64,000 nucleotides of DNA from Anadara kagoshimensis (taxonomy: Eukaryota > Mollusca > Bivalvia > Arcoida > Arcidae), in contig CM037861.1 in the NCBI GenBank assembly GCA_021292105.1, positions 47,919,310 through 47,983,309 of the forward strand. The letters run 5' to 3'. This document shows, piece after piece, positions 1-64,000 of the stretch. A program made the position numbers and the translations under genes. The notes under the pieces were generated by a model. The model had not been told where the DNA came from and made no database searches. It saw nothing but the letters and a program-made list of their open reading frames with translations. Every line of letters starts with the position of its first letter. Positions within the stretch are counted from its first letter, which is position 1.

Positions 1-28
1 TACGATATTTCCTAATATCTAAATAATA

Positions 29-58
29 CTAGGTGAGGTCAAACAGTTCATAGAACGG
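29..58 (+). repeat. mariner left terminal inverted repeat
   Basis: Begins CTAGGTGAGGTC and includes AGTTCATAGAAC. It is preceded by TA at 27-28 and pairs with 7022-7051 at 25 of 30 positions. Confidence 0.9.
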
Positions 59-60
59 GG

Positions 61-76
61 TATATCGTCGGCACCG
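61..76 (+). repeat. left end of inner element: TATA target copy plus terminal inverted repeat
   Basis: TATA (61-64) is followed by TCGTCGGCACCG (65-76). The same 16 bases occur inverted at 5801-5816. Because TATA is its own reverse complement, the target duplication could be TA or TATA. The inverted similarity continues more loosely for about 20 further bases (an AAAAATCC block). Confidence 0.88.
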
Positions 77-78
77 AT

Positions 79-344
79 CAAAAATCCCGAATCTGCAATT
101 TTGGTCTCTAAGGGATTTTTTATTATATTACAATACTTAAAGTTCCCGCTCTTTTTGCAAAAATACCGGACCCAGAATATTAAACAAAAAGGTGAAAAAA
201 TCATGTGACAAAATCCCCGTATCTGTGTTGTTTTCAATAAAAATCCCGAAACTGCAAAGTTTTGAGATAAGGGATTTTTTCATTACAGGTACAAAGTCAA
301 AAATCCCGAAACTACGGTAGAATGTAGATTCGGGATTTTTGAAC
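79..344. repeat. left subterminal repeats of inner element
   Basis: The motif AAAATCCCGAAACTGCA or close variants occurs at 79-97, 236-256 and 297-315 in direct orientation and at 325-341 inverted. Shorter inverted GGGATTTTT cores lie at 112-120 and 271-280. The last direct and inverted copies face each other across about 10 bases and could form a hairpin. Arrays like this near transposon ends are typical transposase-binding sites. That role is inferred here. Confidence 0.8.
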
Positions 345-852
345 AAAAATTGTTGCAGATACAGATTTTTTGACTAAGAAGAAGAATTGTGTTTTTCGCT
401 GCAATTGCAGTTTAAATATATCTAAAGTCTTCATGAGAGTAAGTAGCCTTTTTTCTAATTGTTTACACTAACATTAATTACACAAACAATATTTAATGAT
501 AAATACTACTATAATTTATCTACTGAATCCACATGGTAAAACACAGATCACATGTATTATGAATGACATCATAAAAATAAACAGGAAAACAACAATAGTC
601 AATCGGCAATGAGACATTTGAAATATTTATTTTAATTTGTCAGTCTCTAAATATTTTTGAATATTATTTTTCAGTTTTATTGCAGTTACGGGAATTTTGA
701 ATTATGTTAAATCATCGAAAAGTGCATTTAGGGGATTTTTAATTTTTTTCGAAAGACCATGCTCCAGTTTGTAAATGTTTTTTTTTTTCATTTTAATGGT
801 TCAAATATGTAATAAAATAGCCACCAATTAATAACCAATTTTTTTCATTTCA
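345..852 (+). other. 5' noncoding part of inner element
   Basis: AT-rich, with no open frame I believe. It contains one more subterminal motif, inverted and with a T variant (TGCAGTTACGGGAATTTTGA, 681-700), and a GGGGATTTTT core near 729-738. It ends in a good 3' splice-like sequence (TTTTTTTCATTTCAG, 838-852), so transcription may start in this stretch and the first intron may end at 852. Confidence 0.45.
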
Positions 853-897
853 GATTTCACATTTAAAACATTATTCAAAATGGTATAAAATGGCAGC

Positions 898-2171
898 ATG
901 GTAAGTAGACATAAGATTGTTCTCTCAGTAACTAGATAAATGTTACATGGATTAGTATGCTTGTTTTTGATTACATTTTTGAGCATATGAATTTGTATTA
1001 CCGGTTCAAGGTTTTGACAGAAATAACAGGTAAAACGTTTTAGTGAAAGCTTTTGCGCAAAAGATACATGCTTGAAAACAAGAATTGTGTTAAAAAGTGG
1101 CACAAAATATTTATACAAATAACTGTATAAGGGACTCTGATTATAAAACACGAATTTTGATGATTGGGCACTAGATACAATGATTAAATGGTTTCCACGG
1201 GATAAAATGCATTTGTAGAGCCCAAAATAAAGTCATTTTATGAACAGTGTCTTCACATATTGAAAACAACATGCAGTGAATCAACAATCGGACATAATTT
1301 AATTTATAGATGTAGATTGGGATTTTATTAATATTTTAATGGTATGTTTTTCATTTTAAGCAGATATCCCTTGAATCAACTGAATTAATTTTAGTATTTT
1401 TATTATGTGCTCTTGATGACTGAAACACATCTTTTTAGTCTTTTTCACTTTGTATTACAGGATATAGACCAAAAATTAACATTGATCGACCTGCCTGACC
1501 TCATACTGGTGAAAATATTACAATACATCAAGTTCAGTGATCTTATTGGTATAGTTAACAGAACCTGCAAACGATTTAATGAAGTGGTGAAAGAGAATTC
1601 CAGACTGTGGAGACATTTGCATTTTGGACACCCAATTAAATTAAACAAAGAACAGCTTCACTATGTTTTAAGTCACAGTAATGGGTTTTTCGAACTTTCT
1701 ATTCCACACACAACATTTGCATGCTCTGTTCCGGACATTGACAGTGCCTTAATATTTGGATTGTGTAACGCTAAAAACCTATATTGGCTTGATTTAACTG
1801 AATGTAAATTGTCTACATTATGTTTTTTAGAATATTTACCCAACCTCGAAATACTAAATGTGTCAGAATGTCCGAATCTTATTGATGACGACTTTCATGC
1901 AATTCGTTATTGCAAAAAGCTTGATCATCTTTATGTTTCATTTTCAAGAATAACGCCATCCACTGTTGTTAGTATCACTACTGAATTGAGATTAACAGTG
2001 CTTGATGTTTCTGGAATAAAATTCTCACTAGAGCAATGTCGACAGTTATTTGAAGCCAGTTATGAAACATTATTATTTGTTAATATAAGTTTAGAGGATA
2101 GTGAAAGTGCTCAGGGTTTTGAACGATTGTTAAGATATTATGTTGACTGTAACATTGTAAGGAAATATTAA
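898..2171 (+). CDS. F-box/leucine-rich-repeat protein (element-encoded)
   Basis: Proposed as two exons: ATG at 898-900, donor GTAAGTAGAC at 901, an intron of 560 bases, acceptor TGTATTACAG ending at 1460, then 1461-2171 in phase 0. This gives about 237 residues. The unspliced alternative starts at ATG 1407 (254 residues) but would include the pyrimidine tract, so I prefer the spliced model. The N-terminal part (residues about 7-50) has the F-box pattern LPDLILVKILQYI..DL....C.RFN, ending in an LW pair. The rest has leucine-rich repeats such as LYWLDLTECKLSTL and LEILNVSECPNL. F-box proteins bind Skp1 and bring targets to an SCF ubiquitin ligase, with LRRs usually binding the target. That role is family knowledge. 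The gene stops one base before the next start codon and lies between the element's subterminal repeats. Confidence 0.8.
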
Positions 2172-2172
2172 C

Positions 2173-4296
2173 ATGATATCTAGAGGAAAATATTTAGTGG
2201 ATCTTGCTTTGAAGAAACATTCGTCTACCAATCAAATTGAAAAGGAAAGAGAGGATTCCAACAATGATTCCTATAGACAAATACAAATATCTGGCACACA
2301 AATAATTGAAAAAGTAGTGGAACCTACACATACTATTCCAGATATATCCTGTCAGGAAAGTGATGGGTTTATGTACGAAAACGAAGAAAATCATTTAAGA
2401 GCAAACAGTGACAGTGAGAGTGACATTGATGATGATGTCAGAGACCCAGATTGGGTAATGCCAAAAAAGAGACCGTATGAATCAAGTAAAGAATCAAGTG
2501 ATAGTGAATGTGAAGGTAGAGTCATAGAATCTACACTGCCAGATCAACTAGATGTAGATCATGAGGAAATCGTGGACAACGAAGACAAAAAGAAAAAGAG
2601 AAAACATAACATAAGAGAATGTAACCAAAAGCTTAGAATGGAAGGTAAGGCCTATTTGGGCATTAATAAAAAAGCAACAGGTGGTAAGGCAAAGTACTTG
2701 ATTCCGCGCTCTGAAAGGATAATGAAAGATAGACCATGTAAGGAAATATGTGTAAAGGGTACAGGAGGAAAGAGGTGTATGATGATTGATGACAATACCA
2801 GACAGACAATCTTTAGTTCATTCTGGAAGGAGTTGGACTGGCATGGAAAAAAAGTTTATGCACTTGGACTGATAGATAAAGTTGAAACTGCTAGGAAGAC
2901 AAATAATTCAGGTATTAGTAGAAGAAGATTTACATACAAGTATCACCTTAAAAAAGACGGAGAACGTTTTCTTGTGTGTAAGGCTTTGTTTATATCTACT
3001 CTTGGTGTAACAGAAGATGAAATACGTGATTGGTTGTCAACTGCCCCTAATCGTGTTGGAATACCAAAATCACCTCAACCTCCAAACAAAAACAAAGATG
3101 CGAAAAGTACAAAAATGTTTAATGATGCTAAAGAATTTTTAACAGAAATTCCAAAGATGCCATCACACTACTGTAGGTCAGAGACATCTAAACTTTATCT
3201 AGAATCTTCATTTACATCTATAAGAGAAGTACACAGAGAATACATAAAACACATGTCTGAAAAGGGTAAAGCATCTTACAATATCACAAGATTTACTGAA
3301 ATTTTTAAAGAAATGAATTTGGCGTTATTTCAACCTAAGAAGGACCAGTGTGATTTATGTTGTGCATACAAGGCAGGTAATGTACAAGAAGATGATTATC
3401 TGAGGCATATCAAAGAAAAGGATGATGCAAGGAATGTCAAATCTCTAGACAAAGAAAGAGCCATTACTATTAAAGACACAATTGTAATAACAATGGATCT
3501 GCAAAGCTTACTTCTATGTCCAAAATTAGAGGCAAGTTGTATGTACTATAAAACAAAGCTTTGTTGCCATAATTTTACATTTTATAATCTTGCATCCAGC
3601 GATGTATCAAATTATTTCTGGAACGAAACTGCTGCAGATTTAAGATCAAGCACGTTTGCAACATGTATTGTAGATTATCTTGAAAATCTATCTCTGGAAA
3701 ACATAGTAGGCATCATTTTGTATAGTGATGGATGTGCCTATCAAAATAGAAATGTAACATTGTCAAATGCACTTCGTATGTTTTCTATGAGGCATAATAT
3801 AACAGTAGATCAAAAGTTTCTTATTCGAGGCCATACACAAATGGAATGTGATAGTGTACATAGTACCATAGAGAGAAGTCTTCGAAAAAAAGAAATTTAT
3901 ATTCCACAGCATTACGTTGACTGTATTAAACAGGCAAGAAAAAGTAACAAGTACAAGGTCAAGTATGTAAGTCACGAGTTCTTTAAAGACTACAGCAAGT
4001 CTTTGTATTATACATCAATTAGACCAGGAATGGGTACTGGTTCTCCAGTTGTAACAGATATACGACAACTGAGATATACGTCAGATGGCAACATTGGATA
4101 TAAAACTAATCACAATGACAAAGATTTTACCCCACTTCGTAAACCACGACTTGCAACTGAAGAGATTACTCAAGCGCCATCTCTCTTTGATATGCCCTTA
4201 CCGTTGAAAAAGACCAAATATGATCATCTTCAGCAAATGAAAGATGTTATTCCTAAAGATTATCACGCCTTCTTTGATACTTTACCTCACGCGTAG
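2173..4296 (+). CDS. transposase-like protein (DUF7869-like family, recalled)
   Basis: An intact 707-residue frame. Residues about 78-92 are acidic and serine-rich. Residues 139-144 are a run of K and R suitable as a nuclear signal. A Cys-rich stretch (CKEIC, near 189-193) and a second one (CDLCC, 393-397) suggest metal binding. The C-terminal core has three acidic motifs in order: VITMDLQ (D442), LYSDGCAYQNRN (D519) and GHTQMECDSVHSTIE (E558, D560, E567). This order resembles an RNase H-fold DDE/D catalytic core, and the spacing from the second to the third is about 40 residues. I know very similar uncharacterised proteins in insects, cnidarians and molluscs (SDGC.YQNRN, GHTQME.DSVHS). Its place between inverted repeats supports a transposase role, which is inferred. 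The start ATG follows the upstream stop TAA by one base and is in another frame, so expression may use reinitiation or alternative splicing. Confidence 0.78.
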   Translation: MISRGKYLVDLALKKHSSTNQIEKEREDSNNDSYRQIQISGTQIIEKVVEPTHTIPDISCQESDGFMYENEENHLRANSDSESDIDDDVRDPDWVMPKKRPYESSKESSDSECEGRVIESTLPDQLDVDHEEIVDNEDKKKKRKHNIRECNQKLRMEGKAYLGINKKATGGKAKYLIPRSERIMKDRPCKEICVKGTGGKRCMMIDDNTRQTIFSSFWKELDWHGKKVYALGLIDKVETARKTNNSGISRRRFTYKYHLKKDGERFLVCKALFISTLGVTEDEIRDWLSTAPNRVGIPKSPQPPNKNKDAKSTKMFNDAKEFLTEIPKMPSHYCRSETSKLYLESSFTSIREVHREYIKHMSEKGKASYNITRFTEIFKEMNLALFQPKKDQCDLCCAYKAGNVQEDDYLRHIKEKDDARNVKSLDKERAITIKDTIVITMDLQSLLLCPKLEASCMYYKTKLCCHNFTFYNLASSDVSNYFWNETAADLRSSTFATCIVDYLENLSLENIVGIILYSDGCAYQNRNVTLSNALRMFSMRHNITVDQKFLIRGHTQMECDSVHSTIERSLRKKEIYIPQHYVDCIKQARKSNKYKVKYVSHEFFKDYSKSLYYTSIRPGMGTGSPVVTDIRQLRYTSDGNIGYKTNHNDKDFTPLRKPRLATEEITQAPSLFDMPLPLKKTKYDHLQQMKDVIPKDYHAFFDTLPHA

Positions 4297-5517
4297 ACCC
4301 AAAGATGGCATGGTAATCTTTTGGAATTACATTTTCATCTGCTGTAAACAGGAACCAATATAAATAGGTGTATGTAAAGTTCCATGACTGATAATATTAG
4401 ACTGTCTGAGATGCCTCAGAAAAATTCATTTATATATAAATATAACATTTTTGATTGACTTAACAACTTTGTAGTTTGATGATTTCTATCACAGTTTCTA
4501 TTAAGAGACATTTTTCATAATTGTTTTAGACTGGAAGTCATAGTTATGCTAGTTACATGTATTTAGATTTTGTTACTCGTCATTTTAGATTAGATAAATC
4601 ATAATGTTAATGTTCGAGTTTTGAGAGGGTTATTTGGGTTTGCGGATTTGGCTTATGAAAATACTGTTGTGTTGAAATGTATGTAAATGTCTTCAGTTAA
4701 CATTTACCGATATGTCTGTAAATATTTAAAAATGTTAAGAGATTCAGAACTGATTTGTACTAATGTTGAAATTTAAAGGTTTGTTTTGATTTAATTCACC
4801 GCTTTAAACTCTTTAAAAGTTTGAATATTTTCTTTTTATTTTCACTGGGGATATCACCAGGTTACAATTAAATTGTTTTGATCATGTTTGGTTGGAATCA
4901 CCCTTAGCACAATAATCAAATGATTGTTCAATAGAAGTTCATCTAAAAAAACTCTAAATTTGTTCACCCTTCCAAGACAAATGCAAGTGTGACAGTACTG
5001 ACTGAGGTATTATCATTCCAAGCAATAATTTCTTACTCTGGCGGTTTGTCAGTTTTATATAATGTTCGCTTAAACATTCCAGGGTCCACTTACATGTATC
5101 ATTAACCAAGATACTGTTTAATATCCTAATGATAATTTGTAAATGACACATAATGTCATATCTTATTTTCAATCATAACAAGTAGTTATAAGAGATACTG
5201 TTTAACTATGGTTTATTCGAAATTATTTACAAAGTATTAAATATTCAAATTACACTGATTTTGGTGATGATTTAAGTTTGATGTTCCATTTTCCTTAATT
5301 ACACTTTACAATAAAGACATAATTATATTTCTGACTGCTTTTTGTTATATTGTATTTAAGTAGTTTTCTAGCAAAGATAATTTTAATTTAGCGAAAATTC
5401 ACAAAATGATAGCAATGATGAGCAATTGGATGTTTTCCCATAATATTAAAGTGATCTCAATGTAAAACTTGATATACATTGCTGTTTATTGTTGGTTTGT
5501 TTTTATGCATTTCAAGT
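4297..5517. other. 3' noncoding part of inner element
   Basis: About 1.2 kb of AT-rich sequence without a credible frame. Apart from a polyadenylation signal at 5310-5315 I see no motif. Its length is unusual for a transposon 3' end and could include the untranslated region of the upstream gene. Confidence 0.5.
5310..5315 (+). terminator. possible polyadenylation signal
   Basis: AATAAA about 1 kb after the transposase-like stop codon. The region is AT-rich, so a chance match is possible. Confidence 0.35.
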
Positions 5518-5632
5518 AAAATTCCCGTAATTACAAAAAGGTATAAGCAATTTTACCTTAACTACAATAAGTATTCAAAATTACCGTTTCTGTATAACAG
5601 CCTATGAAGAAAAAATCCCGTAACTGCATTAA
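5518..5632. repeat. right subterminal repeats of inner element
   Basis: AATTCCCGTAATTACA at 5518-5535, AAATTACCG near 5577-5586 and AAAATCCCGTAACTGCA at 5612-5628 are in direct orientation. GTAGTTACAGGATTTTT at 5781-5797 is inverted, against the right terminal repeat. They match the left-end motif with T in place of A at one position. Confidence 0.75.
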
Positions 5633-5800
5633 TATAGACTTAAAGAATTTTTCATCAAATATAAGTTTAGATATTTATAAATGAAAAAACAATAGTTTTT
5701 CATGTTAAAAAGCTCATTTCGATAAAAAAATCTAATAGGAGATAAAAGGTTTTTTGTCTCTCCTGAAAAGTTTATCAAACGTAGTTACAGGATTTTTTTA

Positions 5801-5816
5801 CGGTGCCGACGATATA
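5801..5816 (-). repeat. right end of inner element: terminal inverted repeat plus TATA target copy
   Basis: CGGTGCCGACGA (5801-5812) is the exact reverse complement of 65-76. It is followed by TATA (5813-5816) and then by mariner sequence. Confidence 0.88.
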
Positions 5817-5841
5817 TTGCCGCAACAAACTATACATTTTA

Positions 5842-6893
5842 TTATAATTTTTCAATATAGTCCCCATTTACCCCAATGCACTTAGCCCACTTTTCTTTCA
5901 GACTGTCTATACCTTTGAAATAGAAATCTTCGGTTTGGTCCTGAAACCATGCCTCTGTGGCAGCCTTAAGTCCATCATCATCAGGAAATCTAATTCCAAA
6001 TGGGATTTCAGTATTCTAAATAGGAAATTATCACTGGGTGCCAAATCGGGACTGTAGGGTGGGTGATTAAGTTGTTCGAACTTGCATTCACGAAGCTTGT
6101 GAAATCCTTGACTTGTGCACAGGAGCATTGTCATGAAGAGGCAATACCCCTCGGCTCATCTTTCCCCTCCTTTTTAATCTAATAGCAGCTTTAAGCTGCT
6201 TTAATAGATCAGCATAGTAAGCCTCAGTGATAGAGATTCCAGCAGGTTTATAATTGATTAACAGAACACCCTTAGAATCCCAAAACACAGTGGCCATGAC
6301 TTTGCCAGCTGATGGTTGGGTTTTGAATTTCCTTGGTGGGGGTAAGCCAGGGTGTTCCATTGCATGGACTCTTTTTTGGTGTATGGGTCCCAATGACGAA
6401 TCCATATTTCATCACCAGTTACTAAACGTAAATGGAAGCTCTCCGGGCTATCACTATAAATGCCAAGAAGCTCCTGACTTAACTGAAGTCTTTGGAAGCG
6501 ATCCTGCACATTATGGTTTTTGGGGACCCATCTTGCGGATACTTTTGACATCTCAAGATGCTCGTGGATAAACGTGTATACACTTTCATGTGAAATGTCA
6601 CACTCTTTAGCTATGCCATCATTCCAAATTCGACGATCATTTATGATGAGGGTTTCCACAGACGTGACAATTTCCATTGTGATGGCATTAGCTGGCCGAC
6701 CTGACCGTGGGTCATCCTTCAGTGAGGTGCGCCCACGTTTAAAATTCATCTGACCATTTTGCAACTGTGAAATAGGCAGGACCACTGTCACCGTACACCT
6801 CGGCCATTCGCCGGTGAATTTCTTTGCATTTGATGCCTCTACTGTGAGCAACTTTATTACTGCCCGAAACTTAACATTTTCATTTTCCATCAT
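5842..6893 (-). pseudogene. mariner transposase, frameshifted
   Basis: Minus strand, starting with MMENENVKF at 6893. The N-terminal part shows the helix-turn-helix region and the linker KRGRTSLKDDPRSGRP. The catalytic motifs follow: GDEIWI (near 6402-6416), LHDNAPVH (6115-6138) and HPPYSPDLAPSD (about 6030-6069). They form the mariner D,D34D triad, but the second and third Asp codons are about 100 bases apart where 105 is expected. The motifs lie in three frames, breaking near 6360 and between 6088 and 6134. The C-terminus (GIDSLKEKWAKCIG) is in yet another frame, ending with TAA at 5842-5844. A further short out-of-frame patch lies near 6750-6820. The normal length is about 345 residues. 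This copy cannot make active enzyme. Confidence 0.92.
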
Positions 6894-7021
6894 TGCTTGA
6901 TGGTCACCAACTTTGAATGATTTTGAGAATTACACAAATATGTTGTGACAAATAAACTTGATATGTTTAAAATGTTGTCTAAATAAGTAAAGAAAATGTG
7001 TGTTACGCTTGGCTGAATACG

Positions 7022-7051
7022 CTGTTCTATGAACTTTCTGACCTCCCCTCG
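7022..7051 (-). repeat. mariner right terminal inverted repeat
   Basis: Reads CGAGGGGAGGTCAGAAAG on the minus strand and is followed by TA at 7052-7053. It pairs with 29-58. Confidence 0.9.
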
Positions 7052-7464
7052 TAAGTTATTATCAGACGGAAATCTCAATTGGTAAAATGGCAAGTGTAAT
7101 AAAACAACTTAAATGGGGTATATGTAAAGTATGTAAAATAATTTTGAATACATTAAATGTCCAATTAAATCAGACTTGCTAAATATTTCGTCCAACTTTT
7201 CCGACAAATCCTTAATTTAAAACTTGTCTAGTTATCCAATATCAACTGTCCAGATGATGAACCATTCCAAATTGCACGCATAAAATAATCTGTCGAATCT
7301 TTTTTTCAAAATAAACCATTTAATCATATAGGTTTCTATTTTATCATTTTAAAGAAAGCCTAAAACGTTTTAACTTATTTTACAAGCGTATAATTATGCG
7401 TTTCTTGATCAATTGAAATTTTAAAAATCCCTTAAATTTATATTATAAATTACATATTATACTA

Positions 7465-7690
7465 GTTTTATTTTTACACCAGACGGCCCTTTCGGAATAC
7501 AATTTCTCATCAGTAGTGCTTGGACCAAAATTATGAAACCAAAACTTTTTAAGGATGTTGAAAAGAAACCCAAAGAACCAAAATATGTTTTTCTAAAATC
7601 AGCTGAGGAAATACTGTACATGAGGAATTGTACCTTAGTTTTTGAGGAATTTCAAATTTTAACTAGCAGCAAAAATAGACGATAGTATAT
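7465..7690 (+). repeat. dispersed repeat family N, copy 1
   Basis: One of the longer copies of family N. The core AGACGGCCCTTTCGGAATAC is followed by CATCAGTAGTGCTTGGACCA, then a moderately conserved tail to TTTTAACTAG. Read in reverse, the core can be translated as FGPSTTDEELYSETAV, although no long frame remains. Family type unknown. Confidence 0.7.
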
Positions 7691-8169
7691 AAAGCAATTA
7701 AATGTGCGTACATATATGTCATGATTTTTATATAAATTTCGTTCAATTTTTTTCAAATTCTATATTAAAATTATTTCCGTTAAGGAAACAATTAAAGTAA
7801 TTATTTAGAATGCGTGTATCGTGATTCAAATGTTTCAGCTGTTGTTATCTCCCCGAAAGGATTTTCTCATATAATGACACTTTGATTCCATAATTAAGAT
7901 TTAAGCCCTCAAGATGTTTGGCGTTGCTTCTTTAGTAAACAGACGTCTAGAAACATAAATATCACATTGTTTTGATGTGTTTTGTGTTAACAATAGTTAA
8001 AATCAAAGAAGATTCCAGACTTCTAAATTATAGATAATCACCATACAGGGAAATCGCAACTGATAACATGTCATGTGTATCATAAAACAACTAAATGTGC
8101 AGCGTATGCATAACATAAATCATTGTTTTGTTTATTTTTCAACACATTTAGTTACACGCGTCTTAGAAT

Positions 8170-8462
8170 CAGATACAGGCCCTCAAAAAGTTGTATGGCC
8201 GTCATCAAAGTAGTGTTGATAAGTTTGATCACTCTGTGTCTGGGATTGCCCTGAATATATTTAACGTCCAATAGTTCCATGTTCCTTTCACTCAATTTTG
8301 ATTAGCTAGCTAAACAGGAGATGCTTACCCTTCCGGAACATCCGGCCTCACTTCCCTGGTGGAAGTTAACGTGTCTGACCTAATTTGTCAGTTCCAAAGT
8401 TTTTACTTTGCTTCTGGATTGTGATTCGGACATGGATAAGTATGTTTGTTTTTGATACAGCG
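8170..8462 (+). repeat. retroelement 3' fragment, family R, copy 1
   Basis: Starts with a degenerate CCTCAAAAAGTTGTATGGCC block that encodes the end of a reverse-transcriptase protein (K.LYGRHQSSVDKF). It continues through TAGCTAGCTAAACAGGAG and TTCCCTGGTGGAAGTTAACG to the common 3' tail AGTATGTTTGTTTTTGAT. The shared 3' end with variable 5' start is the pattern of a target-primed retroelement. Confidence 0.7.
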
Positions 8463-9790
8463 GTCTTTTTCTATTCATTACGAGTAAATACATGCAATAT
8501 ATAAAATACTTTTGTTTATACATTTCCAAATGTATATTAATTCCTTTTTGATATACTATGCAATTACTAAAAGACCTAAACATACATCGCTTTCACTAAA
8601 AACTTTTTTATTTCAAATTTGTTGATACCGCACATTTAAATATCTCAAGGTTGAATCGTTGATGAAGAGTTAATGTGACTTGCACTAAGTAGTAGTGGAT
8701 AAATTCATCCAGATTAAATTTATTTTTTTAGAAAACTTACTTTTATCAGATAATCAATATAATCAATTTGTATTTTAAAAAATGCAACTCTATTCATTAC
8801 CATCATTATTTGAACTGGCTGAGCTCTGTAGGATTTCAATAGAGCCTATCTTGGATGTTAAGCTAATTAAGATTCCCTTTGAAAGTAAAACATCAAACTG
8901 TCAGACAGCATTGGATATCAGATAGTTAAAAGGTCCAAATAAGCAAGAGTTACATTTAAAATGCTTGTAACATTTCAAAATTGAAATGCCCGCATAGACA
9001 CCCTTTGCTTGAAATTACGGTATACGGAAACGAAATAATTACTTATTTGGACAATAAGTATAAATCACCAGGAAATTATAAAAGAAAACGGAAATGATGG
9101 TATTTTTGGTTGAGATGAAAAGCTTAGACCTAATGTCATGTATGTTAATTTTACAATTTATCATCATGATCTAACGTTAATGTTGTGAACTAGGATATTT
9201 CTTTCTGTGATCGCCGCCTGTCTATTCGATATTTATTACCATTAGTCTGTTTTTTATTGATTTCAAGGAAAGGCTTTATTAATCGACAATGTTTATAAGC
9301 AATATAACAATTTATAGTCTAAGTAACTCGGATTATCTAGATCTTTGGTCTATTAAAACACGGTTAACTTGATGTTCTCCCCGATATAAGATTTACTTTA
9401 TAGCCGTGCTTACATTTTCATCTCTGATTATATTGCCAGAAAATAAATGGATTCCATACTTAACTCGATTTGCAAAATTAAAAATGATAGACGATATCCA
9501 TTTTATCTGTAGTGGTTTTGAAATTGGTTATGATTGAAATAAATTGCAGTTGCTATTTGCTTAGAGCCAAAGTAGCTATATTAAAGTGGCTATAATTCAT
9601 AGGCTTTTTAACCGTGATTATTGCCATCATAACAAATAAATATATATGTAAGTTATATTCATGCTAAAAGCTATGACCTAGAATGGTACTAAGGTTATAG
9701 CTCATCAAAAATGAGACATCATCCTTATGTGCCACTCCTCATTCTTCATTCTTTAACGATGAATATTGAACCGGTCTGGTTTTTCAATTT
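8463..9790. other. AT-rich stretch, no gene recognised
   Basis: No conserved frame, RNA gene or repeat that I recognise. Short open frames here (for example 8380-8583, minus) have no coding character. Confidence 0.5.
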
Positions 9791-9799
9791 TGGAAACTG

Positions 9800-10224
9800 A
9801 GACCAAAATTTATAACAAGGTCATTTTTCAACAGGTTGGTATTTTTTCTCCTAAATTGTGGCTTCATTTGTTTTAAATTTGACACTGTTGAATATTGACA
9901 CTCCCCACAACACAGAGTGTTAATCCGTCTTCGATCTGGATGATGTTCAACATGGTTAGTGTATCCAATATCCATACTTTTATAAGTTTCAAATCCGCAA
10001 TAAAACTAGACAAAAAAATCAGTAAATCATAACTTAGATCACGGTATCTTATTTTCATTCAATATAAAATCCAAGGATGATATCTGAAGTATACCATCTT
10101 TAACGAAGGCCTTTTTGCAATCTCTTCTGAAATTTCTTTTTCTGGTCTTTGACTTTTTCACTCCTTTGGGGTAGATTCCTTTGGTCTGCAAGATGCGTGC
10201 ACGCCCCATCATTGCAGAAAGCAA
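9800..10224 (-). pseudogene. decayed integrase fragment (Gin/gypsy-type N-terminal region)
   Basis: Minus strand. The first part (10224 downward) reads ILQTKGIYPKGVKK, then a basic stretch and KKAFVKDGILQ. This matches the start of Gin/KRBA2-like and gypsy-type integrases (tG.YP.G..K..KR..R..K.F...DG.L). About 200 bases further, in another frame, CGECQ followed by LKQMKPQF resembles the Cys pair of the HHCC zinc-binding domain. Stops separate the two parts and no catalytic core was found. Recognition is from memory of the family, so moderate confidence. Confidence 0.45.
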
Positions 10225-11088
10225 AATTAAAGACTGGCTTTTCAGTCAAGAACGAACTTTTTTATCCAAGTTTTTCCTTTAACAACTGAACACCGCAGTC
10301 CATTCATTCAACTCATGGTGCTACTGCTTTTGATCTTGGCAAATTCGTCTTGAAAGGAGCCGACCTTTTAGTTCACAAGAGTGAGAGATAAGGGGTTCCA
10401 GCCGTTGATTTTGGAAAATTATTAGCTCGCTCGCACAATGTGTACATAGTTTACTATTAAAAGATTCCTGTTGTCAAGGAGATGTCCATCACCTTATTCC
10501 GCCTACACAAAAGAATCCATATGAAACACTTAAGTTATATGTTACCATTTTTTTTCTTTGTTACTAATTTAAATTTGTTAGGGATTTTATACTTGTGTGT
10601 TAAAAATGAAAGTGTAAGAACAGTGTGCTTTGGGGCATGTCAGCAGTAAATAAGCAATAGAATTTAATTTAATTTAAGAAGTTATTTTCGTACAAAACAC
10701 TTTGTTAAAGCTTAACTACGTTTTAAGTACTCGCTGTTGGTAGACTTTACTACTTTGTCTATAATTAAATCTCAAGTATAAAATGTATGATAAACTTCTA
10801 AGAATCGAAGGGGAATTCTTTTACAGCACATGAAGATATAATAGAAATGTCGATTGTATTATTCGCAATACCAATTAAATGTAATAAAATGTTTAACTTG
10901 CACTTTGAAACATTTTATCTTTCTGATTGTGAATTAAGTATTACATCATCAATATATAATACATTAAACTATTGTCTATCTTAGGAGAGTTAAGAGCTGA
11001 AATGCCTCTAAAATAAAAGTTTAGAGACAACTGTTAACGTAAATACCTCTAAAAATTTTAACACCTAAAAGTCGTTTGTTTTTGTTTT

Positions 11089-11131
<43 letters not shown>

Positions 11132-12595
11132 ATAAAGAAAAAAGGCACTAATTTTTTTATTTGTTTATTTATTTATTCATTTATTTATTTATTTAATTTT
11201 TCCTTTATTCTACAACAAAGAAAAACATTTACGTTTTTAACTAAAATTTGACTGTAGTATGTTCCCTTGACCAAATTTGCCAAACTAAGGTCAACCCATT
11301 TTCATTACACGCGACATTGATTTACACACAAAATCAAGGGAAAGAAAAATTCATTACAGATAATGTGAAGTTTGTAATTTTGACTTTTGAAACATTTTGA
11401 TTTTGAAAAAGCATTAGGGTAACATTATTTGCTTAAGCCTATGAGGCAGATGTGCTCTAGAACACGGAGTGCGTAACAGGTGTTAGTTTTTTGAAAATTT
11501 GCGAATGTTTTTCTTTATATACAGTGTTAGTATTTGTATTTAAAAACAAATATTATGATTATTTTAATAGAAACGAGATGTTTTAAGACACGAGGGCTAA
11601 CTGTAAATATAAAGGATTAACGATAATATAAACAATTTTACTTGATAATTATTTACTTATCTATAACATTGCAACCGAGTAAACGGCTTATCAAATACTA
11701 GTAAACGAGATCAAAAGAATCATCTTAATTCCCGAGTTTGGTCGGGTATTAGACATATGGACAAAAGGGGGGCCAGTAGCGTAGTTTTATTACTTTTTAA
11801 GACCCGACACTATTCTATTTATTTTACTGTTATCTAAGCCTCAGGATTTTGAGTTGAAATGAGAAGGAAAGTATAGAATTTATCACAGCAATTTTTCGGA
11901 CTTTTGCATTTTTTTTTATAAAATACAAACTCCGATATATTATCAAAACATATGACTTAAAATTTTTGTATCTATCAAATTTAGTCAGATATTTGTTACC
12001 ATGGCAACAGAATATCCATTTTAATGTAAACATTGGAAATAGAAAAATGTTCAATAATTAATGGTCACACATTAGAAAACACGACGTATAAGACTTCAAA
12101 TATTAATCTGTGGATTTCTACAAATTCATACAAATTTCTCAGACCAGGCATTTTAGAATCAATCGACAGAAACGGTGATATTAAAGATCCAACATATGCC
12201 CCGCTTTGAATTTAATTAGAAAACAATCTTGATAAATATACTTTAAAGTTTGAATATATCGCATTAATTTTCCAGGGTAACGCAAATGTTCGCAACAACG
12301 ACTAGCGCTAGCAAGCATGCGCGGACATTCTTAACAACAAAAACGCTATAAAAGCTACGAATGCATATGATCTCATGCAAAAAATAAATAAAAAGACGAC
12401 GACAAAATATTACCAAAATCGATATAAATGAAATCATAATACAATCATAAGGCACCAAACATGATGTTAAAACATGTACCTAATTGTGCAGTTTGCATTA
12501 TTATGTCAGACTTTTATCATCCTACCTAATTATATATTAAAACAACAATAGTCTTAAAAAACATATATTGAAGTATTTTAAAACAGCAAGTGGGT
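10225..12595. other. AT-rich stretch, no gene recognised
   Basis: Contains a 38-base T run and an adjoining TTTA-rich stretch (11090-11198, listed separately). Otherwise I see nothing in it. Confidence 0.5.
11090..11198 (+). repeat. poly(T) run and TTTA-rich microsatellite
   Basis: T38 at 11090-11127, then a TTTA/TTTG repeat at about 11152-11198. It could be the tail of a minus-strand retroposed copy, but no body was recognised beside it. Confidence 0.8.
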
Positions 12596-12599
12596 CTCT

Positions 12600-12720
12600 T
12601 GGGTATCTTTTCAACTTAAAACTATTTGGATTTATAATTTTGGTCCAAGCACTTCTGTCAGAAACGACTGTCTAGTGTTGTACAATTAAAACTGGTATAA
12701 AATATAATTTTCTTTACATT
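12600..12720 (-). repeat. dispersed repeat family N, copy 2
   Basis: Minus orientation: TTTTGGTCCAAGCACTTCTG, then AACGACTGTCTAGTG and AAAACTGGTATAA. Only the core and flanks are recognisable. Confidence 0.6.
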
Positions 12721-14120
12721 GAACAACAGAACGAGTCTGGTATCGCTATATGTCATGACCAACTTGCTGTCTAAAAGAAAACATCAATGAGAGAATTATA
12801 ATATTGGTTTTAAGAGTATGCCAAGACATTTTGTCATATATTTCTTTAGGTCACAGTACAATTAATATTCCCATGTCGAATAAAAATAAACTTAACAATT
12901 CAAGTTCTTAGTTTCATGTCTTATTAAAGTCTAAATGACCGGTGTCAGTGTGATAAAAGCTTATACAGTGTAGTTATTGTTAAGACTACGCTATTTTAGA
13001 GATAATAATACCATTATCGCCGAGTGTAACTGGGTCGTTACTGACATTTTGTCTATTATTTACTAAACCATTTAAAGAAAAACACACACGCCAACACTAT
13101 ACCATCCGTAATAAATAATTACAACAAAAACAAGAAATATATATATATGCATGTAGCCTATAATATTGGATAGCATGTAGCCTATGGTATTGGATAGACG
13201 GCTATTTATTCCTTTGTAATGTAAATATCCACATAAATATATATTGCATGTAACCATAAATAATACCCAGGATTAAAAACCAGAGATAAAACTAAATAAG
13301 TCAAAAACTCTGGAAAACCTTTGGGTTCTATGTTCCCAAAATAAATAACAATAATAATGAAAAATGGCCTGACCAGTGTGAAGACCAAGGCTAGAATGAC
13401 ACGTACTTTAACAAACTTACTACACCTCACTTAAAACTTCGTGCATCACGCCTGACATACATACGCAAAGAATGACACCCCTGCTAATTTAAATATTAAA
13501 GAACGAAACAGACAACAATTTTCCTCTATACTACATAACGAAGAAAATTGTGAATTATTACAAAGTCTTTATTTCTTTCACATTCAACTTTTGATAACGG
13601 CTTCATTATCTTAGTAAAATTATCTGTTTTGTAATAAATTCGTATTTTTCTTCCTTGTTTATTAATTAAAGAAATAAACCATTTTTCTTTGTCTTAATGA
13701 AAACGAAATTATAATAAGATGCCAATTAGATACATGTACATTCCAATATGGTTTGCAAATCTATTCAGACGGTGAAAAATATTCAAATTTTGCAAGTATT
13801 TCAATTCGTGATAAAGCTGTGGTTCTAATTAAAAAAGAAAATTTATAGAATTATTTTTATATATTGTTGATGACATATAGATGCAACGATTGCTGATTCA
13901 TTGTATGGTAAATACGGTTTTCTCAAAATTTCTTTTGTTTAAAAAAGAATCAAATTTTTGTACAGTTTTTAATAATTTTTTAAACCACTGGCTCGAATAA
14001 GAGTATTAGAATCCATCATTACATTCTAGGACACTCCCTACTCGTTTTGTATCAAAAATATTAGATTAAGATTCCTTTTTATCACATAACAAATGGTGAA
14101 TGATTCTTTTTACACATACT
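12721..14120. other. AT-rich stretch, no gene recognised
   Basis: Short frames near 13072-13430 (minus) look like chance. A short direct duplication of a TAGCCTATAATATTGGATAG-like unit occurs at 13155-13200. Confidence 0.45.
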
Positions 14121-14121
14121 T

Positions 14122-14237
14122 TAGGAGCCCGGCCTTATTTCCCTGGCAGAAGTTTATTTGTTTAACTAAATTTTGCTAGTTTTCAAAGTTTTTTTGGATT
14201 GTAATTTGGACATAGACTGGTATGTTTGGTTTAATTC
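14122..14237 (+). repeat. retroelement 3' fragment, family R, copy 2
   Basis: Only the last 115 bases of the family remain: AGCCCGGCCTTATTTCCCTG, GCAGAAGTTTAT, then the GTAATTTGGACATAGACTGG tail and the shared 3' end GTATGTTTGG. Confidence 0.6.
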
Positions 14238-16440
14238 TGAATGTTAAAATGGTGGATTTTACATTACTTGTGTGGCAAAAACACTACAATATCTCAGTTT
14301 TGTTTCGTTATAAATTACGGCACGTCATACAGCGCATGAAGCCAGTCAAAAACTATGTTGTCGTCGCGTGTAGCTTGTCCCAAACGTATGGCCACATAGA
14401 TACCCGTGATCCTAGCAACCAACCAAACTGAATGCGAGAAAAAGTCGTTTGTCTTTTTCATTTCAATATAAGAAACATATCTCAAATGAATTACTTCTAA
14501 TACCTTAACTACATCATTGTATGTATATTGTAATTGGCAGTTAAATGAATTTAAGCAACCCGATCACATTTTCCTTTCAACGGCCTTTGCCCTTGGGGAT
14601 AAAAACGTCTCTTGAAGCTGACAACTTTGAATGTGCACATAAAGACACAATATATATCTTAGACTGTATTTTACCAATGGTAAAAATAAAGTAATTTCTC
14701 TTGTGAGTCTTGATGCAATTATGGTTTTTAAAGAGTTTTTGGGACGCTAAAAGATAAAATACATCACTTTTCGTATCTGTCACATTTAGATCAGTCAATT
14801 ACAGTCTTACAGATTTAAAAAAAAAACACCTGTCTGTCTTAGTTTTTAGATAAAATACTTAACCTTGTTATTGAGCATTGTTTCCTGAATGTTGATGCAT
14901 GTTGTTGGGTGAATAGCCTCAAAATTAAAGTTTTGTAAAATAACACCAAACACTGCTAAACTAATGAGAATAGTTAATTAAATACCCAACAAAAGATGTT
15001 TTCCAATCCCGATCGACAACGATTCTGTCCAATAGATGGATGAATTACTTGTTTAAAGAATTGTTTCTAGACCTTCAGAGAAAAATGAAATGTACGTTAA
15101 AGATCTGGTATGATTAATCAATTAGCTTAGATAAAGTGTACTTCTGAACTTCTTTATGGCCAAAAAGAGCCTGTACATAAAATCATTATATTCATAAAAT
15201 TTTAATTTTAAGTCAAATAAATGTCAAAAGATCAATACACTATAAGAAAAACCCCTTATGTAAAAAAAACTATCATGATGATAAAATAATATAATAATTC
15301 TATATAAAGAACTATAAATTTCGGTGATAGTCGAATTTTACTGATTTATGGAACAAAACGTGAATAGATTAAGTCCGGGTCTACATTTCTCGAAAGATAA
15401 CGGATAGGAATTGGTTAATCCTTCTGTCGTGTCTTTATGTGAATGGATTTTTTCGTCTTTGAAATGTTTCGAAGGAAGTTCTTATAAGTAGGGTTACTCC
15501 AACCGGAATAAAGTCACTGGTGATCCCCAGTCCGTCTATTTGTAAACATTAGGAATTCATTGGCATGTAGTGTACTTTTGGAAAATAAAGAAAGGAAGGA
15601 ATTATCACATGTACTTTGACATTTGGCTTCTAATATTCATTAAGATCCCATTAACTTTATTCTTTATGTAGCCATACATTTTGTTGTCATTATTAAAGCA
15701 TTTAGTGATAATGTTTTTGGGAAGTACATTTTCGTATATACGACGAAGTTTATTATATTTATATATGTGCTAGAGTATTGTTTACCAATGTGTGAATATT
15801 TTCTTTAAAATGTCGTACGTGTACTTTATTATCGAGGGAGTGTCTCAGTCCACATGTACATATAAAAATGGTATACGACAGTTTTTACAATAGATCGCTC
15901 CAAGGTAACATGTAATAATGAAGAATGGTACATGTATCAAAATTACACATTATTTCTTACTTTAATTCTTGGTTTATTGCTTCTCCCAAGACGCTTTATT
16001 AAATTTGCCAGAGGGATATGGTATACTGGTGTAATTATTAAGTAGCATTGGAATTACAGAAACTGTCACCATAGATTAGTTAAAATAGATTAAATTGCAG
16101 TAAAGGAATGGCATTTCAGATTGTTAATTTCTCATTTGATACATATTCTATCATAGAGCACATGATCCCAAGTCTGCAAAAGAATAATAATTCCCAAATC
16201 AACAGTTAACTACACACTCCTGGTTTCATCATTGTGTTTAATATCAGAATGTCCATTTCTTAAAAAGTGCTATAAAATGACTCAGTATTCAGGCTGCCTA
16301 TGTAGTAAAACTACGGTAGTTTTGTCCATTTATCTTGTTTTTTTTTCTCGAAATCGTACAGACAGACAAGAGCAAAGAACAAACTCTACTCGTTTTATAA
16401 TTGCGTTGTGATTGTTTGGAATTTGGCATATAACATATGT
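14238..16440. other. AT-rich stretch, no gene recognised
   Basis: No supported gene or repeat. A short minus-strand frame at 14577-14798 has no family resemblance and no clear splice sites. Confidence 0.45.
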
Positions 16441-16508
16441 GTAAAATGCAATCATAAAATTAAAGATATGTCCAAAAGGAATTTGGATTTAAGACAAACA
16501 TACCTTAC

Positions 16509-16715
16509 CTTAATCTTAACTTTTATGTTTTTCTCGCCAGAAGGTACATAAGACCGCAACGCTATCATTCCATTTTCTGTCTGTAATTCGCTGCTGCTTA
16601 GGTTGTGTTCTAGCTTGTCCAAAAGGACGTTCACAAACGTGGATAGACTAGTTGCATAACTGGCTGTACGTATTATGGTCAGGGAGTTCTCATTTCGAGT
16701 TTGTTGGGAGGACAT
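16509..16715 (-). CDS. candidate first coding exon of an unrecognised gene
   Basis: Minus strand. ATG at 16715 opens 69 codons (starting MSSQQTRNENSLTIIRTASY) that end exactly at a strong donor, AAG then GTAAGGTATG, below 16509. Codons use C and G at third positions more than the surroundings, and the peptide is hydrophilic with a plausible amphipathic centre (STFVNVLLDKLEHNL). I do not recognise it. A continuation exon at lower coordinates was not found, so it may be a decayed or repeat-disrupted gene. Two other possible minus-strand exons lie upstream (17725-17904 and 20020-20325), but I cannot show that they belong together. Confidence 0.35.
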
Positions 16716-16739
16716 CCGATTTCAATAATAATTTGCAAA

Positions 16740-17012
16740 TTATATGAAAAAGTTTTATGACCGTCATCACAGTATTGCTGATAAGTTAAATGCCTCTGTA
16801 TCCAGGATTGCCCTTTGCATATTTGACGTCCCATGGTTAAATGTTCCTTTTAACACACGTGGCGAGTGTCGCTAGCTAAACAGAAGGCGCCTACCCTTCC
16901 GGAGTACCCGGCCTCGCGGAATTTTGCGTGTCTAACCTGACTTGTCAGTTCCAAAGGTTTTTACTTTGCTTCTGGATTGTTATTCAGACATGGAATAGTA
17001 TGTTTGTTTTTA
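16740..17012 (+). repeat. retroelement 3' fragment, family R, copy 3
   Basis: Encodes the clear end of the protein (MKKFYDRHHSIADKLNASVS), followed by the 3' module with GCTAGCTAAACAGAAGGCGC, CCTTCCGGAGTACCCGGCC and the tail GGAATAGTATGTTTGTTTTT. Confidence 0.72.
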
Positions 17013-17451
17013 AAAATCATCGAACATTACAATTTCTCATTTTTGAACCATGATTACAAATGGTTCCATGCACATGTTTAAAATTAATAGTATACATTAT
17101 AAAATAAAAAAAATAGCAACTTGGAAATAGGAAAGACTCGATCAATAACGTTACACGTCATGTTATGTAAGACCATACAAAGTGCTATCACAATCTTTGC
17201 TTTGATGGTTTATCATATTTTACCATCTTAATGTAAATATAAGCATTAGACAAATCTAACACTTGAAGTTGCTTTTGTCTTCAGTAATTTTGAACATTGT
17301 GGTATTTTAGCATCAATAATTGTATTGATCTATATTAGTCTAAGTTACCGCTCCCCTAATAAAATAAAACAATTAGGTAATAAAACATGGAAAACTTTGT
17401 TTTTATGATTAAATTTTATCGTAACATTTATTTTTCTTTTTTTTTTTTTAG

Positions 17452-17518
17452 ATATAGACTGATTTACTACTACAACAGATACCAGAGGATCGGTCATTTG
17501 TTTTCATTAAAAAGAAAC
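17452..17518 (+). CDS. possible small exon (plus strand)
   Basis: A 67-base segment between a very strong 3' splice-like tract (CTTTTTTTTTTTTAG ending at 17451) and a donor-like GTAAGCAC at 17519. One frame is open (YRLIYYYNRYQRIGHLF) and the other two are closed. With only 67 bases this may be chance. Confidence 0.2.
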
Positions 17519-17724
17519 GTAAGCACAACCGAGAAAACGTATGTTATATAAGTAATACGACGAGTTAGCACCAAAATGAAATTCTATTCATATACTTAAG
17601 TAATGTATGGTAGGATAGTAATGATACAAGCCTTCACCTTATAGGTCTAATCACAGACACAATGACATTACTTAAATTCTTCTTCCACTAAGGAACATCC
17701 AGTTACAGTAGATCATTTTCCCAC

Positions 17725-17904
17725 CTTGAGCCGCGCAAAACAACGATGGCTTGTGCTGCTGCAGAGTACAAATAAAAGTGCCGATGAAATGTTAAAAACT
17801 TCAATGGTTTATCAAAAATGGATACTCTGAACATATTTAGCATCTCAGGAAGGGTAGTTAAAAAACAGCAGGCTGTGGTTATGTCTTCAATAATCTGACG
17901 CCAT
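17725..17904 (-). CDS. candidate internal coding exon of an unrecognised gene
   Basis: Minus strand, 180 bases, between acceptor TCCTTTTTCCAG and donor AAG/GTGGGAAA. One frame is open (WRQIIEDITTACCFLTTLPE and on to AAAQAIVVLRGS) and continues past both splice sites. The exon phase is the same at both ends. The composition (Cys, Leu, aromatic and Pro) looks protein-like. No family is recognised, and no partner exon with matching phase was proven. Confidence 0.35.
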
Positions 17905-18252
17905 CTGGAAAAAGGATTTTTGGTACTACGGGGTCCAGGCAAATAACACTTATTTCATAAAAATGATATTCCAACATAAAATATGCAATTTTTATAAAAT
18001 ATATCTGAATTTAAAATTAAAAAATATATTGCATTTATCGGATCATTAGAGCAGTGTGTTAAATTGGCATTACAGTAACTACTGTTTCTGTGATCGGGAA
18101 TGATTTTAAAAAAAAACGCGTTATAATTTGTTAGTTGAATGCCTAACTGCCAGTTGAATCGTTCCATTGTTGATAACATTTCAGATATCTTGTACAGAAT
18201 TGCAATTTGCTGCAACATCAATCACATTCTCTTAACCACGTCTTATATTACG

Positions 18253-18503
18253 GTACAGAACTGTTGAAAATTAAACCTTAACTAAAGAGTTGACTAACTG
18301 ACAAATCGGCAGCCGAGTTTAAAGCTAATGAGTTGGTGTCGAATCGGTAGTTCAGCTCGGCTCTTCGTCATCTTAACTTTGCGAAGCCGATATTTTTCTC
18401 TCGATAACTTCTCGACCACTAACTATCCATATTTCGACCACCCGGCAGCGGAACATTGACTCCCGTTTTGTTAGCTCCGTGTTAAACTTTCGACAAGTCT
18501 GTA
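18253..18503. mobile_element. MITE, family P (CTGTCGAAAGTTTAACAC ends), copy 1
   Basis: Left end TACAGAACTGTTGAAAATTAAAC and right end GTTAAACTTTCGACAAGTCTGTAC are imperfect inverted repeats. The interior has AGTTGGTGTCGAATCGG and is GC-richer than the flanks. No coding capacity. Confidence 0.75.
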
Positions 18504-18827
18504 CTCTAAATGTTCATAATGTTTTACACATAAAGCCGACTTTTGATTAGGTGATATCATCAACATTTAGACATGACATTTATGTTTCTATTTACAGAAA
18601 CGGCGACAAAAACATTTCCCCGTTAGTTTTATCTCAAGGGCGGTAATTAACACCAATGTTACAAACGGAAGTGCAAATTAATGAAAATGTTTGTTCTGAA
18701 AAGAAATTAAATGTAAATTATGATCTTTCTTTAGGCAATTCTGCATCATTTAGCTACAAACTTTCCCTATAAAAATAAAACAATGTTATAAAGTTTAAAG
18801 CTATATAAAATGTAAATGTATTTTGAA

Positions 18828-18893
18828 ATCTCTCTTTCTCTCCCATGAATAGACAATTTCTATTCTCTCTTACTCTCATGAATAAACAATTTT

Positions 18894-18934
<41 letters not shown>

Positions 18935-19142
18935 GATTAGACAATGTTTAATCTCTCTCATAAATAGACAATTTTAATTCTCCTGAATAGACAATTTTAT
19001 TTCTCTCGTTCTCTCATGATTAGACAATTTATATATTCTCTCATAAAAATAAAATTATGATTTTCTCTCTCTCTCATGAATAGACAATTTTTATTTTCTC
19101 TCATGAACAGACATTTTTTTATTTCTCTCATAAATAAACAAT

Positions 19143-19193
<51 letters not shown>

Positions 19194-19276
19194 TAGACAA
19201 TAATTTATTCTCTCTTTCTCTCATAAAAAGATATTTTTATATTCACTCTCTCTCTCTCTCTCTCTCATGAATAGAG
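18828..19276. repeat. CT-rich satellite-like block
   Basis: Runs of (CT)n, the longest at 18901-18932 and 19149-19188, alternate about ten times with a short insert like CATGAATAGACAATTTTTAT. The unit length varies, so it is a compound microsatellite and not a regular minisatellite. Confidence 0.85.
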
Positions 19277-19987
19277 GATTTTCTTCTAGTAGAACAAACC
19301 TGATTTTCTCACTCTTCCTGTACACAAAAAGACATTAACGACAACATCATTGTAATCAATCCCAAATATAATCTAAAGTGAAGAGAAGATGAGAGTAAAT
19401 TATTTGGTCTTACTCAATTACGATATCGTTACATCATTACAAACGGATTACGATTAACTACATAACATCACACAACAATCAGCATTTCTCTTTGACGAAG
19501 ACATATTTCTTAGAACACACTGTGCAGTGCTATTATAACTCTTTTTTATAACTTGAATTTTCGTTTATAAAACACGCCATCTCGCTATATTTTGTCTTTT
19601 TGGTGGATTACTGGTGGAATTCAATATGTATTTACAACGAAAACTAATTTATCTAGGGAAACTTTTTAAGAATACTGATGTCTTTTTGCACGATAAACGC
19701 TTTAGTATTTTATAAATGTCACATTCAGATTTATTTATGAAGAAAAAATTAAATTATTTAGATTTAAAAATTCAATTCAAAAGAGATATCGAAAAAAGCA
19801 AAAAAAAAAAAACGTGAAATTAAACCAGATGAGCAGCATTCTATTATTTTGTGCAACATATAAACGCAGTACTCATCACAAAAGATCATTTGTATTGTAG
19901 AGACAACATTTAGCCAATGTATTTTCTACCTGCAAAATTTTGGAGAACTATTTATATACTTCGTTGTGCTTTTAAAAGAAAACGTAT
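19277..19987. other. AT-rich stretch, no gene recognised
   Basis: No repeat or gene recognised. Confidence 0.45.
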
Positions 19988-20018
19988 CGGCAAACAACAT
20001 TGATCTGTCTGCTGGACC
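19988..20018 (+). repeat. solitary end of inverted-repeat family T
   Basis: CGGCAAACAACATTGATCTG then TCTGCTGGACC matches the ends of the family T elements at 45320-47454 and 62779-62994. No partner end was found within several hundred bases. Confidence 0.5.
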
Positions 20019-20019
20019 T

Positions 20020-20325
20020 TTATATAGAAATTGTGATTTGAACACAAATTGGTACATGTATGTTTGCTTTTGGTTTATTTGAGTTTTTAAATGCCGATCC
20101 TATTTGGCTACAAATAAATACAATGTCAAGGTTAAGCTTCATTGAATCATAAACAACCGTCATAAAGCACGGATAATTGGATAGATTAAATGTTTTGGTC
20201 AAGATGTTTTGTATGCCGTCCTGCACTTCGTCAAGAAGGACTACCTGAGGCATCATTGGTACTTCAAACATTTCGTTCGTGACGTAAACGTCAGTGTTAT
20301 TACCGATGCCTTTTTGAAAAGTCAT
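20020..20325 (-). CDS. possible exon or short gene, unrecognised
   Basis: Minus strand, 101 codons from ATG at 20325, with an in-frame stop just upstream. The peptide (MTFQKGIGNNTDVYVTNEMF and on to VVYDSMKLNLDIVFICSQI) has a mixed, protein-like composition and GC-rich third positions in its first half. The ORF ends at TAA 20020. An acceptor-like CATTTAAG lies at the start. No family recognised. A donor at CAG/GTAGTC inside would shorten it. Confidence 0.3.
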   Translation of the reverse strand: MTFQKGIGNNTDVYVTNEMFEVPMMPQVVLLDEVQDGIQNILTKTFNLSNYPCFMTVVYDSMKLNLDIVFICSQIGSAFKNSNKPKANIHVPICVQITISI

Positions 20326-20639
20326 ACTTAAATGAAATCATGAGAATATTAATTTTTTGCTTGACGTCAATGTATAATACCATGGCGTTTTTGTCGCCGA
20401 TCATTTAAAGAAAACCCTTTGGGGGTATCATTATCGAGAACAATCTCTGGTTATTTTCACCATTTTTATTTGTTATTTTGTTTCTCCATTTTTGTATTTT
20501 ATTTTAATTTTTGACATTTTATTCAGAGGAAACTTTCTGTACTGGGTGACTAATCATCATTGAAACTCTCAAAGAAACATATTACATGTGTACATATTTA
20601 CTCGCAGTATAGTACTTCAGCAAAATAGTACACTACGGG

Positions 20640-20975
20640 GACTTTATACAACGAACCAAGCTGCTAACAAATAAATTGTTGACCAAGGTTTATTGCAAGC
20701 ATACGCTTATCGGGGCCCTCAAAAAGTTTCATGGCCGTCATCGCAGTATTGTTGATAAGAATGATGTCTGCGTCCAGAATTGTCCTGGATATAATTTACG
20801 TCCCATAGTACCGTGTCTCTTTCACTCAATTTTGATAACACGCGAGGCGGTTGAAACTAGCTAAATTTATGGGTAGCGGTTACTCTTCCGGAACATCTGA
20901 CCTAACTACCCTGGTGGAAGTTCACGTGTTTGTCAGTTTTAAAGTTTGTATTTGGTTCTAGATTGTAATTCGATT
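20640..20975 (+). repeat. retroelement 3' fragment, family R, copy 4
   Basis: One of the fullest copies. Its first 200 bases encode LLTNKLLTKVYCKHTLIGAL and then KKFHGRHRSIVDKNDVCV, the C-terminal end of a reverse-transcriptase protein. The 3' module follows with GGAACATCTGACC and CCTGGTGGAAGTTCACGTG. The last 20 bases of the usual tail are missing. Confidence 0.75.
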
Positions 20976-21029
20976 GTTAATCGAAACTGTGCAAATTCGC
21001 ATGTTAATTTATTGCAAAACCTGTTTTGA

Positions 21030-21165
21030 TTTTGCACCACTAGACGGATGTATTGAAATAAGATTCCTCATCATTAGTACTTGGACTAAAATTGTAGAAT
21101 CATTATATTTTTAAGATGTGGAAATAAGCACATTAGAAGTACCGAAATGTTTTTACCGAATCCAC
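21030..21165 (+). repeat. dispersed repeat family N, copy 3
   Basis: Starts TTTTGCACCACTAGACGGAT and continues CATCATTAGTACTTGGAC. It lies 55 bases after family R copy 4. Confidence 0.6.
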
Positions 21166-22084
21166 CTACGGTAATTTAAAAGATTTCTTTATCAATCATG
21201 CAAAGTTATAAAATTGATTTTCAAAATAAAATTCGAAATAATGATTTAAAATGCAAAGATCTTTTTTCGTATTTACATTCAACTTAAACTTGGGATTGGT
21301 TTAACAGTTATGATGCACCCATAAAGGTAAATGATAATAAAAATCTGGTCACAAGAGGGTTTTAAAGACATATATATTGAATGAGCTTGACAATGAATTC
21401 AGATTTTAAGACACAGTTATTGCTGTTCAATAGTCAAAGCGCCTATTACTACTAAAGTAATTGATATTATGAGTGAGATTTTTCAGAATTAAAAACGTAA
21501 TATGTGCCATTGGTGGAAATATTTACAGTTCATATTTCTAAGTACCCATAGAAACGCAATCAATTTACATAGGCAAGAAGAACACTATTGTTTCTGAACA
21601 TTAAATTGAAAAATAAGTGGCTTTACGATGTAGAATTATATAGTGTATATATGTAGATGAACCCTTTTAGACTTCAACATTTAGTTCATTTATCATAAGT
21701 CATTGAAAGCAATGGGATACATTTAGTTTTGCTTTTAAGTTAGAATGTTTATTAGCAACAACGTGACTATGGCAGTTGAGATATGATTTTGTCCTAATGT
21801 AGACTGAAAATGAAAATAAAAATAATTTTCGAAATAAGCCCTTAAGGTTATAATTTTGTTGAAGAATAATCAATATACAAAACATTTACATGAAAAAGAC
21901 AAATGATGTTGATAAGTCGGTCACATATAGAATTGATCCTATAGAAATAATTAGAGGTAGATTACAACACTTGCGTTATTTTCGCATGTTTGAAAGAGTT
22001 CTCGAATATCTTCACCCCAGGGTACTAATTCTTGGGGTTTTTATTTAAAAAATGCTTTAAACACAAAGGTTTTTAAAACTTTTT
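21166..22084. other. AT-rich stretch, no gene recognised
   Basis: No repeat or gene recognised. Confidence 0.45.
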
Positions 22085-23793
22085 TAGCTCACCTGACCGA
22101 AGGTCATGTGAGCTTATGGCATAGCGCAGCGTGTGTATGTGCGTGCGTCGTTAACACCTATTTTCGACTTCTCTGAAACTACTGGACAGTTTTTAATGAA
22201 ACTTTTTCAGAAGTATATATGGGCCGGTGCAATTCAGATTTGTTCGTGGCGTTGCTATGGCTACCATAACTAGGTCAAGGTGACCTAGGGGTGCGAACAT
22301 CTTAAAAAATCTTCTTCTCCGAAAGTACTGATTGGAGAAAAAATCTGATGTGATATTTGGCTTCTCTAGGGTCTTAAGCCTATAGTTTGTTCATTTTGTG
22401 AAATTCGGATAAAAAATAGGTTACGCGTTTTTGCGTTTAATTTTGAAAAAATCGTAAAATAGCTTCAAATTGTTATAACTTGACTATTTGACCAGATAAT
22501 GACATGGGGTTTTCAGTTTTGACATCTTCAAAATGAGGTCAAGGTCAATTGTGAAGGTCGTGACCTAATTTTTTTTACCTCTGATTATAATTATAATCTC
22601 AAAAATTATAAACTTTTTGTATAGGCATGTATATTAGAGTGTTGTAGGTATCGATACAACAATCATTTTGATGTATAGAAAAAGGTCATGGGTTCAAAGG
22701 TCAAGGTCACAGATGCGAAACAATACCGAAATGGTTAATTATCTCGAAAACTATAAACATTTTGTATAGGCATATATATTAGAATGTTGTAGGTATTGAT
22801 ACAACGATCATTTTGATGTATAGAAAAAGGTCATGGGTTCAAAGGTCAAGGTCACAGATGTGAAACAATACCGAAATGGTTAATTATCTCGAAAACTATA
22901 AACTTTTTGTATAGGCTTGTATATTAGAATGTTGTAGGTATTGATACAACGATCATTTTGATGTATAGATAAAGGTCATGGGTTCAAACGTCAAGGTCAC
23001 AGATGCAAAACAATACCGAAATGGTTAATTATCTCGAAAACTATAAACTTTTTGTATGGGCATGTATATTAGAATGTTGTAGGTATTGATACAACAATCA
23101 TTTTAATGTATAGAAAAAGGTTATTGGTTTAAAGGTCAAGGTCACATATGCAAAACATAACCGAAATGTTTAATTATCTCGAAAACTATAAAGTTTTTGT
23201 ATAGGCATGTATATTAGAATGTTGTAGGTATCGATACAACGATAATTTTGATTTATAGAAAAGGGTCATGGGTTCAAAGGTCAAGGTCACAGATGTGAAA
23301 CAATACCGAAATGGTTAATTATCTCGAAAACTATAAACGTTTTGTATAGGCTTGTATATTAGAATGTTGTAGGTATTGATACAACGATCATTTTGATGTA
23401 TAGAAAAAGGTCATGGGTTCAAAGGTCACGGTCACATATATAAAGCAATACCGAAATGGTTAATTATCTCGAAAACTATAAACTTTTTGTATAGGCTTGT
23501 ATATAAGAATGTTGTAGGCATCGATACAACGATCATTTTGATGTATAGAAAAAGGTCATGGGTTCAAAGGTCAAGGTCACAGATGTGAAACAATACTGAA
23601 ATTGTTAATTATCTTGAAAACTATTAACTTTTTTGTATAGGCATGTATACTAGAATGTTGTAGGTATTGATACAATGGTTATCATGATGTAAAGAAAAAA
23701 GTCATTTGGGTTTAGTATTTATGTTTTCTTTAAATCTATCAGCTAGCCATTAGTTATCAGGTGAGCGTATCAGGCCCATGGGCCTCTTGTTTA
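22085..23793. mobile_element. hairpin-ended nonautonomous element with internal tandem array
   Basis: The left end is a hairpin (AGCTCACCTGACC against GGTCATGTGAGCT, 12 of 13 paired). Near the right end lies a 14-base palindrome (AGGCCCATGGGCCT), followed by CTTGTTT. Elements with these ends and GGTCAAGGTCAC units are abundant in bivalves, from memory. No coding sequence. A related piece without the ends lies at 57230-57345, and one stray tandem unit at 49770-49905. Confidence 0.75.
22540..23699 (+). repeat. 145-bp tandem array (7 full units plus a diverged first unit)
   Basis: GGTCATGGGTTCAAAGGTCA recurs at 22684, 22829, 22974, 23119, 23264, 23409 and 23554, every interval exactly 145 bases. 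The last boundary is at 23700 (146). A more diverged unit precedes the first. Each unit contains GTCAAGGTCACAGATG and ATTAGAATGTTGTAGGTATT. Confidence 0.95.
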
Positions 23794-23984
23794 ACATTGG
23801 GGGAGAAAACGATCAAATTGAAAACATTGGGAAAACAAAGTTTTCTCTATCGAAGGTTAATTGCTGTAGATGTCTACAGATTATTTTAATATATTACATA
23901 TTGTAATTAGTGCAATATGTAGAGCGGTCATAGTACAGAGTTACCCTGTTACATATCTCATCAGTAACACATTTTATGGGAGAT

Positions 23985-24305
23985 GAGTTGAGTAATGGTG
24001 TTTAACGTCTCAGTCCAGAATATTCCATTTATATCGAGACGGTGCAAGCTATAGGCGAAAGTGCAGCAGTTTTTGATTTACGTGCGCTGATGACATTATA
24101 CAACAGGGTTCTTTATTGTGTCACGCTTACTGTGACACAGGAACTCATTTAAGCTCCCCTCAGAAAGAACCGTGACAGTAGTGTCGGGTGCTTGGTTAAA
24201 GGACAGTCATTACCACTTTCAAGTGTTTGGTCAGACCCGATCGGGGTGCGAACTCAAGACCTCCCACTTATTGAGCGTGCACTCTGCTCTGAGCTACCAT
24301 AGTTT
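23985..24305 (-). mobile_element. tRNA-derived SINE
   Basis: Minus strand. The head reads GGTAGCTCAGAGCAGAGTGC (A-box-like), followed by GAGTTCGCACCCCG (B-box-like), as in a tRNA. The body ends in CTCGATATAAATGGAATATTC and TGGACTGAGACGTTAAACAC. The family transcribes from an internal RNA polymerase III promoter and moves using LINE enzymes. Confidence 0.7.
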
Positions 24306-25644
24306 TGGTTTTTTTTTCAAAGAAGAGTTTTATTTATACCAACTTTAGGAAAATTATCTGTGTAAATGCAGTTACTACCATCCAAAAATGGCACAAACAA
24401 AGCCATGCGGTTCTGATCTTTCTCAAAAGAGGCCTTCTATAAGACGTTGCACTCTTTACACATATTTGTTACTTAGAAATACATGTTAAACGTAGTTTAA
24501 AGCGTGCGTCTGTCGCAAATTTCTCAAGATTAACACTAATAGACGTTTTGATTTTTCGGCAAGAAGGGACTGAAAAAAAAAACAAGAAATCCATAACTGT
24601 GTTATCGGATGTCCTTAATTGTTTACTCTAGTAAAACTTTCAGCTTGATGTATCATTGAGTATTTAGAGGTATATTACTTTAACATGATCGTAAGACTGA
24701 GTTCCCCTAATTAAGTAAAAGACAAAAAATTCTAGCGTGATACTACTACGCTTCCACAATGTACAGAGACAAATCATCTATAATTATTAAACCACATAAA
24801 AGATTCTTGTTTTTGGATTATGATTTCTATGCAGAACGCATAGGCGTTAGGTATTTAAGTTCGAGTTACCCAACCCAGGTAATTGATTTTCTCAATGGAG
24901 TTGCATGTATTACATGTACAATAAATCATTTGTTTGAAATTTACATGAAAAATGGTCACATCTGGTATATTAAGTCTTGTAGGAACGTAGACATTGTTAG
25001 GTTATCGATGGTGATATGTACTTCTGACGATATGAATTAAAATAAACCTACGGTTTTGTAACAAAAAATTTTTTAAAAAAAACCACTTCGGTACTTAAAA
25101 ACTGTAAAAACTGAAAAACCTACGCTGAGAAAGTAAAAATCTAGAAAAGCAAATCCCTAGAAATTTACTTTTTAAAAATGAATTTTGATAAATGATTTTA
25201 AAACAAGGCCAAACAAGCTACACAAATTCTGTTTTTGTGACAATTGCTTCAACGACTCACTGCTAAGCCAGATATATCAACTATTGAATCTGCCATGAAA
25301 AGCATTGCACATCACATTGTTTTTCACATATTTATTAATAAATATATCGATTCAAAACTTGATGCTTCTAATTGGCAATGACAGAACTTAGATCATATCA
25401 ACATAAGCCTTTTAACGCACGCTAAAACACCTCTGTAGAGTTCGAAAAAGAATAGAACACCTACAAACAAAAGCGATTAATACAGACTGAGCAAACAAAG
25501 ACATATTCATGTGATTTTCACTAGTGTCCTTAATGTAGTACCTTTCACAATCTAACCGGTGGTCCATGTACATCCAGTAATAAATCAGTGGTTTGTTACA
25601 ATAGTGTTCAGGAAAACTTAACGCATGTTAACTTTTTAATACCT
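24306..25644. other. AT-rich stretch, no gene recognised
   Basis: A 93-codon plus-strand frame at 24759-25040 has no family resemblance and no splice context, so I do not call it. Confidence 0.45.
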
Positions 25645-26165
25645 CCGCCATGAATATGCCATGGGCATATAGTGTTTACCATGTCCGTCCGAAAATCCAT
25701 GTCCTTTCTTTAATTTTGTATAAAACGAGGTATTCAAGTGCTATTAAGTATGCAAAAGGAATGTGTGGCGTACCAAATTGGAAAGACCAACTTAGGTTTA
25801 ATAAAAATTAATTTCAAGGTCACAGGGCCATAAAAACTTTAAAAATTTTACTTTTTCACCCGTTCCGGTGTTTAACAGGCATCAAAGTGATATTGACAAG
25901 ATATATGCAGTAAGGAAAGAGGATGTGTCGCGTACCAAATTGGAATCTTCAAGTTCAAGGTCAAGTTCAAGTTCACAGGACCATAAACAACTTTTAAAAT
26001 TTACAGTTTTTCATCCATTTGCGCTCCTAAACATTTGCATAAAAAGGTATTAAGTTGAAATTACCAAGATATATACAATATGGAAAAAGGGTGTGTCGCG
26101 TACCAAACTAGATTCATCAAGGTCAAGGTCACAGGATCATAAAACTTTAGAATTTGCACAATGAT
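25645..26165 (+). repeat. mollusc-type element remnant with about three 165-bp tandem units
   Basis: Begins with CCATGAATATGCCATGGGCA and ACCATGTCCGTCCG, an end seen in bivalve repeats. GTGT(G/C)GCGTACCAAATTGG recurs at 25763, 25925 and 26093, spaced 162 and 168. Each unit ends in AAGGTCACAGGxCCATAAA. Confidence 0.75.
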
Positions 26166-26469
26166 AAAGTTTTTGGTTTTTGTATTATTGTATTTCTAGT
26201 ATTTGACTTTATTATCTCATTATCTCATTATTATCTCATTGATGATTACCAAACAGTGCCTTCAGATGTTTATCAATCTATAGAAACAAGGTATCCAAGT
26301 ATGAAGTTTTAAGTTTCAAAGTCTGAGTGTCAAAGATTGAGATCATTTGTATCCAACAATCTAATTTTAATTATATATAAACACAAAGCAAATAGTTAAT
26401 GTTTCTATGAAGACGTTTTGTTTGGGGTTCACAACTTAATACATATCCAAATGATTTGTGCAACTAATT

Positions 26470-27894
26470 TAACTGAAGCATATTAGGATTCTAATGTCAA
26501 CTACAAATCAACTTTTATATGTATGTAACGAAATCGGGAGGGCATTGGATATGGGTAAGAAAGTAAGGATGGTGTTTTGCGATATAGGTATTAAAGGAAA
26601 TTTACTGCAATGGTTTAAAAGTTTTCTTAGCAGTAGAAACCAAAGAGTAGTTATCAAAAACAATTGTTCAATTTTTTTACCTGTTACTGCGGGGGTTCCA
26701 CAAGGTTCAATTCTTGGACCTATACTTTTTATAATTTATATAAATGATAATGTTGAAAGTATTGACAGTAATATAAGACTTTTTGCTGATGATACATCCC
26801 TATATGTAACTGTTGATGATCCATCTGACGCTTCAATGTCATTAAATAACGATTTGGAAACTATCCACAACTGGTCAAAGCAATGGCTCGTATCTTTTAA
26901 TTCTCAAAAAACAGAATCTATGATTTTTTTCTCGAAAAATAATACAGCCATTTCATCTGGCAATATACTTGGACAATTCGTCAATACATGAAGCTGATTG
27001 CCATAAACATCTTGGTATAAAAACAAGTTTACTCTAGATTAGCTATTCAATTCCAACTTGATCGCAAATCTCTCGAAAAAATATATTTCACCTTCATTCG
27101 GTCATTACTAGAATATGGAGACATTCTCTGGGACAACCTCACTCAGGAATATATATATAGATAAGCTAGAAAAAATTAACATTGAAGCATCTCGCACTGT
27201 TTGCGGAGCCACCAAATTATCTAGTTTGTACTTATTGTATCAAGAAGTCGGTTGGGAAACTTTAGAATGCCGTCGTTAAAAACATAAACTGTTACAATTC
27301 TATAAAATGTATCGATGCCTGTCTTCTCAATATCTAAACGACTTGATACTTTCAACAACTTTCCAGGGACACTCTTATAATACACGTACATCTAGCAATT
27401 TAGACACGTTCTTGTGCAAAACGGATACTTACTTCAAATCTTTCCTACCTTCTGTAACAAGAGATTGGAATGATCTACCGAGACATATTAGTGAAGGCTC
27501 TATTTCTAAATTCAAAACATTCCTCAATAATGAATCACAAATACCATCCCACTTTGATATTGGCAATCGTATTGAACAAATACATCATTGTCGATTGCGC
27601 TTAAAATGCAGTTCATTAAATTCCCATCTCTTTCATAAAAATCTCATAGAAAACCTTTATTGTTGATGTGGTCAAATTGAGAATACGGAACACTTTTTTG
27701 TTACACTGCCCTTTGTATCATGTTATTCGACGTCGTACTATAGGAACCTTGAATTGCCATTATAATTTGAGTACATTGTTATATGGTGATAGTTCACTAA
27801 CACCAGCGAAAAATTCTGAAGTGTTCTTGCATGTCCATGAACTCATTCGCCAATCCAATCGATTTCACTGAAAACTATTCATTCCCTATTGTTT

Positions 27895-27944
<50 letters not shown>

Positions 27945-28110
27945 TGTTATACGGAATGTTTTACTTAATTGTTTGTATATAATGACATGTTGCATAAATT
28001 GTTATATTATAGATGCACAGGAATCTGGTTAAGAGTTTTACTCTTGTTCCAGGATCCTAATTTGTAAAATTGTTTCATTATGTTATTGATTTGATTTTCA
28101 AATAAATATT
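26470..28110 (+). pseudogene. decayed non-LTR retrotransposon (CR1/L2/Jockey-like), 5'-truncated
   Basis: A reverse-transcriptase fragment opens at 26494: MVFCD (first acidic motif), then after a deletion GIKGNLLQWFKSFLSSR, GVPQGSILGPILF (motif 4) and FADDTSLY (catalytic FADD, residues 97-100). About 17 residues that normally follow the first acidic motif are missing. The post-RT region continues in other frames past several stops (EADCHKHLGI, FIRSLLEYGDILWDN) into 27307-27666 and a C-terminal CGQIENTEHFF. LLHCPLYHVIRR in a shifted frame forms the usual Cys-rich tail. Stops and frameshifts show it is dead. A TC run follows (27899-27940), and the copy probably ends near 28110. Confidence 0.85.
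27899..27940 (+). repeat. (TC)n microsatellite
   Basis: About 20 TC units inside the 3' part of the LINE. Confidence 0.95.
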
Positions 28111-31100
28111 ATTTAAACTAAGGTCAAATGTTTAGAGCATGTGTATTGGCTAATTAAGGTGTATTGGTCTACAGTGGGAGTGTAATCCCCATTCAATCAA
28201 TCAATCACCAATGAAGTGGGGACATATGTGTCATATTGACACTTTACTTTGTTCAATATTATCGTTTTTAATACAAATAAAACTGCATTGCTAAGAGTGT
28301 CCTGTTACTTGTGGTAAAGTACACTATCGATTACAATGAAGAATTCATCATGAATTACCTGAAGAACAGTTCCAATAAAACCGGAGATGATAAAGGTTAA
28401 AGGTTTTGGTCATTAATTTAGTGATTTGGTCGGCTAAGCTAGTTTCATAACCTTTTCTTTCGCTTTTTCGTTTAAAAAAAAATTATGGATTTAAATTGAA
28501 TATGTCTTGTGTAAATTTAAAATGTCAGTCGTCATCTATTACAACGGCACTGTTTGTCTTATATGTTTGAAAATTAGGTCATGGCGAATGACTAAAGACT
28601 GCAGCTGCAATGCTTATAAAACTAACTAACCTATGGAATCAATATAAAACCTGATGATAACAAATATATATCCTTACACCATCCCACACGATTGAAGAGT
28701 TTTATTTAACTAATCAGAAAACTTAACGGCGGAGATAGACAAGGAAACCTGCCAAAGCTGATTGAACTTTAGTATGGAATCTTCACACCATTAAAAGATG
28801 ACTTAAATCTTAAAAAATCAGAATAAACTTGGGAAGAAAGTAAAAGTACATCGCTATATATTAAGCACAATTTATGTCATGTGAAATAAGCTTACATTGA
28901 AAAGATTATCAAATGCAAGGAAAACCTCTGAATATGACAAAACTGCATTTTCCTGTTATTCTAATTCTTTCTTTATGCGATGTCTGAATCCCACTCAGTC
29001 CTTCATATTTATATCGTGAAACAGATTAGCGGTTGGGCAATGCCACGGTTTCGCTATAGTTTAGTGTCCGTTGGCTGGTAACTTTTTCACTAAATGTGAA
29101 GTTTGACTCTGTATTTTCTGAATTCTGCGCTTGTAGTACGATATTTAACTTTCTTAGACACTTTGTTTAAGTCTTAGGCTTATATTTGTGCATTTTTATC
29201 TTGTTTCAACTAGGATATTAGGTTACTCCCGATGTGACCGTGTCCGACAGTGTGCATTATGCGTATGTCTGCTTTGTACAGTCTACTAGCGCGTACTTTT
29301 AGGCACTAGCTTGCCCAGACAGCAGTTTGTAAAGGTTGCTGCCCCACCACTACATATATGCCATTAAGCTTCTATGAAACAATCAGTAAACTGTTCGATG
29401 CAAATATCTATAGCTAATGTAGTGGATGGTAAACGAGAGGTGATCCTGTCCGATTGCTAATCAAAGGTTTGTGGGAGTGTCATACATTTCCTTGAACTTT
29501 AATTTGTGGTATGTAAATTGGTATTTTTTTAAAATAAAAAATACACATAATAGTGTCATATACCATTTTTTTAATTTAATTATAAAATACATTCAAAAAA
29601 TGGTATATGACAATAAAAATACATTCAAAAAATGATATATGACAATAGAAAGATTTGAATTATAACGGGATAAAATTGGGGAGAATATGGGGATGCATAT
29701 TATAAATCGTGTTTTTATATATCAATAATTAAGAAATTAATTAAGCATTGGTAAGATAGTTTGACTAAAGTATTTTAACATATGTGACAAAACACATGGT
29801 ATTTCTGCAGAAAAATAAAAAAAAAAACAATCCTTGTGAATCCCAATAATTATCACATGTCAGTAACGTTGGAATAAAACAAAAACATTTTCATCAATAC
29901 GACGAAGAAAAATAATCGAGAAGCGTTGTAAAACATCTTAAGGGGAAACAAAGATGGCATTCTCCCATACTCTAGTTATTGTTCGAGAAACATTAATTAA
30001 GTAAAGACAATATGTTCGTTCGGTAACAAAATCAAAAGTACTTCATCTCATTTCTCTCGCGTTGGTTCATATCATTTGTAACAGGTCTGGAAATATCGCT
30101 TTGCTGTTAAAATGTAAATCATGAGTGTATTATCGTTAATTTGTCAATGGTTGTATCAGCTAGTTTTTCAGTTGAGATGATAACGAAACACTTTGAAATC
30201 ATCATTGCAGATGGACAAATTCCACAGTAACCGAGTAGACGTTTTTGTTTTTTTTTTTTTTTTTTTGCATGTACACGGCCAAATGGTCTGGCTTTATGAT
30301 GACAATGAAACTCAAAACATTGACATTTTGATTCCGCTCGGGCATATATATCGTAGTTTGGAAAAGTTTGTCATGTCACCACTTTCTGAGGAAAGATGGT
30401 ATTCTCCGGGCTTTTCGCGTTCCTCTCCATTCCGGTTTTGATGCATAAATATCTTATCGAGCTATATGTTTGAAATTATTTGCCTCATTGAGAAAGAGAT
30501 TATCGTTTTGATGGCTAATACGATTTCGCTTTTTAGAAATTGTATATTTATAATATTTTGTCTTTTATTTGCCAAGAGTATATGTTTGCGTGTATAGATT
30601 ACTGGTATTTATCAGTATTTTTATTTTGTTTACTCTCATCCAAAGACTACGGAATGGATGCCAATGACATTTATACTACAAATGTTGCCTATATTGCATA
30701 ACAAGTTCAGTGTAACATCACGAAACTTTGTCCTACGTGACCAATTAAATAAGATATTATCTACAAAAAAGAGCATTACCTTTGAATCATTTTTAATAGG
30801 ACTAAACATTTAACGATGTTTACCTTCTTATAACCTTGATATCAGCTGCACGTACATTACAAATACAGATATTATCTTATTATATTATTTTAAAAGAAAA
30901 ATTGAGTTTTTTTTTTATTTTTTCAACACGTGTACACATCTCTTAACGTTTTATTTTTAACATAACAAAATATTTACAGCAAGAAGCAATAAGGAATATT
31001 GGGTTGATTTAGTTCTTAGTATGAAACAATGGTATTTGTGGATAAAACACAATTCTTAACTCAATGCAACCATGGTTACCAGGCACAACGAACGAATGAA

Positions 31101-31117
31101 GAAATAAAAACAGGACA
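28111..31117. other. long stretch, no gene recognised
   Basis: No supported gene. It contains a short inverted and direct repeat near 29554-29643 (listed). An 82-codon frame at 30193-30441 includes a T19 run and is not credible. Confidence 0.45.
29554..29643. repeat. small inverted and direct repeat
   Basis: GTCATATACCATTTTTT (29556-29572) is inverted at AAAAAATGGTATATGAC (29595-29611). The block ATACATTCAAAAAATGxTAT then repeats 35 bases later. A possible hairpin. Confidence 0.7.
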
Positions 31118-31165
31118 CAAAGAATCAACAAATATAGCGACCAAAGAATCAACAAGTATAGCGAC
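31118..31165 (+). repeat. 24-bp tandem duplication
   Basis: CAAAGAATCAACAA(A/G)TATAG is repeated at 31118 and 31142 with one difference. Confidence 0.9.
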
Positions 31166-31350
31166 CACTAATTTTAAAACCCTCAATATTATATAGACTT
31201 TGAGGTTAGTGACAAATTTTCTGTTTACTAATGTGGTATTGGTGGCCCATAGACCCACATCACGACGTATTCTCAACCCTTGGTCATTAAAAGGCGCATA
31301 CGCATACATACAACTAACATGGTGTCAGTGTTTAACCTATATAATGTAAC

Positions 31351-31470
31351 ACAATGTTCGGGCATGTTTTTATGATTTTGAAAAAAATAATGTAAAGGGC
31401 TTTAAAGATAACAATGTTCGGGCATGTTTTTATGATTTTGAAAAAAATAATGTAAAAGGCTTTAAAGATA
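31351..31470 (+). repeat. 60-bp tandem duplication
   Basis: ACAATGTTCGGGCATGTTTT starts at 31351 and again at 31411. The two 60-base copies differ at a single base, so the duplication is recent. Confidence 0.95.
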
Positions 31471-31874
31471 ACTATGTCGAAAATCATCCTCATCTAAGTT
31501 AGAAGCATAGATAGATGATTATAACACAACAATTTAATAATCAAATTACATTTATTTAAATAATTAAGAATGTCAGAGAAATCGTGCATTTTACTGGTAT
31601 GTTACGTTGGTACCTTCGTCACAAGGAAAGCTACATAAAACCTTTTTTTCAACGGATTTTGTTCGCATGAAGTTTTCATGATTTTGATCAAAGACAAGGT
31701 TTTGTCTACAAAATAAATATATACTTGCAATAGAGACAAGGATTTTTTTAAAATTCATCTAGCCTCTTTGAACTCACAGACATCGTACAAATTTGCCAAT
31801 CTTCAAAAGCTTGACATGCTTTTTGGTGACCTCAATAAATGGAGATCACCAGAGAAGCGTCACATACGAATACG

Positions 31875-32100
31875 TACAGTACAGACATGCCAAAGGTTTA
31901 TTAACACTAAGCAAACGGAAAGGAGTCGATACTTGGCTGTAGAATGGCCAGGTTATTGATAATGTGTGACAGAAAACCGTCGACAAATAGAAAACAGCTG
32001 TCGCGAAAAAATAAACAAGGTGTCGAGAAAGCTGTCGTTTCGACACTAAATCGTTAGCTTTTTGCATTTTTTCCTTTTAAACTTTCGACAGGTCTGTAGT
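31875..32100. mobile_element. MITE, family P, copy 2
   Basis: Left end TACAGTACAGACATGCCAAA and right end AAACTTTCGACAGGTCTGTA. The interior carries GTCGCG and CGACACTAAATCGTTAGC. No coding capacity. Confidence 0.75.
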
Positions 32101-32583
32101 GCATACACTTTTTTATTTATTTAAAGTGTTGTCAGATATGTCAGTATGTTTCCTGTTGATAATTGATGCAGAAAAAAATTGTTAAAAAGTTTTTGACACG
32201 ATGAAAACAATAAACTAAATTGGCTATTCGAACTTATTTTCATAAAAAAAAATTAAATTATGATTTTTTAATCATCAATTTAATAAATAGAGTTGTTGGT
32301 AGGTAGTTTTTGTGTTAACGCTTTTATTTGAATTGATCAGTGATGTTTTACATGACGGACATACAAGTTCAGTTTGTGACAGTATCATGGATACATATGT
32401 ACAGGTTACATATATATGCAGGTAGGCTACTCAAATATCGTTTTAGATAAAATGTATTGAAACTTCCAGCAGATGTGCAAAATAAGCCTAAAAGCCCGTC
32501 CAAGGTTGGCCAGTTAATTGCAACACTTTTGATCTACAATACTTGTTGATGTGCATGTAGAGCGGTGCATAATGATTTGTGTG

Positions 32584-32787
32584 TACAGTACAGACCTGTC
32601 GAAAGTTTAACACTTAGCTAACGAAAAGGAGACGAAACTTGGCTGTCGTGTGATCAAAATATGGATTGCTAGTGTCCGAAAGCTGCCGAAAAAAGATATA
32701 GAAAACAGCTGACGATGGAACGAGCTGAGTTTACTATTCGACACGAATTCGTTAAGCTTAGTGTTAAATTTTCAACAGACCTGTACT
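32584..32787. mobile_element. MITE, family P, copy 3
   Basis: Left end TACAGTACAGACCTGTCGAA, right end TTTTCAACAGACCTGTAC. The inner part AACACTTAGCTAACGAAAAG is inverted as TTCGTTAAGCTTAGTGTTAA, so the terminal repeats are about 40 bases long. Confidence 0.82.
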
Positions 32788-33351
32788 TTATGTTTTTTTT
32801 TTAATTTTATAATTTCATAATTTGATACACCTAAAAAATCTGTGACGTTTTATATGTTGCAAGTGGTTCTACAAAGATACGTTACATTGTCTTCCCACAG
32901 AAATCCACCAACATACTATTGTTTGTCACACTATAATGCTGGAATTTGCTTAAGTAGTTTTAAAAGACTGACTAAGCGTCCGCATCAGACCACTTAACTA
33001 CTGATGTCCACACTGAAATACTGAAAAGAGACAGACATCTCGAAGTTTCGTCGTTTTTATATTGATTGGTATTTAATTTGTTTCGATACGAGTCTAAAAT
33101 AAATCTGAAGCTACTTGACCCTACTCGACACATTGTTTCAGTCTCAGCTTCATTATTTTAATGAAGTCACAGTGAAACAAATACACGGTGCAGACCTGCT
33201 GAAAGTTTAATGAAGTCATATTACAGTAAAACAGATATACAGTAAAGGTCTGTCGAAAGTTTAACATTAAACTAACGAATTGGTGTCGAGTGGAAGCTAA
33301 TCTCTGTCCTTCGTTACCTATGTTTCGTTATCTTTTCGGTATTTATCTAGG

Positions 33352-33474
33352 CTTTTTATACCCCCACCCCCTGCAAATTACTTTGAGGGGGATATATAGG
33401 AATCACAATGTCTGTATGCCTGCCTGTCTGTCTGTCTGTCTGTCTGTCTGTATGCCTGTCTGTCTGTCTGTCTA

Positions 33475-33505
<31 letters not shown>

Positions 33506-33508
33506 GAC

Positions 33509-33585
<77 letters not shown>

Positions 33586-33828
33586 GACTGACTGACTGAC
33601 TGACTGACTGTCTGTCTGTCTGTCCGTGTAAAATCTTGTCCGGGCCATATCTCATAGCTGTTTTAAAGGACTGTCATAAAACTTCAAATGAATCATTTTC
33701 ATAGTCGTCCAAAAGTGTGTCATGACCCTGAACCAAGATCATATCGGAAAGGTCAAGGTGGTGGGGAAACATAAAATGTTCTGGCGGGGGTATTTTGCTC
33801 TCACGAGGCAGTTCTAGTTTCATAAGCA
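33352..33828. mobile_element. TATACCCCC-type MITE with CTGT expansion
   Basis: Left TTTTATACCCCCACCCCCTG and a nearby inverse (GAGGGGGATATA). On the right GGCGGGGGTATTTTGCTCTC, then CTAGTTTCAT. Between them is the CTGT run and a GGTCAAGGTGG block. This architecture is common in bivalves. Exact borders are uncertain by 10-20 bases. Confidence 0.7.
33409..33626 (+). repeat. (CTGT)n microsatellite with variants
   Basis: About 50 tetranucleotide units, mostly CTGT, with CTGA runs near 33584-33608. It yields long artificial open frames on both strands. Confidence 0.95.
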
Positions 33829-33909
33829 ATACATATCTCGTCCACTCGCTAGCCAAGCTTCGACTTTTATTCGTTAGCTCAGTGTTAAACTTTCGACAGG
33901 TCTGTACTG

Positions 33910-34574
33910 TACTCTACCAAAACTTAAGTTTGATCATTAAGCCGCTGATCAGTTTATTCATTTAAAAGAACTTCGCTACAGGCAGTAATTTTTACAGTAA
34001 TTAAAGTGTGTCCTAAAACTAATTGTCTCAACTTGAAAAGCAGTCCTGATTTAGACATTTCCATGACTACGTGCGTGTTTCTTTGTTTTATGGTAGTTCG
34101 TATCTTCAAAAAACGTGTTTTTTACTAATGATATTGACCACTGAGCACTCGAGGCCCTTAACCATTTATAAGTACTATATTTCCAAGATCTTGTACTGGA
34201 TGTTTAGCATCATCCACAATTGTATTCCAATTCAGAGTTTAAAATAATGGAAAAATCAACATCAGAAATCATTAATATAAATTTACAACGTACACTTAAT
34301 CTTGGATATTTCTAAATTTATCACAATGTTACAATATGTTATTATTTTTATAATTTTTTCAAGATGACATTTTCATTTGGAAATCAGGTAACCGATTTCT
34401 CATTTTCAGACAGACGTCTTTTTAGCAAAAAAATCCAAAAAGAATACATGATGTCTCAGCGAGTTTATTAGTTTATTAAAGAATACTGACATGGCCAGAT
34501 TTCCCAAGCTATTTCTAGTCTGATAGTCCATGTCTTGGCTTTTAATACATATACAAAAACTGAAATCAGACTTA

Positions 34575-34578
<4 letters not shown>
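33910..34578. other. AT-rich stretch, no gene recognised
   Basis: No repeat or gene recognised. Confidence 0.45.
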
Positions 34579-34623
<45 letters not shown>

Positions 34624-34665
34624 TGTGTGTGTGTGTGTGTGTGTGCCACAATTAGGTCTCAATAA

Positions 34666-34704
<39 letters not shown>
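34579..34704 (+). repeat. compound microsatellite (CT)n-(GT)n-(TA)n
   Basis: CT at 34579-34620, immediately GT at 34621-34645, then after a 25-base spacer TA at 34671-34704. Confidence 0.95.
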
Positions 34705-34707
<3 letters not shown>

Positions 34708-34734
34708 TACACTTTGTTATCCAAATTCAAATAC

Positions 34735-35040
34735 AGTCTCAAGAGGAATGTAAAAAATTTGAAAATTGGCATGTTACAAGTAGGGTTAATCACGTGAAGT
34801 CATGGCACAAGGGAATTGAGGCCGGATGCCTCAAAGGGTACACCTCCTATCTTGGTTAACTACATTCTCAAATGTAAAATTAAAATTTAGAATTAAAGGA
34901 ACATATGAAATATATACCTAGGATAATTTTGGACACAGAAACACCATATTGGTGAAGAAATTATCAGTTGTACAAAGTCCGCGAAGTGAGAACAAGCACT
35001 ACCATATCGTATTCAGTATGGCATCTAGCGGTATTGCAGT
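34735..35040 (-). repeat. retroelement 3' fragment, family R, copy 5 (internally deleted)
   Basis: The module parts CACGTGAAGTCATGGCACAA and AAGGGTACACCTCCTATCTT are on the left. At the right, the minus strand encodes IRYGSACSHFADFVQL, part of the protein just upstream of LLTNKLL. The KKFYGRHH block is lost in a deletion. Confidence 0.6.
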
Positions 35041-35171
35041 TGTTTAGTAGTTCAGAACGTCTTATTCAATTGGCAACCATTTGTCGTTAATTACGCTTTA
35101 AAACTTAAAAAATATTATCCTAATTCCATGTTATACCAGCACTTCGAAAGATAACACTTGCACGTATAAAG

Positions 35172-35450
35172 AACTAGAAAAACTGTGAGCCACAAGCTCA
35201 CAAAAAATACCCCCCGCTCCCCCACATAAAAAAATCCATCGGATCAAAGTTTTAAATAGGAGGTGCACATCTACATTATATCACAAAGATTGTGCGAAAG
35301 TTTCATGAAAATCCATTGAAGGGTTTAGGAGGAGTTGCCGATAAGAGATAGGTACCTAAGGTGTAACGGAAGGACGGAAGGACGGACGGACACACGGACG
35401 GACACCCCTATCACTATATACCCCCACTTTTTAAGAGGGGGGGTATAAAA
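35172..35450. mobile_element. TATACCCCC-type MITE, second copy
   Basis: Ends AACTAGAAAAACTGTGAG on the left and ATATACCCCCACTTTTTAAG, then GGGGGGGTATAAA, on the right. In between are TTTCATGAAAATCCATTGAA and a GGACGGACGGACAC run. No coding capacity. Confidence 0.7.
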
Positions 35451-36238
35451 AAGACGAATATGAATAATATTGTTTAGTCTGGAGAGAAAGGGTCTGTAAA
35501 ATACCAAAATTGCGACAGTGTCAGGTGAAAGATGATGTTATATATGATACTAACATATAATCAAAACCATATAAATCATAAGACGTATATTGTAGTGAAG
35601 AACAAGTAGATATATTTATTATATACATATCATATTTTTGTTAAGGAAGTGTTTGTAATATAGGATATGTTTTCTGATATATAGACGAACAATTAACATC
35701 GTTTAGTTTTTTAGAAAATGGTTCTTGATGTCTTTTGTCAATATTTGTTTCACCACAAATACATTTGTCGCAGTTTTTTCAAGAAATGATTTTGTCAAAG
35801 TCATTTATTATAATTACTGGATGTTTTGCCATTAAAAAACAGAAGTGGGAATATTGTTTGACATGAACTTTTGTTCAGACAATACATTTATATCCACTAT
35901 AATATACTAGTTGATAATACTGACGTAATTTTAATTATGGGAATTATCATTTTTCAGAATATTCAGTATTTTCAGTATTTTTTGTCAAGGTTGATTTTAG
36001 TAATTTAGTTGTTTTCTGTGGATTTTTAAAGCGAAAAAATTATAATTATTTTATTAGACTCATATCCATGATACTAGATAACAATACTTTCTGTCTAGTG
36101 TTATATTTTTTCATCACTTGAAAATGTTTATATATGGATATTACTTTATTAAATTTAAACAGAAAACATCCCATATAACAATGCGAATCCTCTATACTTG
36201 GAGAAGGCGATGTGAATCCTTGATACCATTTTACCATC
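35451..36238. other. AT-rich stretch, no gene recognised
   Basis: No repeat or gene recognised. Confidence 0.45.
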
Positions 36239-36398
36239 GTGATGGAGTCCTTTGCTTTTAGGTCATAGTGATGGAGTCCTTTGCTTTTAGGTCATAGTGA
36301 TGGAGTCCTTTGCTTTTAGGTCATAGTGATGGAGTCCTTTGCTTTTAGGTCATAGTGATGGAGTCCTTTGCTTTTAGGTCATAGTGGAGTCCTTTTAC
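36239..36398 (+). repeat. 29-bp minisatellite, 5 units plus a partial
   Basis: Units start at 36239, 36268, 36297, 36326 and 36355, with a partial at 36384. Each reads GTGATGGAGTCCTTTGCTTT and then TAGGTCATA. The five full units are identical. Confidence 0.97.
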
Positions 36399-36774
36399 TT
36401 GTTGTTGGTGAAACACAAAGCAACACTACAGTCGCGAAGACCAAGAAATGCCAATGGTTAAACATTTGACAGAAAAATCAACATTTGATTAAAACACTTA
36501 CAAATCTATTTCCTGTAATGAAATAAACCATCGATTTATATTATTCAAAGTGCATATGACAAACCCACAAAACCCAGACAGAAAAGTATGTACTGTGAAC
36601 AGAGAGTACAGAATACAGATGATTGGTACCAGGGGCAATAATAAAATCATGACAGATCAAAATTTAAATAGAGACATGTCAGGCTTAGAAGCCCATTTAA
36701 GGTTAAGAAGTACATGTGTAATTGCAAATGGACTCAGTAGACAATAATTGTGTATTATTGTAGGAAACTTGTCA
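36399..36774. other. no gene recognised
   Basis: A 65-codon plus-strand frame (36550-36747) has no recognised relative and no splice context, so I do not call it a gene. Confidence 0.4.
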
Positions 36775-37010
36775 AAATATCCTACTAGTTAAAATCTGAA
36801 ATTCCTTAAAAACTAAAGTATACTCCCTCATGTAAAGTATTTCCTTAGCCGCAGTATAGATTTTGAAATATATATTTTGGGTATCTTTGCACAAAATTTG
36901 GTTTCTTGGTTTCACAATTTTTATCCAAGCACTACTTATGAGGAATTGTATTCCAAAACGGCCATCTAGTGCTGTAAAATTAAAACTGGTAATAATATGT
37001 AATTTTATTA
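36775..37010 (-). repeat. dispersed repeat family N, copy 4 (long copy)
   Basis: Minus orientation. The core ATCCAAGCACTACTTATGAG and CCAAAACGGCCATCTAGTGC, plus the tail block CTCATGTAAAGTATTTCCTT down to ACTAGTTAAAATCTGAAATT. One of the best copies for a consensus. Confidence 0.72.
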
Positions 37011-37085
37011 TATTAACGTAATAGAATGAACGTGCAGATTCTTTAAACAATATTTTTTACAATTTAAAAAATCCTACATATGATA

Positions 37086-37309
37086 ATTTCTGTAAATGTA
37101 TTTAATTTTGCGTGTACTTTTTTCAAACTATATGAAATTTAGAATATCCGCATTGTTAAATTTCTGCATGTTTTAACATGCGCTGTAACACATTACACAC
37201 ACATGTTATACATGTATAATTTTCGCTCCGTCTTATTTTTCGTGCAAAACAAACAACCGCGAAATAAGCGAAAATAAGTACACCGCGAAAAAAATACGTT
37301 TACAGTATA
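37086..37309. mobile_element. MITE, family K (CTGTAAACGTATTT ends), copy 1
   Basis: Left CTGTAAATGTATTTAATTTT and right AATACGTTTACAGTATA are inverted repeats. The interior has CGCGAAATAAGCGAAAATAA. A second copy lies at 63318-63518. Confidence 0.75.
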
Positions 37310-37334
37310 CAAACACAGACAGCATTAAAGAAAC

Positions 37335-37535
37335 GAGTCTATTTGTAATTCAGTTAATATATATTTTTCTTGTTAATCTTATATTATTATTATATATTTA
37401 CGAAACAAAATGAAAATGCAATTTCTTTAAACTTTTTTTTTAATTTAAAAAATCCTACACATGAAAACTCTATCAACACAAGATGAGTCTATTTGTTATT
37501 CAGCAAATCTATATTTTTCTTGTTAATCTTATTTA
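37335..37535 (+). repeat. imperfect direct duplication, 150-bp spacing
   Basis: GAGTCTATTTGTxATTCAG and TTTTTCTTGTTAATCTTAT occur at 37335 and again at 37485. A shared block AATTTAAAAAATCCTACA also occurs near 37062 and 37443. Confidence 0.8.
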
Positions 37536-37974
37536 GTATTATCTATTTTGTACGTTTAGTCTGTTGATGTAAATTAGATGTCAGAGTTGTCGATATTTCC
37601 GTGAACTAAGTGAAATCCCACGGTGTTTTTCGGGACAGTCGGACATTTATCTGTCTATGACAAGACACGTCTGTACCTATTGACATTTCTTACTACATCT
37701 GAAATAAATATCTTGTTCTAATTAAGAATTAAATAAGTCTGTTTTTCTGTCGAAAATAGAAAAATAGTTGTGTTATGCTGAAATAACGAAGATGAATTAT
37801 AAATTATTTCGTTGAATTTAGATGTTAATTTTAGCTACGTTTGTATACAGTTCATGATAGCAATTTTATCACTGACAAGTACAAAATACTACGACGAAGT
37901 TTAAAAAACGTCTTAATGTTAAGAGTGACCATCACTTTATTAATCTTTCTTTTCTTTTGATATTTTTCAATCTT

Positions 37975-38070
37975 GAAGAAAGTTTGGTTTATCAATTTTG
38001 GTCCAAGCACTACTGATAAGGAATTATATTCCGAAACGGCCGTCTAATTAGTAAATTTAACACTAGTATT
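37975..38070 (-). repeat. dispersed repeat family N, copy 5 (core only)
   Basis: ATTTTGGTCCAAGCACTACT and CCGAAACGGCCGTCTAATTA in minus orientation, the closest core to the family consensus. Confidence 0.65.
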
Positions 38071-38479
38071 TACTGAGAGAAAATAAGTACTTTTCCGTCG
38101 ACTTTTGGTTAAAATATGATAATTACATTTTATAATGGTATGAAACCGTTTAGACAATTGTTCCCAAATATATAATTATTACTATAAAATCAATCGGAGA
38201 AATGAATTGCATGGGTGAAAACATTATTGTGTCCGAACGAGGTTGAACAACACACGCAAATTACATTAGCAAAAAAATTCAATTCAATGTATTGCCTTCT
38301 CAGTTTGATGATAACCTTGGAACCATTCTGTTTTCTTATAGAATGTGGATCGGCCCAATCAAAAAGACTTATTCCATTTTGTCCTCATTTAAGCTACTTT
38401 AAAGTACATCAGGAACGACTGTCAAAAGGAAATGAAAATATAACTTACAACAACTGAGCCAGAATCTCTGCTGGTGATT
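38071..38479. other. no gene recognised
   Basis: An 80-codon plus-strand frame (38215-38457) has ordinary composition and no recognised relative, so I do not call it. Confidence 0.4.
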
Positions 38480-38775
38480 GTTTCCCCGATGATATCACAA
38501 ACTCAGTAGGCAAAACTTTTGTACTGTCAGAAATATACAATTTTCTAAATTTACCTCTAGTTAAAATCTGAAAATTCCTTTAAAAAAACCTAAGATATAC
38601 TACCGCATGCAGGATGTTTCCTAGGCTGAGATTGGTTGAGTATGTATGTTTTGGTTATTTGGATTTTTTTCAACTACTTTAAGTTTTAGTTTCACAATTT
38701 TGGCCCAAGCACTATTGATGAGAACTGTATTCCTAAACGACCGTTTATGTGTTATATTGCAAATATTCTATAATA
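38480..38775 (-). repeat. dispersed repeat family N, copy 6 (longest)
   Basis: Minus orientation. The core lies at the right and a tail reaches into GATGATATCACAAACTCAGT. This extra tail is also present in copy 9, which extends the family to about 290 bases. Confidence 0.65.
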
Positions 38776-39034
38776 GTTTTATTTATATCTTTACCGATAC
38801 TGAAAAATAACCATTTTACCTTTGATTAAATTAATCATACTAAATCGAGAATTCATCTATGTCATCTACCCTAGTGAGCTTGAAACGAAAGATACGACTG
38901 GTTAAAAAAGTATGCTTTCATATTTGAACTTGAACTTCAATTATGATACAAAAGAGGACTTAATTTGAAATTAGGACAAGCGTGATAACTTCAATTTTTT
39001 TTTTATGTAGCAATATACCTGCTTCTCCTTCTTA

Positions 39035-39180
39035 TGGAGTATTCATTTCCGGAACACCTGACCTTTAGTCCCTGGTGGAAGTTCAGGTGATTCACTGAAT
39101 TGTCAGTTTCAAGGTTTTTTTAATTCTCATTTGGGGTTGTGATTTGGACATGGATTAATTAGTATGTTTCTTTTTATTGG
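39035..39180 (+). repeat. retroelement 3' fragment, family R, copy 6
   Basis: Only the 3' module: TTTCCGGAACACCTGACC, CCTGGTGGAAGTTCAGGTG and TTGTGATTTGGACATGG, then AGTATGTTTCTTTTT. Confidence 0.65.
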
Positions 39181-39292
39181 CACCTCATCATCGACTATGC
39201 TTGTTGAAGACTAAAAAGTGTAGAGGTAATTCATAAATTATTCCAAAGAAGTAGTGGTTTATTTTAAAGCATTGTTTACAGTCAAACATGTC

Positions 39293-39334
39293 TATAAAGA
39301 CCACCCAAGAGAACCAGTAAAAGTGGTCTTTATA
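39293..39334. repeat. perfect 12-bp hairpin
   Basis: TATAAAGACCAC (39293-39304) and GTGGTCTTTATA (39323-39334) can pair across an 18-base loop. It may be part of an old bivalve repeat with alternating TCTATAAAGACCAC blocks. Confidence 0.75.
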
Positions 39335-40544
39335 TACAGGTTCAAATAATATAAATAAAGAACAATTGGGATACAATTCTACTGGCTTTTGTAAGCAGGT
39401 GATCCTTATATAGAGATGGCCTTTAAGGGAATTTGAACTGCATATATAATGTAGTTTATGTGATATAATTCACTTCAATGGTAATTATTTACAAGCCAAT
39501 CTGATGTGAATTTTGCCAATTGAATGTAACACTGAAAGCTTTTTTTGAGAAAAATAAATCTATCTGGTTTTATCATTCGAGTGTATCTAGAAATTAAATG
39601 TCTCACCATTTATTGATGAATTAAGAATGTCATTATTGGACCTATTCGGGTTTTATTCCTCTTCACAAGATGATACAGAAACGCCATTAGTAATAAAGAT
39701 AACATACCCACAGATAATATATCATGTCTGAACAGTATAATAATACTAATGACATCAAATATAAACATATCAGGCAATTAACGCGATCTTGAACCTATCT
39801 CTCTCAAGGTCACAGACACAAGACAACGCATTAAGGCAAACATCCATATCCATGATACAACTAGAAGTGTTTTACAAAGAATTCAAAGCTTAGCCATTTC
39901 GCACATAATTCATCCATTCAGTTTTCAGAACAATAGCGTCATTAACTCTCTTACCTACTGATCACAGCTGCTTGTTGAAGCTTAATTTGTTTTATGTTAT
40001 GACGGCTTTACCAGTTGTTGTAACAATATCCCACTGGACGGAATCTACAAAAAAGAAATCCATTTTCAATATTTAGGTTTTCGCATAACAATATAGCACT
40101 TAGCCCCAAGGATCCTTTTTACATTAGGGAATTCCAATAAAATGAAATAATGATTATTTGTCATGCCAAATCAGAAGATTTATGTTTAATTTTGCCGTCC
40201 TTTAATCTAGACAAAGTTGTTGTTACTGTAGTGATTTTTGTGTATTTTACTAATTTTATCTTTTCTTTATCACTGTTATTTAGGGGTTTTATTTATTTTG
40301 TTTTGTTTGTATGATAATGCCTGCTGTTATCTGGATTGCGATCCCGGATTTACTTTGCTTGACAAAAGCAAGGGTAACCAGAATCATAAATGAACAAAAG
40401 AAGCGATATAATAATACAAACGTTTCTTAATTTAATGTTGTTTAACAGCACTTCTTTGCTATTTGTGATAATCAAGAGAAAATCATATTATTAAGACACA
40501 AACACAACGGTGCTTGTTTCAATGACAAACCTAACTTTAAGTAG
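39335..40544. other. AT-rich stretch, no gene recognised
   Basis: No supported gene or known repeat. Confidence 0.45.
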
Positions 40545-41215
40545 AAACGTACTAATTATGTTAAACACACACGAGGGCGGCGTAACGCCGAATAGCGGTG
40601 TTGTCACATAAACGTGTTCCAACATGTCTATGCTGGGAATTTCAACCCATAAAGAAGACGCTTTTATGCAGCAAAAAAGCTACCTTTCGCCGCATAAATT
40701 CTCAATTGTCACCGTCGTCATCATCATAAATGTCACTACCACCGTTTTGTCGAGATACAGGCTCTTTTTATGATCCATACTAAGTTGTTAAAATTAGCCC
40801 CTTTTATGCGTCAAAAAGGCACCCTTGCGCCGCATATAAGCAAAACATCTTTATGCGTTAAAGTTTTGAACGCCGCCGCATAAACGTGGGTGATCTCTTT
40901 ATGCATTGAACTTCCCTGCATAGACGTTATCGCAACACAGCTATGTGGCGTTACAGGGCCGGGTAGGAACCTCCTGTTTAGCTAGCTACAACCTCCACGT
41001 GTAGAAATCAAAATTGGAAGTGACATGTACATGTACATCATGTGACATCAAGTATTTTCAGGATAATTTGTTTCCATAAAGAGACCTCATACTCTCAACT
41101 CAACAATAATGTGATGACAGCCATAAAATTTTTTGATAAACTTATGCTTGCAATATCCCCGTGTTTACAATTTATTTCTAAGCAGTTTACTACCTTGTAT
41201 AATGAGAATGTAAAC
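40545..41215 (-). repeat. retroelement 3' fragment, family R, copy 7, split by a MITE
   Basis: Left part with TACTAATTATGTTAAACACA. Right part from AGGAACCTCCTGTTTAGC through AAACTTATGCTTGCAATA to AATTTATTTCTAAGCAG. The MITE at 40582-40954 lies between them and some module sequence is missing at the junction. Confidence 0.6.
40582..40954. mobile_element. MITE with GTAACGCCGAATAGCGG ends
   Basis: Left GTAACGCCGAATAGCGGTGT and right ACAGCTATGTGGCGTTAC are imperfect inverted repeats about 35 bases long. The interior repeats TTTTATGCGTCAAAAAGGCA and GCCGCATAAA three to four times. GC content is higher than the surroundings. Confidence 0.8.
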
Positions 41216-41519
41216 TTTTAAATAGAAAAATGAGAATGTTATTACTTCTTTCATTGCTAAATGTCAAAAAGATTGCATTATATAAAATTTAACATTTTAC
41301 AAACGATTACCTTTTAAAATTACAACTTCCTTGTGGAATGTCAGAGCAATTATAAAAACTTTAGGAATATGTCATTGAATCCGTACAACTTTATCAATGA
41401 ATTGATGCATTAAAATACTGACATACAATGTAAGAATTCCTTTAATAATTAGCAATTGGTACACGCATTAACAAAGAAAGCATACTGAAACACAGATGCC
41501 AATATGTTTATCAAATGGG

Positions 41520-41842
41520 GTTATACCTCCCATCAAGTGTTTGACTTATATCGAGGCGTCACTAGTTATACGTAAAGTAGCAGGAATTTTTAACCGTTCA
41601 GTGCGCTCAGCGCAATGTACTAGGAGGGTTTTAACGTGCTGCGCCTGTGAGTGACCCGGGGTATACGTTTTTAAGGTTTGTTCCAAGGACCCCGTGATTT
41701 TCATTTCTAAATGCAAAGTGCTCGTCGAAAGACTACCTAAGTCACTACCTATTTTCAAGTCTCGATCAGAGCTGGCCGAGGTTTGAACCCACGGTCTCCC
41801 ACATACGGAGCGAGTACTCTACCAACTGTGAACCATCCATTA
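41520..41842 (-). mobile_element. tRNA-derived SINE
   Basis: Minus strand. The head has GTTGGTAGAGTACTCGC (A-box) and GTGGGTTCAAACCTCGGC (B-box). The 3' part ends in CCTCGATATAAGTCAAACAC. No coding. Confidence 0.7.
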
Positions 41843-42084
41843 ACAATAAAAAATGTTGATGTATTTGGACAAGACTATACTTTGTTGTATGTCAGGTTTC
41901 TATGGTTTATGTAATTTGCTCGTATAGCAATTATGTTGCATATAACCCCTATATTGCATTCAATATTAGGAAAACGGGTGGTTCCACTGTTTGTTACAAT
42001 TCTATAAACAAATTCCTAACGAAAGGAGAGATAACTCTTATGGTTTTAGCAAAAAATAATCAGTAAGCACCATTTCACGATCCA

Positions 42085-42425
42085 CGTCCCATATACCACA
42101 CGAAAGAACGGCTTAGTACGTACACGAGCGCCAACTTCCACGTAAAGGGTTTAGGGTTCGAACCTCACTCGGGACTTGGAAATTTTCTGAGATGATTTCC
42201 ATCTTCTGCCCATACTAGAGCTATAAAAAGCTCAATACTAGAATAGTCTTTCGGATTAGATCCCGTGCCTCAGTGCACGCTAAAGACACTAAAAAGGGAA
42301 GGTCACATTTGCCCGTTACAGTTGACACTTACAACTAAAAGTGACCGAGGTAGGTTGTAATATTTTGTGTCGTATCTCAAGGACACGATCAAGCTATCCA
42401 GCCGATAATATTTCATCTTGTATAG
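42085..42425 (+). mobile_element. tRNA-derived SINE
   Basis: Plus strand. An A-box-like region lies near 42110, the B-box GGGTTCGAACCTC at 42149-42161. The body has CATACTAGAGCTATAAAAAG and GTGCACGCTAAAGACACT, and the tail carries GGACACGATCAAGCTATCC. It differs in sequence from the minus-strand SINE 240 bases away, so it is a separate family. Confidence 0.72.
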
Positions 42426-42749
42426 GACGTTACTATCTATAATAAGGTTTAATGTAAGCAATTAATCAGGAGAACAGACACAACAGTGACGTGCAAAAAC
42501 CCCACCAGTGAATCATCCATAGTTACTGACTTAATCAGAAAATCCTTACAAATATGGATCGTCCTTAATATGGGCGATTGACCAAATGATAGCATAAACA
42601 AAACGTCAAAGAAAATAAAGTTATTATTTAAAGACATAAAAATATACATATGAAAAAATAACAAAATCCCCTATTTAGTACATTAAATTTTAATTGCTTA
42701 ACCAAGGTCATTAAACGGTATCTTAAATTGATCAAATTCAACTGTTATA

Positions 42750-42964
42750 TACAATACAGGCCTGTCGAAAGTTTAACACTGAGCTAACCAATTAGTGCCG
42801 AAGAGTCGACTTATCCCGGTCACTTGTTAGCTATATATAGACAGCTTCTGTCTAATTTTTGGAAGCTTTTCTGGCACTTCTATCTGTATCTCAGCCACTT
42901 GACAACCGAGCTACGACTTTTTCCGTTAGCTCAGTGTTTAAACTTTCGACAGGTCTGTACTGTA
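42750..42964. mobile_element. MITE, family P, copy 5 (best preserved)
   Basis: Ends TACAATACAGGCCTGTCGAA and TTTCGACAGGTCTGTACTGT. The inverted similarity continues through AACACTGAGCTAAC, giving terminal repeats of about 45 bases. Confidence 0.88.
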
Positions 42965-43816
42965 TATGTATTATAACCGATCTGTTGTAGCTACATGTAC
43001 CTTTAAAACCTATAGAATCAAACATAAAAATAAGTTTCGCATGATTTTTTTTAATAACATGTACCTATAAAATCAAAACTAGTTGTCATGATTTGATTTG
43101 GCATGGTTTAATTTATTTATTTTTTTTTTTTCATTTTTTTTAATAATTATGTAACAAGAGTTTTAAATATAAAACGTCTCAGCCGGATAAAAGGTATTTT
43201 GCAATAATGTTAATGGCGCCAACATATACATCCACTCCAAAACAACGTTAAAGAAATGTGTTGACCTCCTGAATGTTTTTAAATATTCGCAATTGTTATA
43301 TAATAGTAATATATCATCCATGGTCTGGTATTTATTGAAAATTATAAAAAGACTCATTCATTTAGAAAATTTAATAAGTAAATTGAACTAGCATTTATTT
43401 AAAATCCACTAAATTTGACAGAATTAGTCTTGAAAAAATAGAGGGATACAATAAGTAAGATGCCATAATAAAATTTATTCCGTCATTTTGTTCATTGAAA
43501 ACGACATTTTTTAAAAATTTTGCCTCGGTTTAATTATTTTACTAATTTTATTATTGTTTACAAATGTTCAAAAGCAAATTATTTTGCAAAATCTTCCATG
43601 TGAGTGAATACAATCATGTATTGTTCATTTTTGGAATGGGGATCATAGGTCATTGATCTGAAGGTCTAGTGGTACAAATGGGAGATGCATGTTTTGTAAG
43701 TTTGTTCAATGCAGAAAGATCACTTCATATTTGTATCTGTATATATTACTTTTGCTGCGTAGATAAGTCGCATATCTATGGTGTTCCGTTTGGGTCAAAT
43801 TTGCATTATCGCCCAG
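42965..43816. other. AT-rich stretch, no gene recognised
   Basis: No repeat or gene recognised. Confidence 0.45.
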
Positions 43817-44080
43817 TCGACTTGAAAGCGAAGAAGCGAAGTTGCAGAGATACAATCGCGAAGTTGCGAAGATACGATCGCGAAGTTACGAAGATACGAT
43901 GGCGTAGGGGCGCCTTCAAAACTTTGCAACTTTCTCTTCAAAATTTCGCTCCTTCGCCATCTTATCTTCGCAATTTCGCTTCTTCGCCATCTTATCTTAT
44001 CAACGCTTCTTCGTCATCGTATATTCGCAACTTCGTGTCCAGCTCGAAGGAGAGACAATGCCAATGTGGCCCTAACAGAA
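43817..44080. mobile_element. foldback-like repeat with 22-bp units
   Basis: The left arm has GCGAAGTTGCGAAGATACGA-type units at 43836, 43858 and 43880 (22-base steps). The right arm has CTTCGCCATCTTATCTTCGC and CGTATATTCGCAACTTCG, its inverse. It ends in GGAGAGACAATGCCAATGTG, a tail known from bivalve repeats. Codes for nothing credible. Confidence 0.72.
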
Positions 44081-44639
44081 CACCATGCATACTAGGTACA
44101 ATACTGGTCTATTTTTATGAATCCCACGAGCAATCAATACCATAAACATAAACACAATTACACGTTGTTTACTAGAAACCGCTAGTCAAAATCCATATGA
44201 AGATAATGTTTAATGATCAAAATAACTGATTTGTTCAAACTTAAAAAACTATATAACTGTTTAAACCGTCATATCGTAACCCACTACTATCTAAAAGTTC
44301 ATAGTTTAAGATACAAATCTAGAACAAACAAAAGTTTAGGGTTATTTTACACTCATTTCTGAACTTTACACGACTATCTTTGTCTGTAATGATAAAAGAC
44401 TAGGTAATGTTACCTAAATGTAAGCTATTACATCTATGACTGTTTAGTTTACATGACATTGCTATCTTTTAAACAATGAAGAATGATATTCAATCATAGA
44501 AAAACACTCGAATGTATAAATCAACGTTTTGTTCATAGAACTAAGTGACTCTAGTAAAGTACTCGACTCACGGTATTTGTTGCCAAAAGCAACGTATATA
44601 GAAAACTTGAAGATAACAAATTGGTAATGTTGTTTGACA
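44081..44639. other. no gene recognised
   Basis: No repeat or gene recognised. Confidence 0.45.
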
Positions 44640-44694
44640 TGATGATGATAATGATGATGATGCTGTGATGATGATGATGATGATGATGATGCTG

Positions 44695-44734
<40 letters not shown>
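44640..44734 (+). repeat. (GAT)n microsatellite
   Basis: About 30 ATG/GAT units with two interruptions (GCTGTG). On the minus strand it gives an artificial poly-His stretch. Confidence 0.95.
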
Positions 44735-44735
<1 letters not shown>

Positions 44736-45048
44736 AGTCAAGTGTCCGGACTGAGTAATTTTGATAAGTTTACTTAGATTTGCAGTCCAAAAATAACAGT
44801 TAATGCCGATGTAGTTACAGTTACTCGACATACATTTGCTAACGTCGCCATCAAAACAATGTAAAATGATTGGTGAGTATCCGAAGTGACCACGGTGCTG
44901 AATGTCAAAAGTTAGATGATGTCTAAATAAAACGCGCCATTTTTCTTCATACAGCATGTAACTTAACCATGGCTGCTTAATGAATAGTCATTAGAAGTAC
45001 TGAAATGCGATGCAAATCTTTAAGAAGTTGCTAAGGACTCGTGTGTCA

Positions 45049-45250
45049 TATATTTCAGACGAACTAGTGTTTCATAAACCGCTCACCGTTATAAGCAAGG
45101 TTATTATCCTTTTTATGTTTTTCTTAATTTTTGTCGATTCTTTAATCTTTAACAGTTTTATGAGCAGTATTTTTAGGAAAGTACACTTCATGCACGTTTT
45201 AAGTAATATTTCAGACGAGGTTGTATTTCATAAACCACTTTCTATTATAT
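45049..45250 (+). repeat. 158-bp-spaced imperfect duplication
   Basis: ATATTTCAGACGAACTAGTG and TTTCATAAACCGCT occur at 45049, with a related block at 45207 (ATATTTCAGACGAGGTTG, TTTCATAAACCACT). A third, shorter relative (GACGAGGTCGTATTTCAT) lies near 47489, outside the right end of family T element 1. Confidence 0.7.
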
Positions 45251-45319
45251 AATGCGATATTGCCCTTTGTTTATCTCCCTTAATTTTGCATCCCCAGTGC
45301 TCCAACAACTTGATATAGG

Positions 45320-46679
45320 TAAACAACATTTATCTGTCCCCTTGATCTTTTATTAGGAATATTCATATACACCCTTCCAGAAATAGCCGGAAACTGGTTA
45401 TCGCTCTTGATATGACGTCACACCGGGAAGGCTATCTTTCGATCCTATCATCATGTACAGTATATTCACACAGTTCGAGTATCTGTTAGGTGTCATATGT
45501 AAGCTACAGGTGAGATGATAAACCGACAAAGCGAATATTACTTTAAATAAATTACAAATTATGAATGGGCTAATTAAACAAATTTTAAACACATAGATGA
45601 TCATCCGAAAAGACACTTAACATTGTAAAGGATTGTGTAGAATTTGTTGTAATTTCTTCAACAAAATAACAAGTTTTATTTTTACTAGAAAATTGCAATT
45701 TGTAAATGTTCAAATTTGAAAAATATAAAATACATGTACGTATATTTATTATATCTTGGACCAGTTAATTACCCTCAAGGACAATTGAAATTCATATTTT
45801 TATCTGACTGGAAATATTTTAATTTTTTAATCAAATTACTACAAACGTTCACCTTCCACTTTTTTATTATTAATTTTTATTTATTTTATAAAATCGGAAT
45901 TTTCATAAAACTTATTTACAAAATATTGATATAAATTAAACAATTCAGATACATAATTGGTAGTCAAAATAATTTGAAAACAAATTTTCCTGTGATTACA
46001 AATTAGCGACATCTTAAAGTTGTATTTAAAAATCATTGTTCAACGGATTAAACTTTAATTAAAGAAAGATCAGTTATTGCTAAAAGTGTTAAAGGTTCTG
46101 AAAATTTATTTTCAAAATTATTAATAAAAAATATTTAAAAAAACAACCACATTGAAATTTTGATTGTATGGTTAAAATTTCAGTCAAATTTATATAAATA
46201 ACAACTGATTCTAAGTAGAAATGATGGCATCCTTACCTGTGTTGACTTGAAAAATATGACTTTTAATTGGTTTCATTAATCCAATTTGCAATGAACAGGA
46301 AAATACAAGTACGGTTACCTCTCTAGATTATCTGATTACGAGATGAACAGGCAACACCTGATTATAATACACAGTGATAAATATTCGATTTATTCTCATT
46401 TAGTGTTGTATCACTGCTTTGGCAATATTATACTTATTTGTCAAAAAATCAAAAAGTATAAAAATGAAAATAAAAAAATAAATAACTTTTAATACTAATT
46501 ATGCGATGTTTATTATTATCAGATTATTTATCATCTTCAAACTGTAACACAAATACGTTAAGTTTTAAAATGTCGGATAAATAATTATCCCATGACTCGT
46601 TATAAATTTTTCGGATAGATAATTTGTTCGTTTATATAATTATTCACTGAGTTACAGAATACTTAAAATGCAATGTTTG

Positions 46680-46722
<43 letters not shown>

Positions 46723-47454
46723 TAAATAATTCTACCGACTGAGAATCTTCCGCGATTAACGAAAAGCTTAGGCTACTTCTGACACACCTGGATTCATTCA
46801 TGCATAAGCAAATTGTCCTTAGGTTGGACCGAAGCATTTTCTCTTCTGTAAATCAGGTAGTCAAAATCAGTGCCCTAATTAGTTCCGAATGACTGCCCAT
46901 GACTTGGTATTACAATATCAAATATGTCATGGAACAGTTATTATTATGTAACAATTAAAATGAATTTTTAAATTTTTTAATGAAAAAATATATTAATTTC
47001 AAATTATTTTTCAAGAACTCATGGAATAAAATACCAGCGATATGTAATTAAAATTTGAAATTTTATATTTAATTTTAAAACAATATTATATTGAGGGAAA
47101 ATACGAAATGCTAGTATTTCCTTTTCATAACTCCCTGTATGTCGTCACATTCTACTATCAATCATGGCACTCCCGCCAGGTGTCGCGATTTATCGGAAGG
47201 GTGTATAGAATGGTCTTACTAATACATAGGTAGTGTTAGATTTAAAATTCATAATTTATCCATACACAACGCTCAAACATACACCTTTCATTACTGTCTT
47301 AAACCCTCGACCACCGATTCTACACTGATACGGATTTCAGTGATTCCTATGACGCAGACGAAATACACACTAACTTGTCTTGCCTACAAATAAATGAACT
47401 GACTCATCAAAAATAATCAAATTAAAGGTCAAGCGGGCAGATTGGTGCTGTTTA
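45320..47454. mobile_element. inverted-repeat element, family T, long copy (2.1 kb)
   Basis: Left TAAACAACATTTATCTGTCC, then CCTTGATCTTTTA. The right end, inverted, is TAAACAGCACCAATCTGCCC, then GCTTGACCTTTAA. A second inverted pair, TACACCCTTCC, lies inside at 45369 and near 47195. The 2.1 kb hold no long frame, so it is nonautonomous or decayed. Confidence 0.6.
46682..46719 (+). repeat. (TC)n microsatellite
   Basis: 19 TC units. Confidence 0.95.
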
Positions 47455-47542
47455 TACATATAAGGGATTATCATGGTAGTGTGTCTTGACGAGGTCGTAT
47501 TTCATATAGTAACCAGCGGCCTGATTATATGTGTATGCAAAC

Positions 47543-47640
47543 TTGGAGCGCCAAAGGCGCGACCACGCTAGGGGGTTTCCGGGGGCATGCTCCCCCGAAA
47601 ATTTTTAAATCTATATGCTTCAAAATGCATTTTGAGACAG
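47543..47640 (+). repeat. GC-rich widespread repeat core (CGCTAGGGGG, CCGGGGGCATGCTCCCCC)
   Basis: TTGGAGCGCCAAAGGCGC, CCACGCTAGGGGGTTTCC and GGGGGCATGCTCCCCCG, then AAAATTTTTAAATCT. I know this pattern as a repeat found in many invertebrate genomes, from memory. It is the GC-richest spot in the region and can pair GGGGG with CCCCC across CATGCT. Confidence 0.55.
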
Positions 47641-48038
47641 ATATATAATACATTCTCGTGTTAAATTTTTAATACAAATTGGAGATTAATTAAAAATTTA
47701 AATATTTGGATCCTACTGATCTTTGGGAGTGGAAGGTTGGGTACCAGGTTTAATCACACATGTTCTCTGCGTTTGTATCATAGATTCACCATTCCTGACT
47801 GCTCAGGATAAGTTAAATATTATTGAATTGGGGTAAAACACAATTCAATCTTATCCAATCCAGTCTATGTTTTGTGCGAATATTTGAGACGAAAAAATAA
47901 AAAAAAAGATATTGGGTCACTGACCATTGTCTACGGAATAACCCTCAAACTACAGACTGTTTACTGAAACTTTAAAGTTTAAGATTATAAGAGTGCAAAC
48001 CGATAACGGCTCCATACAAACTAGCCGGAAAATTTGGA

Positions 48039-48069
<31 letters not shown>

Positions 48070-48084
48070 CTCTCTCTCTCTCTC
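48039..48084 (+). repeat. (AC)n-(CT)n microsatellite
   Basis: AC at 48039-48066, CT at 48066-48084. Confidence 0.95.
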
Positions 48085-49059
48085 ATACTCTTTTCTATTT
48101 TAAAATAGTTTTGTGACCAATTTATGTGTACGCACTTGCGTTTTTGCGTATAGGGCAGTACGCCACTGGTAACCGTCATCATTTAGCGTATATTTGCATC
48201 GGCTAATTACAGGCATTACGCAACACTTCCATCGATTTGTATCACTTTTATAACTTTTTGTTAGCAAGAAGAAATTGTTCATATAAATATATTTAGAAAG
48301 ATTGCGCAATAAGAACTAAAACCACATCTTATCAGTGCTCGATCAGGAAATTTCCTATGATGCCCCCCTTTTTATAATCACATTTAAAATTGGTTTTTCC
48401 AATGAGTCATTGACACAGATACGTTTATTTTTATCGTGAGCTCAAAATACAATATCTAAGTAAACAGTAAACTGATACCGTATGTATTATCTAATACACT
48501 GCAAATTTTATATAACTGACTGTGTTGACAACTATTAAGATTTAAATCACTTTCATTTATGACTTTTTGTTCAATACAAAATTAAAAAGAACTATAGTAT
48601 AAAATATTGGGCTTTGCTGCTGATCTTTGAACTCTGTAAATACACCATATAAAACAGAATAAAATGTAAATAAGTATACAAGCTTTATATCGTACACTTG
48701 TATTTTTAGCTGACAGTATATACCCAAACTTTGCAGCAGGACAAAACACCACAAATTTCCAATATAGTACACTGGTTTCGAACAACAACACTGATAAAAA
48801 GAACAAAGATTACAGGTAAAAGGAAATGGGAATTGGTGGAAAAAAACTTAAGAATATCAGTGATAAGGAAGAAATAACTCCTTGGTTCGCTTTTATATCA
48901 GACTTCATATTTTTCGTTTATCCATGAAAACATTTTGGGGTTTTTCTCTGCTAGTCCACGCATACAATAAAAAAACAATACCTCTTTTACGATTTAAAAT
49001 TAGTAAACTCAATAAATGTTCCAGTCACAAGTAGAATTACACATTGTGCCGATGTTAAT
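48085..49059. other. AT-rich stretch, no gene recognised
   Basis: Overlapping minus-strand frames near 48557-48806 have no family resemblance. Confidence 0.45.
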
Positions 49060-49230
49060 ATTACAGCACTAGACGGTCGTTTCGGAATACAATTCCGCGT
49101 CAGTAGTGTTTAGACTAACATTTTGAAACTAAAATCAAGAAGTCGAAAAAATTTCCAAAGGACCATATATATTAAACAAAATATAGCTAAGGAAATACTT
49201 TGAAGTGATTTTATGGGTTTATGCAATGAT
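49060..49230 (+). repeat. dispersed repeat family N, copy 7
   Basis: CAGCACTAGACGGTCGTTTC and CGTCAGTAGTGTTTAGAC, then ATAGCTAAGGAAATACTTTG. Confidence 0.7.
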
Positions 49231-49769
49231 TTTTCTGCAAAGTTTTTTTTCAGATCGAAGTACTTTCCTGTGTAACCACCACTTGTTTTACTTTTGACCG
49301 AAAAAGACGACATCAAGTTCTTTTAAACAGTTATGTGAAAAATATTTTTTCATAGAATTTTATAAGTGGTGATACAATAAAAGTATTTAATCCTGAGGTT
49401 GAAAAGAAAGAAAAATTATATAAGACAGTACTAAATAACTTTTAAGCATGTGAGGAATACATTCAATCAATACAAGGTTGGTTGGTTGGTTAGGATATAA
49501 GTAAACATCTCTTTCTATACGGAACAATAGATGTTGGGCTAACAGGAATAAACCATTTAAAGTTCAAGTGTCTTTCAGGGAATAAATCTGGGGGTATTAT
49601 ATATTTACAATGTTTATTTAGACTCTGGTAATCGGTATCTGATTTTTTTATGGTTAAATTGTACGGAATTTGTTGGGTTTTTTTAAATATGTCATAAATA
49701 TAGTCTCGAGTTCGGATTGTATAACATTCAGCATGTGTTAAGTGCGTGCTGCTTAAACGGAGTTATTTA

Positions 49770-49905
49770 CATAGACATGTATGCTAAAATACTGTAGGTA
49801 TTGACAAAATTATCATTTTGATATGTAGCTAAAGGTCGTGGTTCAAAGGTCAAGGTCACAAATGCAAATCCTAAAATGATAATTTTTTTAAAAACTATAA
49901 ACGTT
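49770..49905 (+). repeat. solitary diverged copy of the 145-bp tandem unit
   Basis: GACATGTATGCTAAAATACT, GTAGGTATTGACAAAATTAT, AAAGGTCGTGGTTCAAAGGT and CAAGGTCACAAATGCAAA match the 22.5-23.7 kb unit in order. Confidence 0.7.
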
Positions 49906-49984
49906 TGAGCATAAATGAAGATTTTGACATTTGGGTTTCAGTCGTTTTTTAAAAAAAATATTTCTAGATTTACTTGACTTCATT

Positions 49985-50600
49985 CCATCTCTACTGGTGG
50001 AGAATTGAGCCAAATATCTTTCCTCTCTAGTCATTTCTATTACTCGCTAGCGTACCTGCCTCTTCCCGGGTAATCATTCCATGCTCATTTTATAGACCTG
50101 CGCCAGGTCCCTTTTGGCCGCCCTCTTTTCCTCTTTTCGTCGGCTGGTTGTCATGGATGTTCGGTGTTACTCATCCGCAGTACATGTACCAACCATCTCC
50201 ATCTTCAAATTTTACTTGTTTACTAATTGTTGTAGTTGCTGTTCGTTTCCTGATCTCTTTGTTCTTAGTTTTCAATGGCCAATGAATTTTAAGCATCCTA
50301 AGGAATCATTTGTCACAGTGTTGGAATGTATCCATCAGGTTCTTGTCAATCTTTGTCACTCTCCAGGTTTTACACCCATACAACAGTACTGCAACTACGT
50401 TGGATTTGTAAATCTAGTCTAGTTACTGTAATGACTTCTGTTCCATACTTTCCTCAGTTCATTGAATGCTACTCTTGCCTCCTTCCCAATCCCAGCCTTG
50501 ATGTCATAATCCGCCCATCTTGTGCTGCTGACTATAGCGCCAAGATCAACAAAACTGTCCACTTCTTCAATATCCAGCTAGCCATTATTTATTAGGTACA
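49985..50600 (-). pseudogene. decayed LINE, C-terminal part of reverse-transcriptase protein
   Basis: Minus strand. From 50600 downward it reads IEEVDSFVDLGAIVSS, DYDIKAGIGKEARVAFNELR and then KVWNRSHYS. In other frames AVLLYGCKTWRVTKI-like residues, LRRMLKI and WPL follow, and near 50170-50000 RWLxHVLRMSNTEHPW and KRGRPKGTW. This is the order of the post-RT region of non-LTR retrotransposons of the RTE/CR1-like type. Frame changes and stops break it. The overlapping plus-strand frames at 50114-50595 are its mirror. Confidence 0.75.
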
Positions 50601-50879
50601 TCGGACCACTTGTTTTATAAATAAATTCGTGAACGCAATTTATTTGGTACAAAAATCCGGTAATGAATGAATTTCCAAAACGTGCCAACCTTAAATTGGT
50701 TCGATTCAGCTAATTCCTTTAATGGTAAATTAAAGCGACTGTGTACACTCATAAAAAAGTCAACAGATTCTAATGTTTTCATCTTTGTTATAATTTGTCA
50801 ATGAAAAGAAAGTTGACACACTACCAGTAGGCTCTACTCACCAATGCTCTAAGCAGAAACTACTCTAATAAAAAAACAA

Positions 50880-51310
50880 ACATACTAATTCATGTCCGAA
50901 CTACAATCTAGAAGCAAAATAAAACTTGAAACTGACAAGTTTATTAGGTTAAACACGCGAACTTCTACCAGGGAAGTGAGGTCGGGTACTCCGGAAGGAT
51001 AAGTACCTCCTGTTTAGCTAGCTACACCTGCCACGTGTGTAATCAAAATTGTGAGTGAAAGGAACATGAAATTATGGGACGTCAAATATATCCAGTGCAA
51101 TCCTGAACACAGAGACATCATACTTATCAAAAATACTGTGATGATGGCCATAAAACTTTCAGCCTTGATAACCCTAGGTTTGCAATATCCCTATCCCTGG
51201 TTCAACAGTTTATTTGTAAGCAGGTTGCTCCCAAAATAGCTTGGACAGAAAAAGGAAAGTTGACAATAGAAAAATTGAAGTCATTATGTTTGTGATACAG
51301 TTTCAAATGT
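50880..51310 (-). repeat. retroelement 3' fragment, family R, copy 8 (longest coding remnant)
   Basis: Minus strand. The far 5' end encodes KRLHLKLYHKHNDFNFSIVN and FPF, then jumps by a deletion to LLTNKLL. A KKFYGHHHSIFDKYDVSV block and the 3' module follow, ending at 50880. The first peptide is a known motif of a bivalve and fish reverse-transcriptase family (KRDDFNFxIVNFP), which identifies family R. Upstream, a 146-codon frame to 51642 contains it, but its first two thirds are not recognised. Confidence 0.72.
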
Positions 51311-52710
51311 AGCCTTTTGTGGACGTCATGGTAATGCTCCGCCGGGTATGAATGAGACTGTGACCAACTTTTCATGAAACTATTACACTGAATCAATCGC
51401 CCTTGTCTATGTGATGTCCCCATTTGCAGTTGAGTAGTTGAGTTATGGTTGTTCTGTGGATGGCATAATCGACCATTAACGGCATTTTCTCTAATAATTC
51501 GAAAAAATAAACATTGTACATGGTTTGTTGAAAGACGCTGCCACATATCGTCCATTTTCTTGTAACTGATTGAAGTCATATTTGAGAGTAAAACGGTCAG
51601 ATCTTGAACTAATGCGTTGGTATAACAACCAACCATCAACAAATAGTCTGTTTGCCAATAAAACTTGTTCTGGTTGATGTAAAATTAAAACAATAATGGG
51701 TCATGAGTATGACCTGTTTGGTGCCTGATGTGGCTGGATTCTGGTGGATTACGGCCCTTGGGTACTAATGACTAGTATGACTCATTTTGGAAATCGGCAA
51801 TCTACTTCTTTATTGTAGAGATTGGTCAAAATTTTCCTGTGATACCCCTTGACGAACTTCTGGCTAAAGTCCAATATGATCCATTGAGTTGAGATCACCC
51901 GCAAGGTCCAAATGAGACGTGACTGGCACTGTTTATACGATATTCGCAATGTGCATCAGTCTTTTTTGCAGTAGGACCGAAAAGGTTTAGTTGCACATGA
52001 AGTAAACTTTAAAATTAATCCATTCCCATAGTTATGCATCAGTGGCCATAATCCATTTCTGATTCGATCTTGAACGAAAGCCATTTCTTTGATAAAATCG
52101 TGTCGGTCCATAAACTATTTCAGCTTTTTATTGCGATCTGTGATGATCTTGGTTTAAGATGTTGCCTGTTTAAAAACTGACAAAATTCACTGTTAATTTA
52201 GAGGAATATCATGAAACTACGCACAGCTTATTGGCAGTACTTTTATGTAGGTTAAAACAAATGATGATTGAGTAAGTGATACACTAATGCAGGAGATCTA
52301 CTCAGTAAATGGAAGAAGATCACCAAAATAGTCGTGTCTTTAGGTTACTTACAAAGATCAAACTATTGTGTTTTATTTACAGAATCGGGGTATTATCCAT
52401 CTGAAAACGATTCTAGCTAGTTTTGACTGCTATAACAATAAGGTTACGGTGGGTACCGCGTCATGTTGCTTTAATACTGTGTGCAAAAGCTGTTGTCGTA
52501 TGGTCTGAGGTTTCGCTTGGAAAACAAATTTGATAAATCATTTTAATATAATGTAATTTAATCGAATACAAACTACAACTGTAATTTTTTTTACAAAATT
52601 GTATTCGCGTCGTAAAGAAAATTAAAACTTTTCCCTTTTTAAAGACTTTTTAGGCTGTAATATAATAAGGAAGTAAGAAATGTATTTTTCGAATTGAATT
52701 TTACGTTCGT
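51311..52710. other. possible upstream part of the family R copy; otherwise nothing recognised
   Basis: If the copy at 50880-51310 is a longer insertion its body should be here, but I could not recognise catalytic reverse-transcriptase motifs in any frame. Confidence 0.3.
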
Positions 52711-52928
52711 ATAGTACAGACTTTACAAAAAAATTTAACACCTAGACAACGAAAAGGAGTCGAAATTCGGCTCCCGAGTGACTGATAGGAATAACTATAG
52801 CTAGTGTCGGAAAAACTGCCGAGATGAATAGCAGCTAAGCTAAAACTGTCGAGATGTAGCTAATGAGAGATCGAGGTGAACTGGCTATAAATAGATAACA
52901 TAGAGTTAAATTTTTGACTGGTCTGAAC
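52711..52928. mobile_element. MITE, family P, copy 6 (diverged)
   Basis: Left TAGTACAGACTTTACAAAAA then TTTAACACC. Right TTAAATTTTTGACTGGTCTG. The interior has ACGAAAAGGAGTCGAAATTC and CGAGATG repeats. Confidence 0.6.
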
Positions 52929-53479
52929 CACAATGTATCTGTTTTCGGATATTGGGTCTTTTCTTTACGACAATATGATTTCCGTCTCACGCAACTAAGT
53001 ACCCATATTTTAAGGAAATTGGTATTCTCTGATTTCCCAAATTTACCGTGTGTTTGTCAACAAACTATGAGTTCATACATAGGCAAAATATTGAATTCTT
53101 AGATAACGTCATTTAAAACCCATATCAGATGTAAGTATTTGTGTTAAATAATTATGTCATTACTTATTAATAGGGTATGATATTTTACAGGAGAGAGACG
53201 GGAAATTTAAACTTAATTGAAACAGTATAAAAATCTGTGGAATCGGTGCCAATTCCGATAAACTGTATATATGTCTCATGAAATGTGCTTAGGTAAGTTT
53301 AAACAATTTTACGTATGCATTGAATAGAATTAACCATTAATTATGATTATTAATGTGAGTTGTATGCATACATGCAATAGTGAATTAATTTTTTAACAAA
53401 TTATTAACATGACTAATTGCTAAGTAGAATTTCATTTAGAAACGAATCGTGATGAATATGTTTATGCATCCCAAATTAT
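52929..53479. other. AT-rich stretch, no gene recognised
   Basis: No repeat or gene recognised. Confidence 0.45.
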
Positions 53480-53672
53480 TTCAAGAGTTCCATGTTCTTT
53501 TCATTCTCGATTTTGATTTTACAAGTGAAGGATGCGGCTAGCTAGGCAGGTTTTCCAGAGCACTCGACCTGACTTCCCTGCTGGAAGTTCTTCTGTTCAT
53601 CTTCATTTGTCATTTTTCATTTTTTGAGATTGTGATTTAGACTTATAAAGGTTATTTGTTTTGATGGCATGT
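53480..53672 (+). repeat. retroelement 3' fragment, family R, copy 9
   Basis: From GAGTTCCATGTTCTTTTCAT through CCTGACTTCCCTGCTGGAAG to the degraded tail TTATTTGTTTTGATGG. It faces copy 10 tail to tail 110 bases away. Confidence 0.65.
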
Positions 53673-53784
53673 TTATCTAAGTATCTATCGACCGATATAT
53701 AGCATACATGTATTAACGGATCAAAACTTACTTAAATGCTCGCATTCCCCATTTGCAATAACTTATGCAATTACTCTGTATCAG

Positions 53785-54185
53785 CATAAATCAAAAACAA
53801 ACATACTAATCCATGTCCGAACCACAATCAAGAAGCAAAGTAAAAACTTTGGAAGTGACAAGTTTAGTTAGACACACACATGAACTTCCACAAGGGAAGT
53901 GAACCGGAGGGTGCTCTAGAAGTGTAAGTACCTGTTGTTTAGCTAGCAACACCCGCCACGTGTGTGATCAAAATTGTGTGAAAGGAACATGGAACTATTC
54001 GACGTCAGATATATCCAGGGCAATCCTGGACACAGAGACATCATGCAATACTTTGAACACGGCCAAAAACTTTTTGAGGACCTTGTTAAGCCTAGATTTG
54101 CAACATCTCTAGGTCAACAATTTATTTGTAAGCAGGCTACTTCGTTGTACAAAGTAGTGAGCACAAGCTTTACCATAGCGTATTA
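53785..54185 (-). repeat. retroelement 3' fragment, family R, copy 10 (longest full-module copy)
   Basis: On the minus strand the 5' end encodes RYGKACAHYFVQRSSLLTNK, in the right order before LL and VLKKF, then VSVSRIALDISDVE and the full 3' module, ending ATTAGTATGTTTGTTTTTGA. The best copy for the family's 3' end. Confidence 0.78.
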
Positions 54186-55589
54186 ATTGGCAAACAAATG
54201 CATCAGAAGCAGGAGAAGCATTTAAATACGATAATAGACAACATACATGTATATGAAAAGCATAAGTAATTTCGGAATGAAAAAATCATTGCCACAATAA
54301 TATACCACATTGTCTTTAATCACACTATTTCACTGTTATTCTTTTTCCATTTAGTTCTGTCATGTGCTGATTTTGAATTTCTTTTAAAATAATGCATTCA
54401 AAATCAGCACTTGTCATTTGCTAATTTTGAATGCATTATTTTTATTAAAATTAAAAATCAGCAAATTACAGTACTGTTAGAAATAAAAAATACTGTATTG
54501 TTTTCATATTTTTATTTATTTATTTATTTATTTATTTGTTTGTTTGGGTTTTTTAAATCTAATATCGATCCCAACATTTATTTTGACCCCACTTTAACTC
54601 ATTTCTTAAACATCTAGTGGTCATGAATGGTAATTTACGGTTATTATGTTAGTTTAAGTTGACATAAATTATTTTCTGAGAAACATATTATGCTCTTCAT
54701 AATTCACCTAGTATACCTTAATATAAATAAACACCTGCATCATTTAAAGCTTTAATCGCAGCGCAAAAAGGTAAGTTCATATTTTAATATTAACTTATAA
54801 CATCTATTTCTCAAATAATTGATTTTAACTTGTGTACAAACTCGCTTATATAATCTAGTGTACCTGTGAAAATAGGCATCATTGAATGCAGTTTTAAAAA
54901 AATCAAAGATAATTTTTAATATCAGTCAATGGTAAAGTCAGTTTGCCTCAAAATAAGGCTGTAATGAAAATCTGAAAAAATAATGAAAAATGAAAACTTG
55001 AAAAAATAATAAAAATTAAATTTTCAGTTTTTGCTAAAAAAATTAATTTTTTTCTCATGTACAGTCGTGATAATTTGACAATTCAGTCAAATAGAAGTTA
55101 TCTAATATGACACTTGGGCACGTTAAAGTGAACGAGGTCGTTGTCGTGTACTGACATAAGATTTAATTTTTAAATATTTATGACTCCTGAACTTTCAGGG
55201 AAATAACAAAATTCTTAGTATTTACAAACTTCCATGAATTACAAAATTCCCGGTAACTTGATTGATATATATTTAGATACGGTACAAAATAATTAGTGCG
55301 TTAAATATGCACCTGTCGTATACATAACATTATGTAAATACAGAACTCGTGTAATATAACTCTAATATGATTTAAATACATCTACCTGTATGTCAAAAAT
55401 ATTCATTCAGATCATTTTTAATTTGTTTTCGGCTGTGGTTAAAATGTTCTAATGGGGAAATTACTAGTTGACTGTATATTACGTATACCGAGTGGGGTTT
55501 TTAAATTTCTCGTTTAACTCTAGATTTTGAGGTTTTGTTGGGGTTGTTTTCAAAGTTTCGCACCACTGGAGCTGTAAGTAATGTAATCA
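54186..55589. other. AT-rich stretch, no gene recognised
   Basis: A (TTTA)n stretch lies near 54505-54540. Two AATCAGCA(C/A)-type repeats around 54365-54475 form an imperfect inverted repeat. No gene. Confidence 0.4.
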
Positions 55590-55790
55590 TCAAAAACAAA
55601 AATACTGGTGCCTGTCCCAATCACAATCCCAAGGCAAAATAAACAATTTGAAACGACAGCTTAAGTGAAACATGTGAACTTTCATCAGCGAAGTGAGGTC
55701 GGGAGCTCCGGAAGGGTAGGTACCTTCTGTTGAGCTAGCTACATCCGCCACGTGTGTACTCAAAATTAAGAATGAAAGAAACATGGAGCG
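55590..55790 (-). repeat. retroelement 3' fragment, family R, copy 11
   Basis: AAAAACAAAAATACTGGTGC, GAAGTGAGGTCGGGAGCTCC and GGAAGGGTAGGTACCTTCTG, in minus orientation. Confidence 0.7.
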
Positions 55791-56097
55791 TTTAGAAACT
55801 GAAATATTTTCTTACATGTGTTCCTGCTAATTTTTCGACATTTTAACTCGCCTCGTATAATGTATAGATAGCATTTTCTTAGCAACACGAATATTTTGAT
55901 TTCACAATCGTATGTTCAGAGAGAGAGAGACTTGAGAACAAACATTTTTTTCGAGGCTTATTTAAAAATCCAAACATTTTAAAAGTTCCTCTTTTATTTT
56001 CCAGTTATAACGCTGCCAAAAATCTAATTGATTGTGGAATTCAAATACCGGTTTATGTATACAATTGGGCTAAATTGTTGATATGTATGTATAAAAT

Positions 56098-56225
56098 ATA
56101 AACAAGAGGTATTTACCCTTCCGGAGCACCGGGTAGAGGTTAACGCATCTAACTTAACTTGCCAGTTTCAGTTTTCAATTTGCTTTTAGATTGTACTTCG
56201 GTCATGGTTTAGTATGGCTTTTTAT
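56098..56225 (+). repeat. retroelement 3' fragment, family R, copy 12 (short)
   Basis: CAAGAGGTATTTACCCTTCC and GGAGCACCGGGTAGAGGTTA, then TTAGTATGGCTTTTTATG. Confidence 0.6.
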
Positions 56226-56734
56226 GTATCTTAGCTTGTATTTTCTCTATAAATCTCTAAAGACGTATTCCAGTAGGAAAATATGATCAAATTGACAAAC
56301 GCGTCGTTGTACTCGGTGATATTGTAAAGGGGTTATTTGTGCTTCCTGTTGTCATAGCAAATATACAGCTCATTCCACAAAGAAACGTCAACCCCTAATT
56401 TCCATAAAGAAACGTCACCGCTAATACAATCTTAGACAGAACAAAAAACAAATACAACAAATACATTTCATTCCATTTAGAATTAATGTACTGAGAATCA
56501 ATATATATTTGCTAATTAGCCTAGAAATCATGGAATAAAGTTATCTGTAACATTGCTGTAAAATACATTTTCCAATTTTTAACATAGAATTCAATGGGTT
56601 GAGGTTCAAATAATGTTCTACATAGTGGGTTTTGTTTTTGTGTTTCGCATAACATTTTGTATCAAATAATGAAATTTTGAGGTTTTTTTGAATAGCAGAA
56701 TAATAACAACCGAAAACTGAATAAAAATTATTAC

Positions 56735-56775
56735 TTATTTTGCAGCACCAGACAGCCGTTTCGCAATAAAAAAAT
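56735..56775 (+). repeat. dispersed repeat family N, copy 8 (start only)
   Basis: TTGCAGCACCAGACAGCCGT then TTCGCAATA. The rest is missing. Confidence 0.5.
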
Positions 56776-56904
56776 TAGAAAATTATAAAATGTCAAAATC
56801 GCGGGCGCGCACTTGATTTTCATATTTTATACTTGGGAGGAAAAGTAGCCTGCAGGTACATAATAATTAAAAATTTAATGGTAACAATATATAACTTTTA
56901 ACAG

Positions 56905-57085
56905 AGAATTAATGCGATGTAATACCATGTAATGCTTAAATTACATGCATTTTTGTCAATGTAATGCATTACATTACAATTGCATGTAATGCAAAAATAG
57001 AGGCATTACACATTACATGCATTACTTGGGGAAAGGCAATTCATTACAGGGCATTACAATTACAATTTAGCATTACCCCATGGTT
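56905..57085. repeat. TGTAATGCATTACA palindrome cluster
   Basis: Variants of TGTAATG and CATTACA occur at least ten times in about 180 bases on both strands, with the near-palindrome TGTAATGCATTACATTACA at about 56960. Similar simple repeats occur in other animals. Confidence 0.85.
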
Positions 57086-57229
57086 GGCCGTTAGCACATA
57101 TTTTCTACTTGTCTTCAAAATTTGGTCAGATATATATATAGGTCGATGCAATTAATATATGCATATTATGGTTACTAGTTTTAATTAATTGACAATAGCT
57201 AAAATTTTAATAATCTTTTTTTTAAAATA

Positions 57230-57345
57230 AGATGAGAAAAGAAAATTTGATGTAATATTTGACTGCTCTGGGGTATTTAGCCTAAAGTTCAACTTTTTAA
57301 GGTTTGAAAATAATAGATGGTGACATGGATTTTCAGGTATTGATA
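57230..57345 (+). repeat. fragment related to the 22-kb hairpin-ended element
   Basis: TTTGATGTAATATTTGACTG, GGGTATTTAGCCTAAAG and GACATGGATTTTCAG match 22340-22520 in order, with gaps. Confidence 0.5.
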
Positions 57346-58509
57346 TTTATTGTAATTAGATGTTTTATATAGCTTAATTAGTTTTTATGGGTACATTGTA
57401 AATACATTTTCAACAGCTACAAATTTCAATCTTCTAACTAAATGTCAATTGCTGTTTTTACAGCATAGACATGATTATTTAATACAAGAGTTTGTCATGG
57501 CAGAGTAAATTAAATAAACAGGTTTAACCATACTGCGGACAAAACCAACAGTTATTCTACTTGGTCTGTTTTAAATTATTACCCCTATTTTTGGTATGTA
57601 CGCTCTTATTTAAATGGAAACCTAGTTCTTTCAATGTTTTTTAGAAAAACTCTATTGACAGGTGTTCTAGATGTTTTCAAAGCCCCTTAGCACATGGATT
57701 CAAATCCCAATTGAATTATGTATTGGTTAGCTTTCCGTAGGTCGATAATTTTCTCTTGGTTCTCTTCCATCTAACTGAATATTGATTCTGAGATTAAACA
57801 ACATTGTATTAATTTTTTGGAATTTCCATTTTTTATTTTTTTCTTATCATATTTCTGTTATTTGTATAAATATTAAAAAAAATCAGGTTATTCCACTTTT
57901 GATACAAAAGTAAAAGTAAAAAATATACATGGCGTAATTCCGTAGGATAACTTTTTAACGAAACGAAACTTTATATTATGTTTTATATCGAAAGTATTTC
58001 CTATTATTCTAACTTAGCGACGCAAATTGTATATAATTTTAGATTTCTTGCACCAGGAAATATTTCCAGTCGATAAGATCGTTTAGTTGAAAATGGAATG
58101 ACTGTGGTCCGTTTTTGTTTTTTTAAAAGGCGTATCCATGATCGAAAAAGCTCGAACGGTGAGTTTATGTAATAAGTAGTTTTATTTCATTTTAACATGC
58201 ATGTTTTTTGTTAAATTCAACATTGCACGATCTAATGCTTTGACATTTTAATCTAATTATAATTTTTTAAACAAAATATGAATAGTTGAATCGCCAGTTG
58301 AAACATAGTTGACCTTTGCAATGTATATTTGTTTACATAATGAAAGCGACATTTGTAGCAGATATTAGGTGGCATACATTTTAATAATAATAATAATAAT
58401 AATCAAAATAATTTAAACAAAACATCTTTACCAATCGAGGAAAGTCTCTACTGTCGTGATTATCATACAATAAATTACTGTATATGTCATGTTACAAAGT
58501 ACAAATAAT
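57346..58509. other. AT-rich stretch, no gene recognised
   Basis: A (TAA)n run at 58381-58403. Nothing else seen. Confidence 0.45.
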
Positions 58510-58660
58510 CAAACACACTCATACCGAACCATGCTAAAGTCACAATCCTAAAACAAACTAAAAACTTACAAAACTGGCAAATTAATTTCAACACATTAAC
58601 TTCAATTAGGGAAGGTTGGCCGGATCCTCTGGAAGCGTAAGCATCTCCTGTTTCTCAAGC
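58510..58660 (-). repeat. retroelement 3' fragment, family R, copy 13 (diverged)
   Basis: CATACCGAACCATGCTAAAG, TTCAATTAGGGAAGGTTGGC and CTGGAAGCGTAAGCATCTCC, in minus orientation. Confidence 0.6.
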
Positions 58661-58849
58661 TAAATTAATATTAATTATATTTTACCCAATATAATTCTAC
58701 ATATATAAATTACTATTACCAGAGCCTATGACTATTTCAGTTTGCTGGCAACAACGTTCTGGTACATAGTGAATTACATTACATTATAGGCCTAATTTTA
58801 AAAGCGTTTGGTATTGTTTAATATCCCCGAAGATACACTTAGTAGGGAA

Positions 58850-59115
58850 CACTTTTTTATGTCAGAAATAAACTAGTGTTTACATTTGCTCCTAACTAAG
58901 ATATGAAAAATCCTCAATAATAGAATACACTCCATCATGCAAAGTATTTCTTAGCTAAATATGGTTAAATATATTTTGGTTCTCTGGATTTTTTCAACCC
59001 CTAGAAAAAAGTTTGGTTTCACAATTTTGGTTCAAGCACTATTGATGAGAGTTTATATTCTAAAACGACCGTCTACTGCTGTAAAATTAACACTTGTATA
59101 TTATGTAATTAATTT
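58850..59115 (-). repeat. dispersed repeat family N, copy 9 (long copy)
   Basis: CACTATTGATGAGAGTTTAT, AAACGACCGTCTACTGCTG and the tail CATGCAAAGTATTTCTTAGC, plus the further tail shared with copy 6. Confidence 0.7.
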
Positions 59116-59819
59116 CTTGCTACAATTAATCAAATAACCTACTCATACTGTATCCTTATTCAGCTATAGGTTTCTGAATTTCGAATGTATAAATCAAAAC
59201 ATCTTTCAAATTATTATTCGTGGTATTTTTGACACAGTGTAGTTCAAACTTGTCTTCACTCCCAAAATACTATTTTTACAAGATTATGAATATAATTAGT
59301 CTGTGATACGAAAAGGCAGAGCATTCCCGTATAATGTTTTACCTAACCAACAGATATGTCTTAGTAATTCAAAATAGAGATAACGGTACGTTTCGCAGAA
59401 TTTTTAATTCACCCTGGACTACTATTTCCAAGAAATACGCTTTATTTGTCATGAATCAGTTCTATTTTTATTTCAGTTTTGATACAAAATAATCAATATA
59501 ATTTTATTAGATAATAACAGTTATAGGGTTTCTGGTTTTAGGTTCACAATAATTCCTTAGCTAAGACCTTTCTTATCTTATCTTCAGCATTTTTGAACTC
59601 TGAATATTTTTAATCAACCAAACATAGGTGTCATAATCTTGACATTTTTTTAAAATGACACATTTGAATACTAAATATCTGGGAAATCAACAAAATCATT
59701 CAGATTTCAAGTTTGCCAAATGTAGGTTTTTGAAAATCTGTAGTTAAAAAATAATTGTGAAACTGGGGCCTGAAATATAAAATAAATATATATATAATTG
59801 TTACATGTGTTGGAGTACC

Positions 59820-59987
59820 GCCTCTACAATTGATGTTTCTTTTTCTCGGACCAAAGAGTTTCAAAACAGAAAATGTGTGATTTAATATTCGCACAAAACT
59901 GTTAATGACAACATATTGATTAAAATTTGGAATAGTTTCTTGTATCTTGCTGTGCACAATTTTTGAATATATTTCTTTGCAATATTC
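59820..59987 (-). CDS. possible exon, unrecognised
   Basis: Minus strand, after acceptor-like TTGTTATTGTCATGTGCAG: an open frame of about 55 codons (EYCKEIYSKIVHSKIQETIP, later HTFSVLKLFGPRKRNINCRG). The composition is protein-like. The downstream boundary is unclear, since the nearest GT after the open part (GCG/GTACTC) is weak. No family recognised. Confidence 0.2.
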
Positions 59988-60689
59988 CTGCACATGACAA
60001 TAACAAAATTGAAGATGCTGCATCTTAAATGCCCCTCGATAAAATTATAAATATAAAATTATGATTATTATACTTTGTCATTTATTTTCAAGTTGTCTTA
60101 ATGAAAAAATAGTCCCAAACAACGATATTGCTTAACGACTCAATTATTTTTCTTAGAAAAATCATTACATATAAATATCAAACTAAGTATCGATATTATT
60201 ACACAATTACGGATGATTTGTCTGAAATATGAGAACTTCATTCAAACTTTTTAAATAAAAAAACATCAACTTTTCATTAGTTCATAGATTAAAAAAACAT
60301 AAATACACAGATATTTTTCATGCAGACAGTAACGTCACAAAAGTCAATTTTGTTAATTTTTAAAACGACCAATAAATAGATCACTGTAAAATAAGAGACC
60401 TTCCATTATTGCAATTTACTTGTCATTTTATCCAGTGCCCGCCAAAGGTCGACAGTTTTATAACAAGTGATCTTGTATTTTACTGTTTTATCATTAAACT
60501 GTGTTACTTAGCGTAATTAAGTTTTGCCGAGTACATGTTTACATTTCATGAGAGAAAACATTCCAAAGTAAAACCATTTCAGACCTTGTACAACATGAAT
60601 TAAAATGAGACTATCCTTACATGTAATTTGAAGATATTTGCAGTAAAGATTTTGATTTTTTATATTTGGTAATATAAGTTTTGATCCTT

Positions 60690-60830
60690 CTTTTTTTTCA
60701 TTTCAACACCTTTAAAAACATTTGAATTTCACAATTTTGGTCCTCTGAACTACTGTTGAGGAGAATTATTCTAAAACGACCGTCTAATGCTGCAAAATAA
60801 ATACGGGTTTGGTACAAATTCTGTTATTCA
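60690..60830 (-). repeat. dispersed repeat family N, copy 10
   Basis: TTTCACAATTTTGGTCCTCT, TACTGTTGAGGAGAATTATT and AAACGACCGTCTAATGCTGC. Confidence 0.62.
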
Positions 60831-61339
60831 TTGTCAAAGATTCTATATTAAATCCTTACCCTATTCGATTTCATGTTAGTATGTTTCTGAAAACCCTTTT
60901 AATCTGCTTCCATTTACCTGTAATACTATTTCCCCGTATATGAAAGTATAAGCACTTATTTCAGTATAACAAGTAAATATTACAATTTCCCACTTTTTAT
61001 GATAGTGTACCAAATTGATTATAAGCTTAATTCTACGAAAAAGGTCAGTAGAGTGGTTTTTTAAATTCATTTCCCGGAATTTTATCGTCTCGTATTAAAT
61101 GAGGTAAGATTTATTAATTTTATCTACATAAATTTTGTCTAGTTTATACATGCATTGAGCTTTAAGGACGGTCGTATATTGATACAGCTTGTGTCACTGA
61201 ATAGATAAAAAACAAGTGCGTATTGAACATTTCACTACCACAAGCCAATGTTTTGCACGTTAATGATTTGTTTTTACGTTGTAGAGGATGTAAATATCTT
61301 GCGTTGCTAAGGAACTAACATGAATATGCAATTATTGCT
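60831..61339. other. AT-rich stretch, no gene recognised
   Basis: No repeat or gene recognised. Confidence 0.45.
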
Positions 61340-61720
61340 TTAACCGAAATCCAAAAGAAAAGTAAATAATTTGAAATTTGCAAATTAGGTTAAACACTAA
61401 TATACTTTTAATGTACTTCTACCAAGGAAATGAGATCGAGTGCTTCGGAAAGGTAAGTGCCTCCTGTTAAGCTAGCTATATACGCCACGTGTGTAATTAA
61501 AATTGGGAATGAAAATTGCATGCAACTATGGAACGTCAAATATATCCAGGATAATTTAGGATATCCAGGATAATTTAGGATACAAAGACATCATACTTAT
61601 CACAAAAAGTATGATGACGCCCATTTAATATTTTGGGGTTCCTGATAAGCCTATCGTGAAGATATCCTTTCCTTCAACAATTTATATATAAGTATTTTGC
61701 GTCGTTGTATGAAGTTCTCG
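61340..61720 (-). repeat. retroelement 3' fragment, family R, copy 14
   Basis: Full-length module in minus orientation, diverged: CTTCTACCAAGGAAATGAGA, TGCCTCCTGTTAAGCTAGC, and the end of the coding part with a 19-base internal duplication (ATCCAGGATAATTTAGGAT) at 61547-61583. Confidence 0.65.
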
Positions 61721-62778
61721 TAGTGGAGATTTTAAATGTATATTTTATAAATTTTATAAAAAGTGTGAATCCTTTATGTAATATTTTCCCAATATATCGT
61801 CCAATTTTTTCTTTAAATAACAAAATCATTACACATCGTTGAAGTTGAAATCTAGACAATCAATGCCGAAGTGTTTGTTGGGATCATATTAATGGGAATA
61901 TGAAATTAAGCAGGTATTGAAACCATTATAGTTGAAAAATTATAAATATTTCCTCGTACGGTAACATGTATGGTTTTCCATAGATACCATTTATCAAATC
62001 GAAAGTAGCTATATGGATTTTCCACTGCCTGCTCAAGCCTGACTAATATTGTGTTAGATTTTAAAACGATAGAGGGTTTTATATTGCATGATAAAACGGT
62101 AAGTTTTTAAAACCTGTTAAACTCCTGAATATTGACACTTTCCTGCTGCGTAAACTGTATGATATCTACAAATTATCTATGGTGTATATAGCTGTGTACT
62201 ATGATACCTTTTATCGGAACTACTAATGATGGATAAATGTGTGTGTTTTACAACAGATTTATTTATAGATAATATCACTTTGTATTTATGAACATCGGGT
62301 TTTTTTGTCTTTCAATTTTAATAGATGTCAAAGTCTTGATTACTTACTACGCTTTAACACAGATAAAAGGTAAGCTAAGTGGAGAATACACTAAAATTTA
62401 AATGTAACGGCCATTTTAAATTTAATTCTTCACTGATATCGAGTGTTACACGTAATCGTTTTGTTCAACAATAGTAATATGAAGCTCTACCGACCAATAC
62501 ATTAAATAAAATCTTATTTTACAGTTATCATTTGTTCAGCATTAGGATTTCGACGAAATTTCGAGTTCAACCAATGCAGAAAAAATAATAATAGAAAAAA
62601 GAAATAACGAAATTCTGTTAGGACGTTTTTAAAATATTAACTCGTTAATTTAATCGTAAAGTACATGTTCGAATGATGTTCGATATGATATATTTATATA
62701 TATGTTGTAAAAAGGTTGTTTTGTTATTTGTTTCATGATATAAAACAATAATATGTAAACAGTCTATATGTTGTATAG
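61721..62778. other. AT-rich stretch, no gene recognised
   Basis: No repeat or gene recognised. Confidence 0.45.
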
Positions 62779-62994
62779 ACAAACAACATCGATCTGTCCG
62801 CTTGACCTTTCATTGGGAATATTCATATGGATGATCTCTCGATGCGTGGGCAGTGTATGGATTTGCAGTTAATACATAAAAGATGCATGTTCCTATAATG
62901 TTGACGCTATAAACAACTGCCACCTATACATAAATGTACAGGGCGGGATAAATATTTGAATTAGAAGTCAAGCGGACATGCAACTGTTGTTTGC
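62779..62994. mobile_element. MITE, family T, short copy
   Basis: Left ACAAACAACATCGATCTGTC then CGCTTGACCTT. The inverted right end is GCAAACAACAGTTGCATGTC then CGCTTGACTT. About 216 bases, no coding capacity. Confidence 0.75.
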
Positions 62995-63317
62995 CGATAT
63001 GTAATGTTTTAAAAGATTTTCAATGTGTCTTATTTGAACACAATTATCAACATACTGATAAGAGGGGAATGTGGCGTCAAGTTTAATATTGACGTTCCAT
63101 CCAGTTATAAAGTAACAACGCAATTTGTGAGCTATTACTGTGCATATTACCTACTACAAATACATGGGTGTGTAAAGTTATGAATATTCAATGCTAATAA
63201 ACTATTGTTAATAACGGAATATTAAGTTCTACCTGTTTAATGCTATACAAAAACGAGCTAACCTTTTATAGTCAGGTTGAAAGGAAACTTCTGAGATAGT
63301 GAAAATAAAAATATTAT

Positions 63318-63518
63318 TTTAAACGTGTTTAATTTCGCGTGTATTTATTTTTGAGGCATAGCAAATTGAGATATATTTGCATAGTAAAATTTTCATGCTT
63401 TTGGAAATATGCACTATAATGCCATAAGGAAAATAAAACTTTTCGCATGGTATTAAAACAAAAGACCGTGAAATAAGCGAAAATTACACTCGGCGAAAAT
63501 GAATACGTTTACAGTATC
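63318..63518. mobile_element. MITE, family K, copy 2
   Basis: Left TTAAACGTGTTTAATTTCGC, right GAATACGTTTACAGTAT. The interior has GTGAAATAAGCGAAAATTAC, as in copy 1. Confidence 0.7.
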
Positions 63519-63944
63519 ATGAAGTTTTTTCAGCATATTTTCATTATAAGGATAGATGTAACGCTCACTTGTATTTGTTTGCTTTGATTAATTTATCTAC
63601 TGCGTCATTAAACTTTTTATTTTAACTGTCAACTCCAAACAAACTTTTTACAGTATACACGCGCCCAAATACATGTAGAAAAAAGTTAAAACAATCGATT
63701 TTAGAATATTCACTTCACAGCAAAGTTTTTGATTATTTAACAGACTTTAAAAACAACTTATATGGCAGTAACGTGTAAATTTATACGCACTTTTTACAAA
63801 AAACTATTTAAATTGACCATGAACCTGTTCATTTTAAAGATTTGACTATCATTATTGCATGACCTGATTACTTCCTGAAAGAGTTGTAGTTTGAATGGTT
63901 ATTCTGACAGAATTATTTAAGAAATCGTAACGTAAGTTGTTTTA

Positions 63945-64000
63945 ATTTTGCAGCACTAAACGTCCAATTCGGAATAAAACTTCTCACCAGTAATCTATGG
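63945..64000 (+). repeat. dispersed repeat family N, copy 11, cut by window end
   Basis: TTTTGCAGCACTAAACGTCC and AATTCGGAATAAAACTTCTC run to the last base of the window. Confidence 0.6.

Follow-up and report, generated by a model that had tools for sequence, protein, structure and literature searches.

An F-box/LRR gene paired with a DUF7869-type transposase gene in a young transposon of the bivalve Anadara kagoshimensis

Introduction

Among the closest described counterparts of the element presented here is Ginger1, a group of DDE transposons with OTU, Ulp1, or PHD modules in their proteins, for which the authors have proposed that the ubiquitin pathway plays a role in transposition (PMC2836005, in the part of the text available). 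Our locus and its relatives, putatively also DDE-type transposons, resemble Ginger1 in having ubiquitin- or chromatin-related modules. They differ from it in that the Ginger1 transposase is related to Gypsy integrases and has its modules at the C terminus, whereas here the modules precede the transposase and one of them is an F-box gene; the term F-box does not occur in the available part of that paper (PMC2836005).

Kolobok lineages (PMC9587614) and fungal transposons bearing TET/JBP genes (PMC12730594), as far as the accessible portions of these papers go, retain another gene alongside that of the transposase, and the kind of gene varies by lineage. This is the likeness to our locus. The difference is that their transposases and target duplications are of other types and that the accessory genes encode nucleases, a helicase, KolX, or a dioxygenase. 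F-box has no occurrence in the same portions of the two papers or in the accessible portion of a survey of bivalves (PMC10294476). OTU/Ulp1/PHD modules, a proposed ubiquitin role, and lineage-varying accessories are already on record, and an F-box gene as the accessory was not found in the literature searched. Judged by titles and the opening lines of abstracts, our searches returned no F-box gene encoded by a transposon; they did not extend to Repbase or to most subscription papers, and such an element may already be in print.

Structure of the element

The window, by which we mean the whole 64-kb stretch of DNA that was analysed, belongs to contig C5 of a genome of 1.115 Gb in 36 contigs. 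It contains a transposon of 5746 bp at 66..5811 on the plus strand, with further complete copies on C4 and C13. A first-pass annotation of the window had described 12-bp inverted ends flanked by TATA. Inverted ends and flanking TATA are both there, but the length and the phase were each off by one base: the terminal inverted repeats are perfect over 11 bp (CGTCGGCACCG at 66..76 and CGGTGCCGACG at 5801..5811, +), and the adjoining copies of the target site duplication read ATAT (62..65 on the left and 5812..5815 on the right). The 4-bp length of the duplication is taken from sister-family insertions, because pairs other than ATAT agree on both sides there, namely ATAA on C16 (L057/L024), ATAC and ATTT at two insertions on C12 (L054/L041 and L058/L042, respectively), and GTAT on C14 (L059/L037). 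Six insertions have ATAT on both sides: the window-family copies on C5 and C13, a copy on C5 of the PHD family described below, and three copies of the OTU type. Altogether, the flanking 4 bp match in 10 of the 12 insertions of the window and sister families that were read at both sides, the misfits being the window-family copy on C4 (ATAT/ATTA(T)) and the C2 element (AATT/ATAT). Two other duplications were considered and rejected, TATA by the C13 copy, which gives ATAT/ATAT but CATA/TATG in the TATA phase, and TA by the matched pairs ATAA, ATAC, ATTT, and GTAT. Across the related families, the ends mostly start CGTSGG.

Transposons of the Sola superfamily have 4-bp target duplications. That likeness is weak, since a 4-bp duplication is common to other superfamilies too, and we do not file the element there.

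The motif arrays seen initially near both ends of the element are real by a simple count. The motif AAAATCCCGWAWCTGCA, derived from the element itself, has 11 matches with up to 3 mismatches in the 64-kb window, where 0.71 would be expected and none of 100 shuffles reaches 11. All of them lie in the end regions, 8 in the left array (81..739) and 3 in the right array (5519..5796). The CGAATCT core of the left array occupies bases 23-29 of the element. When ten ends from five families were compared (both ends of the window copy, the right end of the C4 copy, both ends of the C2, PHD, and OTU elements, and the left end of the third F-box family), bases 23-29 read CGWAWCT in eight and departed from it by one base in the remaining two. 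At this fixed distance from the end, CGWAWCT is the leading candidate for the site that the transposase binds.

Two open frames adjoin inside the element, as had been reported, with a single base between the stop of the F-box gene (TAA, 2169-2171) and the ATG of the transposase gene (2173). Fusion of the two products by read-through was considered and ruled out: the F-box frame has a second stop 12 bases further (TAG, 2181-2183), and therefore plain read-through cannot join the frames.

The main exon of the F-box/LRR gene (1461..2171, +; 236 codons and the stop TAA) contains no in-frame ATG. However it is translated, the sequence offers a plausible start, in that GTAAGT directly follows an ATG at 898..900 (+) and an acceptor ends at 1460. 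Splicing of a mini-exon, with this ATG as the last codon of exon 1, over a predicted GT..AG intron (GTAAGT..TTACAG, 901..1460, +) would supply the start and give the predicted joined product MDIDQKLTLIDLPDL; the donor and acceptor strings are identical in all five of the other copies. Two ATGs precede the predicted start, one opening an upstream mini-frame (ATG GTA TAA, 880..888, +) and another at 890 that overlaps the start, both read by eye. The protein matches the F-box-like family PF12937 at 39.9 bits against a cut-off of 24.3, and this Pfam match is canonical in three families (window, C2, and C25). Matches to LRR_4 and LRR_1 fall under the Pfam cut-offs, and residues 100-181 match LRR proteins in the PDB by sequence, with an E value of about 1e-5; the single F-box protein matched in the PDB, CDC4, was weak (E 0.28).

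The transposase gene (2173..4296, +) encodes 707 aa, and its only Pfam match is DUF7869, at 26.5 bits against a cut-off of 26. Searches of PDB sequences with the transposase, both singly and as a profile, gave no match. Four acidic residues, D442, D519, E558, and E567, are invariant in five sequences and are the basis for a putative DDE/D chemistry on an RNase H fold. Single-sequence structure predictions for the two proteins were too poor for use, with pLDDT values of 34 and 46.

Copies, relatives, and the age of the gene pair

The element had been called young, and the copies bear this out. The copies on C4, C5 (in the window), and C13 are complete; each has kept its two frames open, and their flanks are unrelated. 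They differ by 14/5746 (C5-C4), 24/5745 (C5-C13), and 21/5761 (C4-C13) substitutions, or 0.24-0.42%, and also by indels, mostly 3′ of the transposase gene. Three more copies, all on C3, are decayed. Two C3 copies hold inserted DNA, because their far ends, as we pair them, are 14-16 kb away, and two probably represent one duplicated insertion, because the left flank is common to both.

That the F-box gene travels with the element, as was first suggested, is supported at two depths. Within the family, the first kilobase of the element has full-length matches at six places, the other 40 of 46 rows being short matches to one 30-60-bp stretch, and the F-box sequence is present in all six copies; no copy lacking it was found among these places. 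Exact matches to the end sequence TATCGTCGGCACCG number 10 in the genome, all of them assignable to the six copies. This search turned up no shortened derivatives that keep the exact ends; it would miss any copy that had both mutated ends and no F-box.

Beyond the family, a genome search with the F-box returned 28 rows at E values up to 1, which group into twelve places with strong matches. The window family accounts for six of these, C2 for two, the neighbourhood of C3:13.60 Mb for one, and a single family with copies on C25, C10, and C1 for three. At 9 of the 12, a DUF7869-type transposase is encoded downstream, in the same orientation. Of the weak rows, those read were a host-like frame on C17 (see below) and L062, a short F-box-like remnant on C13. 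The C2 family has the same gene order, with the F-box first and the transposase start MTSRGKYMLAMSLKK (window counterpart, MISRGKYLVDLALKK) just downstream; it also has a predicted 5′ mini-exon, and its CGWAWCT motif is as far from its ends as in the window family. Joined by eye, ATGGATGAAGA, which is followed by GTAAGT, and TTTATTTCAG would make MDEELQLPQPDLVHMP, in frame with the C2 F-box. The ends of the C2 element are perfect over 12 bp, including the T/A beside the duplication (TCGTCGCCGTCG at C2:14278988 and CGACGGCGACGA at C2:14288497-14288508). The C2 transposase is split over four frames, so this copy is not intact. Separately, the C2 locus L045 (about 3200-4100) has a coding repeat, NPIDVSQSLSGVNVDSNTV, in the N terminus of the transposase and another repeat in the presumed intron upstream of the F-box.

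The window and C2 families are 45% identical in the F-box, 56% in the transposase, and 60% in its C-terminal part. For the F-box, pS is 0.717 and pN is 0.402, and for the C-terminal part of the transposase, the values are 0.772 and 0.267; with synonymous sites near saturation, only the direction of the difference counts. Six comparisons between families, covering both F-box and transposase, all gave that direction, pN below pS, in every one of 200 bootstraps, and it indicates that the F-box evolved under constraint between families.

The third family, near C3:13.60 Mb, has decayed, and a gap of 13 kb separates its F-box from the presumptive transposase partner (L031). A motif array of the same kind lies upstream, and this family probably had the same F-box and transposase arrangement. 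The family on C25, C10, and C1 (L046, L048, and L049) has an F-box 41% identical to that of the element. Its copies are 99.8-99.9% identical over at least 3.5 kb, with the F-box frame open only on C25, and neither BLAST nor a profile search picked up any trace of a transposase in the 2.3-2.6 kb of downstream sequence that was read. This repeated unit may be non-autonomous or may be mobilised in some other way.

The first-pass annotation had named two findings that would go against its own reading: copies lacking the gene, of which we found none (above), and an F-box identical to a host exon in this copy only. On the second point, what we find is different: the F-boxes of the other families are 41-53% identical, and the one host-like F-box/LRR frame that was read (on C17) is 23% identical to the element F-box. 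Cellular FBXL proteins have an N-terminal F-box and then leucine-rich repeats, a layout that the element protein appears to share, but the element protein is short (about 237 aa) and transposon encoded. Judged by these comparisons, the F-box was not captured recently, and since the gene pair persists in at least one diverged relative, it seems to be a permanent tool of the element and not a chance passenger.

The position in front of the transposase is not always held by an F-box. A genome search with the transposase gave 66 rows, of which 30 were made into loci and read for modules (window family, 12; C2 family, 5; and L020, L024, L030-L032, and L037-L044). The transposases of L020 and L024, 45-49% identical to that of the window, have a separate PHD-type gene upstream; in L020, this gene encodes 92 aa and scores 24.3 bits against a cut-off of 24. 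The PHD gene has six matches in the genome at five places, with a transposase nearby at three (C5, C16, and C3:53.35 Mb) and none within about 2.2 kb downstream at the two places on C13. An AG usable as an acceptor stands just 5′ of the transposase ATG in the PHD family, and therefore alternative splicing is possible there. The transposases of L037-L044 are more distant (31-33% identical), and an OTU-like domain is fused in front in all eight (tblastn); in L044 the Pfam OTU match passes its cut-off, whereas in L038 it does not. No module was found at L030 and L032. An unrooted tree of the core transposase separates the F-box families from the PHD and OTU types with a support of 0.82, some rows being fragmentary and L030 unreliable. 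The slot before the transposase thus differs between clades, holding F-box, PHD, or OTU-like modules. Four OTU-type copies (L038-L041, on C6, C3, C4, and C12) are about 99.4-99.6% identical and form a second young family, with an open frame of 1019 aa in the two copies that were translated.

Proposed mechanism and alternatives

We read the locus, with a probability of about 0.6, as an autonomous cut-and-paste transposon of the DUF7869 lineage that makes AT-rich target duplications of 4 bp and has a long-standing two-gene cassette, in which the F-box protein is a dedicated helper that redirects a host SCF ligase. The transposase would bind the end motifs and move the element by cut and paste. 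It might be translated by reinitiation or leaky scanning. The F-box would recruit SKP1/CUL1, and the short LRR region would present a substrate, so that the host ubiquitin ligase is redirected. We imagine a host silencing or repair factor as the first choice of substrate and the transposase itself as the second. The element could accordingly alter host defence or the level of its transposase, as the first-pass annotation had suggested. One can go further and envision a swappable slot for ubiquitin and chromatin proteins, filled here by a dedicated SCF receptor through which some host factor for silencing or repair is degraded, so that the element would counter host defence by targeted proteolysis; we offer this tentatively, as a possibility on the weaker side.

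The second choice of substrate leads to a different account, one of self-control, in which the F-box protein has the element's transposase degraded and thereby keeps copy number down, with expression from the same transcript keeping the two products in proportion. The frames are one base apart and their order is kept in the C2 family; the OTU-like, deubiquitinase-type domain fused to the transposase in relatives suggests that it matters whether the transposase carries ubiquitin; and the copy number is very low, at six, with no short exact-end derivatives. Low copy number has many causes, however, and we regard self-control as unlikely. It is also conceivable that the F-box/LRR protein now works outside the SCF ligase, assisting the transposase structurally or by binding DNA. 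Other transposons also encode helpers whose activity is unknown, such as KolX (PMC9587614, in the accessible portion), and the slot here also holds a PHD-type protein. Against this, the F-box stays a recognisable Pfam match in three families, and a non-ligase role seems to us decidedly improbable.

Transposons do capture host sequence, as is generally known, and the F-box gene could have been a host gene picked up by chance and carried as a passenger. Its presence in every copy of the family, its retention in place in the C2 family at 45% identity with pN below pS, and its distance from the C17 host-like frame all speak against capture, to which we give very little credence.

Viruses commonly take over cullin ligases by means of adaptors that they themselves encode. 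If the F-box protein is indeed a dedicated helper that redirects an SCF ligase, a conserved adaptor in a cut-and-paste transposon would extend this viral strategy to genomic parasites. The F-box gene also offers a handle on substrate, beyond the ubiquitin-system proteases recorded in DNA transposons (PMC2836005, in the part available). With three intact, near-identical copies, both the activity of the element and its need for the F-box are directly testable.

Other features of the window

Right beside the element, at 6258-6893 on the minus strand, is a frame of 211 aa that has no Pfam match up to an E value of 0.01 and that looks like a decayed mariner-type transposase. Further along the window are a tandem array at 22596-23705, with a 145-bp unit in 7.6 copies at 91% matches, and a reverse-transcriptase fragment at 26473-26991 on the plus strand (RVT_1, 52.4 bits).
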